Positions 1 to 64,000 of a stretch of DNA of 64,000 bases are shown in pieces. Location: contig JAUICP010000001.1 in assembly GCA_030427805.1 (NCBI GenBank), forward strand, positions 62,001 to 126,000, given 5' to 3'. A program made the position numbers and the translations under genes. Numbering within the stretch: the first letter of the stretch is position 1; each line of letters starts with the position of its first letter. The notes beneath the pieces are model-generated. The model made no database searches. It had not been told where the DNA came from and saw only the letters and a program-made list of their open reading frames with translations. This stretch comes from Bdellovibrionia bacterium (lineage in GTDB: Bacteria; Bdellovibrionota; Bdellovibrionia; Bdellovibrionales; JAGQZY01).

Positions 1-285
1 CTTTGCTAAACTCGTATCGTTAAAGAATTGGGAGAGGCCTATTTGATAGTCTTTTTGCGCGTCATCCGTAAAAAAAATCGTTTCAATTCTACGTAGCTGA
101 CCTTCGACACTCGCCCTCTGTTCATCGGACAAATTTTCTTTCTCAAGCTCTTCGTGAAGAATTTTAATCGCCTTCATTCTCTGTTTACTGAGAATCAACT
201 TTTCTAGCTTGTTCTCCAATTTTTCATCGGCCAGTGAAGGAGTTGAAAGTATAAAAAATAGACTAAAAAGGACTTGGAATAACAC
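1..285 (-). CDS. Secreted helical protein, 5' part only (cut by window edge)
   Basis: The reading frame runs off the left edge, so only the first 95 codons are visible. Translation begins at a GTG with a hydrophobic segment (MLFQVLFSLFFILSTPSLA) that looks like a cleavable signal peptide ending in SLA. A charged, probably helical stretch follows, rich in Lys and Glu (for example EKLENKLEKLILSKQRMKAI). This could be the start of a TPR or coiled-coil periplasmic protein, but no family can be named. The start lies 21 bp beyond the ftsK stop in the same direction, so co-transcription with ftsK is likely. No other in-frame start exists after the upstream TGA, which supports the GTG choice. The 3' end and true function are unknown. 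Confidence 0.6.
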   Translation of the reverse strand, partial: MLFQVLFSLFFILSTPSLADEKLENKLEKLILSKQRMKAIKILHEELEKENLSDEQRASVEGQLRRIETIFFTDDAQKDYQIGLSQFFNDTSLAK

Positions 286-305
286 GGACTGATTATTACA
301 TTTCT

Positions 306-2726
306 TTAGCTGGGTTGTTCAAAGGAATTGATTAAAACTTGACGCGGTTTGCTTCCATTAGCCGGCCCTACGACGCCTTCTTTCTCGAAGATCTCTATAA
401 TTCGAGCCGCTCGAGGGTACCCAAGGCGAAATTTCCTTTGTAGGAGTGAGGCGCTTACAGATTTTTGCTCTGAAACCCAACTTAAAACCTCGTCATAGCG
501 CTCGTCATACTCATCCTCGGGCTCAGAAAATCCAGAGTCATCGCCAAATTCAGAGGATCCCGCACCGCCCCCATCAAGGATCTTCATCGCCTGTTGATCA
601 TATTCAGGTTCGGCTTGATCTCCCCAAAATTCCATTACGGCTTCAATCTCTTTTTCGGTGAGCCAAGGACCATGATGTCTTTCGGGCTTCGCTACTCCAG
701 GCGCGAGAAAAAGCATATCCCCTCGTGCCAGAAGTCTTTCTGCACCAGCCTCATCGAGGATAATTCGTGAATCCATTTTGCTGGCCACCTTAAAACTAAT
801 TCTTCCCGGCACATTGGTTTTAATTAAGCCTGTGACTACATCTTTTCGTGGCGACTGCATGGCTAAAATTAAATGAATTCCACAGGCACGAGCCATCTGC
901 GCTAATCGTACAACAAGTTGTTCAACATTCGACTTGTCTACTGCCATCAGGTCACCAAATTCTTCTACGACAACGACAATATAGGGTAAGGGTTCGAAAT
1001 AATACGTCTCATTCCCTTTACGTGAATCCATAAGGTGTTCGTTGTATTCTCGATGTTCCTCAACCTCTTCTTTGCTGAGCTCACCGACGATGTCGTTATA
1101 AGATTCAAGGCCACGGGCTCCGAACTTAGACATCGATCTATAGCGCTTTTCCATTTCTTTTACAGCCCACCTTAAAGCAGTTACCGCTTTCTTTGGGTCC
1201 AAAATCACAGGCATTAACAGATGGGGAACATCGTTGAAGGCCGCCAAATCGACTTGCTTGGGGTCGACCAAAATAAGCCGTAAAGTTTTAGGGGAGTGGC
1301 GAAAAAGAAGGCCCGTTAAAATTGAAACTACGAAAACAGATTTTCCCGAACCCGTAGTTCCGGCAACGAGCAAGTGGGGCATTTTTCTAAGATCTACAAC
1401 TTTAGGAATTCCATCGGCTTGTCTTCCGAGGGCAATCGGAAGTTTTAGGTCCGAATCCCAAAACTTTTCTTCTGCCAAAATATCCTTAAGAAAGACAGTT
1501 TCCCTATTTTGATTCGAAGTCTCAATTCCAACGACATTTCTACCGGGAATTGGTGCAATAATTCTGACAGACTCACTACTCAAAGCTAAACTCAAATCAT
1601 CAGCGAGTTCTGTAATTTTTGAAATCTTAACGTCCGATCGCGGTTTAAACTCAAACATCGTTACCGCTGGCCCTGGCTTAATCCCTGTGACCTCTCCTCC
1701 AACAGAGAACTGTGACAATTTATCTGTAAGAGTATGACTTTTATTGCGAATTTCTTTTTCGTCGATTCGATATCGGCTCGCTGGAGGGTCCTCAAGCATT
1801 GAAATTTCAGGGAGGCGCCAATTTTCTACCTTCCTTTGAACCTTTGCCTTGAGCTTAACTTTTCGTCTCTCACTTGGCGCAGGCGGTTCTTTAATTTTAC
1901 CGGCATTATCCTCCGCATATTCAATGACGGCTTCCTCTTCTAGAAAGTCCTCATCTTCACCGAGTTCGGCAAACTCAAGTTCTTCTTCATTCCCATTTTC
2001 AGGAAGCAAAGTCTTGTCGTAAACCCGCTTGGGGGCTTCCTCAATTGGAATAAATTTCTCTTTTGGAGATTTTATTTCGCTCGTACTGCGCCGACTTTTA
2101 AACCAACTTTTAATCTTGGAGAATGAAATGGAAAACTGAGGTCGATGGGCCCACGCCTTGACGGATAGCTCAAATAAATAAAATCCCAACCACTTGCCCC
2201 ACTTTATGGGAATCTGCAGAAAGAAAGCCAAAGGCTTCTCCGTAAAAAAGACCACCAAAATCGCAACAAAAGACCAAAGGAGGAGAGCAACCCCCACAAA
2301 GTTAAATAGGGTCTTTAAACCCTCCGCGATAATCTTTCCGGAAACTCCACCGACAAAATACTGTTCGTAAATTTGCTGCTCCGGGAAATAAAGGGAGGCC
2401 AAAGCCATTAGATTGATCGCTAGGAGCCCTGACCAGAGTAGCTTTAGACGATTTAGGTTATTTTCGAATTTAAATGCATTCCAGGAGAATAGGAAGGCAA
2501 GAAAAGTGAAGAACCAAGAGCCCAGTCCAAACAGATTATAGAGGATATCGGCCAAATAACTGCCAAAATACCCGCAGTAGTTCATTACCTCGGCAGAGTC
2601 GCTGTAGCGACTCAAAGAGGGGTCTGAACTATTATAACTGCCTAAAGATAGTGCTAAAAATAGCCCCAGGGTCAGCCAGATCATCGCTTTGATATCGGAT
2701 TTAAATCGCTCAAAAAAGGGCTTCAT
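306..2726 (-). CDS. ftsK: DNA translocase FtsK/SpoIIIE
   Basis: This is a membrane-anchored, ATP-driven DNA pump that clears and segregates the chromosome terminus at the division septum. The 806-residue protein has about four hydrophobic segments in the first 165 residues and then an acidic, charged linker (about 205-300, with runs such as EELEFAELGEDEDFLEEE). The RecA-like motor domain follows, with Walker A GTTGSGKS near residue 455 and a VVVVEEFGDLM Walker B. The last 60 residues form the winged-helix gamma domain (LSWVSEQKSVSASLLQRKF), which in relatives reads polar KOPS-type sequences. The length is normal for FtsK with a short linker. It is transcribed leftward, divergent from queE. 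The call is secure. Confidence 0.97.
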   Translation of the reverse strand: MKPFFERFKSDIKAMIWLTLGLFLALSLGSYNSSDPSLSRYSDSAEVMNYCGYFGSYLADILYNLFGLGSWFFTFLAFLFSWNAFKFENNLNRLKLLWSGLLAINLMALASLYFPEQQIYEQYFVGGVSGKIIAEGLKTLFNFVGVALLLWSFVAILVVFFTEKPLAFFLQIPIKWGKWLGFYLFELSVKAWAHRPQFSISFSKIKSWFKSRRSTSEIKSPKEKFIPIEEAPKRVYDKTLLPENGNEEELEFAELGEDEDFLEEEAVIEYAEDNAGKIKEPPAPSERRKVKLKAKVQRKVENWRLPEISMLEDPPASRYRIDEKEIRNKSHTLTDKLSQFSVGGEVTGIKPGPAVTMFEFKPRSDVKISKITELADDLSLALSSESVRIIAPIPGRNVVGIETSNQNRETVFLKDILAEEKFWDSDLKLPIALGRQADGIPKVVDLRKMPHLLVAGTTGSGKSVFVVSILTGLLFRHSPKTLRLILVDPKQVDLAAFNDVPHLLMPVILDPKKAVTALRWAVKEMEKRYRSMSKFGARGLESYNDIVGELSKEEVEEHREYNEHLMDSRKGNETYYFEPLPYIVVVVEEFGDLMAVDKSNVEQLVVRLAQMARACGIHLILAMQSPRKDVVTGLIKTNVPGRISFKVASKMDSRIILDEAGAERLLARGDMLFLAPGVAKPERHHGPWLTEKEIEAVMEFWGDQAEPEYDQQAMKILDGGGAGSSEFGDDSGFSEPEDEYDERYDEVLSWVSEQKSVSASLLQRKFRLGYPRAARIIEIFEKEGVVGPANGSKPRQVLINSFEQPS

Positions 2727-2817
2727 TTAACTAGTGTAAACTTTCCATAAATGATTGAAAAGCTTAGGTTTTTCATTACTTGACTTTGGTCAGCCGAGAG
2801 TTGTAGCATGCCGCACC

Positions 2818-3471
2818 ATGAGCCCAGCCAATAGCCTGAAAATTAATGAAATCTTCTATTCCATTCAAGGGGAATCCTCTTGGGCGGGATACCCCACAGT
2901 TTTCGTTCGAACCTCAGGTTGTCCACTCCGTTGTACTTATTGCGACACCACCTACGCTTATAACGAAGGTGAAATGATGGACATTGATTCCATAGTAGAA
3001 ACAATCGCCTCCCATGGCACACCCTATGTTTGTTTAACTGGTGGTGAACCTCTTATTCAAAAAAACAGTTTCGATTTGATGAAAGTTCTCTGCGACAAGG
3101 GTTACAAAGTTTCTGTGGAAACCAGCGGCGCGGTTGATTGTACTCCAGTAGATGAGCGCGTAAAAAAAATTATAGATGTTAAAACGCCTGACAGTGGAGC
3201 TTTTCAGAGTTTCAACAAAAACAATTTGAAGTTCGCCAATGTCAATACTGAATATAAATTTGTGATCTGCTCCGAAAAAGATTTCGACTGGGCCGAGGAT
3301 TTTTCTGCGAGAAACAATCTGTTTGAAACATCCAATGTATTATACAGTCCATCATACGAAAAATTCTCAGAAAAAATTCTTGCAAAAAAAATTCTTTCTA
3401 AAAACTCATCTGCAAGGTTGCAATTACAGCTTCATAAGTATATCTGGTTACCTACTGATCGCGGGGTATAG
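2818..3471 (+). CDS. queE: 7-carboxy-7-deazaguanine synthase (radical SAM)
   Basis: QueE converts 6-carboxytetrahydropterin to 7-carboxy-7-deazaguanine in the queuosine/preQ0 pathway. The radical SAM cysteine motif appears as CPLRCTYC, that is C-x3-C-x2-C, directly after IFYSIQGES and TSG. TGGEPL matches the GGEP SAM-binding motif, and the C-terminus QLHKYIWLP is typical of the family. The frame is open from 2755, but the family N-terminus (SLKINEIFYSIQGE) fits the ATG at 2818. A TTGACT hexamer lies about 40 bp upstream of that ATG and could be part of the promoter. No other queuosine genes are visible nearby, so the rest of the pathway must be elsewhere if it is present. Confidence 0.93.
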   Translation: MSPANSLKINEIFYSIQGESSWAGYPTVFVRTSGCPLRCTYCDTTYAYNEGEMMDIDSIVETIASHGTPYVCLTGGEPLIQKNSFDLMKVLCDKGYKVSVETSGAVDCTPVDERVKKIIDVKTPDSGAFQSFNKNNLKFANVNTEYKFVICSEKDFDWAEDFSARNNLFETSNVLYSPSYEKFSEKILAKKILSKNSSARLQLQLHKYIWLPTDRGV

Positions 3472-3519
3472 TTAATCTCCAAAATTAAATAGATATAAAT
3501 GCAAGGTTGGAAAGCTTTT

Positions 3520-3822
3520 ATGACACCGAGTTTGAATCAATCGAACAATCTTTTTGTGGCCAATCTACAATCTGTAAGTCTCGAGAAGCTTGTTAAAAGC
3601 AAGCTAGAAGTTCTCTTTCAACAACAACGTGAGGCTGATGTTGAATTAAACGGACTCTATAATCTAGTTATTGAACAGGTCGAAAAGCCTTTAATTGAGC
3701 TCGCCTTAGAGCAATTTAATGGCAATCAAATAAAGACCGCTCAGCTGCTAGGAATCAATAGAAATACCTTGAAAAAAAAGATGGATACGTACAAGATTCG
3801 GGTACGTAGAGCATTTTCATAA
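3520..3822 (+). CDS. Fis-type helix-turn-helix regulator
   Basis: A small DNA-binding protein. The C-terminal 45 residues match the Fis/NtrC-type helix-turn-helix (ALEQFNGNQIKTAQLLGINR, then NTLKKKMDTYKI), in which the recognition helix is GINRNTLKKKM. In this family such proteins act as nucleoid-associated regulators or as detached output domains of sigma-54 activators. The N-terminal half is polar and probably helical (SLEKLVKSKLEVLFQQQRE), consistent with a dimerisation region as in Fis. The frame opens at 3499, but the ATG at 3520 has AAGGTTGG about 9 nt upstream and gives 100 residues, close to the 98 of E. coli Fis. It lies between queE and dnaB in the same orientation. Its regulatory targets cannot be read from the sequence. 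Confidence 0.8.
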   Translation: MTPSLNQSNNLFVANLQSVSLEKLVKSKLEVLFQQQREADVELNGLYNLVIEQVEKPLIELALEQFNGNQIKTAQLLGINRNTLKKKMDTYKIRVRRAFS

Positions 3823-3837
3823 TATATTCAAACATCA

Positions 3838-3912
3838 GCGGGTCAGCCACGATCCTGCAGCCCTGAAAAGGCCCGCCAACTTTCTGGATTTACACTATCT
3901 CTATTATAGTGT
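3838..3912 (+). promoter_or_regulatory. Structured leader upstream of dnaB (two inverted repeats)
   Basis: Two inverted repeats lie between the Fis-type gene and dnaB. The first pairs GCGGGTC (3838-3844) with GGCCCGC (3870-3876), with one G-T pair, enclosing a GC-rich 25-nt loop. It stands out from the AT-rich surroundings. The second pairs ACACTAT (3892-3898) with ATAGTGT (3906-3912) and overlaps a TATAGT hexamer that could be a -10 element. Neither is followed by a T-tract, so a simple terminator is unlikely. An operator or mRNA leader structure controlling dnaB is possible but unproven. Confidence 0.4.
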
Positions 3913-3938
3913 TTGATTGGATTAGTGAGGGGCGCATT

Positions 3939-5384
3939 TTGAATCCAAAAGTACCACCATCAAATATAGAAGCTGAAGAGGCCATTCTTGGTGGGCTCAT
4001 GCTCGATCCTGATGCTTTTGTCGTCGTTTCCGACATCATAGGAGAAGACGACTTCTATAAGAAAAATCACCAGAAGATTTATACTGCCATTAGCGAACTT
4101 CACGCCAAGGGACAGCCCGCCGATATAATCACCGTTGCGGCTTATCTCTCAGAAAAACAAGGCTTTGAAAATGGCGGCGCAGCTATAGCTGAATTAATGG
4201 AGCGAGTGCCGTCAGCAGTCAATATCCAGAGTTATGCAAATATCGTAAAAGAAAAAGCGCTTTTGCGAAAACTCATTTCTAAAAGTACTGCCACGATCGA
4301 AAAGGCTTTCAATCAGGACTATGAAAATGTTGATAGTTTTCTCAATGAGGTTGAAAGCGAAATATTTGCGCTGGCTGAAACAAAGCAAGAAAAGCAGGGT
4401 CTTGTCGGTGCTGCCGAACTGATAAAGTTAAGTATCGACAAACTAACAGAACTTTCAACACGCTCTGATGAATACACTGGAGTACCAAGTGGATTCGATA
4501 ATCTCGATGACCTTACCGCTGGTTTTCAAGCGGGTGACTTAATAATTATTGCGGCTCGTCCCTCAATGGGTAAGACAGCCTTTTCTTTGAACTTAGCCCA
4601 GAACATGGCGATTCGTGGTCGCAAGAATGTGGCCTATTTCTCAGTGGAAATGGCAAAAGAACAATTGATGATGAGAATGCTCGCCTCGGAAGCCCGTGTT
4701 CATTTGAGCGACATCCGTATTGGGCGCATTAAAGATAATGATTGGCCGAGACTTATTGAAAAAGCGTCGGTTATGGCTGAAGCACCACTCTATATCGATG
4801 ATACGTCGGGGATTAGCCCCTACGAAATTCGAGCGAAGTGTCGACGACTCAAGGCCCAACATGGCCTCGATGCGATCGTTGTCGATTACTTGCAGATCAT
4901 GGAGCTCAAAAGAAAAGTCGACTCCCGTGAACGAGAGGTTGCGGAAATATCAAAGAACCTAAAGTCCATTGCCAAGGAACTTCGCGTTCCCGTTATTGCA
5001 CTTGCCCAGCTCAACCGTGGAGTTGAAGGACGAACTGGCGATCAACGAAAACCTGTTTTATCAGATCTTCGTGAATCGGGATCAATCGAGCAAGATGCGG
5101 ATTTGATTATGATGCTCTATCGTGAAGAATACTATGATCACGAAAATCCTGAAGTTAAGGGACTCGCGGAAGTTCTTGTTCGTAAGCACAGAAACGGACC
5201 TGTAGGAGAACTTAAATATAAGTTTGAAGGTCAATTCTCGCGCTTTAGTAAATGGGAAGGCCCAACCAGCCATCCTCTTGATCCAGGTCCAACTCCAGAC
5301 GGCGGTGGACCGAGCCCCGATTTTGGACCTCCACCTACCCCAATTTCTCAAGGTAAGCCCAAAAACTTTGCCCCTAATGCTTAA
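3939..5384 (+). CDS. dnaB: Replicative DNA helicase DnaB
   Basis: The hexameric 5'-3' helicase at the replication fork. The N-terminal primase-interacting domain begins at PSNIEAEEAILGGLMLDPDAF. The RecA-like ATPase domain has Walker A RPSMGKTAF (Lys near residue 212) and DAIVVDYLQIM as Walker B. LSDLRESGSIEQDADLIMML is the usual DnaB C-terminal signature. A GTG at 3909 is in frame, but the TTG at 3939 has GAGGGG 6 nt upstream, matches the family N-terminus and lies outside the upstream inverted repeat. It gives 481 residues. The last 40 residues form an unusual Pro/Gly-rich tail (DPGPTPDGGGPSPDFGPPPT) that is absent from typical DnaB. Confidence 0.96.
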   Translation: MNPKVPPSNIEAEEAILGGLMLDPDAFVVVSDIIGEDDFYKKNHQKIYTAISELHAKGQPADIITVAAYLSEKQGFENGGAAIAELMERVPSAVNIQSYANIVKEKALLRKLISKSTATIEKAFNQDYENVDSFLNEVESEIFALAETKQEKQGLVGAAELIKLSIDKLTELSTRSDEYTGVPSGFDNLDDLTAGFQAGDLIIIAARPSMGKTAFSLNLAQNMAIRGRKNVAYFSVEMAKEQLMMRMLASEARVHLSDIRIGRIKDNDWPRLIEKASVMAEAPLYIDDTSGISPYEIRAKCRRLKAQHGLDAIVVDYLQIMELKRKVDSREREVAEISKNLKSIAKELRVPVIALAQLNRGVEGRTGDQRKPVLSDLRESGSIEQDADLIMMLYREEYYDHENPEVKGLAEVLVRKHRNGPVGELKYKFEGQFSRFSKWEGPTSHPLDPGPTPDGGGPSPDFGPPPTPISQGKPKNFAPNA

Positions 5385-5466
5385 GGGGTAAACTCGGTAT
5401 TTGCTCAAAGTCTAGATCTCCAAGGATACTCTAATTAGGGAATCGCCTTAGTGTTAGCATGTTGAA

Positions 5467-6594
5467 ATGCGCGCTAAAACTTTGGTTTTTAATATTCTAA
5501 TGTTTCTACTGACACCAGTTATTCTTGTTGTCTCCATCATCCTTATCGAATCCATCTCTTTCGTGATCCACAATAAAGGTTTTCAATTAAAGCAAGATAG
5601 CCATTCTGGCGCGATCAACCTGCCATTACATGAAAGTCTCAATCTTTATTGGGAGGTTGTAACATCAGTATTCGCGAACCAAGGTCGCCTTATTCCAATT
5701 GAAAATGCTGGAAAAATTATAGAAGAGAAAACGTACTTTAAAAGGAAGGCGCGGAAAGAATCATTTGATGCTTTGGACCTGGATGGAAAAGTAGTTGAGA
5801 CACTGACTCAAGAATACTCCGAGGATGGATCTAGAAAAACGATTTATAGACATGACAATCGAGATTTCAGTAAGCACCTTATACTTCTTGGCGGCTCCTA
5901 TGCCTATGGACATGGATTAAATAATGAGGATATGCTCACATCTGCACTCAGTAAACACCTTCCAAGTTATGAACTCTACAATTATGGATTTCCAGGAGCT
6001 GGACTACCAACAGCGATTTCACTCCTATTAGAAGAAAATTTCTCCGAAAGAATTTCCCATGAAAACGGATTCGTCATATATCTTTGGCTTCCTTTTCATT
6101 TTCAGAGAATACTTGGCGTGCCCGATAACTACGCCTGGTACTCTTCTTATCACTATTTCAACTTCATAGAAAACGATCAACTCGGATACGCCCACACCCA
6201 TCATGAGGGAGCGCCATTTACCGCTCGATTAAACTCTCTGATTTCGACCTCTTATTTTATGAAAGTAATTGGTAAGAATACAATGACCTTATTCGATGAT
6301 AAGATGGTCGAAAAATTAACCTGTGCCCTCTTTAAAACCATGAAAGCTCAAATTAAAAATAAACTACCCTCTTCTAAGTTGGTCGTCGTACCTTTTGAGG
6401 GGCAATTTACTCGAGATTTCTTACCTCAATGCTTAAAAGAAAACAAAATCCACACCCTATTATTTGACCCCATAGATGCAGAAGAGAAGAAACCTTTATA
6501 CCTTTTTGACGGTCACCCCAGTGCCATTCACAATGACCTCCTGGCAGAAAAAATAGTCTCTGGGTTAAAAGATAACTATCCTGAACTTTTTTAA
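5467..6594 (+). CDS. Membrane-anchored SGNH-hydrolase-like protein (paralogue 1)
   Basis: A 375-residue protein with one N-terminal transmembrane segment (VFNILMFLLTPVILVVSIIL) and a large domain outside the membrane. SGNH/GDSL esterase features are visible. GGSYAYGHGL is the nucleophile block with Ser144, NYGFPGAGLP supplies the block II glycine, and DGHPS supplies the C-terminal Asp348/His350. The usual GxND block III is not obvious; in its place is LWLPFHFQRI followed by NYAWY, shared with the two paralogues at 6951-8069 and 8117-9268. Family members de-acylate or acylate lipids and cell-surface polysaccharides, but the substrate here is unknown. The Ser, Asp and His positions are identical in paralogue 3. 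There is no strong ribosome-binding site. Confidence 0.7.
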   Translation: MRAKTLVFNILMFLLTPVILVVSIILIESISFVIHNKGFQLKQDSHSGAINLPLHESLNLYWEVVTSVFANQGRLIPIENAGKIIEEKTYFKRKARKESFDALDLDGKVVETLTQEYSEDGSRKTIYRHDNRDFSKHLILLGGSYAYGHGLNNEDMLTSALSKHLPSYELYNYGFPGAGLPTAISLLLEENFSERISHENGFVIYLWLPFHFQRILGVPDNYAWYSSYHYFNFIENDQLGYAHTHHEGAPFTARLNSLISTSYFMKVIGKNTMTLFDDKMVEKLTCALFKTMKAQIKNKLPSSKLVVVPFEGQFTRDFLPQCLKENKIHTLLFDPIDAEEKKPLYLFDGHPSAIHNDLLAEKIVSGLKDNYPELF

Positions 6595-6759
6595 GGCTTT
6601 ATTGCACTAAATAAAGAGCCCTTAGTGATACTTTAGCCTGGGACTGACTAGCCCCTTGGCAAGCTTAAGTCTAGATCCTTGCCGCCCTTTATTTCAGGCC
6701 TTGAGAAGCCTTTTGGTGTTCGATTTAATGGGATCAACTTCATGGATGAGGTGGAAAAA

Positions 6760-6954
6760 ATGGGTGATAAATTACTTAAGGAAATTTCCGAGGCAACAGG
6801 ACTGCCGTCACAACTAATCGACGATGAACTTATTAGACTCATCAGCGAGGCCGGAAAGAGCCCGTCTGAGGCGAGTCTCGAGGACCTAAGAGAAGTTATG
6901 GCTCAATACCTTCAAGAGGTTATTCTCGGCGCTAAAGAAAAGTATGGAGCCTAA
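6760..6954 (+). CDS. Small acidic helical protein of unknown function
   Basis: A 64-residue protein (MGDKLLKEISEATGLPSQLI...) predicted to be mostly helical and acidic, without a signal peptide or membrane segment. The frame is open from a TTG at 6679. The ATG at 6760 is preferred because GAGGTGG sits 5 nt upstream of it, a near-ideal ribosome-binding site. Its stop (TAA, 6952-6954) overlaps the stop of the convergent SGNH paralogue 2 (TAG, read from 6953 down to 6951), so the two genes share bases. No family is recognised. The good ribosome-binding site and intact frame suggest a real gene. Confidence 0.6.
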   Translation: MGDKLLKEISEATGLPSQLIDDELIRLISEAGKSPSEASLEDLREVMAQYLQEVILGAKEKYGA

Positions 6955-8069
6955 TCGGCTTTAGGCGAATTCTCTGTAAAAAACTCTGCGATTTTTTGCG
7001 CAAGAACTTCATTTTGCAGAGCCGAAGGGTGGCCATCGGCGAGCCTATATTTGGGCGGCGAAAAATCATATTCAAACTCAATGTAATCGATCTTGGCCTG
7101 CTCTAAACAAGGCTTTACCCAAGGCAAAAGGAAGCGTCCCTGGCCGGGAACGATGTACAGTCGAGATTCAGGTAACCTCTTTTTCAAAAGACTCTTTAAA
7201 GAAGAAAACATCTTACAAGCCGTTTCCGCCGATGATTCTTCCGAAAATACGGCTAGATTCTCCTTATTGATAAGCTTCAAAAAGTAAGACTGTGAAACAA
7301 ACATCGATAAATTTGTAAGAAACGGTCGGGCAATTTGGTGATTACGGGCATACACCAAGCGTCCTTGGCGATCGTAGTGAATGAAATGTCTCCAACGATA
7401 CCAGAACATGTTTGAAGAAATTCCGTTTATCCGATTAACGTGCCAAAAATTCCAAAGAAACATGGTATTACCCTTTTCCTGCCAGATCCTGGATCGAAAA
7501 GAATCTTCGGCCAACAGCGCAAGTGCAGCGGGGAGGCCCGTTCCAGGCTTAGCAAAATTAAAGTACTCGTATCCTGGTAACTTCTGTGCCAGTTGAGACC
7601 CTAAGCTCTCTTCTGTTGAAAGACCTTCACCAAAAGCCCAAGACCCTCCAAAAATGATAAAGTGTTCCTTGGCTGTTTTAAGGTCATAAGGATGGGTTAC
7701 AAGTCGAGACCCATTGCCATTAGTTGATACTATATAGTCATGGCTAAACTTTCCATCTCCACCCCATATTCCTTGCTTAAGGTGATATTCTTTTTTAGGA
7801 AAGGCCGTTTGTTCTTCGAGAATTCTACCCGCTTCGTCAACAGGAATGGTCCAGCCGCTTTCCATACTCGAATAGATCAAATCTTTGAATAAACTCAAGT
7901 TGGACGAAAGTGGTTGATTGGGAACCTTACCGTGCATGGCTTTTGTGACGTTTATTCCACCGTGGTAGACAACGAACGACACCGACTCAACTAAAAGTAT
8001 AGCTACTAAAAACAGAAGGGGGATGAGCGATACCATTATAATGGAATAGATGAAATTTTTGTATTTCAT
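6951..8069 (-). CDS. Membrane-anchored SGNH-hydrolase-like protein (paralogue 2)
   Basis: This 372-residue protein is the second of three paralogues and lies in the opposite orientation to the other two. It starts with a transmembrane anchor (IIMVSLIPLLFLVAILLV). The nucleophile block is FGGSWAFGEGL with Ser143, block II is NFAKPGTGLP, and the C-terminal pair is Asp345/His347 in ADGHPSA. The middle motif is LWNFWHVNRI followed by NMFWY, matching paralogues 1 and 3. The catalytic residues needed for hydrolase or acyltransferase activity are therefore present, but the substrate is unknown. Its start is 47 bp from the divergent paralogue 3, so the two probably share a promoter region. Confidence 0.7.
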   Translation of the reverse strand: MKYKNFIYSIIMVSLIPLLFLVAILLVESVSFVVYHGGINVTKAMHGKVPNQPLSSNLSLFKDLIYSSMESGWTIPVDEAGRILEEQTAFPKKEYHLKQGIWGGDGKFSHDYIVSTNGNGSRLVTHPYDLKTAKEHFIIFGGSWAFGEGLSTEESLGSQLAQKLPGYEYFNFAKPGTGLPAALALLAEDSFRSRIWQEKGNTMFLWNFWHVNRINGISSNMFWYRWRHFIHYDRQGRLVYARNHQIARPFLTNLSMFVSQSYFLKLINKENLAVFSEESSAETACKMFSSLKSLLKKRLPESRLYIVPGQGRFLLPWVKPCLEQAKIDYIEFEYDFSPPKYRLADGHPSALQNEVLAQKIAEFFTENSPKAD

Positions 8070-8116
8070 ATTCGAATTATAAGGCGTTAAAATCTAAAAA
8101 GTAAGGGGAATTAAAT

Positions 8117-9268
8117 ATGCCACCGAGCAAACGAATAATTTTTTCGATTCTCAGCTTTTTATTAGTTCCAATACTATTGCTCGTGATTCTCATTCTAATA
8201 GAGTCACTTTCTTATGTTATCGTTACCCAATTCACCGAAAGAAAAGCCGCCGTAGTTCAATATAAAGAGGCTACCTTAGGGTCTAATTTGTCACTGTTGC
8301 TTAAAGTCGTTTCGAGTGCATTTAAGCCCGGAGTGGATCTCAAACCTCTCAATGACTCAGGAGACTTCATCGAAAAGTACTCCCTCTACCAACAACGTCC
8401 TCGAAAAGAAGAACTTGAGCGACCTAAAAATCAACAACAAGATCGAAGCCATGATATTTATACGTATACAGGAAACGGTTCGAGGCTTACGGTTTATCCC
8501 TCTGACTACACCGATAGAAACAAGCACTTTATATTGCTGGGTGGCTCATACGCCTTCGGACATGGACTCCCAGATAAAGACACTTTGACCTCCCAGTTAG
8601 CTCGTTTAACATCTGGCTTTGAGTTTTTTAACTTTGGCTTTCAGGGAGGCGGACCAGTAACCAGTCTTGCCCTGATTTCAGAGACCGGTTTTTCACAAAG
8701 AATTCAGCAAGAATCGGGGTTGACCCTGTTTCTGTGGACGCCCTTTCACATTAATAGAATTAAAGGCATGCCTAGGAACTACTTTTGGTATTCAAACTTT
8801 CAATATATAGATTATCTAGATCGTCAGAAAAAGGAACTGGGTTACGCCAGAAAGCATATCGAAGCGATGCCCACCCTAGGACACCTGATGCTTTTCATTT
8901 CTAATTCCTTCTTTTTCCGACTGATCGATAAGCAAGACATCAATCTGTTTTCTACGGGTGATATTCAGAGTTTGACCTGCGATCTCTTCAAAGAAATGCG
9001 GCTGAGGCTTAGAGATAAGCTTCCACAATCGAAATTCTTATTTGTGAGCTACGATGGAAGCATTAAAGAAAAGTGGCTCAAAGAGTGTTTAAGTGCGTTT
9101 AAAATTGATTTTTTGGAGTTTGACTTCAACCCTAGGACACCTGGTTTTTCCCAATACGACCTGCATCCGACACGGCTGGGAGTAGGAAATTTCACTGAGA
9201 ACTTACTTCAGGAATTAAAGGTGAGGTTCCCAGAAGAGTTTCCAGGAACAGTCAATAGCGCCAAATAG
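8117..9268 (+). CDS. Membrane-anchored SGNH-hydrolase-like protein (paralogue 3)
   Basis: The third paralogue has 383 residues. It has an N-terminal transmembrane segment (ILSFLLVPILLLVILILI), GGSYAFGHGL with Ser144, NFGFQGGGP as block II, LWTPFHINRI followed by NYFWY, and Asp348/His350 in DLHPT. It differs from the other two by having DLHP instead of DGHP and a longer C-terminus. The putative ribosome-binding site is AAGGGG about 10 nt before the ATG. It ends convergently with rplI, with a hairpin in between. The same fold comments apply as for paralogues 1 and 2; the biological role is unknown. Confidence 0.7.
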   Translation: MPPSKRIIFSILSFLLVPILLLVILILIESLSYVIVTQFTERKAAVVQYKEATLGSNLSLLLKVVSSAFKPGVDLKPLNDSGDFIEKYSLYQQRPRKEELERPKNQQQDRSHDIYTYTGNGSRLTVYPSDYTDRNKHFILLGGSYAFGHGLPDKDTLTSQLARLTSGFEFFNFGFQGGGPVTSLALISETGFSQRIQQESGLTLFLWTPFHINRIKGMPRNYFWYSNFQYIDYLDRQKKELGYARKHIEAMPTLGHLMLFISNSFFFRLIDKQDINLFSTGDIQSLTCDLFKEMRLRLRDKLPQSKFLFVSYDGSIKEKWLKECLSAFKIDFLEFDFNPRTPGFSQYDLHPTRLGVGNFTENLLQELKVRFPEEFPGTVNSAK

Positions 9269-9273
9269 ATGGC

Positions 9274-9292
9274 CCCAGGAAGTGTTCCTGGG
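9274..9292. terminator. Hairpin between convergent genes (possible bidirectional terminator)
   Basis: A perfect 8-bp inverted repeat, CCCAGGAA and TTCCTGGG, is separated by GTG. It lies between the stop of SGNH paralogue 3 and the convergent rplI. No T-run follows on either strand, so intrinsic termination would be weak. Its position is what supports a 3'-end role. Confidence 0.45.
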
Positions 9293-9326
9293 ACATGGGC
9301 GACATCGATTAAAAAGAAGTGTTAAA

Positions 9327-9773
9327 TTAAGCTTCTCTCTCGACAGTAATCGTGAGATCAGCTTCTAATCCTTCACCAAGCTTCACAGTCGCTTTGTGCT
9401 GACCGAGCATTTTGATTTGCTCTTCAATAACAATGTCTTTTTTGTCGACAGAGTAACCTTCTTTTTCAAGACGATCAGAAATATCTTTATTGGTAATAGA
9501 ACCGAAGAGTTTATCTGTTTCGCCAGCTTGGCCAATAAACTTAATGTTTAAGCCAGAAAGCTTTTCAACAAGAGTTTGGCGCTCACCAAGAGCCGCTTTC
9601 TTCTTTGCTTCTGCTACTTTTTGCAGATGTTGAAACTCTTTAACTTTGTGCTCAGTCGCTTCCATCGCAAGATTTCGTGGAAACAAGAAGTTACGTGCAT
9701 ATCCGTTTTTCACGTTTACCAACTCGCCAGCTTTTCCTAAATCTTTAACGTCTTTTGATAGTATAACTTTCAT
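9327..9773 (-). CDS. rplI: Large ribosomal subunit protein bL9
   Basis: A structural protein of the 50S subunit that binds 23S rRNA near the L1 stalk and helps maintain frame and translocation. The N-terminal domain is clear: [20 protein letters not shown], then [16 protein letters not shown]. It is followed by the long connecting helix ([20 protein letters not shown]) and the C-terminal domain ([20 protein letters not shown]). At 148 residues it has the usual length. The ribosome-binding site AGGGG is 7 nt before the ATG. It is the last gene of a leftward rpsF - membrane protein - rplI cluster. Confidence 0.98.
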
Positions 9774-9796
9774 TATCAGCCCCTATTTAGACTTTT

Positions 9797-10618
9797 CTAA
9801 GTTCTTTTCTTTATTCTTTTTTTTCTAAAATCTATCCACAAATCTACAAACCCAATAAAACTAAGAAAGTAAATTTGGCCCAAAAGAACAATTAGAATCA
9901 AAGTTTGGAACAATGATCCCATCTTAAGGGACTTTACAAAATGAACCGCCACGGCAAGACCTTGAAAGAAATAACATCCAACGAGGATTATTGCGGCGTT
10001 CATAAAAAAGCCATGAACATTCGGGTAGGGGTCGAGCCAATCTGTAAATGCCCCGAGGGCAAAAAAGCAGCTAAACCATACCAAGTGCTCAGGTAGCTTA
10101 AAGTGGAGTAAGCTTTCTTTCCTATTTCGATAGGATTGAGACTTGCTCCGCAACCAAACTCTTTCAAAAATCAAACTCAAAACGAGAACGATTAATAAAG
10201 AGTTGATATACAAACCGGGCATTAACATGAAAAGTTGATTTACTAACTCTTCGGGCTTCTGCCCAGACTGAATCATTGGCTCTATTTGTTTGCCAATTTC
10301 AGCCTTAATTTTATCACTTTCAGGACCGTATATTCCTTGTCCACTTTGAAAGTAGAAACCAAGACTTAAACCTCCGCTCACTAAGACTGCCAAGAGTGCA
10401 GATATAAAGCGGTTCAATCCCAGCCGTTTTTCTACTTCAGAATATAGGCCTATCAAAACTGTAAGAGATCCTAAAACAATGAGCTGTTCCGGGTCTCCAC
10501 TCAAACTCCAAAGGATTCCAATCATTAAAGCAGATATGAGCCAAAAGAATTGCGATCCAAGTTTAAGGAACAAAATTCTTAATGGAATTCCGCCAAGAAA
10601 GAAAAATAAGTTAATCAA
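9797..10618 (-). CDS. DUF2232/YybS-type polytopic membrane protein
   Basis: A 273-residue hydrophobic protein with about seven or eight membrane segments and a short soluble loop near residues 100-130 (GPESDKIKAEIGKQIEPMIQ). Its place between rpsF and rplI, its length and its topology fit the DUF2232 (YybS-like) family often found in ribosomal S6/S18/L9 operons of Firmicutes and delta-type bacteria. The molecular function of that family is not established. The TTG start is supported by GAGGTG 4 nt upstream. The family call is inference from context and hydropathy, not from a conserved catalytic motif. Confidence 0.6.
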   Translation of the reverse strand: MINLFFFLGGIPLRILFLKLGSQFFWLISALMIGILWSLSGDPEQLIVLGSLTVLIGLYSEVEKRLGLNRFISALLAVLVSGGLSLGFYFQSGQGIYGPESDKIKAEIGKQIEPMIQSGQKPEELVNQLFMLMPGLYINSLLIVLVLSLIFERVWLRSKSQSYRNRKESLLHFKLPEHLVWFSCFFALGAFTDWLDPYPNVHGFFMNAAIILVGCYFFQGLAVAVHFVKSLKMGSLFQTLILIVLLGQIYFLSFIGFVDLWIDFRKKRIKKRT

Positions 10619-10653
10619 GGGTCACCTCAGAGTTCTCAATAAACCACTAGGGT

Positions 10654-11196
10654 TTACTCAGACTTAGGTTCCTGATCACCACCATCTTTGTTGTCTTTAG
10701 AGTCGCGGTCTCTAGGTGCGTCTTTATCGAACCCACGCTTTCCACCACCTCTAGGTCCGCCACCATCGCGACGGGCTCGAGCTGATTTTTTAGCTTGGAA
10801 TTTAGCTTCTCTTTCTTTTTCACGACGAATCGACTCACCAAGAACGTTTTTATAAGTCTCTAGGTGTTTTTCAATAGTCATCTTGTCGTCAAATTTAGAA
10901 TGAACGACTCGAAGAACCTTATCGTTAATTTTCATCACACGCTCGAGCTCGGCAATAGCTTCAGGCTTGGCAGTAAAAGTAGAATGAAAATAAATCGCTT
11001 TTTTATTTTTTGCGATTGGGTTAGCAAGTCGTCTTTTTCCCCAAGTATCAACGTGGTTCATTTCGCCATTAAAAGACTTAATGATTTCAGCATTTTTCTT
11101 GAAGATAGCCTTTTGCTCTTCCTCAGTTGCATCGGGGTGCATGATAACGATGGCCTCGTAGCCACGAGTTACTTCAACAGCGGACGGTTGAAACAT
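10654..11196 (-). CDS. rpsF: Small ribosomal subunit protein bS6 with long charged C-terminal tail
   Basis: bS6 binds 16S rRNA together with bS18 in the platform of the 30S subunit. The core matches the family: RGYEAIVIMHPDATEEEQKA, VDTWGKRRLANPIAKNKKAI and INDKVLRVVHSKFD. After residue 125 comes a long Arg/Lys/Gly/Asp-rich tail (ARARRDGGGPRGGGKRGF, then DKDAPRDRDSKDNKDGG). This makes 180 residues in all, well above the roughly 95-135 usual for bS6. The ATG at 11196 follows AAAGGA at good spacing and is preferred over the in-frame TTG two codons upstream. rpsR, which normally follows, is absent; only 35 bp separate rpsF from the DUF2232-type gene. Confidence 0.96.
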   Translation of the reverse strand: MFQPSAVEVTRGYEAIVIMHPDATEEEQKAIFKKNAEIIKSFNGEMNHVDTWGKRRLANPIAKNKKAIYFHSTFTAKPEAIAELERVMKINDKVLRVVHSKFDDKMTIEKHLETYKNVLGESIRREKEREAKFQAKKSARARRDGGGPRGGGKRGFDKDAPRDRDSKDNKDGGDQEPKSE

Positions 11197-11418
11197 ACTC
11201 AATCCTTTCGGTTTAAACAGCCCTTAGTATTCGTTCTAAGAGCAAGGTTGAACCGGGACTTATAGCATGACTGATTGCATCTAGCAAGCATTCTGTCCCT
11301 TCTTTTGGCTGGTCTGCTAAATAAAATATTTCAGTGATATTAAGGGTTTAGAGTGGCGGGGCTGAAAAAAATGACAAAGACACTGGCTCTCTGATTCGAG
11401 CCTCTATAAGCTGAATAT

Positions 11419-12102
11419 ATGGCCTATCTTATTGAAATTATTGAAGGAGCTCAGAAGGGCAGTCAGTTCGAAATCAAGGATAAACTGACGCTCGGAAGAA
11501 CCAAAGCTGATGTGAAAATCAAGGACTCTAAGGTCTCTGGTATTCACGCCAAAGTTGAACGAACAGGTCTCAATAGTTTTAAGCTCCTCGATGCAGGGTC
11601 CACCAATGGAATTAAAATTGATGGTGTTCGCGTTCCCGAAATTACCCTTGAAGATGGAACTCTTTTTCAATTGGGACGAACCATATTTAAGGTCATTAAA
11701 TCTTCAAAGAAGACCAAGATTAATGTCAAAAAAGATTGGAACCTTTTACTTGAGCATTCAGCTCGTAAAGCAGCCAAGTCAGCCCCGAAACAAAAGTTCG
11801 AACTCAACCCCTTTAATCCACCTATTGAACTGAGTTTGATCCAAGGAGAACAAGCGGGAACCACTTGGACTTTAGGTTACGGGCCGAGAGAGATTGGCAA
11901 TCACTCACTTGAGTTTCGCATGACAGACCCTCAGGTGCCGGATATTTGTTTTAAAATTATTCCCGATCGTGACGGTCCAATTTTTGAAACTGGTTATCCC
12001 GATCGAGTTTATATTAATAAAAAAATGAGGGAGCGAGAAATTCTGAATGATGGCGACCTTATTTCTATATTTTCAAATGTGATTAGAGTGAAGTTTTTGT
12101 GA
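11419..12102 (+). CDS. FHA-domain protein, probably tandem FHA
   Basis: A 227-residue soluble protein. Residues 1-95 form a standard forkhead-associated domain with the phosphothreonine-binding signature: Gly26-Arg27 (LTLGRTKA), Ser40 and His43 (VSGIHAKV), and GSTNG at 60-64. A linker rich in Lys and Ala follows. The C-terminal part (SLIQGEQAGTTWTLGYGP to the end) has FHA-like spacing and ends in EILNDGDLISIFSNVIRV, but lacks the Arg/Ser/His binding set. It is probably a degenerate second FHA domain. Such proteins read Ser/Thr-kinase signals; no kinase is encoded nearby. It is followed 1 bp later by an alpha/beta hydrolase gene, so the two are probably translated together. Confidence 0.85.
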   Translation: MAYLIEIIEGAQKGSQFEIKDKLTLGRTKADVKIKDSKVSGIHAKVERTGLNSFKLLDAGSTNGIKIDGVRVPEITLEDGTLFQLGRTIFKVIKSSKKTKINVKKDWNLLLEHSARKAAKSAPKQKFELNPFNPPIELSLIQGEQAGTTWTLGYGPREIGNHSLEFRMTDPQVPDICFKIIPDRDGPIFETGYPDRVYINKKMREREILNDGDLISIFSNVIRVKFL

Positions 12103-12103
12103 G

Positions 12104-12988
12104 ATGAGTAAGGTAGAGAAAAGAACCGGATATTTTGAAAGTTTCGACGGCAATAAAACCTATTACGAAATTCGAGGTGAAGGGACCCCTATCATATACG
12201 CCTACGGTCTCGCTTGCCAATTCAATCACTGGATTCACCAGGTCAATTATTTTTCCAATAAGTATCAAACAATATTATTTGATTACCGTGGACATCACAA
12301 AACTGACATTCCTCTTAAAGAAGAGAACCTCAGTATCAAATCTATCGCCAAGGACATTGAACTCCTTTGTGAGCATTTGAATATAAAGAAGGCTCATTTT
12401 GTCGGGCATAGTTTTGGTGTGCCAATCTTACTAGAACTTAATAAAATGAATTCTGATCTGGCGCTGTCTTTTGTTTTTATTAACGGTTTTGTTAAAAATC
12501 CAATTCGTGGAATGTTTGGCCTCCACGAAGTTTTAGAACAGTTTTTTTACCAATTTAAGAAAGGTCACTTTCTCAATCCCAATATAACAACCGCATTTTG
12601 GAAATCAGTATTATTAAGCCCTATCGCTGTGCCTTCATTATCTTTAGCTGGAGGATTTAATTTTTCTTTAACCAATTTAAAAGATATTGAAATCTATTCG
12701 CGGGGAGTGGCGATGGTCGATCTCGATGTTTTTCTCACACTTTTTGAAGACATGCTCCACTACGATGGTGAGGATGTACTGTCACTTATCAGTGACCCTT
12801 GTTTAATTATATCCGGCAGAAAAGACACGGTTACACCAAAATTTCACCAAACACTAATAGCCGAAAAGGTTCAGCGCCCCGAAGTACTTCATGTGCCCTA
12901 TGGCAGCCACTGCACTCAACTTGATTTTCCGGAATTCGTAAACCTACGTATGGAAAAGTTCTATAAAGACCACTATCCGAATGATTGA
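12104..12988 (+). CDS. Alpha/beta-hydrolase fold enzyme
   Basis: A 294-residue cytoplasmic alpha/beta hydrolase. The nucleophile elbow is GHSFG with Ser103. The probable acid is the Asp in GRKDTVTP, and the probable base is the His in YGSHCTQLDFPE near the C-terminus. The N-terminal oxyanion region is YAYGLACQFNHW rather than the classic HG. The cap region (about 140-215) is hydrophobic and could bind a fatty or aromatic ester. The ATG lies 1 bp after the FHA gene stop. Substrate and pathway are unknown. Its pairing with a phosphopeptide-binding protein is the only functional hint. Confidence 0.82.
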   Translation: MSKVEKRTGYFESFDGNKTYYEIRGEGTPIIYAYGLACQFNHWIHQVNYFSNKYQTILFDYRGHHKTDIPLKEENLSIKSIAKDIELLCEHLNIKKAHFVGHSFGVPILLELNKMNSDLALSFVFINGFVKNPIRGMFGLHEVLEQFFYQFKKGHFLNPNITTAFWKSVLLSPIAVPSLSLAGGFNFSLTNLKDIEIYSRGVAMVDLDVFLTLFEDMLHYDGEDVLSLISDPCLIISGRKDTVTPKFHQTLIAEKVQRPEVLHVPYGSHCTQLDFPEFVNLRMEKFYKDHYPND

Positions 12989-13004
12989 AATCACCTAAAA
13001 GGTC

Positions 13005-13023
13005 AGCCTTCACTTAGAAGGCT
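13005..13023. terminator. Hairpin between convergent genes
   Basis: A perfect 7-bp stem, AGCCTTC and GAAGGCT, with a 5-nt loop lies between the 3' end of the hydrolase gene and the convergent subtilase, overlapping the subtilase stop. No strong T-run follows on either strand. A role at the shared 3' end is inferred from position only. Confidence 0.4.
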
Positions 13024-14294
13024 TGAGTCTCAATTCCCAACAAAGTGTTGTAAATATTAAGGCGTCCTTGAGTATCCGTAAATTCTACGAGGTTTTGGCT
13101 CTTAACCGAGTAGGCTTTAAGACGATCAATGACTTCATCTGCAGAAAGATTGGGCTTATCAGCCATTACTAGGGCAGCCGCTCCGGCTACAACAGCGGAT
13201 GCCATTGATGTTCCTGAAAAGGTTCGGTATTCGCCACCTGGGAAGGTACTAACAATGTTCTCGCCTGGCGCACAAAGATCAACATTGCGAAGACCGAAAT
13301 TACTAAAGTTCGATTTTTCACCGAGATTGTTCAAAGAACAAACCACAAAAATTCTATCGTTGTAAAACTTAGCGGGATAGTAATTTCGGCTATCAATATT
13401 GATGTTATTATTTCCTGCACCAACCACAACCATGATTCCGTCTTTAGTTGCTTCTTCGATGATATTACTGAGAACCCAAGAATTTTCAAAATTGCCAAGT
13501 GCCATTTGAATTATTCGAACCTTTTGTTTTCTTAAATATTCAAAGGCCTCGACGATAGAGGATAGTTTCGCTTTGTTTTTGCTATCTGAAACTTTGGCGA
13601 TCACCATGTTTGAATACCAATTGATTCCAGAAATACCGACGCCGTTATTGCTCACCCCACCAATAATTCCTGCTACCGCTGTTCCATGCCCCTTATGATC
13701 AGTTAAGTCAGCGTTATTTTCGGCAAAGTTAAAGCCATGAATATCATCGACATAACCGTTACCATCATCGTCGACTCCTGGAGAGCCAGCGTACTCGATA
13801 TGGTTGAGGTAAAGATTTTGTAGAAGTTCAGGGTGATTGACGTCGACTCCAGAATCAATGATTCCGATCTTTATGGCCGCCGAACCTTGTGTGAAATCCC
13901 AAGATCCAACTGCGTCGATGTTATAGTGGGTTACTGGGTCACTTGATAGGTACCATTGATTTAAAAAGTGGGGGTCATTGGGTACGTAATTAAAGTGATA
14001 TTCAAAATTTTCTTCAACCCTTCTTACAAATCGAAGTCTTCTCAGATTCCGGGCTAAATCGATTTCGCCCAAGCATTCATCGTCTTCACATTTACGAGCT
14101 CGCACCAAAAGCATATCTTTGGCGAGATATTTTTCGATTTTTGAACCAGCATCATTGAGCTCTTTCTCAGAAAATGGATCCTTCGGATCAAGTTGAACGA
14201 CGAATTCAAAACTCTGCAAAAGATCTTGCTCCGAGGTTTGGGCAGAAAGGTTAAAGGCAATTACTAAACTAAGTATTGGAACTAGGTATTTCAT
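13014..14294 (-). CDS. Secreted subtilisin-like serine protease (peptidase S8)
   Basis: An exported protease with a complete catalytic triad: Asp147 in GIIDSGVDV, His203 in GHGTAVAG and Ser363 in GTSMASAVVAG, plus the oxyanion Asn in GAGNNN. The start at 14294 gives a clean signal peptide (MKYLVPILSLVIAFNLSAQ) and has GGAGGT 7 nt upstream. The frame stays open to 14324, but that start lacks support. Residues 20-110 are probably an inhibitory propeptide (LQSFEFVVQLD and later NDPHFLNQWYL, the usual link before the mature domain). The 426-residue length is ordinary, and there is no C-terminal anchor. It is probably a degradative exoenzyme. Confidence 0.94.
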   Translation of the reverse strand: MKYLVPILSLVIAFNLSAQTSEQDLLQSFEFVVQLDPKDPFSEKELNDAGSKIEKYLAKDMLLVRARKCEDDECLGEIDLARNLRRLRFVRRVEENFEYHFNYVPNDPHFLNQWYLSSDPVTHYNIDAVGSWDFTQGSAAIKIGIIDSGVDVNHPELLQNLYLNHIEYAGSPGVDDDGNGYVDDIHGFNFAENNADLTDHKGHGTAVAGIIGGVSNNGVGISGINWYSNMVIAKVSDSKNKAKLSSIVEAFEYLRKQKVRIIQMALGNFENSWVLSNIIEEATKDGIMVVVGAGNNNINIDSRNYYPAKFYNDRIFVVCSLNNLGEKSNFSNFGLRNVDLCAPGENIVSTFPGGEYRTFSGTSMASAVVAGAAALVMADKPNLSADEVIDRLKAYSVKSQNLVEFTDTQGRLNIYNTLLGIETQAF

Positions 14295-14376
14295 AATGGC
14301 AACCTCCGGGGAGCCATTATTCACATTTCGTGGGCATTTGGCGAGAAATGAAGCACTTTATTAACGAAATTAAAGC

Positions 14377-14733
14377 CTATGAGGTTTTTTTACCTTGCGA
14401 CCCGTCAATTTGTTCAAACAAAGAGAGCTGAACTTCAATAATTTTCTGTACCCCTCGGTTGCCACCATCCATTGTTTTTTGAATATCTTCTAAACGCTCA
14501 ACACTAAAAGAATCGATATTTATATTTTCTTCTAATTGAGTCTGGTTGCCCGAATGAGTGTTTTGATTATTTTCTAATTCATTTTGCAGGGTTGGAACAC
14601 CCATTTGTCTGTGTGCTAATTCATCCTGTTCGGCTGCGGCTTTAATTAGGTTTTTTACAAAGGCTTTCTTAACATCATCAGATGCATTTTTATTAAAGCC
14701 TAATTCTTCCATAATTTTCCCGATTTTCTTCAT
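14377..14733 (-). CDS. Small hypothetical protein, helical and Asn/Gln-rich
   Basis: A 118-residue soluble protein from the ATG at 14733. The N-terminal 35 residues are basic and helical (KKIGKIMEELGFNKNASDDV). The middle is rich in Asn and Gln (ELENNQNTHSGNQTQLEENI), suggesting a flexible linker. The C-terminus is helical again (QKIIEVQLSLFEQIDG). No family is recognised and no signal peptide is present. An AAAGGCGG stretch precedes the ATG. It lies between a secreted subtilase and a small secreted protein on the same strand, each apparently a separate unit. Confidence 0.55.
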   Translation of the reverse strand: MKKIGKIMEELGFNKNASDDVKKAFVKNLIKAAAEQDELAHRQMGVPTLQNELENNQNTHSGNQTQLEENINIDSFSVERLEDIQKTMDGGNRGVQKIIEVQLSLFEQIDGSQGKKTS

Positions 14734-14872
14734 GATCACCGCCTTTGGTTCTTTATCGGTTTTGCTGTGGAATCTTTGAAGAATCGAGTTGAGGATCGGG
14801 ATGAAGCTATACTTAAGACGTATGAACAGTGGAAAAAGGTTAAAAAAATAGGCACTTTAGTATAGGCACAAA

Positions 14873-14896
14873 AAAAGCCCCAGGAGTGGAGCTTTT
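14873..14896 (-). terminator. Rho-independent terminator
   Basis: Read on the minus strand, AAAAGCTCC and GGGGCTTTT form a 9-bp stem with one mismatch and a 6-nt loop, followed by a run of seven Ts. It lies 25 bp after the stop of the small secreted protein gene at 14921-15385 and would end its transcript. Confidence 0.8.
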
Positions 14897-14920
14897 AAGA
14901 AATTAGATTTTAATTTAAAA

Positions 14921-15385
14921 CTATAAACCAAAACAACCGGCAATCATTTCTTTTTCTTCGTCAGTATATCGAAGGTTTCTCTCGAGATTGGCTCTCAAAG
15001 TTTCACAATTAGAGCTCAACTGAAGTTGACCAAAAATATCATCACTTGGCGTAAAGTAATTAATAAGTTGCTCGTTTTTAACAACTTTACGAAATTTAAC
15101 TTCTGACTCAGATCCTTCTTTTCTCACAAAGTGCTGATTAAAAAGACCAGGAGGGTTCACCTTATACTCAACAAATTCGACATAAGCTTCACACTTAAAA
15201 AGTGGAAGAGTGACCTTTGAGAAGTCTGAAAACTGGGTTTTTCCAGAATCACACTTACCTATAGCTAAAAGAACTTCACCAATAATCTCAGAATTTTTTC
15301 TTTCTCCGACAGTATGCTCGGGAGCTTCTGCGAAAGCAGAAAATGAAAAACCAAGCGAAAGTAAAAGAATTAAAATAGATTTCAT
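14921..15385 (-). CDS. Small secreted protein of unknown function
   Basis: A 154-residue protein with a strong signal peptide (MKSILILLLSLGFSFSAFA) predicted to be cleaved after AFA. The mature part has four cysteines (IGKCDSG, FKCEAY, SNCETL, AGCFGL) that could form two disulfides in the periplasm or outside the cell. The ATG at 15385 is supported by AGAGGTG 4 nt upstream, although the frame is open to 15406. No known family is recognised. It stands alone, with its own terminator downstream. Confidence 0.65.
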   Translation of the reverse strand: MKSILILLLSLGFSFSAFAEAPEHTVGERKNSEIIGEVLLAIGKCDSGKTQFSDFSKVTLPLFKCEAYVEFVEYKVNPPGLFNQHFVRKEGSESEVKFRKVVKNEQLINYFTPSDDIFGQLQLSSNCETLRANLERNLRYTDEEKEMIAGCFGL

Positions 15386-15503
15386 AAAACACCTCTTATT
15401 ACCCAATTATTAAAGGACCCAACACTGCTGGAAGATCTATGGGAAAGGCGAATTCTGGGCAAGCGTCATTGAAAACAGAAAAATATGTTCATTGCGAAAT
15501 GTA

Positions 15504-15800
15504 TTATTTACTCGTCTTTACGAGACAACGTCTTGAAAAAACTAGGTATTCTTTAAATCGATCGGGGAGTCGTCCACGCATTTCAGGTGCGAGCTGATCG
15601 ATGTAGGAGTCTAAATATTCTTGGTTTTTAAACAGATAATGAATACTGGCTTTGTTTTTCTGTTCAAGGTCCCAGAAGAATTGCGTGTTCGGTAAAATCC
15701 CCGGAACTTCTTCCATCTCTTCGATATGGGACTTCAGCCAAATGAGAAATTCACTTCTTATTCTCTCATCGATTTCAATATTCACTTCATACAAAATCAT
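15504..15800 (-). CDS. DUF4286 family protein
   Basis: A 98-residue cytoplasmic protein. MILYEVNIEIDERIRSEFLI followed by WLKSHIEEM, and later YLDSYIDQLAPEMRGRLPDR with a closing F-x-R, match the pattern of the DUF4286 family, a ferredoxin-fold (antibiotic biosynthesis monooxygenase-like) group of unknown function. The ATG has GAGGG 7 nt upstream. It follows the sdhCAB operon on the same strand but is separated from it by a strong terminator, so it is probably expressed mainly from its own promoter or by read-through. Confidence 0.75.
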   Translation of the reverse strand: MILYEVNIEIDERIRSEFLIWLKSHIEEMEEVPGILPNTQFFWDLEQKNKASIHYLFKNQEYLDSYIDQLAPEMRGRLPDRFKEYLVFSRRCLVKTSK

Positions 15801-15818
15801 GATTAACCCTCAACAAAA

Positions 15819-15843
15819 AAGGCCACCTTTTATGGGTGGCCTT
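15819..15843 (-). terminator. Rho-independent terminator of the sdh operon
   Basis: On the minus strand a perfect 9-bp stem, AAGGCCACC and GGTGGCCTT, with a short loop is followed by TTTTTT. It lies 22 bp after the sdhB stop. It is one of the clearest intrinsic terminators in the window. Confidence 0.9.
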
Positions 15844-15865
15844 AAAAATCAATACTCAATTAAAA

Positions 15866-16639
15866 TTATGAACGAGACTTCAAAGAGGCTTTAGCGTACT
15901 CGCGATTCATCCGAGCAATATTTTCTAAGCTAATTCCTTTTGGACATGCCAGTTCACAAGCACCCGTATTCGAACAATTACCAAATCCCGCTTCGTCCAT
16001 TGCGTTAACCATATTTAAGACACGATCTTGGTGTTCGGGTTGCCCCTGAGGAAGTAAACCTAAATGAGAAATCTTAGCCGAAGTAAAAAGCATGGCAGAA
16101 GAATTTGCACAGGCGGCCACACATCCGCCGCAACCAATACATGTTGCGGTATTAAAAGCCATATCAGCATATTCTTTTCCGACTGGAATCGAATTCGCAT
16201 CCACTGCATTCCCTGTTTTAATAGAAATATATCCACCAGCTTGAATAATGTGATCAAAAGCGGATCGGTCTACCATAAGATCTTTAACAACCGGAAAACT
16301 ATTGGCTCTAAAGGGCTCAATAACGATGGTTTCTCCACTCGCAAAGCTCCTCATGTGGAGCTGACAAGTCGTTACTTGCTTCTGAGGTCCATGGGGATTT
16401 CCGTTAATTACTAAAGAACAAGTTCCGCAAATTCCCTCACGGCAATCGTGATCAAAAGTAATCGGTTCTTTACCCGACTCGATGAGTTCTTGGTTCACTT
16501 GATCGAGCATCTCCAAAAAAGACTGGTTCGGAGAAATATTTTTTGCATCGATCTCTTCAAAGTGACCTGAGTCATCAGGACCATTTTGTTTCCAAACTTT
16601 TAATTTATAATTACGTCGTTCAGCTGTTACTCCACCCAT
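15866..16639 (-). CDS. sdhB: Succinate dehydrogenase/fumarate reductase iron-sulfur subunit
   Basis: The electron-transfer subunit between the flavin and the membrane cytochrome b. All three cluster motifs are visible: [2Fe-2S] in [10 protein letters not shown] with a later TTC, [4Fe-4S] in [12 protein letters not shown], and [3Fe-4S] in [15 protein letters not shown]. At 257 residues it is normal. The sdhC-sdhA-sdhB order and the type B cytochrome indicate a menaquinone- or ubiquinone-linked complex II of the B class; the direction of the reaction cannot be read from sequence. It is the last gene of the operon, 9 bp after sdhA. Confidence 0.97.
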
Positions 16640-16648
16640 GACGACTCC

Positions 16649-18616
16649 TTATTTATAACTTCGCGTTGCAAGTTTAACATTTTCAAAAGTGAGTTCTTCG
16701 CGGTGACGATCCTGCGCCTGATTCTCACCCTTCCATTCCCAAGCAGCAACATGACAAAAGTTATTATCATCTCGCTTCGCTTCACCATCTTCAGTTTGAT
16801 ATTCGCTTCTAAAGTGACCTCCACAAGATTCCTCTCTGGTGAGAGCATCTCGTGCCATGAGTTCTCCAAGCTCTAAAAAGTCAGCCACTCGACCCGCTTT
16901 TTCTAATTCTTGGTTCATCGCCTGTGGATCTCCCGGAATAAGAACATCGTTCCAAAAGGCCTCTCGAAGTTTAGGAATTTCTTCGATTGTTTTCTCAAGA
17001 CCCTTCTTGTCTCGAGCCATCCCAACGTATTCCCACATAATTTTTCCAAGCTCTTTGTGGAAATGATCGACTGACTTAGAACCTTTAACGCCAATCAATT
17101 TGTTAATTCTTGACTGCGTTTCATCTTCGGTTGCCTTAAAAGCATCATTATTAGTATCGACTGGATCCAATTTAGTAGAACCAAGATAGTTACCAACAGT
17201 ATAAGGAATCACAAAATATCCATCCGCTAAACCTTGCATCAAGGCCGATGCCCCAAGGCGGTTAGCACCATGATCTGAAAAATTGGCTTCTCCGGCCACA
17301 AATAAACCAGGAATCGTACTTTGTAAGTGGTAATCCACCCATAATCCACCCATTGTATAGTGAACAGCTGGATAAATTCTCATAGGTTCTTCGTAAGGGT
17401 TCTCACCCGTAATTTGCTGATAGATCTGAAAGAGATTGCCGTACTTTTCGCTAACAACTTCTTTGCCCAACTTAATGATTTCTTCTTGGGAAGCGCCTTC
17501 ATGGGCTTTTTGTTCGCCATATCTTTTAATAGCATCGGCAAAATCAAGAAAGACTGCCACTCCAGTTTCTCCAACTCCTTTGCCTTCATCAACTCGGTAC
17601 TTGGCTTGTCTGGAAGCAACATCCCTTGGAGCAAGGTTTCCAAAGCTTGGGTAAACTCTTTCGAGATAGTAATCTCTTTCAGCATCAGATATTTCTCGGG
17701 GATGTCTCTTATCGCCCTGATCTTTTGGAACCCAAACTCGACCGTCATTTCGAAGAGACTCTGACATCAATGTGAGTTTTGACTGACCCTCTCCACTTTG
17801 GGGAATACAAGTCGGATGAATCTGGGTGTAACAAGGATTCGCAAAGTAGGCACCTCTTCTGTGACAACGCCAGGCTGCCGTCGCATTTGAGTTCATAGCA
17901 TTGGTCGAAAGATAAAACACGTTACCGTATCCACCAGTACATAAAACAACAGCGTCAGCAGTATGTTTTTCGAGTTTTCCTGTAGTTAAGTCTCTAACCA
18001 CAATTCCCCGAGCCCGGCCGTCGACAATAACTAAATCGAGCATTTCTTTACGTACATGATTTTCAATGGAGTGATTGGCGATCTGTTTAGACATGGCCTG
18101 ATAAGCACCAATCAAAAGCTGTTGCCCTGTCTGCCCACGGGCATAAAAGGTTCTCGATACCTGGGCTCCACCAAACGATCGATTCGTTAAAGTTCCACCG
18201 TATTCGCGGGCAAAGGGAACCCCTTGAGCGACACATTGATCGATAATGTTAGACGAAACTTCCGCCAATCGATAGACATTTGCTTCTCTCGAGCGGAAGT
18301 CGCCACCCTTTACAGTGTCGTAAAATAGACGGAAAACCGAGTCGCCATCATTTTGATAATTTTTAGCAGCATTAATTCCACCCTGAGCGGCAATGGAGTG
18401 AGCTCTTCTTGGAGAGTCGTGAAAGGTAAAAGTTTTTACTTTATAGCCTTGTTCGGCCAATGTCGCTGCAGCCGATGCTCCCGCTAATCCAGTTCCAACA
18501 ACAATGACTTCGAACTTCCTGCGGTTAGCTGGGTTTACTAACTTCATATCGAATTTATGTTGTGTCCAAAGTCCGTCTAATGATCCCGAAGGTACTTGTG
18601 AATCTAATTTATTCAT
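16649..18616 (-). CDS. sdhA: Succinate dehydrogenase/fumarate reductase flavoprotein subunit
   Basis: The catalytic subunit interconverting succinate and fumarate with covalently bound FAD. The Rossmann motif is [20 protein letters not shown], and the FAD-linking His is in [13 protein letters not shown]. Substrate-site signatures include HPTCIP, RYGGVDY-equivalent [11 protein letters not shown], and [20 protein letters not shown]. The protein has 655 residues from the ATG at 18616, longer than the about 590 of type C SdhA and typical of the type B class. The ATG is preferred over an upstream in-frame TTG. It is encoded between sdhC and sdhB in a compact leftward operon. Confidence 0.97.
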
Positions 18617-18632
18617 TATGACCAACCCTTCT

Positions 18633-19301
18633 CTAGTAAACCAAGTAAATGTAAATCGGCATACTCAAAAACCCGAGGGCAACCACGGTTGCATACAGAA
18701 AACTTAATGTTTTAATTTTTGGAGTATAACGAGGGTGATTAAAACCAAGTGATTGAAACGATGACGAAAAGCCATGACTTAAATGAACACCGACGGTCAA
18801 CATCAATACGACGTAACCAGCGGCGTAGAGAGGTTGATTAAATTTTTCAACCATCAAAGTGAAGAGATCTCGCATCATAACGCCGTCATAAGTAACATCA
18901 TAGTGATTGCCAAACTTAAAGGTACACAGGTGCCAAATAATAAAACCAAGTAAAGCAATTCCGTGATAAATCATACTTTTTGATGCAAACTGTGCCGACT
19001 TATCTCCATTAGTTGGCTTCGCATATTTACTTTTGCGGGCCCTTTTATTTTCTCGAGTGAGCCAAATGCCCATTACGAAGTGGGTGAGAAGAGCGAGAAG
19101 AAGTACAACTTCAGTTCCATATAAAAGTGGTTTGTTAGAAACAATAGCGTGCCCATAGGAATTAAATGCTTCGGGACCAATAAACATACTGAGGTTTCCT
19201 GCCATATGACCACCAACAAAGCCGGTCATAATCAGGCCCGATATTCCCATAAGTTGCTTTCTACCAATTGAAGATAATAAATAGTTCACGTGAATCCCCA
19301 T
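18633..19301 (-). CDS. sdhC: Succinate dehydrogenase cytochrome b558 subunit (type B, five-helix)
   Basis: A single membrane anchor of about 222 residues with five hydrophobic helices, carrying haem and quinone sites. Candidate haem ligands are the histidines in [34 protein letters not shown] and GVHLSHGF. Having one anchor rather than an SdhC/SdhD pair places the complex in the type B (Bacillus, epsilon/delta) class. The start could be the ATG at 19301 or a GTG at 19289 that has GGGGA upstream. It is divergent from etfB across a 250-bp promoter region. Confidence 0.95.
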
Positions 19302-19438
19302 CAATTCGGAAAGTCTTGTTTTTATGCTAAATACCTAATATTTCTAATCATCTTTAACCTGTCAGATGCTCAGTGTAAAGATACAGTTTCAATAGGTTTT
19401 CAATTTAGGCTCCTATTAATAACGCAAAACATCTTTTA

Positions 19439-19456
19439 GTTCAAATATTTTTGAAC
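19439..19456. promoter_or_regulatory. Dyad in the sdh/etf divergent promoter region
   Basis: GTTCAA and TTGAAC form a perfect 6-bp inverted repeat with a 6-bp spacer, in the 254-bp gap between divergent sdhCAB and etfBA. Its position suits a shared operator for central respiratory genes. No regulator can be named, and 6-bp arms could arise by chance in AT-rich DNA. Confidence 0.3.
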
Positions 19457-19555
19457 AATAGTGTTTAAAGAGCAAAATCAAGGTTTGAAACCAGGCACTA
19501 TATTGACCTAATGCCTGGTCCATGGCAGGTATGCTCTATTAGGAAAGGGGTTCCA

Positions 19556-20332
19556 ATGAGAATTTTTGTCTGTATTAAGCAAGTCCCAGATACTGAGACG
19601 CGAATTAAACTAAAACCTGATAACAGTGACATCGATAGCAATGGTGTTAAATGGATTGTAAACCCCTACGATGAATTCGCCATCGAAGAGGCTGTTAAAA
19701 TCAAAGAAGCAAACCAAGGCGCTATGGTAACAGTCGTCAGTGTTGGGCCTAAAGCGCGCCTAACCAATTCTCTAAGAACTGCAATGGCGATGGGGTGTGA
19801 TGATGGAATACTTATCGACGAAGCAAACTCCCTAGACAGCCTTACCATGGCTAAAGCAATGGCCAAAGCGATCAAAGCCGAGGGTGATTTTTCAGCAGTT
19901 TTCACTGGCGTACTAAGTATCGATGACAATGAGTCGGCGATGGGACCCATGCTGGCTGAGCTTCTTGAAATCCCCCATGTCGGTGTCGTTAGTAAACTAG
20001 AGTCAGCGGGCGATGAATGGACTGCGGAGCGCGAAGTTGAAGGTGGTACGAAAGAAGTATTCACAATGAAACTTCCAGGCCTTATCACAGCAACAAAAGG
20101 TTTAAACAAACCTCGTTTTGCGAGTCTTCCAAATATTATGAAAGCTAAGAAAAAGCCCATAAAAGAAATGACTCTTGGTGATCTTGGCCTCAGTTCTGAT
20201 GACGTAAAAATTCAACTCAATCAATATCAAATGCCAGCAGATAAAGAGCCTGTGAAAATGCTTTCAGGAGATCCTGCTGCACAAGTAAGCGAACTAGTAA
20301 AACTTCTTCGTGAAGAAGCTAAGGTTCTTTAG
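19556..20332 (+). CDS. etfB: Electron transfer flavoprotein beta subunit
   Basis: EtfB with EtfA carries electrons from acyl-CoA and other dehydrogenases to the quinone pool. The N-terminus MRIFVCIKQVPDTETRIKL is canonical, as are NPYDEFAIEEAVKIKE and the adenine-nucleotide loop (VEGGTKEVFTMKLPGLITATK region). At 258 residues it is typical. The ATG at 19556 has AGGAAAGGGG upstream and is clearly the start, although the frame is open to 19511. It is the first gene of etfBA, divergent from sdhCAB. This suggests that beta-oxidation and complex II are controlled from one intergenic region. Confidence 0.97.
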   Translation: MRIFVCIKQVPDTETRIKLKPDNSDIDSNGVKWIVNPYDEFAIEEAVKIKEANQGAMVTVVSVGPKARLTNSLRTAMAMGCDDGILIDEANSLDSLTMAKAMAKAIKAEGDFSAVFTGVLSIDDNESAMGPMLAELLEIPHVGVVSKLESAGDEWTAEREVEGGTKEVFTMKLPGLITATKGLNKPRFASLPNIMKAKKKPIKEMTLGDLGLSSDDVKIQLNQYQMPADKEPVKMLSGDPAAQVSELVKLLREEAKVL

Positions 20333-20341
20333 GAGGCAACT

Positions 20342-21295
20342 GTGGAAAATATTTTAGTCGTAGCAGAATTACAAAATGGAAGCCTTAAAAAGGGAACTAA
20401 AGAACTTCTTTCAAGCCTTCTCGGAAAAGGGAAAACCATTAGCGCCGCTCTTGCTGGCGAGGGTGCCGATAGCATTAAAGAAGAGTTACAAAAATACGGT
20501 GTCACTCAGCTTTTTAATCAAGCTTCTTTAACTCAATACAACCCAACAAGTTTCACACAGTTTTTTGCGGAAGCTATTAAGCAAAGTGGAGCCAACCTGA
20601 TTCTTGCCTCTTCCAATGCAATGACCAAGGATGTACTCGCTAGAGTTGCAGCTCGCCTCGATGCTGGTTTTATCAACGATTGTACTGAGCTTTCATTTGA
20701 TGGCGGTATTCAATTGCGTCGCCCAATGTACTCTGCGAAGTGCTCGGCCGGTGTGAATTTAAAATTAGAAGGCACGAGTATTGTACTTATGCGGGCCAAC
20801 CAGTTACCTGTTCTTGAAGGAACCGAGTCTATTACATGCGAAGTAAAAGCATTAGACGCTGGTACTGAAAACGAAACTCTAAAAGTTAAAGACATTATAA
20901 AGGGTGAATCAGAAAAACTCGATCTCACAGAGGCTGATCGAATTGTTTCTGGTGGTAGAGGCTTAAAAGAAGCAAAGAACTTCGAGATGCTCGAAGACCT
21001 GGCCAATGTCATCAATGCAACAGTGGGTGCCTCGCGTGCCGTTGTTGACTCTGGATGGGTTCCCCATTCTATGCAGGTTGGGCAAACGGGTAAGACTGTT
21101 GCTCCCTCTTTGTATATTGCGGTTGGAATTTCTGGGGCTATCCAGCACTTAGCTGGAATGAGCGGAAGTAAAGTCATTGTTGCTATTAATACCGATGAAA
21201 ATGCGCCAATTTTCCAAAAAGCGAGCTACGGAATAGTCGGAGACGCCTTTGAGGTGGTACCGAAATTAACTGAGCAACTTAAAGCCAGCCTTTAA
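20342..21295 (+). CDS. etfA: Electron transfer flavoprotein alpha subunit
   Basis: The FAD-carrying subunit of ETF, 317 residues. The C-terminal FAD domain shows the family signature SRAVVDSGWVPHSMQVGQTG, then YIAVGISGAIQHLAGM, and finally VAINTDENAPIFQKASYGIV. The GTG start follows AGGAGG at 6 nt spacing, 9 bp after the etfB stop. A strong terminator follows at 21320. The protein is a normal-length group I ETF with nothing odd. Confidence 0.97.
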   Translation: MENILVVAELQNGSLKKGTKELLSSLLGKGKTISAALAGEGADSIKEELQKYGVTQLFNQASLTQYNPTSFTQFFAEAIKQSGANLILASSNAMTKDVLARVAARLDAGFINDCTELSFDGGIQLRRPMYSAKCSAGVNLKLEGTSIVLMRANQLPVLEGTESITCEVKALDAGTENETLKVKDIIKGESEKLDLTEADRIVSGGRGLKEAKNFEMLEDLANVINATVGASRAVVDSGWVPHSMQVGQTGKTVAPSLYIAVGISGAIQHLAGMSGSKVIVAINTDENAPIFQKASYGIVGDAFEVVPKLTEQLKASL

Positions 21296-21319
21296 TCGAA
21301 ACTCCATTTAGTATCCATA

Positions 21320-21349
21320 AGCCGAGTTGTTACCGACTCGGCTTTTTTT
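21320..21349 (+). terminator. Rho-independent terminator of etfBA
   Basis: A perfect 8-bp stem, AGCCGAGT and ACTCGGCT, with an 8-nt loop is followed immediately by seven Ts. It lies 25 bp after the etfA stop. Confidence 0.95.
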
Positions 21350-21408
21350 GTAAATCTTAGGTAAACTCTCCTCCTACTAATGTTATTATTGAAAAAGTCA
21401 CTTTACGG

Positions 21409-22119
21409 ATGAAGACAGCATTAATGACTGTCGATAATATTGATAATGAGGCCCATGGCATGTTTCGAAAGTACGTACTGCCCTATTTAATATTCTCTGT
21501 TTACAAGCTCCTCTACTGGTCATGGCGAATTAGTTACGAAGAAAATGAAGAATTTAAAAAGAACCTTAAAGAAAAGAAACTCTTAGTAATTGCTCACTGG
21601 CACGGGGACGAATTGGGAATCCTTTATCTTTTAAAACGATATCACTGCTCCATAATGGCTTCGACCAGTAAGGATGGAAGTTTAATGGCTAAGGCTGCTG
21701 AACTCTTAGGCTCAGAAGTTTCCCGAGGGTCTTCAACTCGAGGAGGAGCAGCTGCCCTCAAGGGAATTTTTCGTCTCGCAAAAAAAGGCTGGAACCCAAG
21801 CGTTGCCGTTGATGGTCCTAAAGGTCCAATTTACGAAATTAAACCCGGTGTTTTCGAAATTTCAAAACGCCTGAAAGCTGATATTTATCCACTTTCGGTA
21901 GCAGTTAAAAAGAAACACGTCTTTGAAAAAGCCTGGAATAAATCCTTTCTTCCTCTTCCCTTTACCAAGGTCCAGGTAGTGGTCGGTGAGCCCATGCGAG
22001 CACCTGCTAGAGAAGAAGACAGTCGTGATCCTAAACTGGCGAAAGATCTAAAGTTTCGAATAAATGATGCTCGGCAGCGAGCGGCTAAACTCATTGCGGC
22101 GACCAGTGAGGAAGGATAG
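21409..22119 (+). CDS. DUF374 lysophospholipid-acyltransferase-type protein
   Basis: A 236-residue protein of the DUF374 branch of the glycerolipid acyltransferase (LPLAT) superfamily. HWHGDELGI is the H-x4-D-type catalytic block. SKDGSLMAKAAELLGSEVSR and VAVDGPKGPIYEIKPGVFEI are strongly typical of DUF374. An N-terminal hydrophobic stretch (KYVLPYLIFSVYKLLYWSW) should hold it at the inner membrane. Relatives are thought to acylate lipids or lipid A precursors, but the substrate is not known here. The ATG at 21409 has a poor ribosome-binding site, while the internal ATG at 21460 has GAGG upstream, so the start is uncertain. Confidence 0.85.
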   Translation: MKTALMTVDNIDNEAHGMFRKYVLPYLIFSVYKLLYWSWRISYEENEEFKKNLKEKKLLVIAHWHGDELGILYLLKRYHCSIMASTSKDGSLMAKAAELLGSEVSRGSSTRGGAAALKGIFRLAKKGWNPSVAVDGPKGPIYEIKPGVFEISKRLKADIYPLSVAVKKKHVFEKAWNKSFLPLPFTKVQVVVGEPMRAPAREEDSRDPKLAKDLKFRINDARQRAAKLIAATSEEG

Positions 22120-22160
22120 CCTGTAAGTAGAGTATTCTTAAAAGGATTTTGAGGAATATT

Positions 22161-22982
22161 ATGATGCGTAAAAAACCAATTTTGAGCCTGGCGATTAGCT
22201 TCCTATTTTTAGTAGTGTCGGCGACCGCCTTCGGACAAGTCATAGCCACTGTTGGAAAAAAGAAGATTACCCTCAAGGAATTCAACAGTAAATATGATCA
22301 AGTTAAGAATCTAGCGAATGCTCCTAGCAAAGACTTATTCTTAGAGGATCTCATTCGATATGAAATTGGAGTTCAAGAGGCAGAAAAACGAAAGCTTGAT
22401 CGCGACCCGATTGTACAAGAACTCATTCGTCAACAACTGTACAAATCGCTCCTCGAAAAAGAACTTTCAAAAAAAGTAAAAAACATCCGAGTCTCCAATA
22501 AAGAGATGAAGGCCCACTACAAAAGAAACCCTGAAATTAGAACTTCCCACATCCTTTTCGAACACCGAAAAGATGCCACTGCTAAACAGATTGCAGCTAC
22601 CAAAAAACGGGCGGAAGAAATTTTTGCGCAAGTCAAAAAGAGCAAACGACCCTTTGCCGAACTAGCTAAGCTCTATTCTGACAACGTCCTTAATAAAAAT
22701 ATTGGCGGTGATGTTGGCTGGCAAAACCGAATTACCCTCGTTCCCAATTATTACAACGCGATTAAACAGGTTAAAACGGGGCGCATCGTGCCTAAACTCA
22801 TCCGTACCAAAGAAGGTTTTCACATCGTGAAAGTCACAGGGAGAAGAAGCTTTGAGGATGCGGATAAGTCAAAAATACGCGCAGCGGTCTTCGAAGAAAA
22901 AAGAAAAAGTTTATTCGATGATTTCTTTAAAAAATTAAAAAGTAAATATAATATCTCTGTTAATAAAAGACTCGTAAAATAG
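22161..22982 (+). CDS. Secreted PpiC/parvulin-type peptidyl-prolyl isomerase
   Basis: The first of three tandem SurA-like periplasmic folding factors. The signal peptide (LSLAISFLFLVVSATAFG) is followed by a SurA_N-like helical chaperone region and a parvulin domain from about residue 130. That domain shows TSHILFEHR, FAELAKLYSDN, GGDVGW and TKEGFHIVKV. The ATG at 22161 has GAGGAA 6 nt upstream. The tail is very basic. As in SurA, it probably escorts outer-membrane proteins through the periplasm. It is followed closely by two further homologues and pdxA in one orientation. Confidence 0.88.
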   Translation: MMRKKPILSLAISFLFLVVSATAFGQVIATVGKKKITLKEFNSKYDQVKNLANAPSKDLFLEDLIRYEIGVQEAEKRKLDRDPIVQELIRQQLYKSLLEKELSKKVKNIRVSNKEMKAHYKRNPEIRTSHILFEHRKDATAKQIAATKKRAEEIFAQVKKSKRPFAELAKLYSDNVLNKNIGGDVGWQNRITLVPNYYNAIKQVKTGRIVPKLIRTKEGFHIVKVTGRRSFEDADKSKIRAAVFEEKRKSLFDDFFKKLKSKYNISVNKRLVK

Positions 22983-23013
22983 GCTTTTGCGAGTCCTTCC
23001 CAGGGATTCGTGT

Positions 23014-23961
23014 ATGAAATATCTCCTTACAATACTTTTAATTTTCTCGTTTGCTTGTACAAGCCAAGACGACTATTCGCAAAAAACCGTGGTTAAAGTC
23101 GATAATTTAGAAATGTCGACTAAAGAGTTTTCTGACCTTCTTTCAAGAAAGATAAAAAATCACGATTCTTTATCCGCAAAAGATCCAGCAAATTTAAATC
23201 GAATTAAAGAAAACATTATTTCTGATTTCATTGTCGATTGTATTGTGGCCATTTGGGCCAAAGAAAAAAATGTAAGTGTTTCTAAAGAAGAACTTTCTAA
23301 TAAGGTCAGGGAACTTCGAGAAAACTATCCTGATGACAACCCCTTGAGAAGAGTATTGGCCCAAGAAAATTTGAGTATAGAAAAGTGGCAAGATCTCATT
23401 GAAAAACAACTCTTAAAAGAAAAGTTATTCGAATACCTCGGAAAGCAAATTGAAGACCCAACAGACAGTGAGATCAAAGAATTCTACAAAAAAAATGAGA
23501 ACCTATTTAAACGCAAAGCTGCTGTAAAACTAAGGCAAATTGTGTTGAAAAAAGAGAGTGATGCCCGTCGAATAGAAAAGGAACTGAAGAAGGGTAAAAG
23601 TTTTAAAGAGCTCGCCTCTAAATTTTCAGAAAATCTCCATGAGGCTGAAAATGAAGGGGAAACTGACTGGATCGAAAAGGGAGTTTTAGAGGTATTTGAT
23701 AAGGCTTTCACAATGCGGGTGGGGAGACGAAGCGGTGTGTTAAAAAGTCCTTACGGTTTTCATATTTATCAAGTACTCAAGAAACAGAAGGCTGGCAATT
23801 TGTCCCTGAATGATGCTAAGGATAAGATACGTCGGCTCTTGAAGGCAGAGAAGGAGAAAACCCTTTACACTTCTTGGCTTGAAGAGCGAGTTCGAAAAAC
23901 CAGAGTATTCAGAGATGATGAGCTTATCGACGCAGTATTTGTACAAACAAAAGGATCTTAA
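23014..23961 (+). CDS. SurA/PpiC-like lipoprotein
   Basis: The second SurA-like gene encodes a 315-residue lipoprotein. The signal sequence ends in the lipobox SFAC (MKYLLTILLIFSFAC), placing the acylated Cys at the mature N-terminus, so it is membrane-tethered rather than free like SurA. A SurA_N-like helical region precedes one parvulin domain (LRQIVLKKE, FKELASKFSEN, SPYGFHIYQV). GGDVGW is replaced by EGETDW, so isomerase activity may be reduced. The start is the ATG at 23014. It directly abuts the next gene. Confidence 0.82.
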   Translation: MKYLLTILLIFSFACTSQDDYSQKTVVKVDNLEMSTKEFSDLLSRKIKNHDSLSAKDPANLNRIKENIISDFIVDCIVAIWAKEKNVSVSKEELSNKVRELRENYPDDNPLRRVLAQENLSIEKWQDLIEKQLLKEKLFEYLGKQIEDPTDSEIKEFYKKNENLFKRKAAVKLRQIVLKKESDARRIEKELKKGKSFKELASKFSENLHEAENEGETDWIEKGVLEVFDKAFTMRVGRRSGVLKSPYGFHIYQVLKKQKAGNLSLNDAKDKIRRLLKAEKEKTLYTSWLEERVRKTRVFRDDELIDAVFVQTKGS

Positions 23962-24915
23962 TTGAAAAGCCTCTTAGTTTTTTTAGTTTTACTAGTAGCC
24001 GTTAATACGAGTGCCGCTCGAATTGTCGAGGAAGTTGTTGCCATCGTAAATGACGAAATGATTTTGAAATCCGATGTTGAAGAGTTTAGAACAAAACTCA
24101 AAGCTGGAACCCTTACAGATGATCTGATTATTCCTAATGATCAAGAACGACAAAAAGCTTTAAAAAACAAAACCGTACTTCTTGATAAACTCATTCAATC
24201 AAAAATCATTGATACTGAGATTCAAAGACTTGAACTCAATGTAACCATTGAGAGAATTGAACAGGAAATTAGAAGTATCGCCAAAAGAAACGGTATTAAT
24301 CGTGGGCAATTGATTGAAGCATTAAAAGGTCAGGGAATGCCTTTTTCAGAGTATCAAGATTTTATTCGTAAATCGATTGAACGCCGATCTCTGGTAGAAA
24401 AAGAAATTAATTCAAAAATTAAAATTTCAGAGGAAGATGTTGCTGCCTACTATTTGAAAAATAATAAAGATGTATCTAGCCAAGTATTTGAATATTCATT
24501 GGCTCATATTTTAATTTCTAAATCTAAAAGAAATGAAGCTGCTGCAAAGAAAAGAGCAGAAGAAGTTTATAATAAACTTAAAAAAGGAGACGATTTTAAT
24601 TCTCTAGCTTCTGATTACAGTGAGGACCCTAACTACACAACTGGTGGCATGCTCGGTAACTTTAAAGATGGCGAAATGGTTAAAAGTTTTGAGAAGGCAG
24701 TAAAAAAGTTACAAATCGGTGAGTACTCGAAACCAGTTAAGGGCCCCGGTGGTTATCATATTTTAAAAGTAGTTAAGAAAAAATTGATTCCAGATCCAAA
24801 GCTCGCTGAAATAAAGAATCAGATTCGAACTAAATTATTCGCCGATGCTTTTAAGACGCAATTTCAATTTTGGATTGAAGAAAAGAAAAACGAGTCTTTC
24901 ATTCGGATTAATTAA
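23962..24915 (+). CDS. surA: SurA-like periplasmic chaperone/isomerase
   Basis: The third and most SurA-like of the tandem set, 317 residues. It has a signal peptide ending NTSA, then ARIVEEVVAIVNDEMILKSD, the hallmark SurA N-terminus, and one parvulin domain (LAHILISKS, FNSLASDYSED, TGGMLGNF, GPGGYHILKV). E. coli SurA has two parvulin domains; here there is one. The TTG start follows directly on the TAA of the lipoprotein gene. The next gene is pdxA, 2 bp away, reproducing the conserved surA-pdxA pairing of proteobacteria, which supports the symbol. Confidence 0.85.
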   Translation: MKSLLVFLVLLVAVNTSAARIVEEVVAIVNDEMILKSDVEEFRTKLKAGTLTDDLIIPNDQERQKALKNKTVLLDKLIQSKIIDTEIQRLELNVTIERIEQEIRSIAKRNGINRGQLIEALKGQGMPFSEYQDFIRKSIERRSLVEKEINSKIKISEEDVAAYYLKNNKDVSSQVFEYSLAHILISKSKRNEAAAKKRAEEVYNKLKKGDDFNSLASDYSEDPNYTTGGMLGNFKDGEMVKSFEKAVKKLQIGEYSKPVKGPGGYHILKVVKKKLIPDPKLAEIKNQIRTKLFADAFKTQFQFWIEEKKNESFIRIN

Positions 24916-24917
24916 TA

Positions 24918-25928
24918 GTGAAAAAACCTTTAAAGATTTGTATTACTACAGGTGATACCGATGGCATTGGTATGGAAATTACCGCCAAAGCCCTCGCCAA
25001 AGTGAAGCCAAAAAGGGACGTTACCTTTTACCTATGGAGATCTCCAAGTGCTCCTAAAAAATATCTAGATATTATCGATGGAGTGTATAAAAGACAGACC
25101 GTTGGTAGTTGGGCACAAGCACTAAAACATAATCCATCGAGCCATAGAGAAATTCTCGATATTGCGAGCCACCTCAACCCAGCTGTTTGGGTTGAACAAT
25201 GTGCTAAAGCAAGTCAATTTGGTCATGTTGACGGACTAGCAACGGCACCGCTTTCAAAGACCACAATTAAAGATGCTGGGTTCGATGATATTGGTCATAC
25301 GCAAATTTTGCAGCGAATCGCAAAACGAAAAACGGTTCACATGGCATTTATTGGAAATAAATTTTCTGTAATTTTAGCCACTGGGCATATTCCGATTGAT
25401 GAAATTAGTAAGACCATTAACGGAAAAATATTAAAGTCTTCTATTCGAGCCGCTATTCGCGTTAGAGACTTATTGCCTCGTTCGCAACAGAAAAAATCCA
25501 TCGCTTTGCTAGGACTTAACCCTCATTCAGGTGAAGAGGGTATGATTGGTAAAGATGAAAAGTCATATCACCATGTCGTGCTTAAGGATTATAAAAAATC
25601 AGATCGCATTGAAGGTCCCGTGGTACCGGATGTCGCGTTCCTAGAGTCTAAGTGGAAAAACTACGCCGTTTATGTAGCAAATTATCACGATCAAGGGTTA
25701 ATTCCCTTTAAGATGATTCACGGGCAACATTCGGGTGTCCATATAACCATGGGTTTACCTTTTATTCGAACAAGTGTTGACCATGGAACAGCTAAGGATA
25801 TTTTTGGCAAAAACAAAGCTGATCCATCTTCAATGGTTGAGGCTATCGAATGGGTTATTAAGTTGGCTAAGCAAAAAATCGACTTGAGCGTATCTCCTCA
25901 AACGAAAACTTCAAAAAAGAAGGTATAA
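24918..25928 (+). CDS. pdxA: 4-hydroxythreonine-4-phosphate dehydrogenase
   Basis: PdxA oxidises 4-phospho-hydroxy-threonine in DXP-dependent pyridoxal phosphate synthesis. Family signatures are visible: ITTGDTDGIGMEI at the start, LATAPLSK, GHT with a metal-binding His, GLNPHSGEEGMIG, NYHDQGLIPFK with the second His, and TSVDHGTA with the third. The 336-residue length is normal, apart from a short Lys/Ser-rich tail. GTG start, 2 bp after surA. It ends at the base before the phosphohexomutase ATG, so the operon continues. Confidence 0.96.
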   Translation: MKKPLKICITTGDTDGIGMEITAKALAKVKPKRDVTFYLWRSPSAPKKYLDIIDGVYKRQTVGSWAQALKHNPSSHREILDIASHLNPAVWVEQCAKASQFGHVDGLATAPLSKTTIKDAGFDDIGHTQILQRIAKRKTVHMAFIGNKFSVILATGHIPIDEISKTINGKILKSSIRAAIRVRDLLPRSQQKKSIALLGLNPHSGEEGMIGKDEKSYHHVVLKDYKKSDRIEGPVVPDVAFLESKWKNYAVYVANYHDQGLIPFKMIHGQHSGVHITMGLPFIRTSVDHGTAKDIFGKNKADPSSMVEAIEWVIKLAKQKIDLSVSPQTKTSKKKV

Positions 25929-27305
25929 ATGTTTAATCCGGTTATTTTTAGAGAGTATGATATTCGTGGTGTCTATGAAAAAGACTACGACCTCGATTTC
26001 TGTAGACAACTAGGCGAAGCTTTTTGTCGATTCGTAAGAAAGAAAAATCCAAACGGTGAACCGCCAATTATTACAGTTGGCTACGATGCGCGGCTCTCTA
26101 GTCCCGGAATAATGGAAAAAATTGTCGATGGAATTAGTAGAGAAGGTGGAAATGTTTTGAGGTTGGGGTTAGTAACAACTCCGATATCTTACTTCTCTAT
26201 GTTCCACACCGAAGCCCATGGTGGGATCATGATTACCGGTTCACACAATCCACCTGATTATAATGGATTCAAAATAAGCCTCGGAAAAACCACGATATTC
26301 GGTGATGAAATTCAAGAGTTGAGAAAAGAGCTCGAGGCCGGCGAGGATATGAGCATCGACCGCTCAAGAGGGGTTACTAAAGATTTCGATATATTTACTC
26401 CTTACTTAGAAAAATATATTCCCGAATTTAAGGGATTGGAGGATATAAAAGTTGTACTTGATTGTGGTAATGGAGCGGCTGGAGTTATCGCAAAAAAACT
26501 ATATGAGGGAGTTGGATTAAAACCAGTGATTCTTTTTGAAGAACCGGATGGACACTTTCCAAACCATCATCCTGACCCTACCGTCGAAGAAAACCTAGAG
26601 GATTTGAAAAAAGCAGTCCTCGAAAATAAAGCCGACATCGGTATTGGATTTGATGGTGATGCCGATCGAATTGCAATTATTGACGAAAATGCGCGTCCGA
26701 TTCTTGGTGATGAACTAATGATCTTAGTTTCTAGATATCTATTGAAAACTAATCCCGGCTCCAAAATCATTGGCGACGTCAAATGTTCGAATCGACTTTA
26801 CGACGACATTACCCGACTTGGTGGCGAAGCTATAATGTGGAAGACCGGGCATAGTCTAATAAAGAATAAAATTAAAGAAGAGAAAGCTCCATTTGGTGGT
26901 GAACTTTCTGGTCATATTTTCTTTGCAGATAAAAATTACGGTTATGACGATGCTCTTTACGCCGGACTAAGGCTCATAGAGATTTTGGCACAAACCGGTA
27001 AAAGACCTTCAGAATTACTGGCAGGTTTGCCAAATGTTTACAACACTCCTGAGATTCGAATCGATACGACCGAAGAAAAGAAGCAATCAATCGTTAAATT
27101 CCTTCAGGAAAAGTTTGCCAAAGATACAGACCGCTACAAAGTGAATATGATTGATGGCGTTCGCATTAGTTACGAAGATGGCTGGGCATTGGCGCGGGCT
27201 TCAAACACTCAACCTGTGTTGGTATTACGCTTTGAGTCTAACTCACAAGAGGGTCTCAACCGAATTCAAAATGAAATTGAATCCCTAGTAAAACCGCTTT
27301 TATAG
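25929..27305 (+). CDS. Phosphomannomutase/phosphoglucomutase
   Basis: An alpha-D-phosphohexomutase that moves phosphate between C6 and C1 of mannose or glucose to feed polysaccharide and LPS precursors. The four family blocks are present. The active serine is in TGSHNPPDYNGFK, the metal loop is DGDADR, sugar binding is by GGELSGHIFF, and the phosphate-binding loop is RASNTQPVLVLRFES. At 458 residues it resembles the ManB/AlgC group. The opening PVIFREYDIRGVYEKD is typical. It follows pdxA with no gap. Whether mannose or glucose is the preferred substrate cannot be decided from sequence. Confidence 0.94.
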   Translation: MFNPVIFREYDIRGVYEKDYDLDFCRQLGEAFCRFVRKKNPNGEPPIITVGYDARLSSPGIMEKIVDGISREGGNVLRLGLVTTPISYFSMFHTEAHGGIMITGSHNPPDYNGFKISLGKTTIFGDEIQELRKELEAGEDMSIDRSRGVTKDFDIFTPYLEKYIPEFKGLEDIKVVLDCGNGAAGVIAKKLYEGVGLKPVILFEEPDGHFPNHHPDPTVEENLEDLKKAVLENKADIGIGFDGDADRIAIIDENARPILGDELMILVSRYLLKTNPGSKIIGDVKCSNRLYDDITRLGGEAIMWKTGHSLIKNKIKEEKAPFGGELSGHIFFADKNYGYDDALYAGLRLIEILAQTGKRPSELLAGLPNVYNTPEIRIDTTEEKKQSIVKFLQEKFAKDTDRYKVNMIDGVRISYEDGWALARASNTQPVLVLRFESNSQEGLNRIQNEIESLVKPLL

Positions 27306-27402
27306 GTCCACGCCAAAGGTCTAAAAGTTTTTAATATATTCAAATTAACAGGTCCTTAGAAATAAGACCTTCAGTTCAAAAGGCTACCTCCGAAAGGACA
27401 GT

Positions 27403-28992
27403 ATGCCTTTTGTATTACGACTTGTTATCGTCTCCTTATTGTCCACATCTTTAGTCCAGTCAGCCTCGGCTCATTCAGAAAGCGGAGAATGCGGTACGCT
27501 CGGATACTCCGAGGGTGAATATCTTATTCGCTTCCAAGAGGACATAGATAGTCAGGGTCAATCAGTAAAAGCAATGAATTCATTAAGCAAATTGAGCCAG
27601 AATTTTAAACTGATTCACCAACCGCGCAGAAACCAAAAAGGCTCACTCAAAACCTCAAACTTTTCAGCGCTCCCAAGTCTCGCATTAGTTGAAGCCAATG
27701 AGTCCTCAATAACTCAAATTAAAAAGGCCAACGGAGTTTTATCAGTTCAAAGAAATTGTCTCGTTCAGTTAGGGCAAATTCCAAATGACCCTCAGCTTGT
27801 AAGCCAATGGGCCATAGGTAATATGAATCTTCCAAAGGCATGGGAGGTTACTACTGGATCTGAAGAAGTAATTATCGCCGTTATAGACTCGGGAATTGAT
27901 ATCGATCATGAAGACCTTCACCAGAATATTTGGATGAATCAAAATGAAGTCGGTGGAATAGATGGATTCGATGATGACAATAATGGATGTATCGATGACA
28001 TCTATGGTTGTGATACCGCAGAGAATGATGGAGACCCTCGCCCGGGGCAAGGAAGTAATGCCGCCCATGGAACACATGTCGCCGGTATCGCTGCAGCTCG
28101 AGGTAATAATGGAAAAGGAATTTCCGGGGCTAGCTGGAATTCAAAAATTATGGCCATCAAAGGATTCCCGGATTTTGGGCAATACGCAAGAATTTCAGAT
28201 CTACTCGATGGCGTTTACTATGCCGTAAATAATGGAGCTCATATAATTAATGCGAGTTGGGGGAGCGGTTATCAACCTGGACAAGCTGAAATCGATGCAT
28301 TTCAATACGCACTTGATAATAACGTACTTCCTATTGTAGCCGCCGGTAATGAAGCCTTAGTCGCTCAATTTACCACACCGGCCGGTATTCCCGGTGTCTT
28401 TACTGTGGGTTCGATTAATTCTTCTGACGAACTTTCCCAATTTTCAAACTATGGATCTGCGGTTGATATCTTAGCGCCCGGAGGGGATTCCGCCTATGGG
28501 AGTTATGGTAGGGAAGAATTTATTCTGTCCACCTACCCCGAAGACATTGGTGGATATGGGCTTTTGAAGGGAACTTCAATGGCTGCGCCCTTTGTCGCCG
28601 GTGTAGCGGCACTAGTAAAGAGCATGAATATGGATCTCAGTGCTCGGGATATTATGCAAATTCTAGTAGAATCGGCCACTTTGAAAACGGTGATCGAAAA
28701 CAACTTAACCCGAACAGAAAAAGTCTACCCCATAATAGATGCCGAAAAAGCTGTTCTTCTGGCGCGATCTTGGACACCTACCCAAGATACAAGTTGCTAT
28801 GGAATCACATGCGGTCAAAGCCTTCCACCAGCTTCAGACCCAAATATATCAGACATTTACTATCAGAATCAAAAAGGATCGGGATGTAGCATGCAAGCGA
28901 TGAGCCCCACTGCCGATGCTAGCTTCAATTGGCTTTTGTATTTCTTTTTGTTGATGCCTTTGGGAATTCTAACTCTATTTAGAAAAAAATGA
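27403..28992 (+). CDS. Subtilisin-like protease with C-terminal CTERM-like anchor
   Basis: A secreted S8 protease of 529 residues. It has a signal peptide (MPFVLRLVIVSLLSTSLVQSASA) and a propeptide to about residue 125. The triad is Asp near 161 (VIDSGIDID), His near 221 (HGTHVAG) and Ser near 392 (GTSMAAPFVAG). The C-terminus is unusual: GSGCSM with Cys495, a hydrophobic helix at 509-526 (WLLYFFLLMPLGILTLF) and a terminal RKK. This Cys-helix-basic layout is the pattern of CTERM-type sorting tails such as MYXO-, Synerg- or JDVT-CTERM, in which an intramembrane protease processes the protein for surface display. Which subtype applies is not certain. Confidence 0.93.
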   Translation: MPFVLRLVIVSLLSTSLVQSASAHSESGECGTLGYSEGEYLIRFQEDIDSQGQSVKAMNSLSKLSQNFKLIHQPRRNQKGSLKTSNFSALPSLALVEANESSITQIKKANGVLSVQRNCLVQLGQIPNDPQLVSQWAIGNMNLPKAWEVTTGSEEVIIAVIDSGIDIDHEDLHQNIWMNQNEVGGIDGFDDDNNGCIDDIYGCDTAENDGDPRPGQGSNAAHGTHVAGIAAARGNNGKGISGASWNSKIMAIKGFPDFGQYARISDLLDGVYYAVNNGAHIINASWGSGYQPGQAEIDAFQYALDNNVLPIVAAGNEALVAQFTTPAGIPGVFTVGSINSSDELSQFSNYGSAVDILAPGGDSAYGSYGREEFILSTYPEDIGGYGLLKGTSMAAPFVAGVAALVKSMNMDLSARDIMQILVESATLKTVIENNLTRTEKVYPIIDAEKAVLLARSWTPTQDTSCYGITCGQSLPPASDPNISDIYYQNQKGSGCSMQAMSPTADASFNWLLYFFLLMPLGILTLFRKK

Positions 28993-29018
28993 ATTCTTAT
29001 CTAAGATTCTTATCTAAG
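28993..29018. repeat. Tandem duplication of a 13-bp unit
   Basis: ATTCTTATCTAAG occurs twice with no gap between the convergent 3' ends of the subtilase and the pseudo-receiver gene. The second copy contains the stop of the minus-strand gene. It is probably a small replication-slippage duplication. Confidence 0.85.
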
Positions 29019-31218
29019 ACGCTTTCTTCTTTTTAGCAGGAGCCGTCTTTTTAAATTGTTCCAACTCTTCGTTCACAGACTTTTCAATATAGTTTTTCTT
29101 GAAGTTGTAATTATCATCTTGCTTGATAGCAACCCGGCCTTTTGCCTTCTTTGATAACTTATCGATCTGCTTTTCTGAGAAGGTACTTCCGGTGCGACTA
29201 TACCGAATGTACTTATTGTTTTTGGGAAGGTGTAGGTACGTTTCAAAGTCTAATAACTTACCTGGCTCAATATCGATAACATCGATAGTAAGCATATCTG
29301 TCGAGGCTTCAACAATAATTGGTAGTGCTTGGTTTTTTGGAATATAACTAATAATGATTTCAGCACCATTGTGTTGTGATTCAATTAAGACTTGGCTTTT
29401 CTTTTTTGCCCAATCTATGAGATCCGGATCAGAAATATCTAGTATTACGGCCTCATCGGGTTCAATATTTTCACCCATTTCAAAAAGGTTTTCAGCGATA
29501 TTAATCCCTAATTCCTGAAGTAGAACTCCTCGTAACTCTTGTGTTTCCGCGATAGCTACAGTCAGGTAACCACAGTACCTTCCCGAATCAATTGGTATAA
29601 AGCCCATTTTTTCAGTCGTTTCAATTGTACTCTTTGCACGCGATTCGACATCACAAATTTGTTCGATAGCTAGATTAATAGAGCTCTTGAAGGACTTAAA
29701 ATCAGACTCTTCTAAATAGTCTTCTTTTGGTTTTAAACTCTTTTCACCTGCAAATGGATTTACTGTTTCACCTTTTTTACCTACAAAGACACCTTGACCA
29801 GATTTCTCTGCATCATTTTCTGGCTCGGCTTCAGAATTATTTTCAAATTCTGTTTGGGGATTTTCTTTGTAGTCTTCAGATTTCGCCTGTGCCGGTTGAT
29901 TGTGCTCTTTGTAGGTAGGTTCACCTCTTGAATCTGAGGTGCTTTTACTGGCTTTTGTGTTTTCTTTTGAGGTCTCACTCGTATCTGATAATTCAGCATC
30001 AAGGTCGACATATCCAGATTCTTTTTCTTTGCTCGACTTCTGTTGATCGGGCATATACCCGATTCCAGTTTGTCCCAGTTCAGAGTCTTGATCACTTATC
30101 GGAGGCTTGTTCTCTTCACCTTTTTTGCCAACAAAAACACCACGACCTTTGTTGTCTGTTTTAGAATCGCCATTTTCACGGGCGAAATCACTTTCAGAGT
30201 GGGCTTCCGATGCATTTTTTTCGATTTCAGGCTCAGTAGTTACTGGGGGGAGTGCAAACAATCCGCCAGAAGCATCGATAAGGTCAGAAAAGGGCGACTC
30301 CTGCTCCTCTTCTACTTCCTCCTCAATTTCTGCCGACTCAGGTTCAACCTCAGGCGCTGCGGAGTTTGCAAATGGATTATTTGATTGAGAGTTTTTCTTA
30401 GTAGAAGCATTTTTACTTTTCTTTTTTGATTTATTTTCTGTGGAGGCACTCGACTGATTTTCAGCCGCTTCATCTAGTTCTTCTTCTGACTTACCGAAGG
30501 GATCTAAGTTCATATCCTTTTTTGTACTCGGAGTTGCGAAAGGGCTATTAAGGGATCCACCGATCTTCGGTCGACTTGATTTTTCATCCTTCTCTGAATT
30601 CTCCTGAGGATTATAGTAACCAGGTCCTTTTTCTTTAGCCTTTTCCTCTTCAGTCTTGGTGAAGATCATTGTTTTATTCTTTTTCTTGCTACCTGAAGTC
30701 GTCGCACTTTGGTTATCACTACTCGATTGTACATGATAACTTTCTTTTTGCCTCGGACCGGAGCTTTTGATGACTTGGGCACCACCCGCGCCAGAAGCCG
30801 ATGAAGACCTTTCAGAGGCTTTCTTTATTTCTACTTCCTCTTCCTGATCTTTAACAATCCGCCTAATTTTCATAAGCATCGAAGGACCACTAACATCGCC
30901 AAATAATACATGTCTTGATTTTGCCTGAGAGAGTAGCTGTACGGCCTTCTTAGTGTTTTTTTCTGCAAGCATTATGGTTTCTACGCCAAAAGTACTCGAG
31001 ATGAGTTTTGGTATATGGGTCACTTTTGGGTGGGGGTAATTCACACTCAAGCACAGAAAATCGGGTGGAGTATTATCCATAATCCGGATGGCTTCTTTGA
31101 GATCTTCACAAACATAGGTATTCAATTCTCTTCGTTCAAGAAAAGTCGATGTGGCCTTAATATTGTTTTTGTCCTTCACCAAGAAAAGGACTTTCTTACC
31201 TTCAATCCCACTAGACAT
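29014..31218 (-). CDS. Large pseudo-receiver protein with disordered repeat linker
   Basis: A 734-residue protein in three parts. Residues 1-115 read like a response-regulator receiver fold (KKVLFLVKDK, DFLCLSVNYP, VLFGDVSGPS). The phosphoacceptor Asp is Ser58, and the acidic pair and conserved Lys are missing, so it cannot be phosphorylated in the standard way. About residues 115-510 are a Ser/Glu/Lys-rich, probably disordered linker with two identical GVFVGKKGE motifs (near 357 and 474) and several xPFA motifs (SPFATP, NPFANS, NPFAGE). Residues 515-734 form a folded domain of unknown family (STIETTEKMGFIPIDSGRYC, TLYLHLP-like TYLHLPKNNKYIRYSRTG), ending in a Lys-rich tail. It may be a scaffold or a signalling hub. 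No strong ribosome-binding site is seen. Confidence 0.65.
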   Translation of the reverse strand: MSSGIEGKKVLFLVKDKNNIKATSTFLERRELNTYVCEDLKEAIRIMDNTPPDFLCLSVNYPHPKVTHIPKLISSTFGVETIMLAEKNTKKAVQLLSQAKSRHVLFGDVSGPSMLMKIRRIVKDQEEEVEIKKASERSSSASGAGGAQVIKSSGPRQKESYHVQSSSDNQSATTSGSKKKNKTMIFTKTEEEKAKEKGPGYYNPQENSEKDEKSSRPKIGGSLNSPFATPSTKKDMNLDPFGKSEEELDEAAENQSSASTENKSKKKSKNASTKKNSQSNNPFANSAAPEVEPESAEIEEEVEEEQESPFSDLIDASGGLFALPPVTTEPEIEKNASEAHSESDFARENGDSKTDNKGRGVFVGKKGEENKPPISDQDSELGQTGIGYMPDQQKSSKEKESGYVDLDAELSDTSETSKENTKASKSTSDSRGEPTYKEHNQPAQAKSEDYKENPQTEFENNSEAEPENDAEKSGQGVFVGKKGETVNPFAGEKSLKPKEDYLEESDFKSFKSSINLAIEQICDVESRAKSTIETTEKMGFIPIDSGRYCGYLTVAIAETQELRGVLLQELGINIAENLFEMGENIEPDEAVILDISDPDLIDWAKKKSQVLIESQHNGAEIIISYIPKNQALPIIVEASTDMLTIDVIDIEPGKLLDFETYLHLPKNNKYIRYSRTGSTFSEKQIDKLSKKAKGRVAIKQDDNYNFKKNYIEKSVNEELEQFKKTAPAKKKKAS

Positions 31219-31330
31219 AATAGAAAACCAAAATCCTCATCAATACTTTATCGGACAAACGAGCATTTGGTTTTAAATATTTGAAATACAAAAAGAATTT
31301 AAGAATTGATAGGCAGACAAAAGGCAAAAA

Positions 31331-31356
31331 AAAACCTCGCCGTCAGACGAGGTTTT
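31331..31356 (-). terminator. Rho-independent terminator of the gyr-atp transcript
   Basis: On the minus strand a perfect 9-bp stem, AAAACCTCG and CGAGGTTTT, with an 8-nt loop runs into nine Ts. It lies 22 bp after the atpE stop and should end the long leftward gyrB to atpE transcript. Confidence 0.95.
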
Positions 31357-31378
31357 ATCAAAATAAAACGCTTAACTA

Positions 31379-31777
31379 TTACTCTAGTCCAGCAACTTTC
31401 TTAGCGGCTTCAATAAGTGGACCGAAAGAGTCACCAAGAACTCCGGCTACTTGAAGAGCGATCAAAAGTGAGAAAATGATAAGTGATTCGATAAGTGCCA
31501 AGCTTAAAACAAGTGGTACAAGAAGCTTACCAGAAGCGGCTGGGTTTCTTGCAATACCTTCAAGAGCAGAAGCAGCAGCTCGACCTTGTCCAGCAGCACC
31601 ACCGAAAGCAGCTAAACCGATACCCAAACAAGCACCTAAAGCAATAAGACCACCGTTGTCTTTAAGAACTGCAACAAGATTAGCCATTTCGTTCATTTGA
31701 GCGCCATCTTGAGCAAGAGCAGGTAAAGCTACTAGAGTACCGGCAATCACCCATAAAATTCTAGAATATTTTTTCAT
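31379..31777 (-). CDS. atpE: ATP synthase F0 subunit c, with signal-like N-terminus
   Basis: The c-ring subunit that carries the translocated ion. Residues 1-22 (MKKYSRILWVIAGTLVALPA, then LA) look like a cleavable signal peptide, an addition absent from short 70-80 residue c subunits. The mature hairpin has helix 1 with Gln64 (GAAGQGRAA), the polar loop ARNP (76-79), and helix 2 with the ion-binding Glu97 (LALIESLIIF). Glu97 is followed by Ser98. Gln and Ser beside the Glu occur in Na+-binding c rings, but Thr/Tyr at the other positions are Leu/Phe here. The ion is therefore undecided. GAGGAGAA precedes the ATG. It is the last gene of atpZ-atpI-atpB-atpE. Confidence 0.96.
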   Translation of the reverse strand: MKKYSRILWVIAGTLVALPALAQDGAQMNEMANLVAVLKDNGGLIALGACLGIGLAAFGGAAGQGRAAASALEGIARNPAASGKLLVPLVLSLALIESLIIFSLLIALQVAGVLGDSFGPLIEAAKKVAGLE

Positions 31778-31793
31778 CTAATTCTCCTCTATA

Positions 31794-32480
31794 TTAATCG
31801 TGGTGTGATGCCATCATCACATAAACCATTGATAACAAAGTAAAAACAAAAGCCTGAATAAAACAGACAAACAAACCAAAGAAATAAAAAATAACTGGTA
31901 CACCAACTCCAGTTAATTCAAGGAACGAAGCCAATACCTGGTGGTCACCAGTCATGTTACCACCGAGACGAAGTCCCAAACTAACGGGTCTTACGAAGTG
32001 AGAAATAATTTCGATCACTAACATTAAGGGTGCTAAGAAAAGCATCGGCCCTAAAAAATGTTTTAAATAAGCGAGGCCATCTTCTTTGAGACCATACCAG
32101 TTGTAAAAAACAAATGAAAACATCCCCACTGCAAAACCGGTGTTGAAATTTTCAGTGGCCGGAGCCATTCCCGGTATCAAACCAAAAATGTTATTCACGA
32201 AGACAAATATAAAAATAGATCCAAAGAAAGGTATGTATTTTCTCCCGGACTTACCGAGAATCATGTCATTCAACCAATACATAAAATCCATAATGGACTC
32301 AAAAATGGCTTTTAGGGAAAGTTTACCTGAAGGCTCGATCGCTGCTTCGCCTTTACCAATGGCTGCTCGGCCAGCAACGGCTGTGAGTGTGATAATTCCT
32401 GTGACAACGGCTGCGGTAGCAACATGCGCATTAGCGTGAGTTACTCCTGGAATCATTTCTACGAAATTAAATGAAGCCAC
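31794..32480 (-). CDS. atpB: ATP synthase F0 subunit a
   Basis: The stator membrane subunit that forms the two ion half-channels against the c ring. The essential Arg is in PVSLGLRLGGNMTGDH; FVNNIFGLIPG and YFFGLFVCFIQAFVFTLLSM are also typical of the family. The protein has 228 residues and about six membrane helices. The GTG start follows GAGAGGAAAA and overlaps the 3' end of atpI by 14 bp, indicating translational coupling. atpE follows 16 bp later. The remaining ATP synthase genes are about 21 kb away on the other side of dnaA. Confidence 0.97.
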   Translation of the reverse strand: MASFNFVEMIPGVTHANAHVATAAVVTGIITLTAVAGRAAIGKGEAAIEPSGKLSLKAIFESIMDFMYWLNDMILGKSGRKYIPFFGSIFIFVFVNNIFGLIPGMAPATENFNTGFAVGMFSFVFYNWYGLKEDGLAYLKHFLGPMLFLAPLMLVIEIISHFVRPVSLGLRLGGNMTGDHQVLASFLELTGVGVPVIFYFFGLFVCFIQAFVFTLLSMVYVMMASHHD

Positions 32481-32835
32481 TATTATTTTCCTCTCGTTTT
32501 GTAGTCCCTATCTTCCAAAAACTCCAAACAATACCGACTCCTGCGATACTTGCTATTCCAAGACTCAGTCCCACGAGATCGAGAGATTTGGATGTAGCCA
32601 TTCGATAGATAAGTACTATGAAAAACGCGTACTTAAATACAATGACACTAATAGCTAGGGCAATCCTTTTTTTATTTAATATGCACTGCCAGACAAAACC
32701 GAGAAGTGCCGCGTTGAAAATGGAAAAGAGACTTCCCACGCCAAACGAAATTGCCCATTGGTCTTTGAAAAAAAGAAATGAAGAAACCATTAAGATACTT
32801 GAAAAAATCACATGTACGATAAGAAAGGAGAGCAT
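32467..32835 (-). CDS. atpI: ATP synthase I-type assembly protein
   Basis: A 122-residue membrane protein with four hydrophobic segments (LIVHVIFSSILMVSSFLFF, FNAALLGFVWQCILN, LAISVIVFKYAFFIVLIYRM, GIASIAGVGIVWSFW). The order atpZ, this gene, atpB, atpE, together with its size and topology, match the ATP synthase I chain (AtpI), which assists c-ring assembly in relatives. Sequence conservation in this family is low, so the call leans on context. Its ATG follows directly on the atpZ stop, and its tail overlaps atpB. Confidence 0.75.
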   Translation of the reverse strand: MLSFLIVHVIFSSILMVSSFLFFKDQWAISFGVGSLFSIFNAALLGFVWQCILNKKRIALAISVIVFKYAFFIVLIYRMATSKSLDLVGLSLGIASIAGVGIVWSFWKIGTTKREENNSGFI

Positions 32836-33048
32836 CTAAGATCTTTCGTTTTCAGACTTATTAAGTTGATAAACGAGCCTGAGCAAGTGGATAATCCACA
32901 AGACAAGGGCTAGAAGGCATCCTCCGGCCACTCCAAGGCCTTTAAGGGAGTAGGTCTTATCTAGATGTCCACCTACATATATGCCCGCTATAATAAGGGC
33001 AGTGAGCTCAAAACCCATACCCATAAAAACAAGATACTCTCTCTTCAT
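32836..33048 (-). CDS. atpZ: AtpZ-type F0F1 ATPase-associated protein
   Basis: A 70-residue protein with two transmembrane helices (YLVFMGMGFELTALIIAGIY and LGVAGGCLLALVLWIIHLLR) joined by a short loop GGHLDKTYSLKG. The pattern GMGFELTALIIAGIYVGGHLDK matches the AtpZ/AtpI small family encoded at the head of ATP synthase operons, where it is thought to help assembly or Mg2+/Ca2+ entry. Its ATG overlaps the TAA of the upstream TPR lipoprotein gene (TAATG), so translation is coupled. Confidence 0.8.
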   Translation of the reverse strand: MKREYLVFMGMGFELTALIIAGIYVGGHLDKTYSLKGLGVAGGCLLALVLWIIHLLRLVYQLNKSENERS

Positions 33049-34148
33049 TACTTTCTTAGGCCTCGCGCACCCGGCATAAGGGCTTTTCTTTGGTGAAGTT
33101 GATAGACCCTCTCGGCCAAATAATAGATGTAGTCAAATGTCGCTGCGTGTAAGGAATCGTCGGCAAAGCGGATTGGCTGGGGAGGAGAAGACTTCATAGC
33201 AATATCAATAAGTGGACCGACGCCCGATTTATTAAATTCATTCACAAAAAATTGCCGGATCGTAGTACGAATGTTCTCCGCCTCTTTCTTATTCCCGATG
33301 AGAAGATAAAGATTAAGAAGAAGACTCAGACTATTGTAGTTCTTTGGGTCATTAAGGCTTCGCGAGTTAATATCCCTGCGAATTTCTTGTTCGATTTCTT
33401 CAAAACTTGAATTCATTTCTTTATTGAGAATATCAATGGCTTCTGCGAACTGTTTCTTTTCTTCATGGCAGACAGCTAAACTCAGAACCACTCTGTCTTT
33501 TATGCTTTTTTCTGGGAAGTGCTTTATTACTTTTTCAAAAATCTCTATGGCTTCATCAACTTTTTTGGTGGTGAGTAGTATATTTGCCTTCAGAAGGAGT
33601 GGATCAAAGTTTCTTGGGTCCTCAATTTTCTTATTAATTAATGACTCGACCTCAACCTTTGCTTGATAAAAATTACTAGTGAAGAAATAGGCTTTCGCCA
33701 CAGTGAATTTATATTTTCGCCCCTCTTCTTCACTGTGTGGAAGATTGAGAAGACGTGTATATTCTGTAATTGATTGTTTGTAATCAGAGAGATGATTAAA
33801 AACTATTTCAGCTATTTTCTGTTGCGCCTCAATTTGTTCGGACTGAACTTGAGAGTTAATGACTATATATTTGTAATATTTTAAAGCTTTTTTAAATTCT
33901 TTTATATTAAAGAAAGCAATATTCGCGGCTAACTTCGCAGCTTGAATACCATATTCAGACTCTTTTGATCGGCTGATGACTTTATCAAAGTAGCTTAGAG
34001 CTTGATCGTACTCCTGTTTATCAAATGCCTTTTGTCCGCGCTTAAAATCCAATTCTACGGAAGAAGTACAGGCTTGAATAAAAAGTGCTACGAAAAGTAG
34101 CACTCCTATTTTATTCAGACTTTTCACTATCTTCAGGGCTCTCATCAT
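33048..34148 (-). CDS. TPR-repeat lipoprotein between gyrA and the ATP synthase genes
   Basis: A lipoprotein with a lipobox (VALFIQAC) followed by [11 protein letters not shown] and several tetratricopeptide repeats ([64 protein letters not shown]). It probably lies in the outer or inner membrane facing the periplasm, acting as a protein-protein adaptor; the overall look recalls BamD/YbgF-type TPR proteins. The start is uncertain: tandem ATGs at 34148/34145 and a GTG at 34127 all lie inside the gyrA 3' end, which implies translational coupling with gyrA. The stop overlaps the atpZ start. Confidence 0.78.
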
Positions 34149-36594
34149 CTTCTTCATTAAGAACGGCCAAGCTAGCGACTTTCTCGTCACCATTTAAATT
34201 AATGACTCGGACACCTTGAGTATTTCTCCCCATGATCGAAATGTCGGCGCAATTCATTCTAATAACCTGACCCTTGTCAGTTGAGACCATCAAGTCATCT
34301 TCATCCGACGCTTTTCTAGTACCAATAACTTCGCCAACTTTATCATTAATTTTTTGCGTAATAATTCCAACACCACCGCGGCTCTGACAACGGTACTCTG
34401 AAATTGGAGTTCTCTTTCCATAACCACCGGAGGTCACGATGAGATTCGAAGTCTCTTCACCATCTTCGAATACCTCCATACCTACAACGTGATCATCTTT
34501 TCCTAAGCTTATGGCTTTCACACCCCGAGCCGTACGGCCCATAGGTCTGACGTCTGATTCATTGAAGCGAATAGACATACCATTTTTAGTGGCTACAAAA
34601 ATGTCACACTTGCCATCAGAAACACGTGCTCCTAACAACTCATCATCTAGATCAATTGTAAGAGCGATGATTCCAGAAGGTCGTGGTTTAGAAAAGTTCT
34701 TTAATGAAGATTTTTTTATAATTCCCTTCTTGGTGAGGAGAACTACGAACTTATCTGGATTGAAATCTTCTACGGGCATCACAGCCTGAACTGTTTCTTT
34801 ACCATCAATCTGTACAACATTAGCAATCGCACGACCCTTTGATGTTCGAGATCCCTGAGGAAGTTTATGTACTTTACTCCAATAAACCTTTCCTTTGTCA
34901 GAGAACACTAGAAGGTCCGTTTTTGTATTAGCCACAAAAATCTTAGCTACAACATCTTCTTCACGCGTATTAGAACCCTTTAGTCCCTTTCCGCCCCGTT
35001 TTTGCGTACGGTAGGCATCGAGCGGGATTCTTTTTACGTAACCATTTTTGGTCATTACAACGACCATGTCTTCAGGAGTAATTAAATCGTCATCTTCAAT
35101 TTCTTCCACATCACCAGTGAGTTCGGTGCGACGTGGGTTATTGTATTTAGATTTAATTTCTTCTAATTCTTCAGAAATAATTGCGTATACTTTAGTGACA
35201 TCAGCAAGAACAGACTTTAACCACGCAATCTTCTCATTAAGATCTGTAATTTCGTCGATAATTTTTTGCCGTTCTAAACCTGTTAAGCGGGCTAAACGCA
35301 TATCGAGAATAGCTTGAGCCTGTCTTTCACTAAAACCAAACTTACTCATCAAAGATTCTCGAGCCACCGTTGATTCTTTTGAGGCTCGAATGGTTTGGAC
35401 GACCTCATCGATGATATCGAGAGCTTTCTTCAAACCCTCTAAAATGTGAGCGCGTTCTTCAGCTTTTTTAAGTTCATAAATACATCTCTTAGTTACAACA
35501 TCTTTTCTGTGTTCTAAAAATGCCTCAAGAGCTGATTTTAAATTAAATGTGCGTGGCTGATTTTTAGCATCGAGAGCCAGCAAACGTATACCAAAGCTGA
35601 CTTGCATTTGCGTGTACTTATAAAGGCGATTAAGTATGACTCCCGCATTTTCATTTCTTTTTATGACGATAACAATCCGCATTCCCTCACGAGAAGACTC
35701 ATCGCGAATATCTGAAATACCTTCAATTTTCTTATCACGTACTAAGTTAGCAATAGCTTCAATCAATCGCGCTTTATTTACCTGATAAGGAATTTCAGTA
35801 ACAATGATCTCGTCATGATTTTTTGCAGGGACAATTTCAGCAACAGCCTTAATTGATATAACACCCTGACCTTTTTTGTACGCAGACAATATTCCTGTAC
35901 GACCAGCAATTATTCCTGCAGAGGGAAAGTCCGGCCCTGGAATAAACTTCATTAAGTCATCAATAGTGAGTTCAGGATTTTTAATAAGTTCCTGACAGCC
36001 ATCAATCACCTCACCGAGGTTATGAGGTGGAATGTTTGTCGCCATACCGACAGCAATTCCGGAACTACCATTAACAAGTAAGTTGGGAAATTTTGCAGGT
36101 AGTATTAGGGGAATCTCTAGAGAGTCATCGTAGTTGGGACCGAAAGGTACCGTTTCTTTATCGATGTCCTGCAGAAGTTCTTCCGCTAAACGAGTCATAC
36201 GCACTTCGGTATAACGTTGTGCTGCTGGGCTATCACCATCGATAGAACCAAAGTTTCCTTGTCCATCCACTAAGGGATATCTAAGAGAAAAGTCTTGGGC
36301 CATTCGAACGATTGTATCGTAAACCGCAACATCACCATGGGGGTGATATTTACCGATAACATCCCCAACAACACGGGCAGATTTCTTATAGGGTTTATCG
36401 TGAGTATTTCTTAGTTCATGCATCGCGAAGAGGACACGACGATGTACTGGCTTTAAACCGTCTCGTACATCGGGCAGGGCTCGACCTACAATAACACTCA
36501 TAGAGTACTGTAGATAAGCTTCCCGCATCTCTTTGTTGATATCAACATTACTAATATTTCCGCTACCGTTACCGTTATTCGTAATTTCTTCCAT
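34111..36594 (-). CDS. gyrA: DNA gyrase subunit A
   Basis: The DNA-cleaving subunit of gyrase. The active-site Tyr is in [14 protein letters not shown]. The quinolone-resistance region reads [19 protein letters not shown], with Ala at the position of E. coli Ser83. The GyrA box of the wrapping C-terminal domain is QKRGGKG, confirming gyrase rather than topoisomerase IV. It has 827 residues with an acidic tail ([14 protein letters not shown]). It is 9 bp from gyrB upstream and overlaps the TPR lipoprotein gene downstream. Confidence 0.98.
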
Positions 36595-36603
36595 TACTAT
36601 TCC

Positions 36604-39106
<2,503 letters not shown>

Positions 39107-39312
39107 CTTTAGACTCTTTAATCGAACTAAAACTAATATCACGATTAGAGATCAGTACCAAGTAATTCACATTCTTATCTATATAATGGAGACATTTTTT
39201 TGGGACACTTCTTATGTGCGTTAAATATCTGAAATTAAAAGGTTTTTAAAGCGAAACTGCAAGCGTTCACAATATCCACTAAGTTTTCCACAGAATTCAC
39301 CTTTAAACGGCC

Positions 39313-40488
39313 TCAAAAGCCAGTTTCAGAGGCCTTTTTAGAGCTTATCTTTTCAGCTTGTTCAGTAAAAAAACCGGCTTCGACTCGAATGACTTTACCC
39401 AGGTCCTCGCCAAATTGTTCGAGCATTTGTAAATCTGTTGAAGTAATTAAAATTTGAGAATTGATGGATCTTAAAAATTGCACAAGAGCTCTTCGACGCT
39501 GTAGGTCTAACTCAGAGAGAACATCATCGAGTAAAAGCAAGGGATGGTCCTTAATAAATTCTTGTATGAACCGAACCTGAGCCACTTTAAAGGCCAAGAC
39601 AAGGGCACGCTGCTGTCCTTGGGAGCAAAAGTATCTGGAATCCTCGCCATTGAACAAAAACTTAATGTCGTGCTTATGAGGGCCCACTAAGCTTCGGCCG
39701 GATGCTATTTCGGCGCTGCGAAGTTGATCGGCTCGAAGTAATATTTTTTTAAGAAGCTCTGGCTTTTGATCGTTTAGAGATTCCTGGTTTGAAATCACAT
39801 AATCTACAGAAATATCCACATTTTCATTTTTAAAGAAGTGAAGCATCGACTCTTTTACGAAGGGTAGTAAATCTTTCAAATACTGAATTCGCAAAAGAGA
39901 AACTTTTAAACACAAATCAAAGTATATTTGATTAATCGAATCTAGGAATTGGTAATCTGATTCGGTGAGGTGATCTTTTTGTGCCATAGTAGAAAGTTGT
40001 TTATTTCTATTTTTTAGGCACTTTTTAAAGTCTTGTAAGATTTTGCCATGGGGATTTGAAATCGACCCAATAAAATCATCGACGAGTCTTCTTCTTTCTT
40101 CTGGCCCTTCTTTAATAACGCTAAGGCTATCGGGAGAAAATAATATCACCGGAAAAAGATTTCTGAGTCGGCTTGAAGACGTTCTTTTGTTGTTAGACGT
40201 AAATTCTTTTGTTCCATCTGAATCAATGAACAGTTTGAGATCATAATTGAGTTCATCTTTTACAATCTTTGACTGTGCTACGAGTGGGCTTAGAGTTTCT
40301 TTATTGATCAATGAAGATTTTTCGATAGGTCTAAAACTTTGACCGGAACAAAGAAAAATAATGGATTCAAGAAAGTTAGACTTACCCTGACCATTATCGC
40401 CAATTATAATATTAACACCAGAAGAAAGCTCTAAGTTAAGGCTTTTAATATTTCTAAAATTTTTAAGCCTAACTTCGCTAACTATCAT
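39313..40488 (-). CDS. recF: DNA replication and repair protein RecF
   Basis: An SMC-like ABC ATPase that helps load RecA at gaps. Walker A is GDNGQGKSNFLESI, the signature region is CSQGQQRALVLAFKVAQ, and Walker B is LLLDDVLSELD. The N-terminal LKNFRNIKSLNLELS is characteristic. At 391 residues it is slightly longer than usual because of a Lys/Ser-rich C-terminal tail. It follows dnaN directly, with dnaN ending at the base before the recF frame, preserving the classic dnaA-dnaN-recF-gyrB order. Confidence 0.97.
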   Translation of the reverse strand: MIVSEVRLKNFRNIKSLNLELSSGVNIIIGDNGQGKSNFLESIIFLCSGQSFRPIEKSSLINKETLSPLVAQSKIVKDELNYDLKLFIDSDGTKEFTSNNKRTSSSRLRNLFPVILFSPDSLSVIKEGPEERRRLVDDFIGSISNPHGKILQDFKKCLKNRNKQLSTMAQKDHLTESDYQFLDSINQIYFDLCLKVSLLRIQYLKDLLPFVKESMLHFFKNENVDISVDYVISNQESLNDQKPELLKKILLRADQLRSAEIASGRSLVGPHKHDIKFLFNGEDSRYFCSQGQQRALVLAFKVAQVRFIQEFIKDHPLLLLDDVLSELDLQRRRALVQFLRSINSQILITSTDLQMLEQFGEDLGKVIRVEAGFFTEQAEKISSKKASETGF

Positions 40489-41610
40489 TTAGATACGCAT
40501 GGGCATAATCACACAAGTATAAGTGCTATCATTGTGTGGTTGAATCATTCCTGGAGAAAGTTGTCCATCAAGTTTGAAATCAACACCTTCATCATCGAAA
40601 CTATTCAAAATATCTAGAATGTAGCGAGCATTAAAACCAATCTTGAGTTCCTCACCTTCGTAACCGCATTCAATTTCTTCTTTTGCATCACCAAGTTCTG
40701 GATTGTTCGAAGTGATTTCAAGACGGCCATCTGTAAAAGTGAGAGTGACACCTTTTGATTTTTGGTTCGACAAAAGAGATACTCTTTTTAAACAAGAAAG
40801 TAGAGTTTCACGGTTAATCAAAACTTGGCGTGATAAACTTGCTGGAATTAATTTTTGGTAATTTGGATACTTACCTTCGATAAGGCGAACCATTAAAATG
40901 GCTTTATCTTTTTTAACGATCAGCTGAGATCCTTCGATGGCCATTTCAATTTCACCACCAACATGATCAATCAACTTGCGAATTTCTTGCAAACCTTTTC
41001 GTGGAATAATCACTCCAACTTCAGGTAAGCTTTCACCAGACTTTTCATCGACCATGCGATCAACGAGACTCAGCCTATGACCATCTGTCGCTACCATTCT
41101 GTAAAACTGCTTTTGGTTTTCAGAATGTTTCTCGAAGTAAACTCCGTTTAAGTGGTAGCGAGTTTCATCATTCGAAACACTGAAGATGGTTTTTTCGATC
41201 ATGTCGATCAATGTTTCTGATTCAACTTTTAAAAAGCTATCGGTATTAAAACTTGGAAAAACTGGGTACTCTTCTGAACTGATACCAACGATGTTAAAAA
41301 CTGCTTTTCCCTGTTTAATCTCTAGCCAGTTATTTTCTTTCTTTGTGAGCTGAATAATTCCTTCTGGTAATTCTTTTACAATATCAAATAAATTTTTTGC
41401 ACTAACTGCAACCTTACCCTCATCAAGCACTTTAGTCGGAACTTCATCGGTAAGACTCACTTCAAGATCTGTTGCGAAAACTTTTAAGTGTTGGTCCCCC
41501 GCCTCTAAAAGAACGTTAACAAGAATAGGCATTGTATTTCTTTTTTCAACAATATTTTGCGTTCGAGACAATAATGAAACGAGTTCTTTTTTTTCAATTT
41601 CGAGTTTCAT
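40489..41610 (-). CDS. dnaN: DNA polymerase III beta sliding clamp
   Basis: The ring-shaped clamp that holds the replicative polymerase on DNA. The 373-residue length and three-domain layout are normal. The opening MKLEIEKKELVSLLSRTQNI, the middle YRMVATDGHRLSLVDR and the C-terminus YTCVIMPMRI (the conserved PMR-L-type end) are diagnostic. It lies 225 bp from dnaA across the proposed origin unwinding region and is contiguous with recF. The gene start is close to an AT-rich tract that may serve both as promoter and as unwinding element. Confidence 0.98.
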   Translation of the reverse strand: MKLEIEKKELVSLLSRTQNIVEKRNTMPILVNVLLEAGDQHLKVFATDLEVSLTDEVPTKVLDEGKVAVSAKNLFDIVKELPEGIIQLTKKENNWLEIKQGKAVFNIVGISSEEYPVFPSFNTDSFLKVESETLIDMIEKTIFSVSNDETRYHLNGVYFEKHSENQKQFYRMVATDGHRLSLVDRMVDEKSGESLPEVGVIIPRKGLQEIRKLIDHVGGEIEMAIEGSQLIVKKDKAILMVRLIEGKYPNYQKLIPASLSRQVLINRETLLSCLKRVSLLSNQKSKGVTLTFTDGRLEITSNNPELGDAKEEIECGYEGEELKIGFNARYILDILNSFDDEGVDFKLDGQLSPGMIQPHNDSTYTCVIMPMRI

Positions 41611-41633
41611 ACGAATTTCTCTTTCTATAACTA

Positions 41634-41827
41634 ATAACTATATATATTTAAATATTTAGTAGTTGTAGTAGGGCCGTTAATAAACGCTTTTACCCTCTAA
41701 ACACTTAAAATTATTTCACATTCTCTGTGGATAAACTTTTAGCTTCACGAGCCGTTTTAACCACCGATATTGTGGAAAAGCAAGACCCACAATTATTTCA
41801 ACAGGGCTATCACAATATTTATCCCCA
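41634..41827. other. oriC: Probable oriC unwinding region (AT-rich tract, TAG trinucleotides, DnaA boxes)
   Basis: This gap between dnaN and dnaA has the parts of a bacterial origin in order. An AT-only tract (about 41634-41656) is followed by TAG-TAG-TTG-TAG-TAG (41657-41671), which fits the DnaA-trio pattern. Then come a short GC patch (GGGCCG) and DnaA boxes: TTATCCACA on the minus strand at 41726-41734, TTTTCCACA on the minus strand at 41771-41779, and a one-mismatch TTATCCCCA at 41819-41827. The trio orientation relative to the boxes matches that described for Bacillus. The spacing from the trio to the first perfect box, about 54 bp, is longer than in Bacillus, so a weaker box may lie between. 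Confidence 0.6.
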
Positions 41828-41835
41828 TCCACAAT

Positions 41836-43260
41836 CTACAGCCCTGTGATGTTGTGGATTCTGTTCTCTAAATCATCAATATCTTTCGATAAATCGGAAT
41901 TTTCTTGCAGTTGTTTTTCGATCCGACGTATTGCACTAAGAACCGTAGTATGATCCCTTCCTCCGAAGTAACGCCCAATTTCAACAAGACTTTTTTCTAA
42001 ATGTTTTTTGATCAGATACATAGCTGCTTGGCGTGCAGTTACGAGGGGCTTTGATCGGTTCTTCGATTTGAGATCTACAACCCGAACCTTAAAGTGTTCG
42101 GCTGTCATTTTCTGAATTTCATCGACCGTTAGGGTGGAGGTTTCTCCGTGACTAGCCAAAACTTTTTTGGCCAAGGCTAGGCTGACTCCAAGGCCTTGCA
42201 GCTCTGAAAACATTTTAACCTTATTAAGGTTCCCCTCAAGTTCACGAATTGAGCGTTTGGATATCCTGGCTATATAATTGACCACATCATCGGAGATCTG
42301 CATATTCTTGCGTTCGGCCTTGTAGCGAAGGATAGCCACGCGGGTCTCCATGTCGGGCATTTGGATATCCGCGATGAGTCCCCACTCCAGTCGAGTGCGT
42401 ATCCTATCCTCTAAACCCTTGATATCTTTAGGTATTCTATCACTAGCCACAATAACCTGCTGACCTTTTTCAAAAAAATCATTGAGGGTGTGGAAGAATT
42501 CTTCTTGGACCGCCTCACCACGACCCAAAACTTGGATATCATCCATTAATAGGATCTCGCAGCGATCGCGATACCTTGTTCTGAACTTTTCCATTTCTTG
42601 GCGACGAATGCTCGAAATACATTCATTGAGAAAACGTTCCGCTGAAACATAACAAATTCGTAGGGAAGGGTTGGCTTCGCGAATGAAATTCCCGACTGCA
42701 TTTATTAAGTGGGTTTTACCCATACCAGTAGGACCACATATAAATAGAGGATTGTAACCTTCGGCCCCCGGATTTTGTGCAATTGAATAACAAGCGGCAT
42801 GGGCAAACTCATTGTTACGACCCACAACAAAAGTTGAAAAAGTATAATCTTTATTGAGGACATCCCTTCGTGAGATGGGATTTTGACTCATTAATTGGGG
42901 TTCTTTTGGGGGACTCAGCTTTGTCTCATTTTGAGACACTGGTTGGCTCATTACCTTGTGAAGCTCCCCAGGACCCGTTGAATAGGACTGGAGGCTGTCA
43001 TCTACGATCAGTTCAATATCAAAAGGTTTACTGTAAATAGCTGATATTTCAGAGCAAATTCGATCGAGAATGTTTTCGTGGATCCAATATCGATGGAGAT
43101 CGGAGGGGACCCCTAATTGAAAACGAGTTGAGAAATCCTTTTGATCTACATTCATGAGTTGGGTCGGGTAGAACCAGGTTTCCAAAAGCTTGTTATTAGA
43201 GTTTTTAGCCATCAAATTTGACTTAACAATACCCCAAAATTCACTTCCTGGATTATCCAC
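41836..43260 (-). CDS. dnaA: Chromosomal replication initiator DnaA
   Basis: An AAA+ initiator that binds DnaA boxes and opens oriC. Walker A is GPTGMGKTHL, Walker B is LLMDDIQVL, and the domain IV helix-turn-helix signature is YFGGRDHTTVLSAIRRIEKQ. Domain I is at residues 1-85 and the linker (KVMSQPVSQNETKLSPPKEP) is short. The protein has 474 residues. The GTG start has GGAGGT 6 nt upstream and overlaps a perfect DnaA box (43253-43261), so autoregulation is likely. It is transcribed leftward, away from rpmH. Confidence 0.98.
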   Translation of the reverse strand: MDNPGSEFWGIVKSNLMAKNSNNKLLETWFYPTQLMNVDQKDFSTRFQLGVPSDLHRYWIHENILDRICSEISAIYSKPFDIELIVDDSLQSYSTGPGELHKVMSQPVSQNETKLSPPKEPQLMSQNPISRRDVLNKDYTFSTFVVGRNNEFAHAACYSIAQNPGAEGYNPLFICGPTGMGKTHLINAVGNFIREANPSLRICYVSAERFLNECISSIRRQEMEKFRTRYRDRCEILLMDDIQVLGRGEAVQEEFFHTLNDFFEKGQQVIVASDRIPKDIKGLEDRIRTRLEWGLIADIQMPDMETRVAILRYKAERKNMQISDDVVNYIARISKRSIRELEGNLNKVKMFSELQGLGVSLALAKKVLASHGETSTLTVDEIQKMTAEHFKVRVVDLKSKNRSKPLVTARQAAMYLIKKHLEKSLVEIGRYFGGRDHTTVLSAIRRIEKQLQENSDLSKDIDDLENRIHNITGL

Positions 43261-43556
43261 AGGAGTACCTCCCCACCTATATCTTTAGAATCACTACAAG
43301 AATCTTGTTTTCCACAGTCCAAATACGGAGCAAATGAGATATCAACAGTTGCCCGGTTTTTCAACAAACTAGTGATGGAATAGGAAAATTAGCCACCATT
43401 AATGCGGTTCAGTAGGTTTTTTAAAAGTTTAAATTAGGAAATAATCTGATTTTTTTTAGGACTGAATGGACAGGCTTTGGGAGTTCTGCTCGGTTTGGTT
43501 GTTTGAGTTTTCAGATATCACAATTAAAACAATAGTTTGAAGTATTCTGTGGAAAA
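43253..43556. other. Second DnaA-box cluster in the dnaA-rpmH gap
   Basis: The 457-bp gap between divergent dnaA and rpmH contains no gene that I can support. It holds three DnaA-box matches: TTATCCACA (43253-43261, across the dnaA start), TTTTCCACA (43308-43316) and, on the opposite strand, TTTTCCACA (43548-43556). The region could be the upstream half of a bipartite origin, or a DnaA-dependent control region for dnaA and rpmH. The boxes are spread out rather than tightly spaced. Confidence 0.5.
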
Positions 43557-43609
43557 GTCTGTTGAGTTAGTGGATGACTGAAGACTGCATTATTTTGGCT
43601 GCTCAAAAC

Positions 43610-43638
43610 TTGACCATTATCTAGCATTATGCTTTAAT
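43610..43638 (+). promoter_or_regulatory. Candidate sigma-70-type promoter for rpmH
   Basis: TTGACC (43610-43615) and TTTAAT (43633-43638) are separated by exactly 17 bp, 80 bp upstream of the rpmH ATG. The match and spacing fit a housekeeping promoter for the rpmH-rnpA-yidD-yidC-jag-mnmE-mnmG-rsmG run. It is a visual match only. Confidence 0.5.
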
Positions 43639-43717
43639 TCGCCTCCTAAATGCTTGAAGTTGTTGAAACTCTGAAGATGACTGAGACAAGTCGTTACCTA
43701 TTTTAAAGGGGCTAGTT

Positions 43718-43867
43718 ATGAAGCGTACATATCAACCAAGTCGTAGAAGACGTAAAACGACCCACGGATTCCGTTCTCGAATGGCAACTAAAGATGGCAG
43801 AGAAGTTCTATCTCGTCGTCGTTCTAAAGGCCGAAAGAGAATTGCTGTCGCAATAAGTGGAAAGTAA
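43718..43867 (+). CDS. rpmH: Large ribosomal subunit protein bL34
   Basis: A 49-residue, very basic ribosomal protein: [20 protein letters not shown], then [20 protein letters not shown] and a short tail. The family signature TYQPS...HGFR.RM is complete. AAAGGGG lies upstream of the ATG at suitable spacing. Its last 11 bases overlap the start of rnpA in another frame, so the two are tightly coupled. The rpmH-rnpA-yidD-yidC order next to dnaA is a conserved landmark of bacterial origins. Confidence 0.97.
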
Positions 43868-44219
43868 GAACCGAAGGCAAACTCTTCGTCGGAAGATTGA
43901 CTTCGATACTCTTAAGACACGTGGAAAGCGTCAGCGCTCTTGCGCATGGCTTGTTTTAAATCACCTTCCAAATTCTCAAAATCAATTTAGATGCGGCTGG
44001 ACTATACCTAAGAAAGTTGGTTCGGCTGTCGTACGAAATAGATTAAAAAGATGGTGTCGCGAGTTCTTTCGAAGCATTCCAGATGAAAAGCTTCCTTCAA
44101 TAGATTTAAACGTTGTCGTTTTAGGAACTCGTGAAAAAGAATTCTACAAAAACCTTTCCCACCAATCCTTTAAAGAAAAGTTATCAAAAGCTTGGATGGG
44201 GCTTCAGAAAAATTATTAG
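43857..44219 (+). CDS. rnpA: Ribonuclease P protein component
   Basis: The protein cofactor of RNase P, which trims 5' leaders from pre-tRNAs. The signature RNR motif is [31 protein letters not shown] just before it is typical, and the N-terminal [15 protein letters not shown] is a clear match. It has 120 residues. The GTG start lies inside rpmH with an 11-bp overlap, and the 3' end overlaps yidD by 89 bp in another frame. The frame is intact throughout, so the overlaps are not sequencing errors. Confidence 0.95.
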
Positions 44220-44457
44220 ATATTGCTCTCTATTTCTAATAGAGCTTTATCAGTTTACGTTGGCTCCCTATTTAGGTGGAAATTGTAGGTATTATCCGTC
44301 TTGTTCTAACTATGCCAAAGACGCCTTTCAAAATCTTCCTCCGCATAAAGCGCTCATTTTATCAATAAAACGCATAGGTCGTTGTCACCCTGGTGCATCT
44401 TTTGGATACGACCCCGTGCCTGGTTTGAAGGAGAAGTGTTCTCATGACACCCCCTAA
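44131..44457 (+). CDS. yidD: Membrane protein insertion efficiency factor YidD
   Basis: A small membrane-associated helper of YidC insertase. The YidD core is LIELYQFTLAPYLGGNCRYY followed by PSCSNYAKDA, then GRCHPGASFGYDPVP, with conserved Cys residues. The frame opens at GTG 44131, well inside rnpA, and AGGAAC 5 nt upstream supports it. It would give 108 residues with a 25-residue extra N-terminus. A shorter form without a clear start codon is possible, because the family usually begins near [11 protein letters not shown]. The 3' end passes an in-frame-shifted ATG that opens a longer yidC frame. Confidence 0.9.
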   Translation: MKKNSTKTFPTNPLKKSYQKLGWGFRKIIRYCSLFLIELYQFTLAPYLGGNCRYYPSCSNYAKDAFQNLPPHKALILSIKRIGRCHPGASFGYDPVPGLKEKCSHDTP

Positions 44458-44485
44458 TGATCCTAATAATCCTCAAGGTTCTTTT

Positions 44486-46111
44486 ATGGATAAGAACACA
44501 ATTCTTGCCCTGGTTATCGTGTTCTTATTTTTTGTTTTATGGCAAAACTACATGGGACCGCAAAAGCCAAAGGATCAACCAAAGGATCCTAATGTAATTA
44601 CCCAAGAAGAAAATTTAAAGGGTGAGAAATCCAGTCCCGACGAAATTAATAATTCAACGAACAAGAGTCCCGATAAACTGGTCGACAATAAAAATGATAC
44701 CGCTACTCCAACTGGCGAAACAAAACCAGGGCCTAAAGTCGAAGAAAAGATAGTTGAGTTAAAGTATGAGGCTTTTAATTTAAAACTTTCGAGTCGTGGC
44801 CTTGGTTTTACTGAAATCATCGTCAACGATTTTACCGATCGAGAGGGAAAGCCAATTCCTTTAAGTAATCAAAGTCGGTATCAGAGTTTTGGTACTTACT
44901 TAGAAGAGACGGGCGAGCTTCTTAATTTTGAAATTACCAGATCCGATGATGTTATGGTCGAAGGCCAGGCTCAAGTTGGCGAAGTCGTCATTAAAAAGCA
45001 AATTAAATTTGAGCCAGGGCTCCACGCTTTCACTGTTAATATTAAAATTGATGGCTTTAAAAAAGGATTTCAAGGCATAAGAACCTACCTTGCAGATCGC
45101 ATGGAAGAGTATACTTCGTCTTTCATTGTTCCTTCCTATGAGCATCAAGAAATTTTCTTTAATGCAGAAGGAAGTCAAGAAAGAGAAATTGTTAATACTG
45201 AAGAAAATTATTCAGAATCATTTAAGAATGTAAATATAGCAGCAGTGAGTTCTCAATATTTTGCTATTAGTATTTTGGATAATTCAGATGTTCTACCTAC
45301 TTCAATTGCTCAAACAAATGTTCAAGAAAGATTCATTAGCGCCGCTCTAATTCATAAGCCAATTGAGGTTGGTCGTACTTTTGAAGTTAAATACCGTGGG
45401 TTCATGGGCCCGAAAGAATATGATCTTTTGAATAAAGTTGATGAGAGACTAGTTAATGTTATCGATTTTGGTTTTTTCTCAATGATTTCTAAACCCTTTT
45501 TAAGATTGCTGAAATGGTTTCATAGCATTTTAGGAAATTGGGGTTTGGCTATTATTGCTCTCACTCTTTTGGTTCGAGGTATCGTACTTCCATTTAATGT
45601 AACCTCATATAAATCCATGAAGAAGATGCAGAAGCTTCAGGGGCCCATTGCCGAACTCAGAGAACGCTATAAAGATAATCCACAACAACTTAATCAAGAG
45701 ATGATGGCTCTTTGGAAGCGCGAAGGTGTAAACCCAGTCAGTGGTTGTGCGCCTATGTTGCTGCAGTTGCCGGTTTTCTTTGCCCTTTATCAGGTTTTTG
45801 GTAAGGCGATTGAACTCTATAAAGCGCCGTTCTTTTTGTGGATTAATGATCTTTCTATGAAAGATCCCTACTATATATTACCTATTTTAATGGGTATAAC
45901 CATGTTTATCCAAACTAAGATATCTCCTTCTACGGCTGATCCTAATCAGAAGAAGATATTCATGTTTATGCCAATCGTGTTTACGCTATTTATGGTCTCA
46001 CTTCCGAGTGGACTTACATTATACATTTTTGTCAGCACCCTGTTTGGGATATTCCAACAACTGTTTTTTATGAGAGATAAGGCAACGGCAGCAAAAGAAG
46101 TCAAAGCCTAG
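44486..46111 (+). CDS. yidC: Membrane protein insertase YidC/Oxa1
   Basis: An inner-membrane insertase for F0 subunit c and other proteins. From the ATG at 44486 the protein begins MDKNTILALVIVFLFFVLW, the family N-terminus, with AAGGTT upstream. The frame is also open from 44444. A Pro/Lys/Asp-rich linker (45-100) precedes the large periplasmic P1 domain. The C-terminal five-helix core includes WGLAIIALTLLVRGIVLPFN, SYKSMKKMQKLQ and GCAPMLLQLPVFFALYQVFG. The hydrophilic-groove Arg is in LLVRG. The protein has 541 residues. The jag-like gene follows 12 bp later. Confidence 0.97.
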   Translation: MDKNTILALVIVFLFFVLWQNYMGPQKPKDQPKDPNVITQEENLKGEKSSPDEINNSTNKSPDKLVDNKNDTATPTGETKPGPKVEEKIVELKYEAFNLKLSSRGLGFTEIIVNDFTDREGKPIPLSNQSRYQSFGTYLEETGELLNFEITRSDDVMVEGQAQVGEVVIKKQIKFEPGLHAFTVNIKIDGFKKGFQGIRTYLADRMEEYTSSFIVPSYEHQEIFFNAEGSQEREIVNTEENYSESFKNVNIAAVSSQYFAISILDNSDVLPTSIAQTNVQERFISAALIHKPIEVGRTFEVKYRGFMGPKEYDLLNKVDERLVNVIDFGFFSMISKPFLRLLKWFHSILGNWGLAIIALTLLVRGIVLPFNVTSYKSMKKMQKLQGPIAELRERYKDNPQQLNQEMMALWKREGVNPVSGCAPMLLQLPVFFALYQVFGKAIELYKAPFFLWINDLSMKDPYYILPILMGITMFIQTKISPSTADPNQKKIFMFMPIVFTLFMVSLPSGLTLYIFVSTLFGIFQQLFFMRDKATAAKEVKA

Positions 46112-46123
46112 GAGGAAGAATTA

Positions 46124-46675
46124 ATGAGTTTTCTTAAAAAGATTTTCGGCGGAAAGAGTAAAGGTAAATCAGGTAAAGTTTATGACTTGGTTGAAAATAA
46201 TCTACAAGGACTTGTCGAAAAAGCTGGTTTCGAATTGAGTTTCGAAATTGAAGTCACCGATGGTGATGATGGGGCTGAAAAAGTATATATCGAATTTTTC
46301 GGTAGCGATGAAGAGCTTTTAAAAAGTAGAGATGGTTCTCTTTTGGATGCTTTTCAACTGTACATCCGAAGAGTCATTCAGCATAACTTCCCCGAAGAGT
46401 CTCCGATTGTTGTTTGTGATACCGATGGATTTCGCGATCAAGCAAACAAGAGTCTTATCAGTCTTGTTGAGAAGTTGAGAGATCGGGCCCTTGAGCAAGG
46501 TCGCTCAGTTTATCTTCGTCAACTTCCCCCTAAAGATAGAAAAGTTGTACACCAATTTCTTGCTGAAGACGGTCGAGTCAAGAGTCGCTCAATTGGTGAT
46601 GGTCTTTACAAGAAGATCAAAATTTATCCTGTGAGAAAGCAAGATTCTCGCAAAGAGAATGAGAAAAGAAATTAA
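46124..46675 (+). CDS. jag: Jag/KhpB-type KH-R3H RNA-binding protein
   Basis: A 183-residue RNA-binding protein. The first 20 residues are basic (KKIFGGKSKGKSGK), with no full Jag_N domain. A KH-like fold with SRDGSLLDAFQLYIRRVIQH follows, then an R3H domain (EKLRDRALEQGRSVYLRQLP and KVVHQFLAEDGRVKSRSIGD). In relatives it partners KhpA and acts in cell division and sRNA binding. It follows yidC, as in many genomes. A strong AGGAGG precedes the ATG. The missing N-terminal domain makes it shorter than Firmicute Jag. Confidence 0.9.
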   Translation: MSFLKKIFGGKSKGKSGKVYDLVENNLQGLVEKAGFELSFEIEVTDGDDGAEKVYIEFFGSDEELLKSRDGSLLDAFQLYIRRVIQHNFPEESPIVVCDTDGFRDQANKSLISLVEKLRDRALEQGRSVYLRQLPPKDRKVVHQFLAEDGRVKSRSIGDGLYKKIKIYPVRKQDSRKENEKRN

Positions 46676-46680
46676 GGTGG

Positions 46681-48075
46681 ATGGAATCTCTTAGGCCGCA
46701 GGATTCAGATAGTATTGCCGCATTAAGTACGCCACCGGGTCATGGTGGCATTGCGGTGATACGAATCAGTGGCCCTCAGAGTTTAAAAACCCTCCTGAAA
46801 ATAGCTCCAAAGCTGAATTCTAATCCCGATTCCCATCGAATTTATCTTACAAAATTATATGACCCTGCAGACTCGTCTTTAATAGATGAAGTTTTGGTGA
46901 GTTACTTTGCAGAAGGAAGGTCTTATACGGGTGAGGAAACCTGTGAGATTTCCTGTCATGGTAGCCAGATTGTAGTAGCTCGCGTCTTAAAGGCTTTATT
47001 TGCGAATGGGGTTCGCCCTGCTGACCGTGGTGAGTTTACCTATCGTGCTTTTATCAATGGCAACCTTGATTTGGCTCAGGCGGAGAGTGTTTTAGATTTA
47101 ATTCAAAGCCAGAGTCAGCATGCTGCTAAATTGGCAGTAAGAAACCTTGAAGGTCATCTTTCTGACTATTTAAAAAATTTCCAATCGGAAGTTGAATGGA
47201 TGCTAGCACACCTCGAAGCCTCTATTGATTTTTCGACAGAAGATATCGAAGTGGTTTCGACCCCTGAGTTAGTAGGTCGATTAGATCGTGTTCTAAATAA
47301 GGCTCTAGAGCTTCGGGATAGTTATAATACGGGTCGAAAACTCAAGGAAGGATTCTACATAGGTCTGATTGGGCGGCCCAATGTCGGCAAGTCTTCATTG
47401 TTGAATCGTTTATTGGGTGAGGATAAGGCCATTGTGACCAGTGAGCCGGGAACAACCAGGGATATTATTGAAGCTCAAATGCTCATCGATAATAAATTAG
47501 TTAATTTTCTAGATACGGCCGGCCTGAGGTTAACTGATAATGAAGTCGAAAAAATTGGTGTCGAGAGAACCAAAGAACAGCTTAATAGAATCGATCATCT
47601 GTTTTTTGTGGTGAATGCCGGTGAGACTTTCGATTTTTCTGAGTTTTCTTTCGATTTATCGAGCCTCAAAAACCTCAGCGTAATCGTTAATAAGACTGAT
47701 CTTCAGGATGCTCGTGAGTTTCTACTGAATATAAAATCCGAACTCCCTCAAAACATGGCCTCGGTGAATATCTATGGGCTTAGTGCCAAAACGGGCGAAG
47801 GTGTAAAAGAGTTACGAAAAGCTCTATCCGATATTATGAGTACAGAAGATACTGACTCGCAAATTGTTTTAACTAACTCTAGGCATTACAAGCATTTAGA
47901 TGATTTCACAGAATTCTTAGTTAAGGCAAAAGGCTTGATAGAAGGTGAAGAAAGTCCCGAGTTCGTGGCCTTTGAGTTGCAAGAATCTCAGAGAAGTCTC
48001 TATAAACTTCTCGGAATCTCCTATGACGAACAGGTTTTAGACCGAATTTTTAAAGAGTTTTGCCTAGGTAAATAG
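46681..48075 (+). CDS. mnmE: tRNA modification GTPase MnmE
   Basis: MnmE with MnmG makes the carboxymethylaminomethyl group on wobble uridine 34 of tRNAs. The N-terminal tetrahydrofolate-binding region is SIAALSTPPGHGGIAVIRIS. The G domain has GRPNVGKSSLLNRLL, GTTRD, DTAGLR, NKTD and SAKTGEG. The C-terminal CLGK supplies the catalytic Cys. It has 464 residues. Ribosome-binding sequence AAGGTGG lies directly before the ATG, unusually close. mnmG follows 2 bp after the stop. Confidence 0.97.
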   Translation: MESLRPQDSDSIAALSTPPGHGGIAVIRISGPQSLKTLLKIAPKLNSNPDSHRIYLTKLYDPADSSLIDEVLVSYFAEGRSYTGEETCEISCHGSQIVVARVLKALFANGVRPADRGEFTYRAFINGNLDLAQAESVLDLIQSQSQHAAKLAVRNLEGHLSDYLKNFQSEVEWMLAHLEASIDFSTEDIEVVSTPELVGRLDRVLNKALELRDSYNTGRKLKEGFYIGLIGRPNVGKSSLLNRLLGEDKAIVTSEPGTTRDIIEAQMLIDNKLVNFLDTAGLRLTDNEVEKIGVERTKEQLNRIDHLFFVVNAGETFDFSEFSFDLSSLKNLSVIVNKTDLQDAREFLLNIKSELPQNMASVNIYGLSAKTGEGVKELRKALSDIMSTEDTDSQIVLTNSRHYKHLDDFTEFLVKAKGLIEGEESPEFVAFELQESQRSLYKLLGISYDEQVLDRIFKEFCLGK

Positions 48076-48077
48076 TT

Positions 48078-49976
48078 ATGATTACTTATGATTATGACAT
48101 TATAGTCGTTGGTGCGGGCCATGCTGGAGTAGAAGCCTCACTGGCCGGTGCGCGCATGGGTTATCAAACCTTACTGGCGACCACTAACCTAGATCGCATC
48201 GGCTTTATGAGCTGTAACCCTTCAATTGGTGGCCTCGCCAAAGGTCATATGGTGAGGGAGTTGGATGCCCTTGGTGGTGAGATGGCCACAAATACCGATA
48301 AGACTTGCATCCAGTTTAAGAGGTTAAATTCTAAAAAAGGTCCCGCGGTTCGTGGTTCGAGAGCCCAGTGTGATAAAGACTTATACTGCTTATCCATAGC
48401 TGATGTTTTAAAGAACTCGCCCAATCTTAGTATCTTAAAGTCTGAAGTAAAATCTCTAGTTTTAGAAAACCACGAAGCTCAGGGAGTGGTACTCGAGGAT
48501 GGTTCAAAGGTTTTTGCTAAAAAAGTTATTTTAACGACTGGAACCTTCATGCGTGGAGTGATGCATATTGGTTTGCAGCGAATAGAAGGGGGTCGAGTTG
48601 GTGATGCTTCTACCGTCGGATTATCAGATCAACTCGATGAATATGGTTTTGAAGTAAAACGTTTAAAGACGGGGACTCCTCCACGCTTAGAAAAAGACTC
48701 AATAAATTGGGAAAAAACTGAAGGTCAATCCGGTGACGATCGGTTTATTCCGTTTAGTTTTATGAGTGATCGGATTTTAAAACTACCTCAAATTCAGTGC
48801 TTTCTAACTTATACGAATGAAAAAACTCACGAAATTATTCGAAAAAACCTCGATAAATCTCCTATGTATACGGGAGTTATTGAGGGAACTGGGCCCCGTT
48901 ATTGCCCGAGTATTGAAGATAAAATCACTCGCTTTGCCGATAAAACCCGCCACCAGAGCTTCTTAGAGATTGAAGGGCTCAATACGCAGTCGGTTTATTT
49001 ACAAGGCATATCCACTTCGTTACCTGAAGAAGTACAACAAGAATTTTTGCAAACCATCCCTGGTCTCGAAGCTGTAAAAATGATTCGTCCCGGTTATGCC
49101 GTCGAATACGACTTTATAGAACCCCGGCAAATTTACCACAGTCTTGAGACTCGTAAGATTAAGAATCTCTATTTGGCGGGACAAATTAACGGAACAAGTG
49201 GGTATGAAGAGGCTGCGGTTCAGGGGTTTATCGCTGGTGTTAATGCAGCTCTCTCACTGGGTGGAAAAGAACCCTTTATTTTGGGTAGAGATGAAGCCTA
49301 TATCGGCGTCTTAATCGATGATTTAGTCACTAAAGGGACGAGAGAGCCCTATCGCATGTTCACCTCTAGAGCTGAGCACAGGCTGGTTTTAAGGGAAGAT
49401 AACTGCTTAGAAAGGCTTTTATCAAAGGGTGTAGAGCTTGGACTGGTAAAAGGTAAAAAGAAGGCTGAAGGAGAAAAAATCCTTAGCGCCCGTAAAGAGC
49501 TACTATCTCAGTTACACGCGAAAAAACTAGTGCCCAATGAAGAAACCCAAAAAAAGATACGCTCCCTGAACACCAAGATTCTTTTAAAACCGGCTACTGC
49601 AGCGGAACTACTGAAGCGTCACGAAGTCAGTATTCAGGATTTAAAAACCTTTGATTTGCCAATTCCTGATCGAGAAGAACTAACGGAACCTGTTGAAATT
49701 GCTATTAAATATGCCGGTTATATTACGCGTCAAAACGAGATAATTCAGCGTATAAAAAACCTCGAAAACATGCTGATACCTGAAGGACTTGAATTTAAGG
49801 CCATTCGGGGTCTTTCTTCAGAAGAAATCGAAAAGTTATCTCAAATTAAACCTCGTACCGTTGGGCAAGCCCAGAGAATTAGTGGGGTAAACCCATCTGC
49901 AATTCAGGCGCTTATAATGTATTTAAAAGCTGGATCAATAAAGCCGAATAGGACTAATGGATTAAATCATCCTTGA
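48078..49976 (+). CDS. mnmG: tRNA uridine-5-carboxymethylaminomethyl modification enzyme MnmG
   Basis: The FAD-dependent partner of MnmE. The FAD-binding motif is VVGAGHAGVEASLAGARMG. SCNPSIGGLAKGHMVREL, GPRYCPSIEDKI and GQINGTSGYEEAAVQG are family signatures, and the C-terminal part has ITRQNEIIQRIKNLE. At 632 residues it is full length. It lies immediately after mnmE and 15 bp before rsmG, the classic gid operon next to parAB. Confidence 0.98.
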   Translation: MITYDYDIIVVGAGHAGVEASLAGARMGYQTLLATTNLDRIGFMSCNPSIGGLAKGHMVRELDALGGEMATNTDKTCIQFKRLNSKKGPAVRGSRAQCDKDLYCLSIADVLKNSPNLSILKSEVKSLVLENHEAQGVVLEDGSKVFAKKVILTTGTFMRGVMHIGLQRIEGGRVGDASTVGLSDQLDEYGFEVKRLKTGTPPRLEKDSINWEKTEGQSGDDRFIPFSFMSDRILKLPQIQCFLTYTNEKTHEIIRKNLDKSPMYTGVIEGTGPRYCPSIEDKITRFADKTRHQSFLEIEGLNTQSVYLQGISTSLPEEVQQEFLQTIPGLEAVKMIRPGYAVEYDFIEPRQIYHSLETRKIKNLYLAGQINGTSGYEEAAVQGFIAGVNAALSLGGKEPFILGRDEAYIGVLIDDLVTKGTREPYRMFTSRAEHRLVLREDNCLERLLSKGVELGLVKGKKKAEGEKILSARKELLSQLHAKKLVPNEETQKKIRSLNTKILLKPATAAELLKRHEVSIQDLKTFDLPIPDREELTEPVEIAIKYAGYITRQNEIIQRIKNLENMLIPEGLEFKAIRGLSSEEIEKLSQIKPRTVGQAQRISGVNPSAIQALIMYLKAGSIKPNRTNGLNHP

Positions 49977-49991
49977 TTTAGAGGCAGCCAG

Positions 49992-50627
49992 TTGCATTTA
50001 GAATTTTTGAACGATCTCATTACAGACCTAGAAAAACGAACCTATATTCGACTGGAAATCTACGCCAATGAGCTCGTTAAATTCAATAAAGCGATCAACC
50101 TAGTTTCTCCGAGTACTATTCCTAAAATGGGAGACATACACTTTGCAGATAGCCTTCTTGGTTCGCAGATAGTTAGAAAGCATATGGTGGCATCGGAAGC
50201 TCTCTATGATCTTGGATCAGGGAATGGTTTTCCCGGCTTGGCCTTCGGAATTCTTTACCCAGAGATCGAAATCAATCTAGTCGAAAGAGATAGTAGAAAG
50301 TGTGAGTTTCTCAAACATATTATCGATCTCACTAAAATAGAGAATGTTAACGTCATAAATACCGAGATTAGGGCCCTAGGAAATTCCTCTATTAAGCAAG
50401 CCATGGCTCGTGGTTTAGCGCCAATTCCAAGAGCTTTATTACATTATCGAGCCCTATTTCCACCTGGCGGTCAGTTTTATCACTTTAAATCGGATAGTTG
50501 GGCCAAAGAGGTAGCTGATATTCCCTCCCAGGTTTTTTCGGTTTGGGAGTGTGGTTTGCTAGAAACCTACCGACTTCCCGAACAGAAAAGTGATCAAGCC
50601 ATCGTATTGACCACTCGAATAGTCTAA
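49992..50627 (+). CDS. rsmG: 16S rRNA (guanine-N7) methyltransferase RsmG
   Basis: RsmG methylates G527 of 16S rRNA using S-adenosylmethionine. The SAM-binding motif is YDLGSGNGFPGLAFGI, and the upstream FNKAINLVSPSTI and HFADSLLG are typical of the family. It has 211 residues. It starts with TTG, supported by GAGG about 7 nt upstream. The stop codon sits inside the first parS palindrome, so the 3' end carries part of a centromere site. Confidence 0.94.
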   Translation: MHLEFLNDLITDLEKRTYIRLEIYANELVKFNKAINLVSPSTIPKMGDIHFADSLLGSQIVRKHMVASEALYDLGSGNGFPGLAFGILYPEIEINLVERDSRKCEFLKHIIDLTKIENVNVINTEIRALGNSSIKQAMARGLAPIPRALLHYRALFPPGGQFYHFKSDSWAKEVADIPSQVFSVWECGLLETYRLPEQKSDQAIVLTTRIV

Positions 50628-50629
50628 AT

Positions 50630-50645
50630 TGTTCCACGTGGAACA
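50630..50645. promoter_or_regulatory. parS: parS site 1
   Basis: The 16-bp core TGTTCCACGTGGAACA is a perfect parS palindrome, matching the widespread TGTTNCACGTGNAACA consensus bound by ParB. Here the palindrome extends to 24 bp (50626-50649) and covers the rsmG stop codon. ParB loads here as a CTP clamp and spreads. Confidence 0.95.
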
Positions 50646-50837
50646 ATTTGAATAATCTTTGGCGTTAAAAGCTCTCAAGTCTGATTTTTGATAGGGAGCG
50701 AGTTACTCAACTCTATCGTGGCAAAGGATCCTCTGGTCATTCAAAAAAGAATAAGATGGATAGGATAATTAAGGAATTATGGAGTTAGGCCCAATTTACT
50801 CTTCTTTTTTTGAAAATTAGGGGGTTTTTCCAGAAAA

Positions 50838-50853
50838 TGTTCCACGTGGAACA
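50838..50853. promoter_or_regulatory. parS: parS site 2
   Basis: A second perfect TGTTCCACGTGGAACA core lies 208 bp after site 1. The symmetry extends to 24 bp (50834-50857) through flanking A and T runs. It lies in the 268-bp non-coding gap between rsmG and the convergent lipoprotein gene, in which I see no further gene. Confidence 0.95.
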
Positions 50854-50878
50854 TTTTTATAGGTTTCTTAGAGTGAAT

Positions 50879-50894
50879 TGTTCCACGTGGAACA
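50879..50894. promoter_or_regulatory. parS: parS site 3
   Basis: The third perfect TGTTCCACGTGGAACA core is 41 bp from site 2, with a 22-bp extended palindrome (50876-50897) that reaches the stop codon of the lipoprotein gene at 50896. Three identical cores within 265 bp, about 0.6 kb from parA, mark the chromosomal centromere. Confidence 0.95.
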
Positions 50895-50895
50895 A

Positions 50896-51396
50896 TTAAA
50901 ACTCTTCTTCTGGGTTTAATTTAGGAACTCTATGGGACCAATCTCTTGGAGACTGCCTTAATCGTTGATTGGTTTGGTAAATTTCATGTTCTAGCTCCAT
51001 ATCCCAGAGCTTTACTTTGTCTTCATAGCCATTTCTTTTAGCATTAATACTCGCGAGAACTCTACTTCTCACATATTTGGCTCTTTTCCGCGCTTTGATC
51101 GTGAAGTATTGCTTCTTTTGCATAAATTGACGCTTTTCGAGTTCCAATCTCTCGTTATCAGCGATTAATCCAAGCCGGCGAATACCCCGTGGATTATCCG
51201 TTTCAAGATCTAGGTTATTCTGTTCGAGGATTTTATCGATGGTTTCTATTTCCTTGAGACTACTCTGCGCTTTTTCCGTAAACTCATTATAAATTGGGTC
51301 CTTTAGCTCTGGCTGAGGGTCATAGCTCTCGCAACCCACCGTGGCGAATAGGCAAAAGATTAAGCAGAATTTTAAAAAACTAGTCAAAATATCCAT
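50896..51396 (-). CDS. Lipoprotein of unknown function beside parS
   Basis: A 166-residue lipoprotein. The signal peptide ends in the lipobox TVGC (FCLIFCLFATVGC), and the mature protein is charged and helical (EFTEKAQSSLKEIETIDKIL, EKRQFMQKKQYFTIKARKRA). It probably forms a coiled coil on the periplasmic face of a membrane. No family is recognised. It runs toward rsmG, and its stop lies in the third parS palindrome. It is divergent from parA. Confidence 0.65.
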   Translation of the reverse strand: MDILTSFLKFCLIFCLFATVGCESYDPQPELKDPIYNEFTEKAQSSLKEIETIDKILEQNNLDLETDNPRGIRRLGLIADNERLELEKRQFMQKKQYFTIKARKRAKYVRSRVLASINAKRNGYEDKVKLWDMELEHEIYQTNQRLRQSPRDWSHRVPKLNPEEEF

Positions 51397-51526
51397 AATA
51401 ATAAGACGTTCTTACTGATTTATCGGAAAAGTGCTTGATCATTTTTAAAAATAAATATTTATTTATTGATGAAGGATATCAAAATGAGTCATTTGACTAT
51501 TTTGAGTATCTCCTAAGGGGGTTTTC

Positions 51527-52357
51527 ATGGCCAAAACAATATGTGTGGTCAATCAAAAGGGTGGAGTTGGTAAGACAACAACGTCCGTTAATCTTTCTTC
51601 AGGGCTAGCCAAGCTTAACCAAAGAGTACTCCTTATTGATCTAGACCCCCAAGGCAACGCGTCAAGTGGTATTGGCCTTAAGCGTCATGAGTATCAAGAT
51701 GCGAATATCTATAACGCTCTTATCGGCGAAATGTCTCTCGAAGAAGTTATATATAAGACAAGTACTAAGAACTTAAGTGTAGCTCCTGCAAACCCTGATT
51801 TGGTTGGTGCTGAAATTGAGTTAGTAGATGTCGAAAGAAGAGAATATCGACTCCGTCATGAGATCGCAAAAATTAGCGATCAATTCGACTTCATATTAAT
51901 AGACTGTCCCCCGTCCCTAGGGCTTTTAACTTTGAACGCATTGACTGCTGCAAATACTTTTCTGGTTCCTTTGCAGTGTGAATACTATGCCCTCGAAGGT
52001 TTAAGCCAACTTTTAAACACCGCTGGTCTCATCAAAAAACAAATGAATCCTCAATTAAAGATCGAGGGAATTTTGTTAACTATGTTTGATACCCGCAACA
52101 ACCTCAGTCACCAGGTCGTAAACGAAATACAAACCCATTTTGGAGATAAAGTATTTGGTTCGGTGATCCCAAGAAATGTTCGACTTAGTGAGGCTCCAAG
52201 CCATGGTCTTTCAATTTTTGAATACGACAAAAAATCAGTAGGAGCGCAAAAGTATTTAGAGCTAGCTACTGAACTTATTAAAAAACAACAGGCGACGAAT
52301 GCATCAAGTGAAACCTCCAGCCAAGAACAAAGTGGTGAAAGGATGATTGATGCCTAA
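51527..52357 (+). CDS. parA: Chromosome-partitioning ATPase ParA (Soj)
   Basis: A deviant Walker ATPase that forms the gradient on which ParB-parS complexes move. The P-loop is KGGVGKTTTSVNLSSGLA, with the signature Lys of the deviant Walker A. LLIDLDPQGNASSG and DFILIDCPPSLG follow. It has 276 residues with a polar tail. A strong AAGGGGG lies 5 nt before the ATG. A candidate promoter (TTGATC, 17 bp, TTTATT) begins at 51435. parB overlaps its 3' end. The ParA-ParB-parS set is complete here. Confidence 0.98.
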   Translation: MAKTICVVNQKGGVGKTTTSVNLSSGLAKLNQRVLLIDLDPQGNASSGIGLKRHEYQDANIYNALIGEMSLEEVIYKTSTKNLSVAPANPDLVGAEIELVDVERREYRLRHEIAKISDQFDFILIDCPPSLGLLTLNALTAANTFLVPLQCEYYALEGLSQLLNTAGLIKKQMNPQLKIEGILLTMFDTRNNLSHQVVNEIQTHFGDKVFGSVIPRNVRLSEAPSHGLSIFEYDKKSVGAQKYLELATELIKKQQATNASSETSSQEQSGERMIDA

Positions 52358-53372
52358 TCCGAGCCTTGAAAAAAAGAATAATACAAAAACTAAGAAACCG
52401 GCGCGCCTTGGTCGTGGTTTGGGAAGTCTTTTAAGTCCTGATGCTTTAGAAATGAAAAAAAGTCCATCAGAGCCCGTCCCAACAAAAAAGGCTTCCCAGA
52501 CCAGCGCCGAAGAATCAAAGCTGAATCCTGAAACGAGGCCACCTGAAAGAGCCAATCAAAAGCTTGAAGTGAAAGAAGAGAATCGAATTTGGCACGTTCC
52601 TATTGATAAGGTTAAAGGCAATAAGGAACAACCAAGGAGAGAGTTCACTCCCGATCTTTTGAAAGAACTAGCGAGTTCTATAAAACAAAAGGGTATTATT
52701 CAGCCAATCACCGTGCGCAAAGTTGTTGATGGTTCTTTTGAAATCGTTGCTGGTGAAAGACGTTGGAGAGCCGCTCAAATAGCAGGACTTCATGAAGTCC
52801 CTGTTATCATAAAAAAAATCGACAAGCAGGCTTCCCTTGAATTAGCTCTTATTGAAAACATCCAAAGATCTGATTTAAACCCGGTGGAAGAATCAGAAGC
52901 CTATGACGTTCTTATCAAAAAGTACCGTCTTACCCAGCAAGAGATTGCTGATCGAGTTGGAAAAGAAAGAGCGACTATTGCCAATAGCCTTCGCCTCTTA
53001 TCTTTAGGACCTGAGGTAAAGACCTATCTGAAGGAAGGTCAAATATCGGTCGGTCATGCCAAAGTTCTTCTTGCGGTTTCTGATCTTGTCGAACAAAAGA
53101 AGTTTGCAAAAAAAGCCATTCAACAGAAACTGTCGGTAAGAGCTCTCGAACAGATGGTGAAGTCCTCGCAGAAAAAGAAGGACGAAGACTCAATTGAAAT
53201 CGATATGACTCAGCGCTTAGTAGAAGGAACGATTACGGAGCTGCAAAAAATTATGGGTCGAAAAGTTGGAATCGATTACAAACAAGGCAAGGGAAAAATC
53301 AGTTTACATTATTACTCTGATGAGGAATTCTCAGATATAATTGAAAAATTGAAATCAGGCTGGAAAAACTAA
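52350..53372 (+). CDS. parB: Chromosome-partitioning protein ParB (Spo0J)
   Basis: A parS-binding CTPase clamp. The N-terminal ParA-activating segment is KPARLGRGLGSLLS, the CTP-binding motif is GERRWRAAQIAG, and the parS-recognition helix-turn-helix is in LTQQEIADRVGKERATIANS. The C-terminal dimerisation domain ends IEKLKSGWKN. From the ATG at 52350, with AAAGGA upstream, it has 340 residues and starts 8 bp inside parA. Residues 20-75 form a Lys/Ser/Pro-rich spacer. The three parS sites upstream are its targets. Confidence 0.98.
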   Translation: MPNPSLEKKNNTKTKKPARLGRGLGSLLSPDALEMKKSPSEPVPTKKASQTSAEESKLNPETRPPERANQKLEVKEENRIWHVPIDKVKGNKEQPRREFTPDLLKELASSIKQKGIIQPITVRKVVDGSFEIVAGERRWRAAQIAGLHEVPVIIKKIDKQASLELALIENIQRSDLNPVEESEAYDVLIKKYRLTQQEIADRVGKERATIANSLRLLSLGPEVKTYLKEGQISVGHAKVLLAVSDLVEQKKFAKKAIQQKLSVRALEQMVKSSQKKKDEDSIEIDMTQRLVEGTITELQKIMGRKVGIDYKQGKGKISLHYYSDEEFSDIIEKLKSGWKN

Positions 53373-53397
53373 TTTTTAGCCTTTCCAACGAGATCCT

Positions 53398-53787
53398 ATG
53401 AGTAACGAACGAAGCCAAGCTCATCTTAGCAACGAACAAGTCGCTGAATTAGAAGATACAATTCCAGGACAAATAACTGCGCTCCTGGATCAGGGTGCGT
53501 CATTCGATGGTCGTCTTACATTTGAAGGAACCGTTCGAATTGGTGGGGAGTTCAAGGGAGAGATCTTTACAAGTGACACCCTAGTAATCGACCCAGGAGC
53601 TCGTGTTGAGGCGCAGATCGAGGCAGATAGGGTTATTATCAGCGGTTCTGTCGCAGGTAATATCTTTGCTCGACGAAGAGTTATTATGCATCCTCCCGCA
53701 GTTTTTAAAGGAACAGTGACCTCACCATCCTTAAGAATTGATGAAGGGGTGGTCTTTGAGGGTGCGTCCTACATGCCCAAAACCTAA
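53398..53787 (+). CDS. Bactofilin
   Basis: A self-polymerising beta-helical cytoskeletal protein of 129 residues. The bactofilin pattern is clear: ITALLDQGASFDGRLTFEGT, VRIGGEFKGEIFTSDTLVID, GARVEAQIEADRVIISGSVA and GNIFARRRVIMHPPA. Disordered tails flank the core. In Myxococcus and Caulobacter, bactofilins cooperate with ParAB or with cell-wall enzymes. The position 25 bp after parB suggests a link to origin positioning or cell shape, which is inference. Confidence 0.92.
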   Translation: MSNERSQAHLSNEQVAELEDTIPGQITALLDQGASFDGRLTFEGTVRIGGEFKGEIFTSDTLVIDPGARVEAQIEADRVIISGSVAGNIFARRRVIMHPPAVFKGTVTSPSLRIDEGVVFEGASYMPKT

Positions 53788-53920
53788 ATAGCAGCATTTT
53801 CTGTAATTCTTTTAGTCCCTTGCCATAGATAACCCATTACTAATTTCACCCCGTAAAACCAGCATCCAATAAGGCTGTTAAGACTCCCCGCTTCCCAGTG
53901 ATTTACAAATAAATATCAAC

Positions 53921-53949
53921 TTGACCCGCTGTAATATAAAAGTTAATTC
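53921..53949 (+). promoter_or_regulatory. Candidate promoter of the atpF'-atpC operon
   Basis: TTGACC (53921-53926) and TAATTC (53944-53949) with a 17-bp spacer lie 31 bp upstream of the first ATP synthase gene of this block, within a 192-bp gap after bactofilin. The -10 match is only moderate. Confidence 0.4.
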
Positions 53950-53979
53950 AAGTGCCCAAAATCAAAAGGATTTTTCTTA

Positions 53980-54420
53980 ATGGATGCAATAGTAAATGCC
54001 CTCGGTTTGAATTCGACCGTTTACTTTCAAATGATCTTATTTTCGATCACTTTTCTCGTATTAAACTTTCTTATTTTTAAGCCCTATTTAAGAGCCGCAG
54101 AAGAGAGAGAAAGCAGAACTTTCGGTAACGAAGACGCTGCTCAAAGTCTTCTCGATGAAGCAAGAAAGCTTAATGAAGAGTACGAAAAAGAGGCCAAAGA
54201 ATTAAACGCAAAATTAAAAACCTTTTTTGATGATGCTCGTACTGAAGCAAAGAAGCAATACGATGAAATTGTATCTTCCGCGCGTTCTGACGCCGACAAA
54301 ACTCTCTCCTCTTCTCGAGCTGAATTGGCTCAACAAGTAGAAAAGGCTCGATCTGAAATGAAAAATCAGGTCGGTCAAGTTGGTGAAGAGATGGCAGCCA
54401 AGATTTTGGGGAAGGTGTAA
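53980..54420 (+). CDS. atpF': ATP synthase F0 subunit b'
   Basis: A peripheral-stalk subunit. It has one N-terminal membrane helix (FQMILFSITFLVLNFLIFKP) followed by a long charged coiled coil (EARKLNEEYEKEAKELNAKL, RSEMKNQVGQVGEEMAAKIL). At 146 residues and directly before a second b-type gene, it is the b' half of a b/b' heterodimer, as in alphaproteobacteria, cyanobacteria and delta-type bacteria. AAAAGGA precedes the ATG. Confidence 0.9.
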   Translation: MDAIVNALGLNSTVYFQMILFSITFLVLNFLIFKPYLRAAEERESRTFGNEDAAQSLLDEARKLNEEYEKEAKELNAKLKTFFDDARTEAKKQYDEIVSSARSDADKTLSSSRAELAQQVEKARSEMKNQVGQVGEEMAAKILGKV

Positions 54421-54425
54421 GGCAT

Positions 54426-54991
54426 ATGAAAATTAATAAATTTCTTTTGTCTATTATATTACTAATTCTACCTTCAATTGCACTTGCTGCCGGTGGAGGT
54501 GGACATCACGATGGAATCCCTTCTATCGTGTGGTTGCAAACTGCAAACTTTGCGATTTTCGCACTCATTCTTGGTTACATCATTCTTAAAAAAGTTCCTC
54601 CTATTTTAGCACAAAAAAGAGAGACTTATTTTGCAGAGATGAAGAAGGCGACCGCACAAAGAGAAGCGGCGGAAAAAGATAAAGCGGATCTTGTTCAGAG
54701 ACTTGAAAAACTCAAAGCGACGACAGATGAATCAATACAAAATGCGCAGACAGAGTCCCAAGCATTAAAAGAAAAAATGCTTACTGAAGCTAATGAAATA
54801 GCTGGTCGTGTCCGCTCTGAAGCTGTGCAGTCTGTAAAGTTCGAAGCCGAAAGAGCGAAATTAGAGCTCAAAGATCAACTCATCGAACAGGCTGTTGATA
54901 ATGCCCGAGAGATATTAAAAACAAAAATGCAAGAATCCGATCAAAAGCGTCTACAGTCTGAGTTCGTAGAGAAGATTCAGGTGGTGAACTA

Positions 54992-54992
<1 letters not shown>
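54426..54992 (+). CDS. atpF: ATP synthase F0 subunit b, with signal-like N-terminus
   Basis: The second stalk subunit, 188 residues. It begins with an extra hydrophobic stretch (MKINKFLLSIILLILPSIAL) ending ALA, like a signal peptide. A Gly/His segment (GGGGHHDG) and the normal membrane helix (IVWLQTANFAIFALILGYII) follow, then a long helical stalk. Such a leader is also seen in the c subunit of this organism. The stop overlaps the atpH ATG by one base. It is 5 bp after atpF'. Confidence 0.93.
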
Positions 54993-57060
<2,068 letters not shown>

Positions 57061-57067
57061 GTAAAGT

Positions 57068-57955
57068 ATGCCCAGCTTAAAGGATATACGATCTCGCATA
57101 GCGAGTACTAAAAACACCCAGAAGATTACCAGTGCTATGAAGCTGGTATCTGCTGCTAAGCTAAGGAAAGCTCAACACAATATTGTGGCTTTGCGACCCT
57201 ATGCTCAGTCAATTTTAACGTTGATCGCAGATATATCTTCAACACAAAAGGTAGATCACCCTCTGTTGTTACAGAATCATTCAGAACCCAAGAATGTCTT
57301 ACTCGTTGTTATAAGTTCTGATCGTGGTCTGTGTGGTGCTTTTAACTCGAATGTGAGCAAAGACTCTTGGAAGTATTATCAAGAGTTTTCGCAAAAATGT
57401 GAAAATTTAGACATCATCTTTATCGGTAAAAAAGCTGAAGAATATTTCAAGCGCCGTGGAGTACAAGGTGTCGATTCAATTCATAATATGGCAAAAGATA
57501 TTTCCTACCAAATGGCAGAGGAAATTTCTGAAAGAGTCATCAAGGAATTTACAGAAGGTCAATACGATGAAATTCGTTTTATCTTTAACGAATTTATATC
57601 TGCGATTTCGATTAACTCTGTAACTGAAAGACTTTTGCCGGTTGATATTGAAGATAAGTGTAGCTTCGATCAACAAGAAGATACTGCAGCACGCTTTCCA
57701 AGAGATTTGGCATTTGAGCCGGCGGCTGAAGAAATTCTCGACGATCTTTTACAGAAACACTTTGCAGTACAAGTTTATAGATGTCTTTCTGAAAGTGTTG
57801 CCGCTGAACATGGCTCACGAATGACTTCTATGGAAAATGCGACGAAAAACGCTGGCGAAATGATTAATGGCCTTACATTGACTTACAACAAACTTCGACA
57901 AGCAGCGATTACTAAAGAAATTATTGAAATTACCAGTGGTGCGGAAGCACTCTAA
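57068..57955 (+). CDS. atpG: ATP synthase F1 subunit gamma
   Basis: The rotating central shaft. The N-terminal helix is DIRSRIASTKNTQKITSAMK, followed by LVSAAKLRKAQ. The middle SSDRGLCGAFNSNV and the C-terminal RMTSMENATKNAGEMINGLT, then LTYNKLRQAAITKEIIEI, are signatures. It has 295 residues. It lies 7 bp after atpA and 13 bp before atpD. Confidence 0.97.
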   Translation: MPSLKDIRSRIASTKNTQKITSAMKLVSAAKLRKAQHNIVALRPYAQSILTLIADISSTQKVDHPLLLQNHSEPKNVLLVVISSDRGLCGAFNSNVSKDSWKYYQEFSQKCENLDIIFIGKKAEEYFKRRGVQGVDSIHNMAKDISYQMAEEISERVIKEFTEGQYDEIRFIFNEFISAISINSVTERLLPVDIEDKCSFDQQEDTAARFPRDLAFEPAAEEILDDLLQKHFAVQVYRCLSESVAAEHGSRMTSMENATKNAGEMINGLTLTYNKLRQAAITKEIIEITSGAEAL

Positions 57956-57959
57956 TTAG

Positions 57960-59366
<1,407 letters not shown>

Positions 59367-59367
59367 G

Positions 59368-59769
59368 ATGTTTAATCTAAAGCTAGTTACACCCAACAAG
59401 ACGATTGTTCATGATGTACCGGCCGACGAAGTATTCGTGCCGGCCCATCGGGGTGAGCTTAATATTCTTCCAGGTCACATGCCTTTAGTGACAACCTTGA
59501 CTCCAGGTATTTTAAAATATCGTTTAGAGGGTCAAGATGAACTAAAAAAGGTGGCCATTAGCTGGGGTTACTGTGAAGTTAACCCTTTTGGTGTGACAGT
59601 TCTTGCTGACACAGCCGAAGCTAAAGAAGAAATCGATAAAGCTCGCTGTGAACAAGCTATGAAAAAGGCTCAAGATATGCTCGGTAAAGACGAGTTATCA
59701 ACTGAAGAGCTAGAGTTGTATCAAAGAAAATTAAAGCGCGCTGAGGTTCGCCTCGAGCTCGTTGACTAG
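59368..59769 (+). CDS. atpC: ATP synthase F1 subunit epsilon
   Basis: The rotor subunit that inhibits ATP hydrolysis. The beta-sandwich part is FNLKLVTPNKTIVHDVPADE and AHRGELNILPGHMPLVTTLT. The C-terminal helix pair (EEIDKARCEQAMKKAQDMLG and LELYQRKLKRAEVRLEL) could extend to block rotation. It has 133 residues. It is the last recognised ATP synthase gene, followed 8 bp later by an uncharacterised gene in the same orientation. Confidence 0.95.
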   Translation: MFNLKLVTPNKTIVHDVPADEVFVPAHRGELNILPGHMPLVTTLTPGILKYRLEGQDELKKVAISWGYCEVNPFGVTVLADTAEAKEEIDKARCEQAMKKAQDMLGKDELSTEELELYQRKLKRAEVRLELVD

Positions 59770-59777
59770 GTAGATTT

Positions 59778-60437
59778 GTGGGTCAATTCATTAATGGATT
59801 ACCCACTCATCGCCAAATTTCCTATCAAAGCATATCCCGCACAATCAAAGCCACACTAGACGCCGAAGTTAAAAGGCCCGACGATTCGTTTTGCAATTTC
59901 AGACTCAAGGCCACAGCCAAATTACCCTTCGGAAAGAAATACTCCTATCAATTAAGTTCCGATTGGATCGATATTGATGGTCGCGACCGTCTTTTAAATT
60001 ACAAACGAACGGATCAGAAGGGTATTGTCGAAGAGATCGCTTTAAATAGAAAGTTAAAAACCTATCAAAAAATTAAAGACGGGCAAATCATTAGTTTTGA
60101 AGATCCAAACATTGAGGAATCCTACGATCCTTTGTCTTTGTTATTCAGTCTTCAAAATACAGAGGACAATTCTCGGTTTGTCGACCGGCAAACGAAAATT
60201 CTATCCTTTCGAAGTATTGGAGATATTCAGCTCTATTTTGGTGAAGAAAGAAGGTTTTTTCATCCCTATAGAAATAGTGATTTTTCTTCAAAAAGACTTT
60301 CTTTAGAAATTAAAGGAAAGCTTTTAAAAGACTTTGAAATCTGGATAGATACAGATTTAGGAATAGTTTCTGAGTTTGCTTACCAAGTACCCCTTATAGG
60401 ACGGGTTTCCATGCAAGCGCAATTGGTTAGGCCTTAA
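59778..60437 (+). CDS. Uncharacterised protein at the end of the ATP synthase operon
   Basis: A 219-residue protein of unknown family with no signal peptide or membrane helix. It looks beta-rich, with alternating strands (SFCNFRLKATAKLPFGKKYS, YQLSSDWIDIDGRDRLLNYK, LEIKGKLLKDFEIWIDTDLG). A middle motif, YDPLSLLFSLQ, resembles that of DUF3108-type proteins, but this is a weak resemblance. The start is GTG 8 bp after atpC, so it should be co-transcribed with atpF'-atpC. It ends 1 bp from the convergent secreted-protein gene. Confidence 0.6.
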   Translation: MGQFINGLPTHRQISYQSISRTIKATLDAEVKRPDDSFCNFRLKATAKLPFGKKYSYQLSSDWIDIDGRDRLLNYKRTDQKGIVEEIALNRKLKTYQKIKDGQIISFEDPNIEESYDPLSLLFSLQNTEDNSRFVDRQTKILSFRSIGDIQLYFGEERRFFHPYRNSDFSSKRLSLEIKGKLLKDFEIWIDTDLGIVSEFAYQVPLIGRVSMQAQLVRP

Positions 60438-60438
60438 A

Positions 60439-61260
60439 TTAGTTTTCGTTGGCTCCACCACCGGTCGTCACTTCAATACCCACAAAAGGATCGACACCAG
60501 GTGCAATCGCAGTACCGCCGTCTTTTACCAGTTCATCGACATTTATTAAGCCGACCGATAAATTATCGCAAGGATCGGCAGACTGATTAGGATACACTGT
60601 CGAATAATTGACTGTTTCACCGGGCGTGTCGTCTGGTGTTTGTGTAGAATACTCTAAAGGTATTCCTAGACTATTGAGTCGCGTTCTTAAGCGATCTAAA
60701 TCAGCACTGGCAGTACGAACAAATTCTCTAAATTGTTCGTTGTTATAGCCTGCTTCTTGGCTCCTCGTTCGTTCTTGCTCGATGCGTGACCGAAACTCAT
60801 CGTGGAGTCTTTGTAGTTCTGCAAGGTCTTCTTGTCCGTAATTGTAGATGCTTCTTACAAAGCGGCCTTCTCCATTGCCATGTTGTTCGAGGTTTCGTCT
60901 TACATCAGAAAGATATTTGAGTTCTATGGCATTGGCAAAACCACCAAGTGATTGAATAAGTGCCTCGCTTCTGGCGAGGGCTTGATCAGGGTTGGCATTG
61001 ATATCTCTGATTAATAGGTGACTTCCAATGAAACTGTCAGTGTCTGCAAATCGATAACCCATTATGAAGCCCATGGGCTGTCCGGTATCTGCTTGAGTTC
61101 TAGTCTCTGTATAAGTGATTTCTCTTTCGAAATTAAGATTATGTCTTGCAAAACGAAAGTCTCTGGTTGTTTGTGTTTGAACAACGCAATTGACCCCTTC
61201 TTCCGCAAAGCCTTGAAATGGAGTCGCCAGTAAAAATAGAATGAGTGAAAATCTTTTCAT
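60439..61260 (-). CDS. Secreted protein of unknown function (paralogue A)
   Basis: A 273-residue exported protein with a signal peptide (MKRFSLILFLLATPFQGFA). The central part is helical and charged (LAELQRLHDEFRSRIEQERT). The C-terminal region (ETVNYSTVYPNQSADPCDNL) and the end, VDPFVGIEVTTGGGANEN, correspond to parts of the next gene upstream, 61329-62039. The two are therefore paralogues sharing the layout signal peptide, early Cys, helical middle and DPF-x-G tail ending NEN. No family is recognised. Two or three Cys could form a disulfide. Confidence 0.65.
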   Translation of the reverse strand: MKRFSLILFLLATPFQGFAEEGVNCVVQTQTTRDFRFARHNLNFEREITYTETRTQADTGQPMGFIMGYRFADTDSFIGSHLLIRDINANPDQALARSEALIQSLGGFANAIELKYLSDVRRNLEQHGNGEGRFVRSIYNYGQEDLAELQRLHDEFRSRIEQERTRSQEAGYNNEQFREFVRTASADLDRLRTRLNSLGIPLEYSTQTPDDTPGETVNYSTVYPNQSADPCDNLSVGLINVDELVKDGGTAIAPGVDPFVGIEVTTGGGANEN

Positions 61261-61291
61261 TGTACCGTACCCTGTTTACGAATTAATGAAA

Positions 61292-61315
61292 AAAGCCTAC
61301 GTAAAGAAGGCCTTT
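61292..61315 (-). terminator. Probable terminator between the two secreted-protein genes
   Basis: On the minus strand AAAGGCC and GGCTTT pair with one bulged base around an 11-nt loop, followed by TTTTTT. It lies after the stop of the 61329-62039 gene. The short stem makes it moderate, but the T-run supports it. Confidence 0.55.
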
Positions 61316-61328
61316 GATAAAGCAAAAA

Positions 61329-62039
61329 TTAGTTTTCGTTTACAGAAACACCAAGTCCGGTAAAAGGATCAGCGGCAGCGGCAGCTGCGGCTTCAGCCTG
61401 TGGATTGAAATCACCTAGGTTAACTCCTATTTCGAGGCCTGAAGTACAACCAATACTGCGAGTTGCTGGTGGATTCAGAGTCCTGTAATCGATGCGCTCA
61501 CCATTATCAGCGTCGTAACCGTGGGCGATTCCTACACTACCGATTTGTGAAAGAATCCCAGTTAATTCTCTTAGTTTATCGCGGTATTGAGTCGCTAGAG
61601 CGGAGACATCTGAATTTCCCGATTGAGAGAGTTGGGCAATTTCTTGATTGAGCCTTTCAATTTCAGAAATTTGCTCTGAAGTTGCGCCCTGAGACCTAAT
61701 ATAAGGAATCATTGAATTGTTAACGTAGGTTGTGTAGCCCTGCATTGATGCAGTAAGGGCCCCTTGCCTTTGCGAAGCCGTATCAGAATTATTTTGGATA
61801 TCATTGATCACCATTTGACTGAGAAAATAGTAATCGTCATCTACAAAAGTGGTAGTGGTCTCTGGTCCCATTGGCTCGTCATTTTGATCGTATTCCCGCG
61901 TAGTCATTCGAATACCATAACCCTCACCTTGCTGACCGGTGATTTCAAAATTTCTTTCAGTGCGGGTTAGTGAAATACAGGCCATGGCCTGTGACCATCC
62001 AAACAGAATTGTTAGTAATACTCCCGTGATTTGTTTCAT
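61329..62039 (-). CDS. Secreted protein of unknown function (paralogue B)
   Basis: A 236-residue exported protein with signal peptide MKQITGVLLTILFGWSQAMA. It has a helical middle (EQISEIERLNQEIAQLSQSG), then ERIDYRTLNPPATRSIGCTS, an Ala-rich run and the tail ADPFTGLGVSVNEN. The tail and the preceding -DY-x-T- motif match paralogue A downstream. GAGGAA precedes the ATG at good spacing. It is probably periplasmic or extracellular. No enzyme motif is visible, so a structural or binding role is more likely. Confidence 0.65.
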   Translation of the reverse strand: MKQITGVLLTILFGWSQAMACISLTRTERNFEITGQQGEGYGIRMTTREYDQNDEPMGPETTTTFVDDDYYFLSQMVINDIQNNSDTASQRQGALTASMQGYTTYVNNSMIPYIRSQGATSEQISEIERLNQEIAQLSQSGNSDVSALATQYRDKLRELTGILSQIGSVGIAHGYDADNGERIDYRTLNPPATRSIGCTSGLEIGVNLGDFNPQAEAAAAAAADPFTGLGVSVNEN

Positions 62040-62255
62040 TGATTCCTCATTTCGTTCTTTAACCCATTAGTCTGATATCTATATACTTATCAAACACCAT
62101 GCCAGTGGGTTGGTTTGAAAGGGGGCATTTCGTACCTTATTGAAACGACCCTGGCTCACTCATTGGTTTAGAGCGATTGTCTCACTTTAGAACGTAAACT
62201 CTTTTATCAGATGGATAAGCATAAATTGTTTACCGTCTAAAACTTTTTAATAAAA

Positions 62256-62281
62256 AAGGCGTCCCGATTTGAGACACCCTT
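62256..62281 (-). terminator. Rho-independent terminator of the CsgG-like gene
   Basis: On the minus strand AAGGGTGTCTC and GGGACGCCTT form a 10-bp stem with one bulge and two G-T pairs around a 5-nt loop, followed by TTTTTT. It lies 22 bp after the stop of the 62303-63463 gene. Confidence 0.8.
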
Positions 62282-62302
62282 CTAGTAAAAAATCGTTTAA
62301 TA

Positions 62303-63463
62303 CTATTTAGATTTTTTAGAAGCTAACTTTCTAAGAGTTTTTGCAGCAATCACATCAGAACTGCTTATTTGGAATTCCCGTCCCTTACAGGTCACTACTA
62401 AATCACTATCGAGAGAATCGACTACCACGCACTGCATATATCCATACTTTCGATCCCAAGAACAGGGGCTTCTATCGATATTACAAGTTAGGTAGACATC
62501 GCTTCCAACATCTGTCTTTTGGGCTTCAGAAATATGAAGGACTTGATCTGGTTTGGTCATTTCCTTTTTACTTCCATTCATTCTCAAGACGAGAAGTCGT
62601 TTTCCAGATTTACTCTTTTTTAAGAGCTTGCACATGGACCAAAGATCTCTATGACCTGTTTTACAAAGATACTTGGTTTTTGTTGCGAGTTTATAGGATT
62701 GGGTTCTAACTTCTCCAGAGCCTCCTTTGGTACCATTTGGTAATCCTTTAGAGGTTTGCGATTCAACCTCATCTGATTGAGCCACTTCTCTTGGGTCTTC
62801 TTTACGGTCAGGTAGTATACCATCTATTTTATTAGCGGCCTTTGCTAGTGCTACCCTTGTCGCTTCACCTAAAGGGGTATTGCCAAAGGCCTTTGAACCA
62901 AAGCGCGATCCCTTGTAATCACCATCGACATTGAACTTGGCAGAACTAGAGCTTCCTTCTACGGTAAAGGAGTCTAAAATCTCTCCACTTTCGACATCGA
63001 CAATTCGAACATCTAAACCAACTTTGGCTTTGGTAACACCACCGCCAACTTTTAGGCCTGTGTTTTTAAAGCCAAAGAGTCCGCCTACGTCAACTTTCGC
63101 ATCTCCACCTTGATTACAAAGTTCAAAGGCAGTTACAGCGCCTGTTATTGAGTAGTGGGCCGACTTAAATTGATTTTTCCGAGGTGAATATCTTCGATCA
63201 GAGTTAATCAAATTATGTTCCTCATTATACATTTGCTTTAAGTTCGTTCTCTCCTGAATTGAAAAGCGACCCTTCTTTTGTAATTTAGTAATTAACTGTT
63301 CTTGAAACCCTGTTCCTAAATCATTTCTAGAAAACCATCCTACCCGGCATTTTGATCGGGCCGACTTATCTTTAAATGTGCTTACCGCGAGGCGGGTTTT
63401 TGCAAAACCTGTTAAAGAAAAAAAGATAGTAGAAATAACTAATAGTAGTTTTAAATTTTTCAT
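62303..63463 (-). CDS. CsgG-like protein with cysteine-rich C-terminal extension
   Basis: A 386-residue exported protein. After the signal peptide (LLLVISTIFFSLTGFA) it has a CsgG/curli-assembly-like domain: TRLAVSTFKDKS, GTGFQEQLITKLQKKGRFSI, ERTNLKQMYNEEHNL, YSITGAVTAFE and VGLDVRIVDVESGEIL. No lipobox Cys is present, unlike CsgG itself. After a disordered linker (205-250), a C-terminal part from about residue 255 carries six Cys (YLCKTG, SMCKLL, LTCNID, SPCSWD, MQCVVV, VTCKGR), likely in three disulfides. No curli genes are near. AAGGAG precedes the ATG. It could be a secretion pore or a periplasmic sensor. Confidence 0.7.
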   Translation of the reverse strand: MKNLKLLLVISTIFFSLTGFAKTRLAVSTFKDKSARSKCRVGWFSRNDLGTGFQEQLITKLQKKGRFSIQERTNLKQMYNEEHNLINSDRRYSPRKNQFKSAHYSITGAVTAFELCNQGGDAKVDVGGLFGFKNTGLKVGGGVTKAKVGLDVRIVDVESGEILDSFTVEGSSSSAKFNVDGDYKGSRFGSKAFGNTPLGEATRVALAKAANKIDGILPDRKEDPREVAQSDEVESQTSKGLPNGTKGGSGEVRTQSYKLATKTKYLCKTGHRDLWSMCKLLKKSKSGKRLLVLRMNGSKKEMTKPDQVLHISEAQKTDVGSDVYLTCNIDRSPCSWDRKYGYMQCVVVDSLDSDLVVTCKGREFQISSSDVIAAKTLRKLASKKSK

Positions 63464-63752
63464 CCGAGACTCCTTGTGCTCTTGTTAAGATTTCCTAACA
63501 CCTGCATCCAAACCTACTTTTAGTAAGAGCATCGATAGTGCCAAGCTAAGTGTTTAAAAAAAGGAGTGCGATTTGTTTAAAGCCTGGTTAGCAAAAGTGA
63601 TAGTTTTGAGACATAAACCCCTGGGATAAGTAGACTAAATGAGACAATTCCAAAATAGGGAGGTGTTCTAAATATAAACACCAAAGGGCCTCTAAATATC
63701 TAGAATTCCTCACATATTTTAAATCATATATGGAGAAACCTTAACAACTAGG

Positions 63753-64000
63753 TCAGTTATTTTCTTTATTGGTCTTGGGATTTTGCTTTTCCACTTTGTT
63801 AGCTGGCAAGCGAAGGGCGCCAGCAAGTGGTTTTTTGAATAGATAAAGACCAGTATAGGTCCCTAAATCGGGGTGTTTTGTGTGAACGTCGAGCACAGCG
63901 CGATAGCGATCGGGTTTTGGAATTTGCCCTTTTGTTCTGGTATTTACGATGATTAAACGTTTAGCGCTGAAGTCTTTAACTCTATTCAAATCCTTAGCAG
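63753..64000 (-). CDS. Unknown protein, C-terminal part only (cut by window edge)
   Basis: An open frame that enters from the right edge and ends at 63753. The visible 82 residues (for example RLIIVNTRTKGQIPKPDRYR and LDVHTKHPDLGTYTGLYLFK) end in a Lys/Asn-rich tail. A TTG at 63989 could start a short protein, but codons remain open beyond it to the edge, so a longer gene is likely. No family is recognised. The gap 63464-63752 before it contains a 9-bp direct repeat (TCTAAATAT) but no gene I can support. Confidence 0.45.
   Translation of the reverse strand, partial: AKDLNRVKDFSAKRLIIVNTRTKGQIPKPDRYRAVLDVHTKHPDLGTYTGLYLFKKPLAGALRLPANKVEKQNPKTNKENN

Follow-up and report, generated by a model that had tools for sequence, protein, structure and literature searches.

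The dnaN-dnaA gap in the DNA analysed here (the window, a stretch of 64,000 nucleotides) contains an AT-only tract, a DnaA-trio array, a divergent DnaA box directly at the array (box 1), a perfect DnaA box (box 2) at 51 bp from it and an IHF-like site between the two boxes, and this anatomy is conserved in relatives across the order (Bdellovibrionales). The gap is read as the unwinding half of oriC, in which box 2 would be bridged to box 1 and the array by a bend at the IHF-like site, and the probability of this reading as a whole is put at about 0.6.

Gene order and position of the origin

The gap (41611-41835 of the 64-kb window) is flanked by two minus-strand genes. Gene names were assigned from homology and gene order: the minus strand carries gyrA-gyrB-recF-dnaN-dnaA, and yidD-yidC-jag-mnmE are encoded on the plus strand. 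The features of the gap and its flanks were as follows.

40489..41610, minus strand: dnaN (gene call; tblastn against relatives)
41639..41658, no strand: AT-only tract of 20 bp, the candidate unwinding element (from the sequence; shares two bases with the start of the array)
41657..41671, plus strand: DnaA-trio array TAG TAG TTG TAG TAG (3'-GAT-5' when read toward the AT-only tract)
41672..41674, no strand: G/C patch GGC between the array and box 1 (begins with G in 92% of weighted relatives)
41675..41683, minus strand: box 1, a divergent DnaA box, CGTTAATAA in forward letters and TTATTAACG on the minus strand (3 mismatches; directly at the array)
41698..41710, no strand: conserved IHF-like site TAAACACTTAAAA (differs at 2 of 9 positions from the consensus YAANNNNTTGATW)
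41726..41734, minus strand: box 2, a perfect DnaA box TGTGGATAA, which reads TTATCCACA toward the array (51 bp from box 1, start to start)
41771..41779, minus strand: box 3, TTTTCCACA (96 bp from box 1)
41819..41827, plus strand: oppositely oriented box TTATCCCCA (1 mismatch)
41836..43260, minus strand: dnaA, 474 aa (gene call; DnaA aligned to 8BTG)
41853..41861, minus strand: weak box GAATCCACA within the 3' end of dnaA (like boxes 7/8 of B. bacteriovorus, PMC5124646)

The cumulative GC-skew minimum, as measured within the window, adjoins the gap: with 2-kb windows the minimum ended at 42000, and at base level it was at 42659, on a floor that is flat from 42.0 to 43.5 kb. This is the place, and the sign change, expected of a chromosome origin, and the DnaA box cluster, the AT-rich element, the skew minimum and the dnaA-dnaN context by which a bacterial oriC is recognized were all found together here. 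In B. bacteriovorus, DnaA binds the corresponding gap in vivo and unwinding of this gap was shown in vitro; the in vivo start of replication was mapped to it as well (PMC5124646). As judged from sequence, the gap is very probably oriC with a working trio array.

A second small group of DnaA boxes was observed upstream of dnaA (43253-43261, 43308-43316 and 43548-43556), of which one is perfect and lies at the start codon and two have one mismatch; no trio array was noticed near them. This group probably serves dnaA autoregulation or is a second part of the origin.

Trio array and AT-only tract

The initial annotation had described, from dnaN toward dnaA, an AT-only tract, TAG-TAG-TTG-TAG-TAG, a GC patch and DnaA boxes facing the array, and this order is exact in the sequence, with the single interrupting TTG at the middle triplet of 41657-41671 and GGCCG as the letters directly after the array. 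Four of the five triplets are TAG and boxes 1 and 2 both face the array, the direction expected of trios. The 15-mer pattern TAGTAGNNGTAGTAG occurred once in the window, against 0.01 occurrences expected from shuffles, and once in the 4.5-Mb genome, where the reversed control pattern likewise occurred once, so that uniqueness on its own is modest evidence.

For the comparison with relatives, their dnaA-dnaN gaps were set in one register by an ungapped profile. The array was present in 70 of 70 distinct gaps of the first set and was recognized in 112 distinct gaps of the order in the enlarged set, from which the low-scoring gaps L242-L248 of a few reduced genomes had been left out; in these genomes of the order (g130, g137 and g138) arrays were degenerate or none was clear. 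The shared layout consists of five triplets, a G-rich patch and a DnaA-box-like 9-mer immediately after it. Counted from the box, TAG was found at the five triplets in 110, 97, 88, 92 and 81 of the 112 gaps, respectively, and the nine positions from -26 to -18 were A/T-only in 71 of 75 divergent relatives. Lack of conservation of the triplets had been named at the outset as a result that would speak against an unwinding region; array, AT tract, G patch and spacing were instead kept across the order. Coincidence within an AT-rich gap, to which the shortness of the pattern and the single genomic occurrence of the reversed control might point, is extremely improbable because the same kind of array, in the same register and with the same flanks, stands in the 112 distinct gaps, and a chance array was rejected on this order-wide conservation. 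On the strength of its conservation, the array is taken to be real and functional.

Outside the order, families f13, f14, f24 and f25 have a like array with tandem boxes, as in Bacillus, and in families f12 and f16-f19 an array after dnaA was often not found; the origins of the latter may lie elsewhere in the genome. In the loci L148-L151, L164-L169 and L181 (families f16 and f17, same phylum), mostly no recognizable array was observed after dnaA.

DnaA boxes and their spacing

Between the array and the perfect box at 41726-41734, 54 bases were counted, in agreement with the distance of about 54 bp given before. For this distance two explanations had been offered, namely relaxed spacing or the use of a divergent box. 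The box-like 9-mer CGTTAATAA right after the GC patch had been overlooked. At the aligned position, the relatives have a mean of 2.5-2.6 mismatches to the DnaA box versus 5.4 at control positions (75 divergent gaps), and the 9-mer there is commonly CGTTGATAA or CGTGGAAAA, correctly oriented. Since a box-like 9-mer follows the patch in relatives and the window copy has 3 mismatches, the divergent-box alternative is right, and relaxed spacing without a near box was discarded.

The distance from box 1 to box 2 was 51 bp in 92 of 112 gaps and 50-53 bp in 96 of 112 (at most 2 mismatches), and no recognizable box 2 was found in some members of the order (e.g., L061, L067 and L136). Most of the 75 relatives also have a box with at most 2 mismatches at either 95 bp (21 hits) or 96 bp (28 hits), and in the window itself the distances from box 1 are 51 bp for box 2 and 96 bp for box 3. 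Other boxes of the same direction cluster near 62-63, 74-75, 84-85 and 95-96 bp, at intervals of about one helical turn; for the non-modal boxes, helical phasing at 10.5 bp gave a Rayleigh p of about 1e-7, not corrected for relatedness.

The second tandem box had at least 3 mismatches in 108 of the 112 members of the order, and no strong tandem box is present in the window; it is kept in L023, L058, L059 and L064 and in outgroups such as L147, L156 and L160. The outgroup families keep both the tandem box and box 2, which in several of f13, f14, f24 and f25 lies at 51-52 bp. Box 2 was lost in 5 of 9 relatives with a tandem near box versus 12 of 66 without it (p = 0.024, not corrected for phylogeny), which is a weak hint that, inside the order, box 2 took over the anchoring from the tandem box. 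No correlation was found between the strength of box 1 and that of box 2 or of the IHF-like site.

Comparison with the Bacillus basal unwinding system

The likeness to the basal unwinding system (BUS) of Bacillus, proposed at first from the order of the elements, held for arrangement and direction: B. subtilis has a box, a G-rich patch, TAG trios and an AT tract in the same order and direction (PMC6669920, PMC8287927, PMC10721633), and its DnaA contact residues are conserved in the window protein. It did not hold for the tandem strong box (box #6 of B. subtilis), which is missing in the window, or for the published search rule (PMC8287927), which asks for 3 or more NAN triplets in a row, no farther than 16 bp from a DnaA box that has 2 mismatches or fewer. 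In the window the TTG breaks the run after two contiguous NAN triplets, and box 1 has 3 mismatches; further differences are that the strong box is 51 bp away across a conserved element and that the residue corresponding to K222 is Gly. Since the published rules are not satisfied, the arrangement is called a variant. The only hit in the window that passed the rule, TAAAATTAT near box 2, was considered as a second trio array and set aside as a mechanical, unrelated hit.

An ordinary Bacillus-type system, in which DnaA at box 1 alone loads the trios, boxes 2 and 3 add affinity only and the middle element has no bending role, is considered unlikely. It would account for the adjacent and correctly oriented box 1 in nearly all relatives, 34 of 75 relatives pass the published rule and single-box BUS origins exist (PMC8287927). 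Against it stand the failure of the window under the same rule, the strong conservation of the middle element and of the 51-bp spacing, and the strong upstream box that is required in B. subtilis (PMC8287927) and missing in the window.

IHF-like element between boxes 1 and 2

A third conserved element was found between boxes 1 and 2, with A at +28 in 98% of weighted sequences (ungapped columns). It fits the IHF consensus WATCAANNNNTTR (PMC10380432) on the opposite strand. At the fixed offset, 52 of 75 divergent gaps matched this consensus with at most 2 mismatches, versus a mean of 2.1 and a maximum of 7 in 1000 shuffles, and five of them matched it perfectly, including that of L012 from the window's own family. 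The match in the window is weak (2 of 9 positions off) and there are five equally good ones in or near its gap, so that the window's site is identified by the alignment alone. In the host genome, ihfA lies directly after pheT and scores over the cut-off of NCBIfam NF001401, and an IHF-beta-like gene, whose product is probably IHF-beta, is also present; of 140 genomes of the order, 125 had an IHF-alpha scoring over the cut-off.

The alternative that the middle element is the site of another protein (a cell-cycle initiation repressor) or the dnaN promoter is judged quite unlikely. The weak IHF match of the window copy would be compatible with it, as would the replication of Bdellovibrio in only one phase of its life cycle, for which no initiation repressor is known (PMC11318664); the five perfect matches at the same offset in divergent gaps and the near universality of ihfA in the order argue for an IHF site. 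The dnaN promoter was rejected after inspection by eye, in which no consistent -35/-10 promoter-like pair was seen in the sequences. Bridging of box 2 to box 1 and the array by IHF or HU is given a little less than an even chance.

In the proposed course of events, DnaA would occupy the perfect box 2 and bind weakly at the divergent box 1. Starting from box 1, an oligomer of ATP-DnaA would extend along the upper strand with one protomer on each TAG triplet and pull the AT tract apart; the central TTG of the five triplets would be a weak step that is tolerated. In view of the poor box 1 and the lack of a strong tandem box of the Bacillus type, a bend at the IHF-like site probably brings DnaA from box 2, five helical turns off, into contact with box 1 and the array, similar to the action of IHF between R1 and R5M in E. 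coli. The binding of DnaA and IHF, the bending and the unwinding are predictions from the conserved anatomy.

Comparison with the origins of B. bacteriovorus and E. coli

DnaA-trios have already been reported in the oriC of B. bacteriovorus, where strand separation was shown near the place corresponding to them (PMC5124646). This origin resembles the window in its gap, gene order, AT-rich unwinding element, trios, short GC-rich stretch and box 1, and in the weak boxes in the 3' end of dnaA; its array was reported as four trios, versus five triplet positions with a central TTG in the window, whose box 1 is also weaker; the main text of that paper makes no mention of an IHF-like site or a fixed 51-bp geometry (PMC5124646). 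Trios in the Bdellovibrio oriC are thus known, and the layout of box 1, IHF-like site and box 2 was not found in the main texts of open-licence papers.

The IHF site between R1 and R5M of E. coli, GATCAACAACCTG, is itself two positions off the consensus, and its sequence was confirmed in E. coli genomes. R1, IBS1 and R5M were assigned within this region. The geometry is nearly the same as in the window: the distance from R1 across the IHF site to R5M is 55 bp versus 51 bp here, and that from the IHF centre to R5M is 26 bp, as is the corresponding distance here; the IHF motif is on the other strand, so that its orientation is opposite to that in the window. In the left half of E. coli oriC (R1-IBS1-R5M), an IHF site is flanked by two co-oriented boxes at a distance of about five turns, and this unit adjoins the unwinding element, an arrangement which the conserved IHF-like site and the IHF genes would fit here; E. 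coli has TT[A/G]T(T) motifs there, in contrast to the long TAG array in the window (PMC10380432).

Direct trio loading (Bacillus) and IHF-bent single-strand recruitment (E. coli) are models of origin opening that have mostly been investigated in separate organisms. In this lineage both modes appear to be combined within about 80 bp with a fixed geometry, by which their relation becomes testable in one small origin. It is tentatively proposed, jointly with selection on base capture as described below, that Bdellovibrionota origins are hybrids in which Bacillus-type trios are loaded through an E. coli-type IHF bend from a box 51 bp away to the weak adjacent box; the odds of this joint proposal are somewhat below even. 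If true, such an origin would join two competing models of origin opening.

Central bases of the triplets and DnaA contact residues

The central base over the 560 triplets of the 112 gaps was A in 513, C in 35, T in 11 and G in 1, and in the divergent representatives C, T and G were found 30, 10 and 1 times, respectively; central T was mostly at the middle triplet. Since A-to-G is a common transition, the near absence of central G points to selection. A and C, not G, at the central base have been found to support unwinding (PMC10721633); with this result and with the base-capture model of that paper the natural spectrum, not found published in the main texts of open-licence papers, agrees. The natural arrays would be an independent, evolutionary measure of the central bases accepted by DnaA, consistent with the base-capture model from cryo-EM, and within the joint proposal above they would record natural selection on base capture, with C and T tolerated centrally and G almost never.

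By alignment to 8BTG, the window DnaA keeps six of the seven trio-contact positions (N212, I215, I218, R227, E249 and E254, corresponding to N187, I190, I193, R202, E223 and E228 of B. subtilis), the residues of base capture, and the seventh, K222, is Gly; the contact residues are kept in nearly all relatives too. TTG is also at the middle triplet in L038, L130, L137 and L236 and at the second triplet in L012. Given the recurrent non-A centres and the conserved contact residues, the TTG of the window is therefore regarded as a tolerated interruption.

Several minor observations were made on these residues and bases. Residue 248 of the window DnaA corresponds to B. subtilis Lys222, a backbone contact where the strands fork, and 80 of 82 sequences of the order have Gly at this position. 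The array of L066 (Bdellovibrionales; same genome as L239), TAG TTG TCG TCG TTG, is almost without central adenines, and its DnaA has Asn187 intact and Met in place of Ile193. At least two TCG, CCG or ACG triplets, that is, natural central-C trios, were found in L186, L214, L218, L222 and L240, and such arrays occur in several genera within one family. In candidate division WOR-3/Stahlbacteria, the array at the origin box consists of (TTG)n or CTG-TTG repeats with central T (L078, L092, L095, L096, L098, L100, L101, L104, L105, L107 and L250-L268), and DnaA has Thr, Ile or Leu at the position of B. subtilis Asn187, the contact of the central adenine. Sequences with a residue other than Asn had 25 T arrays and no A array, and those with Asn had 21 A arrays and 6 T or mixed ones; this association, which maps to essentially one clade, could reflect a switched trio specificity.
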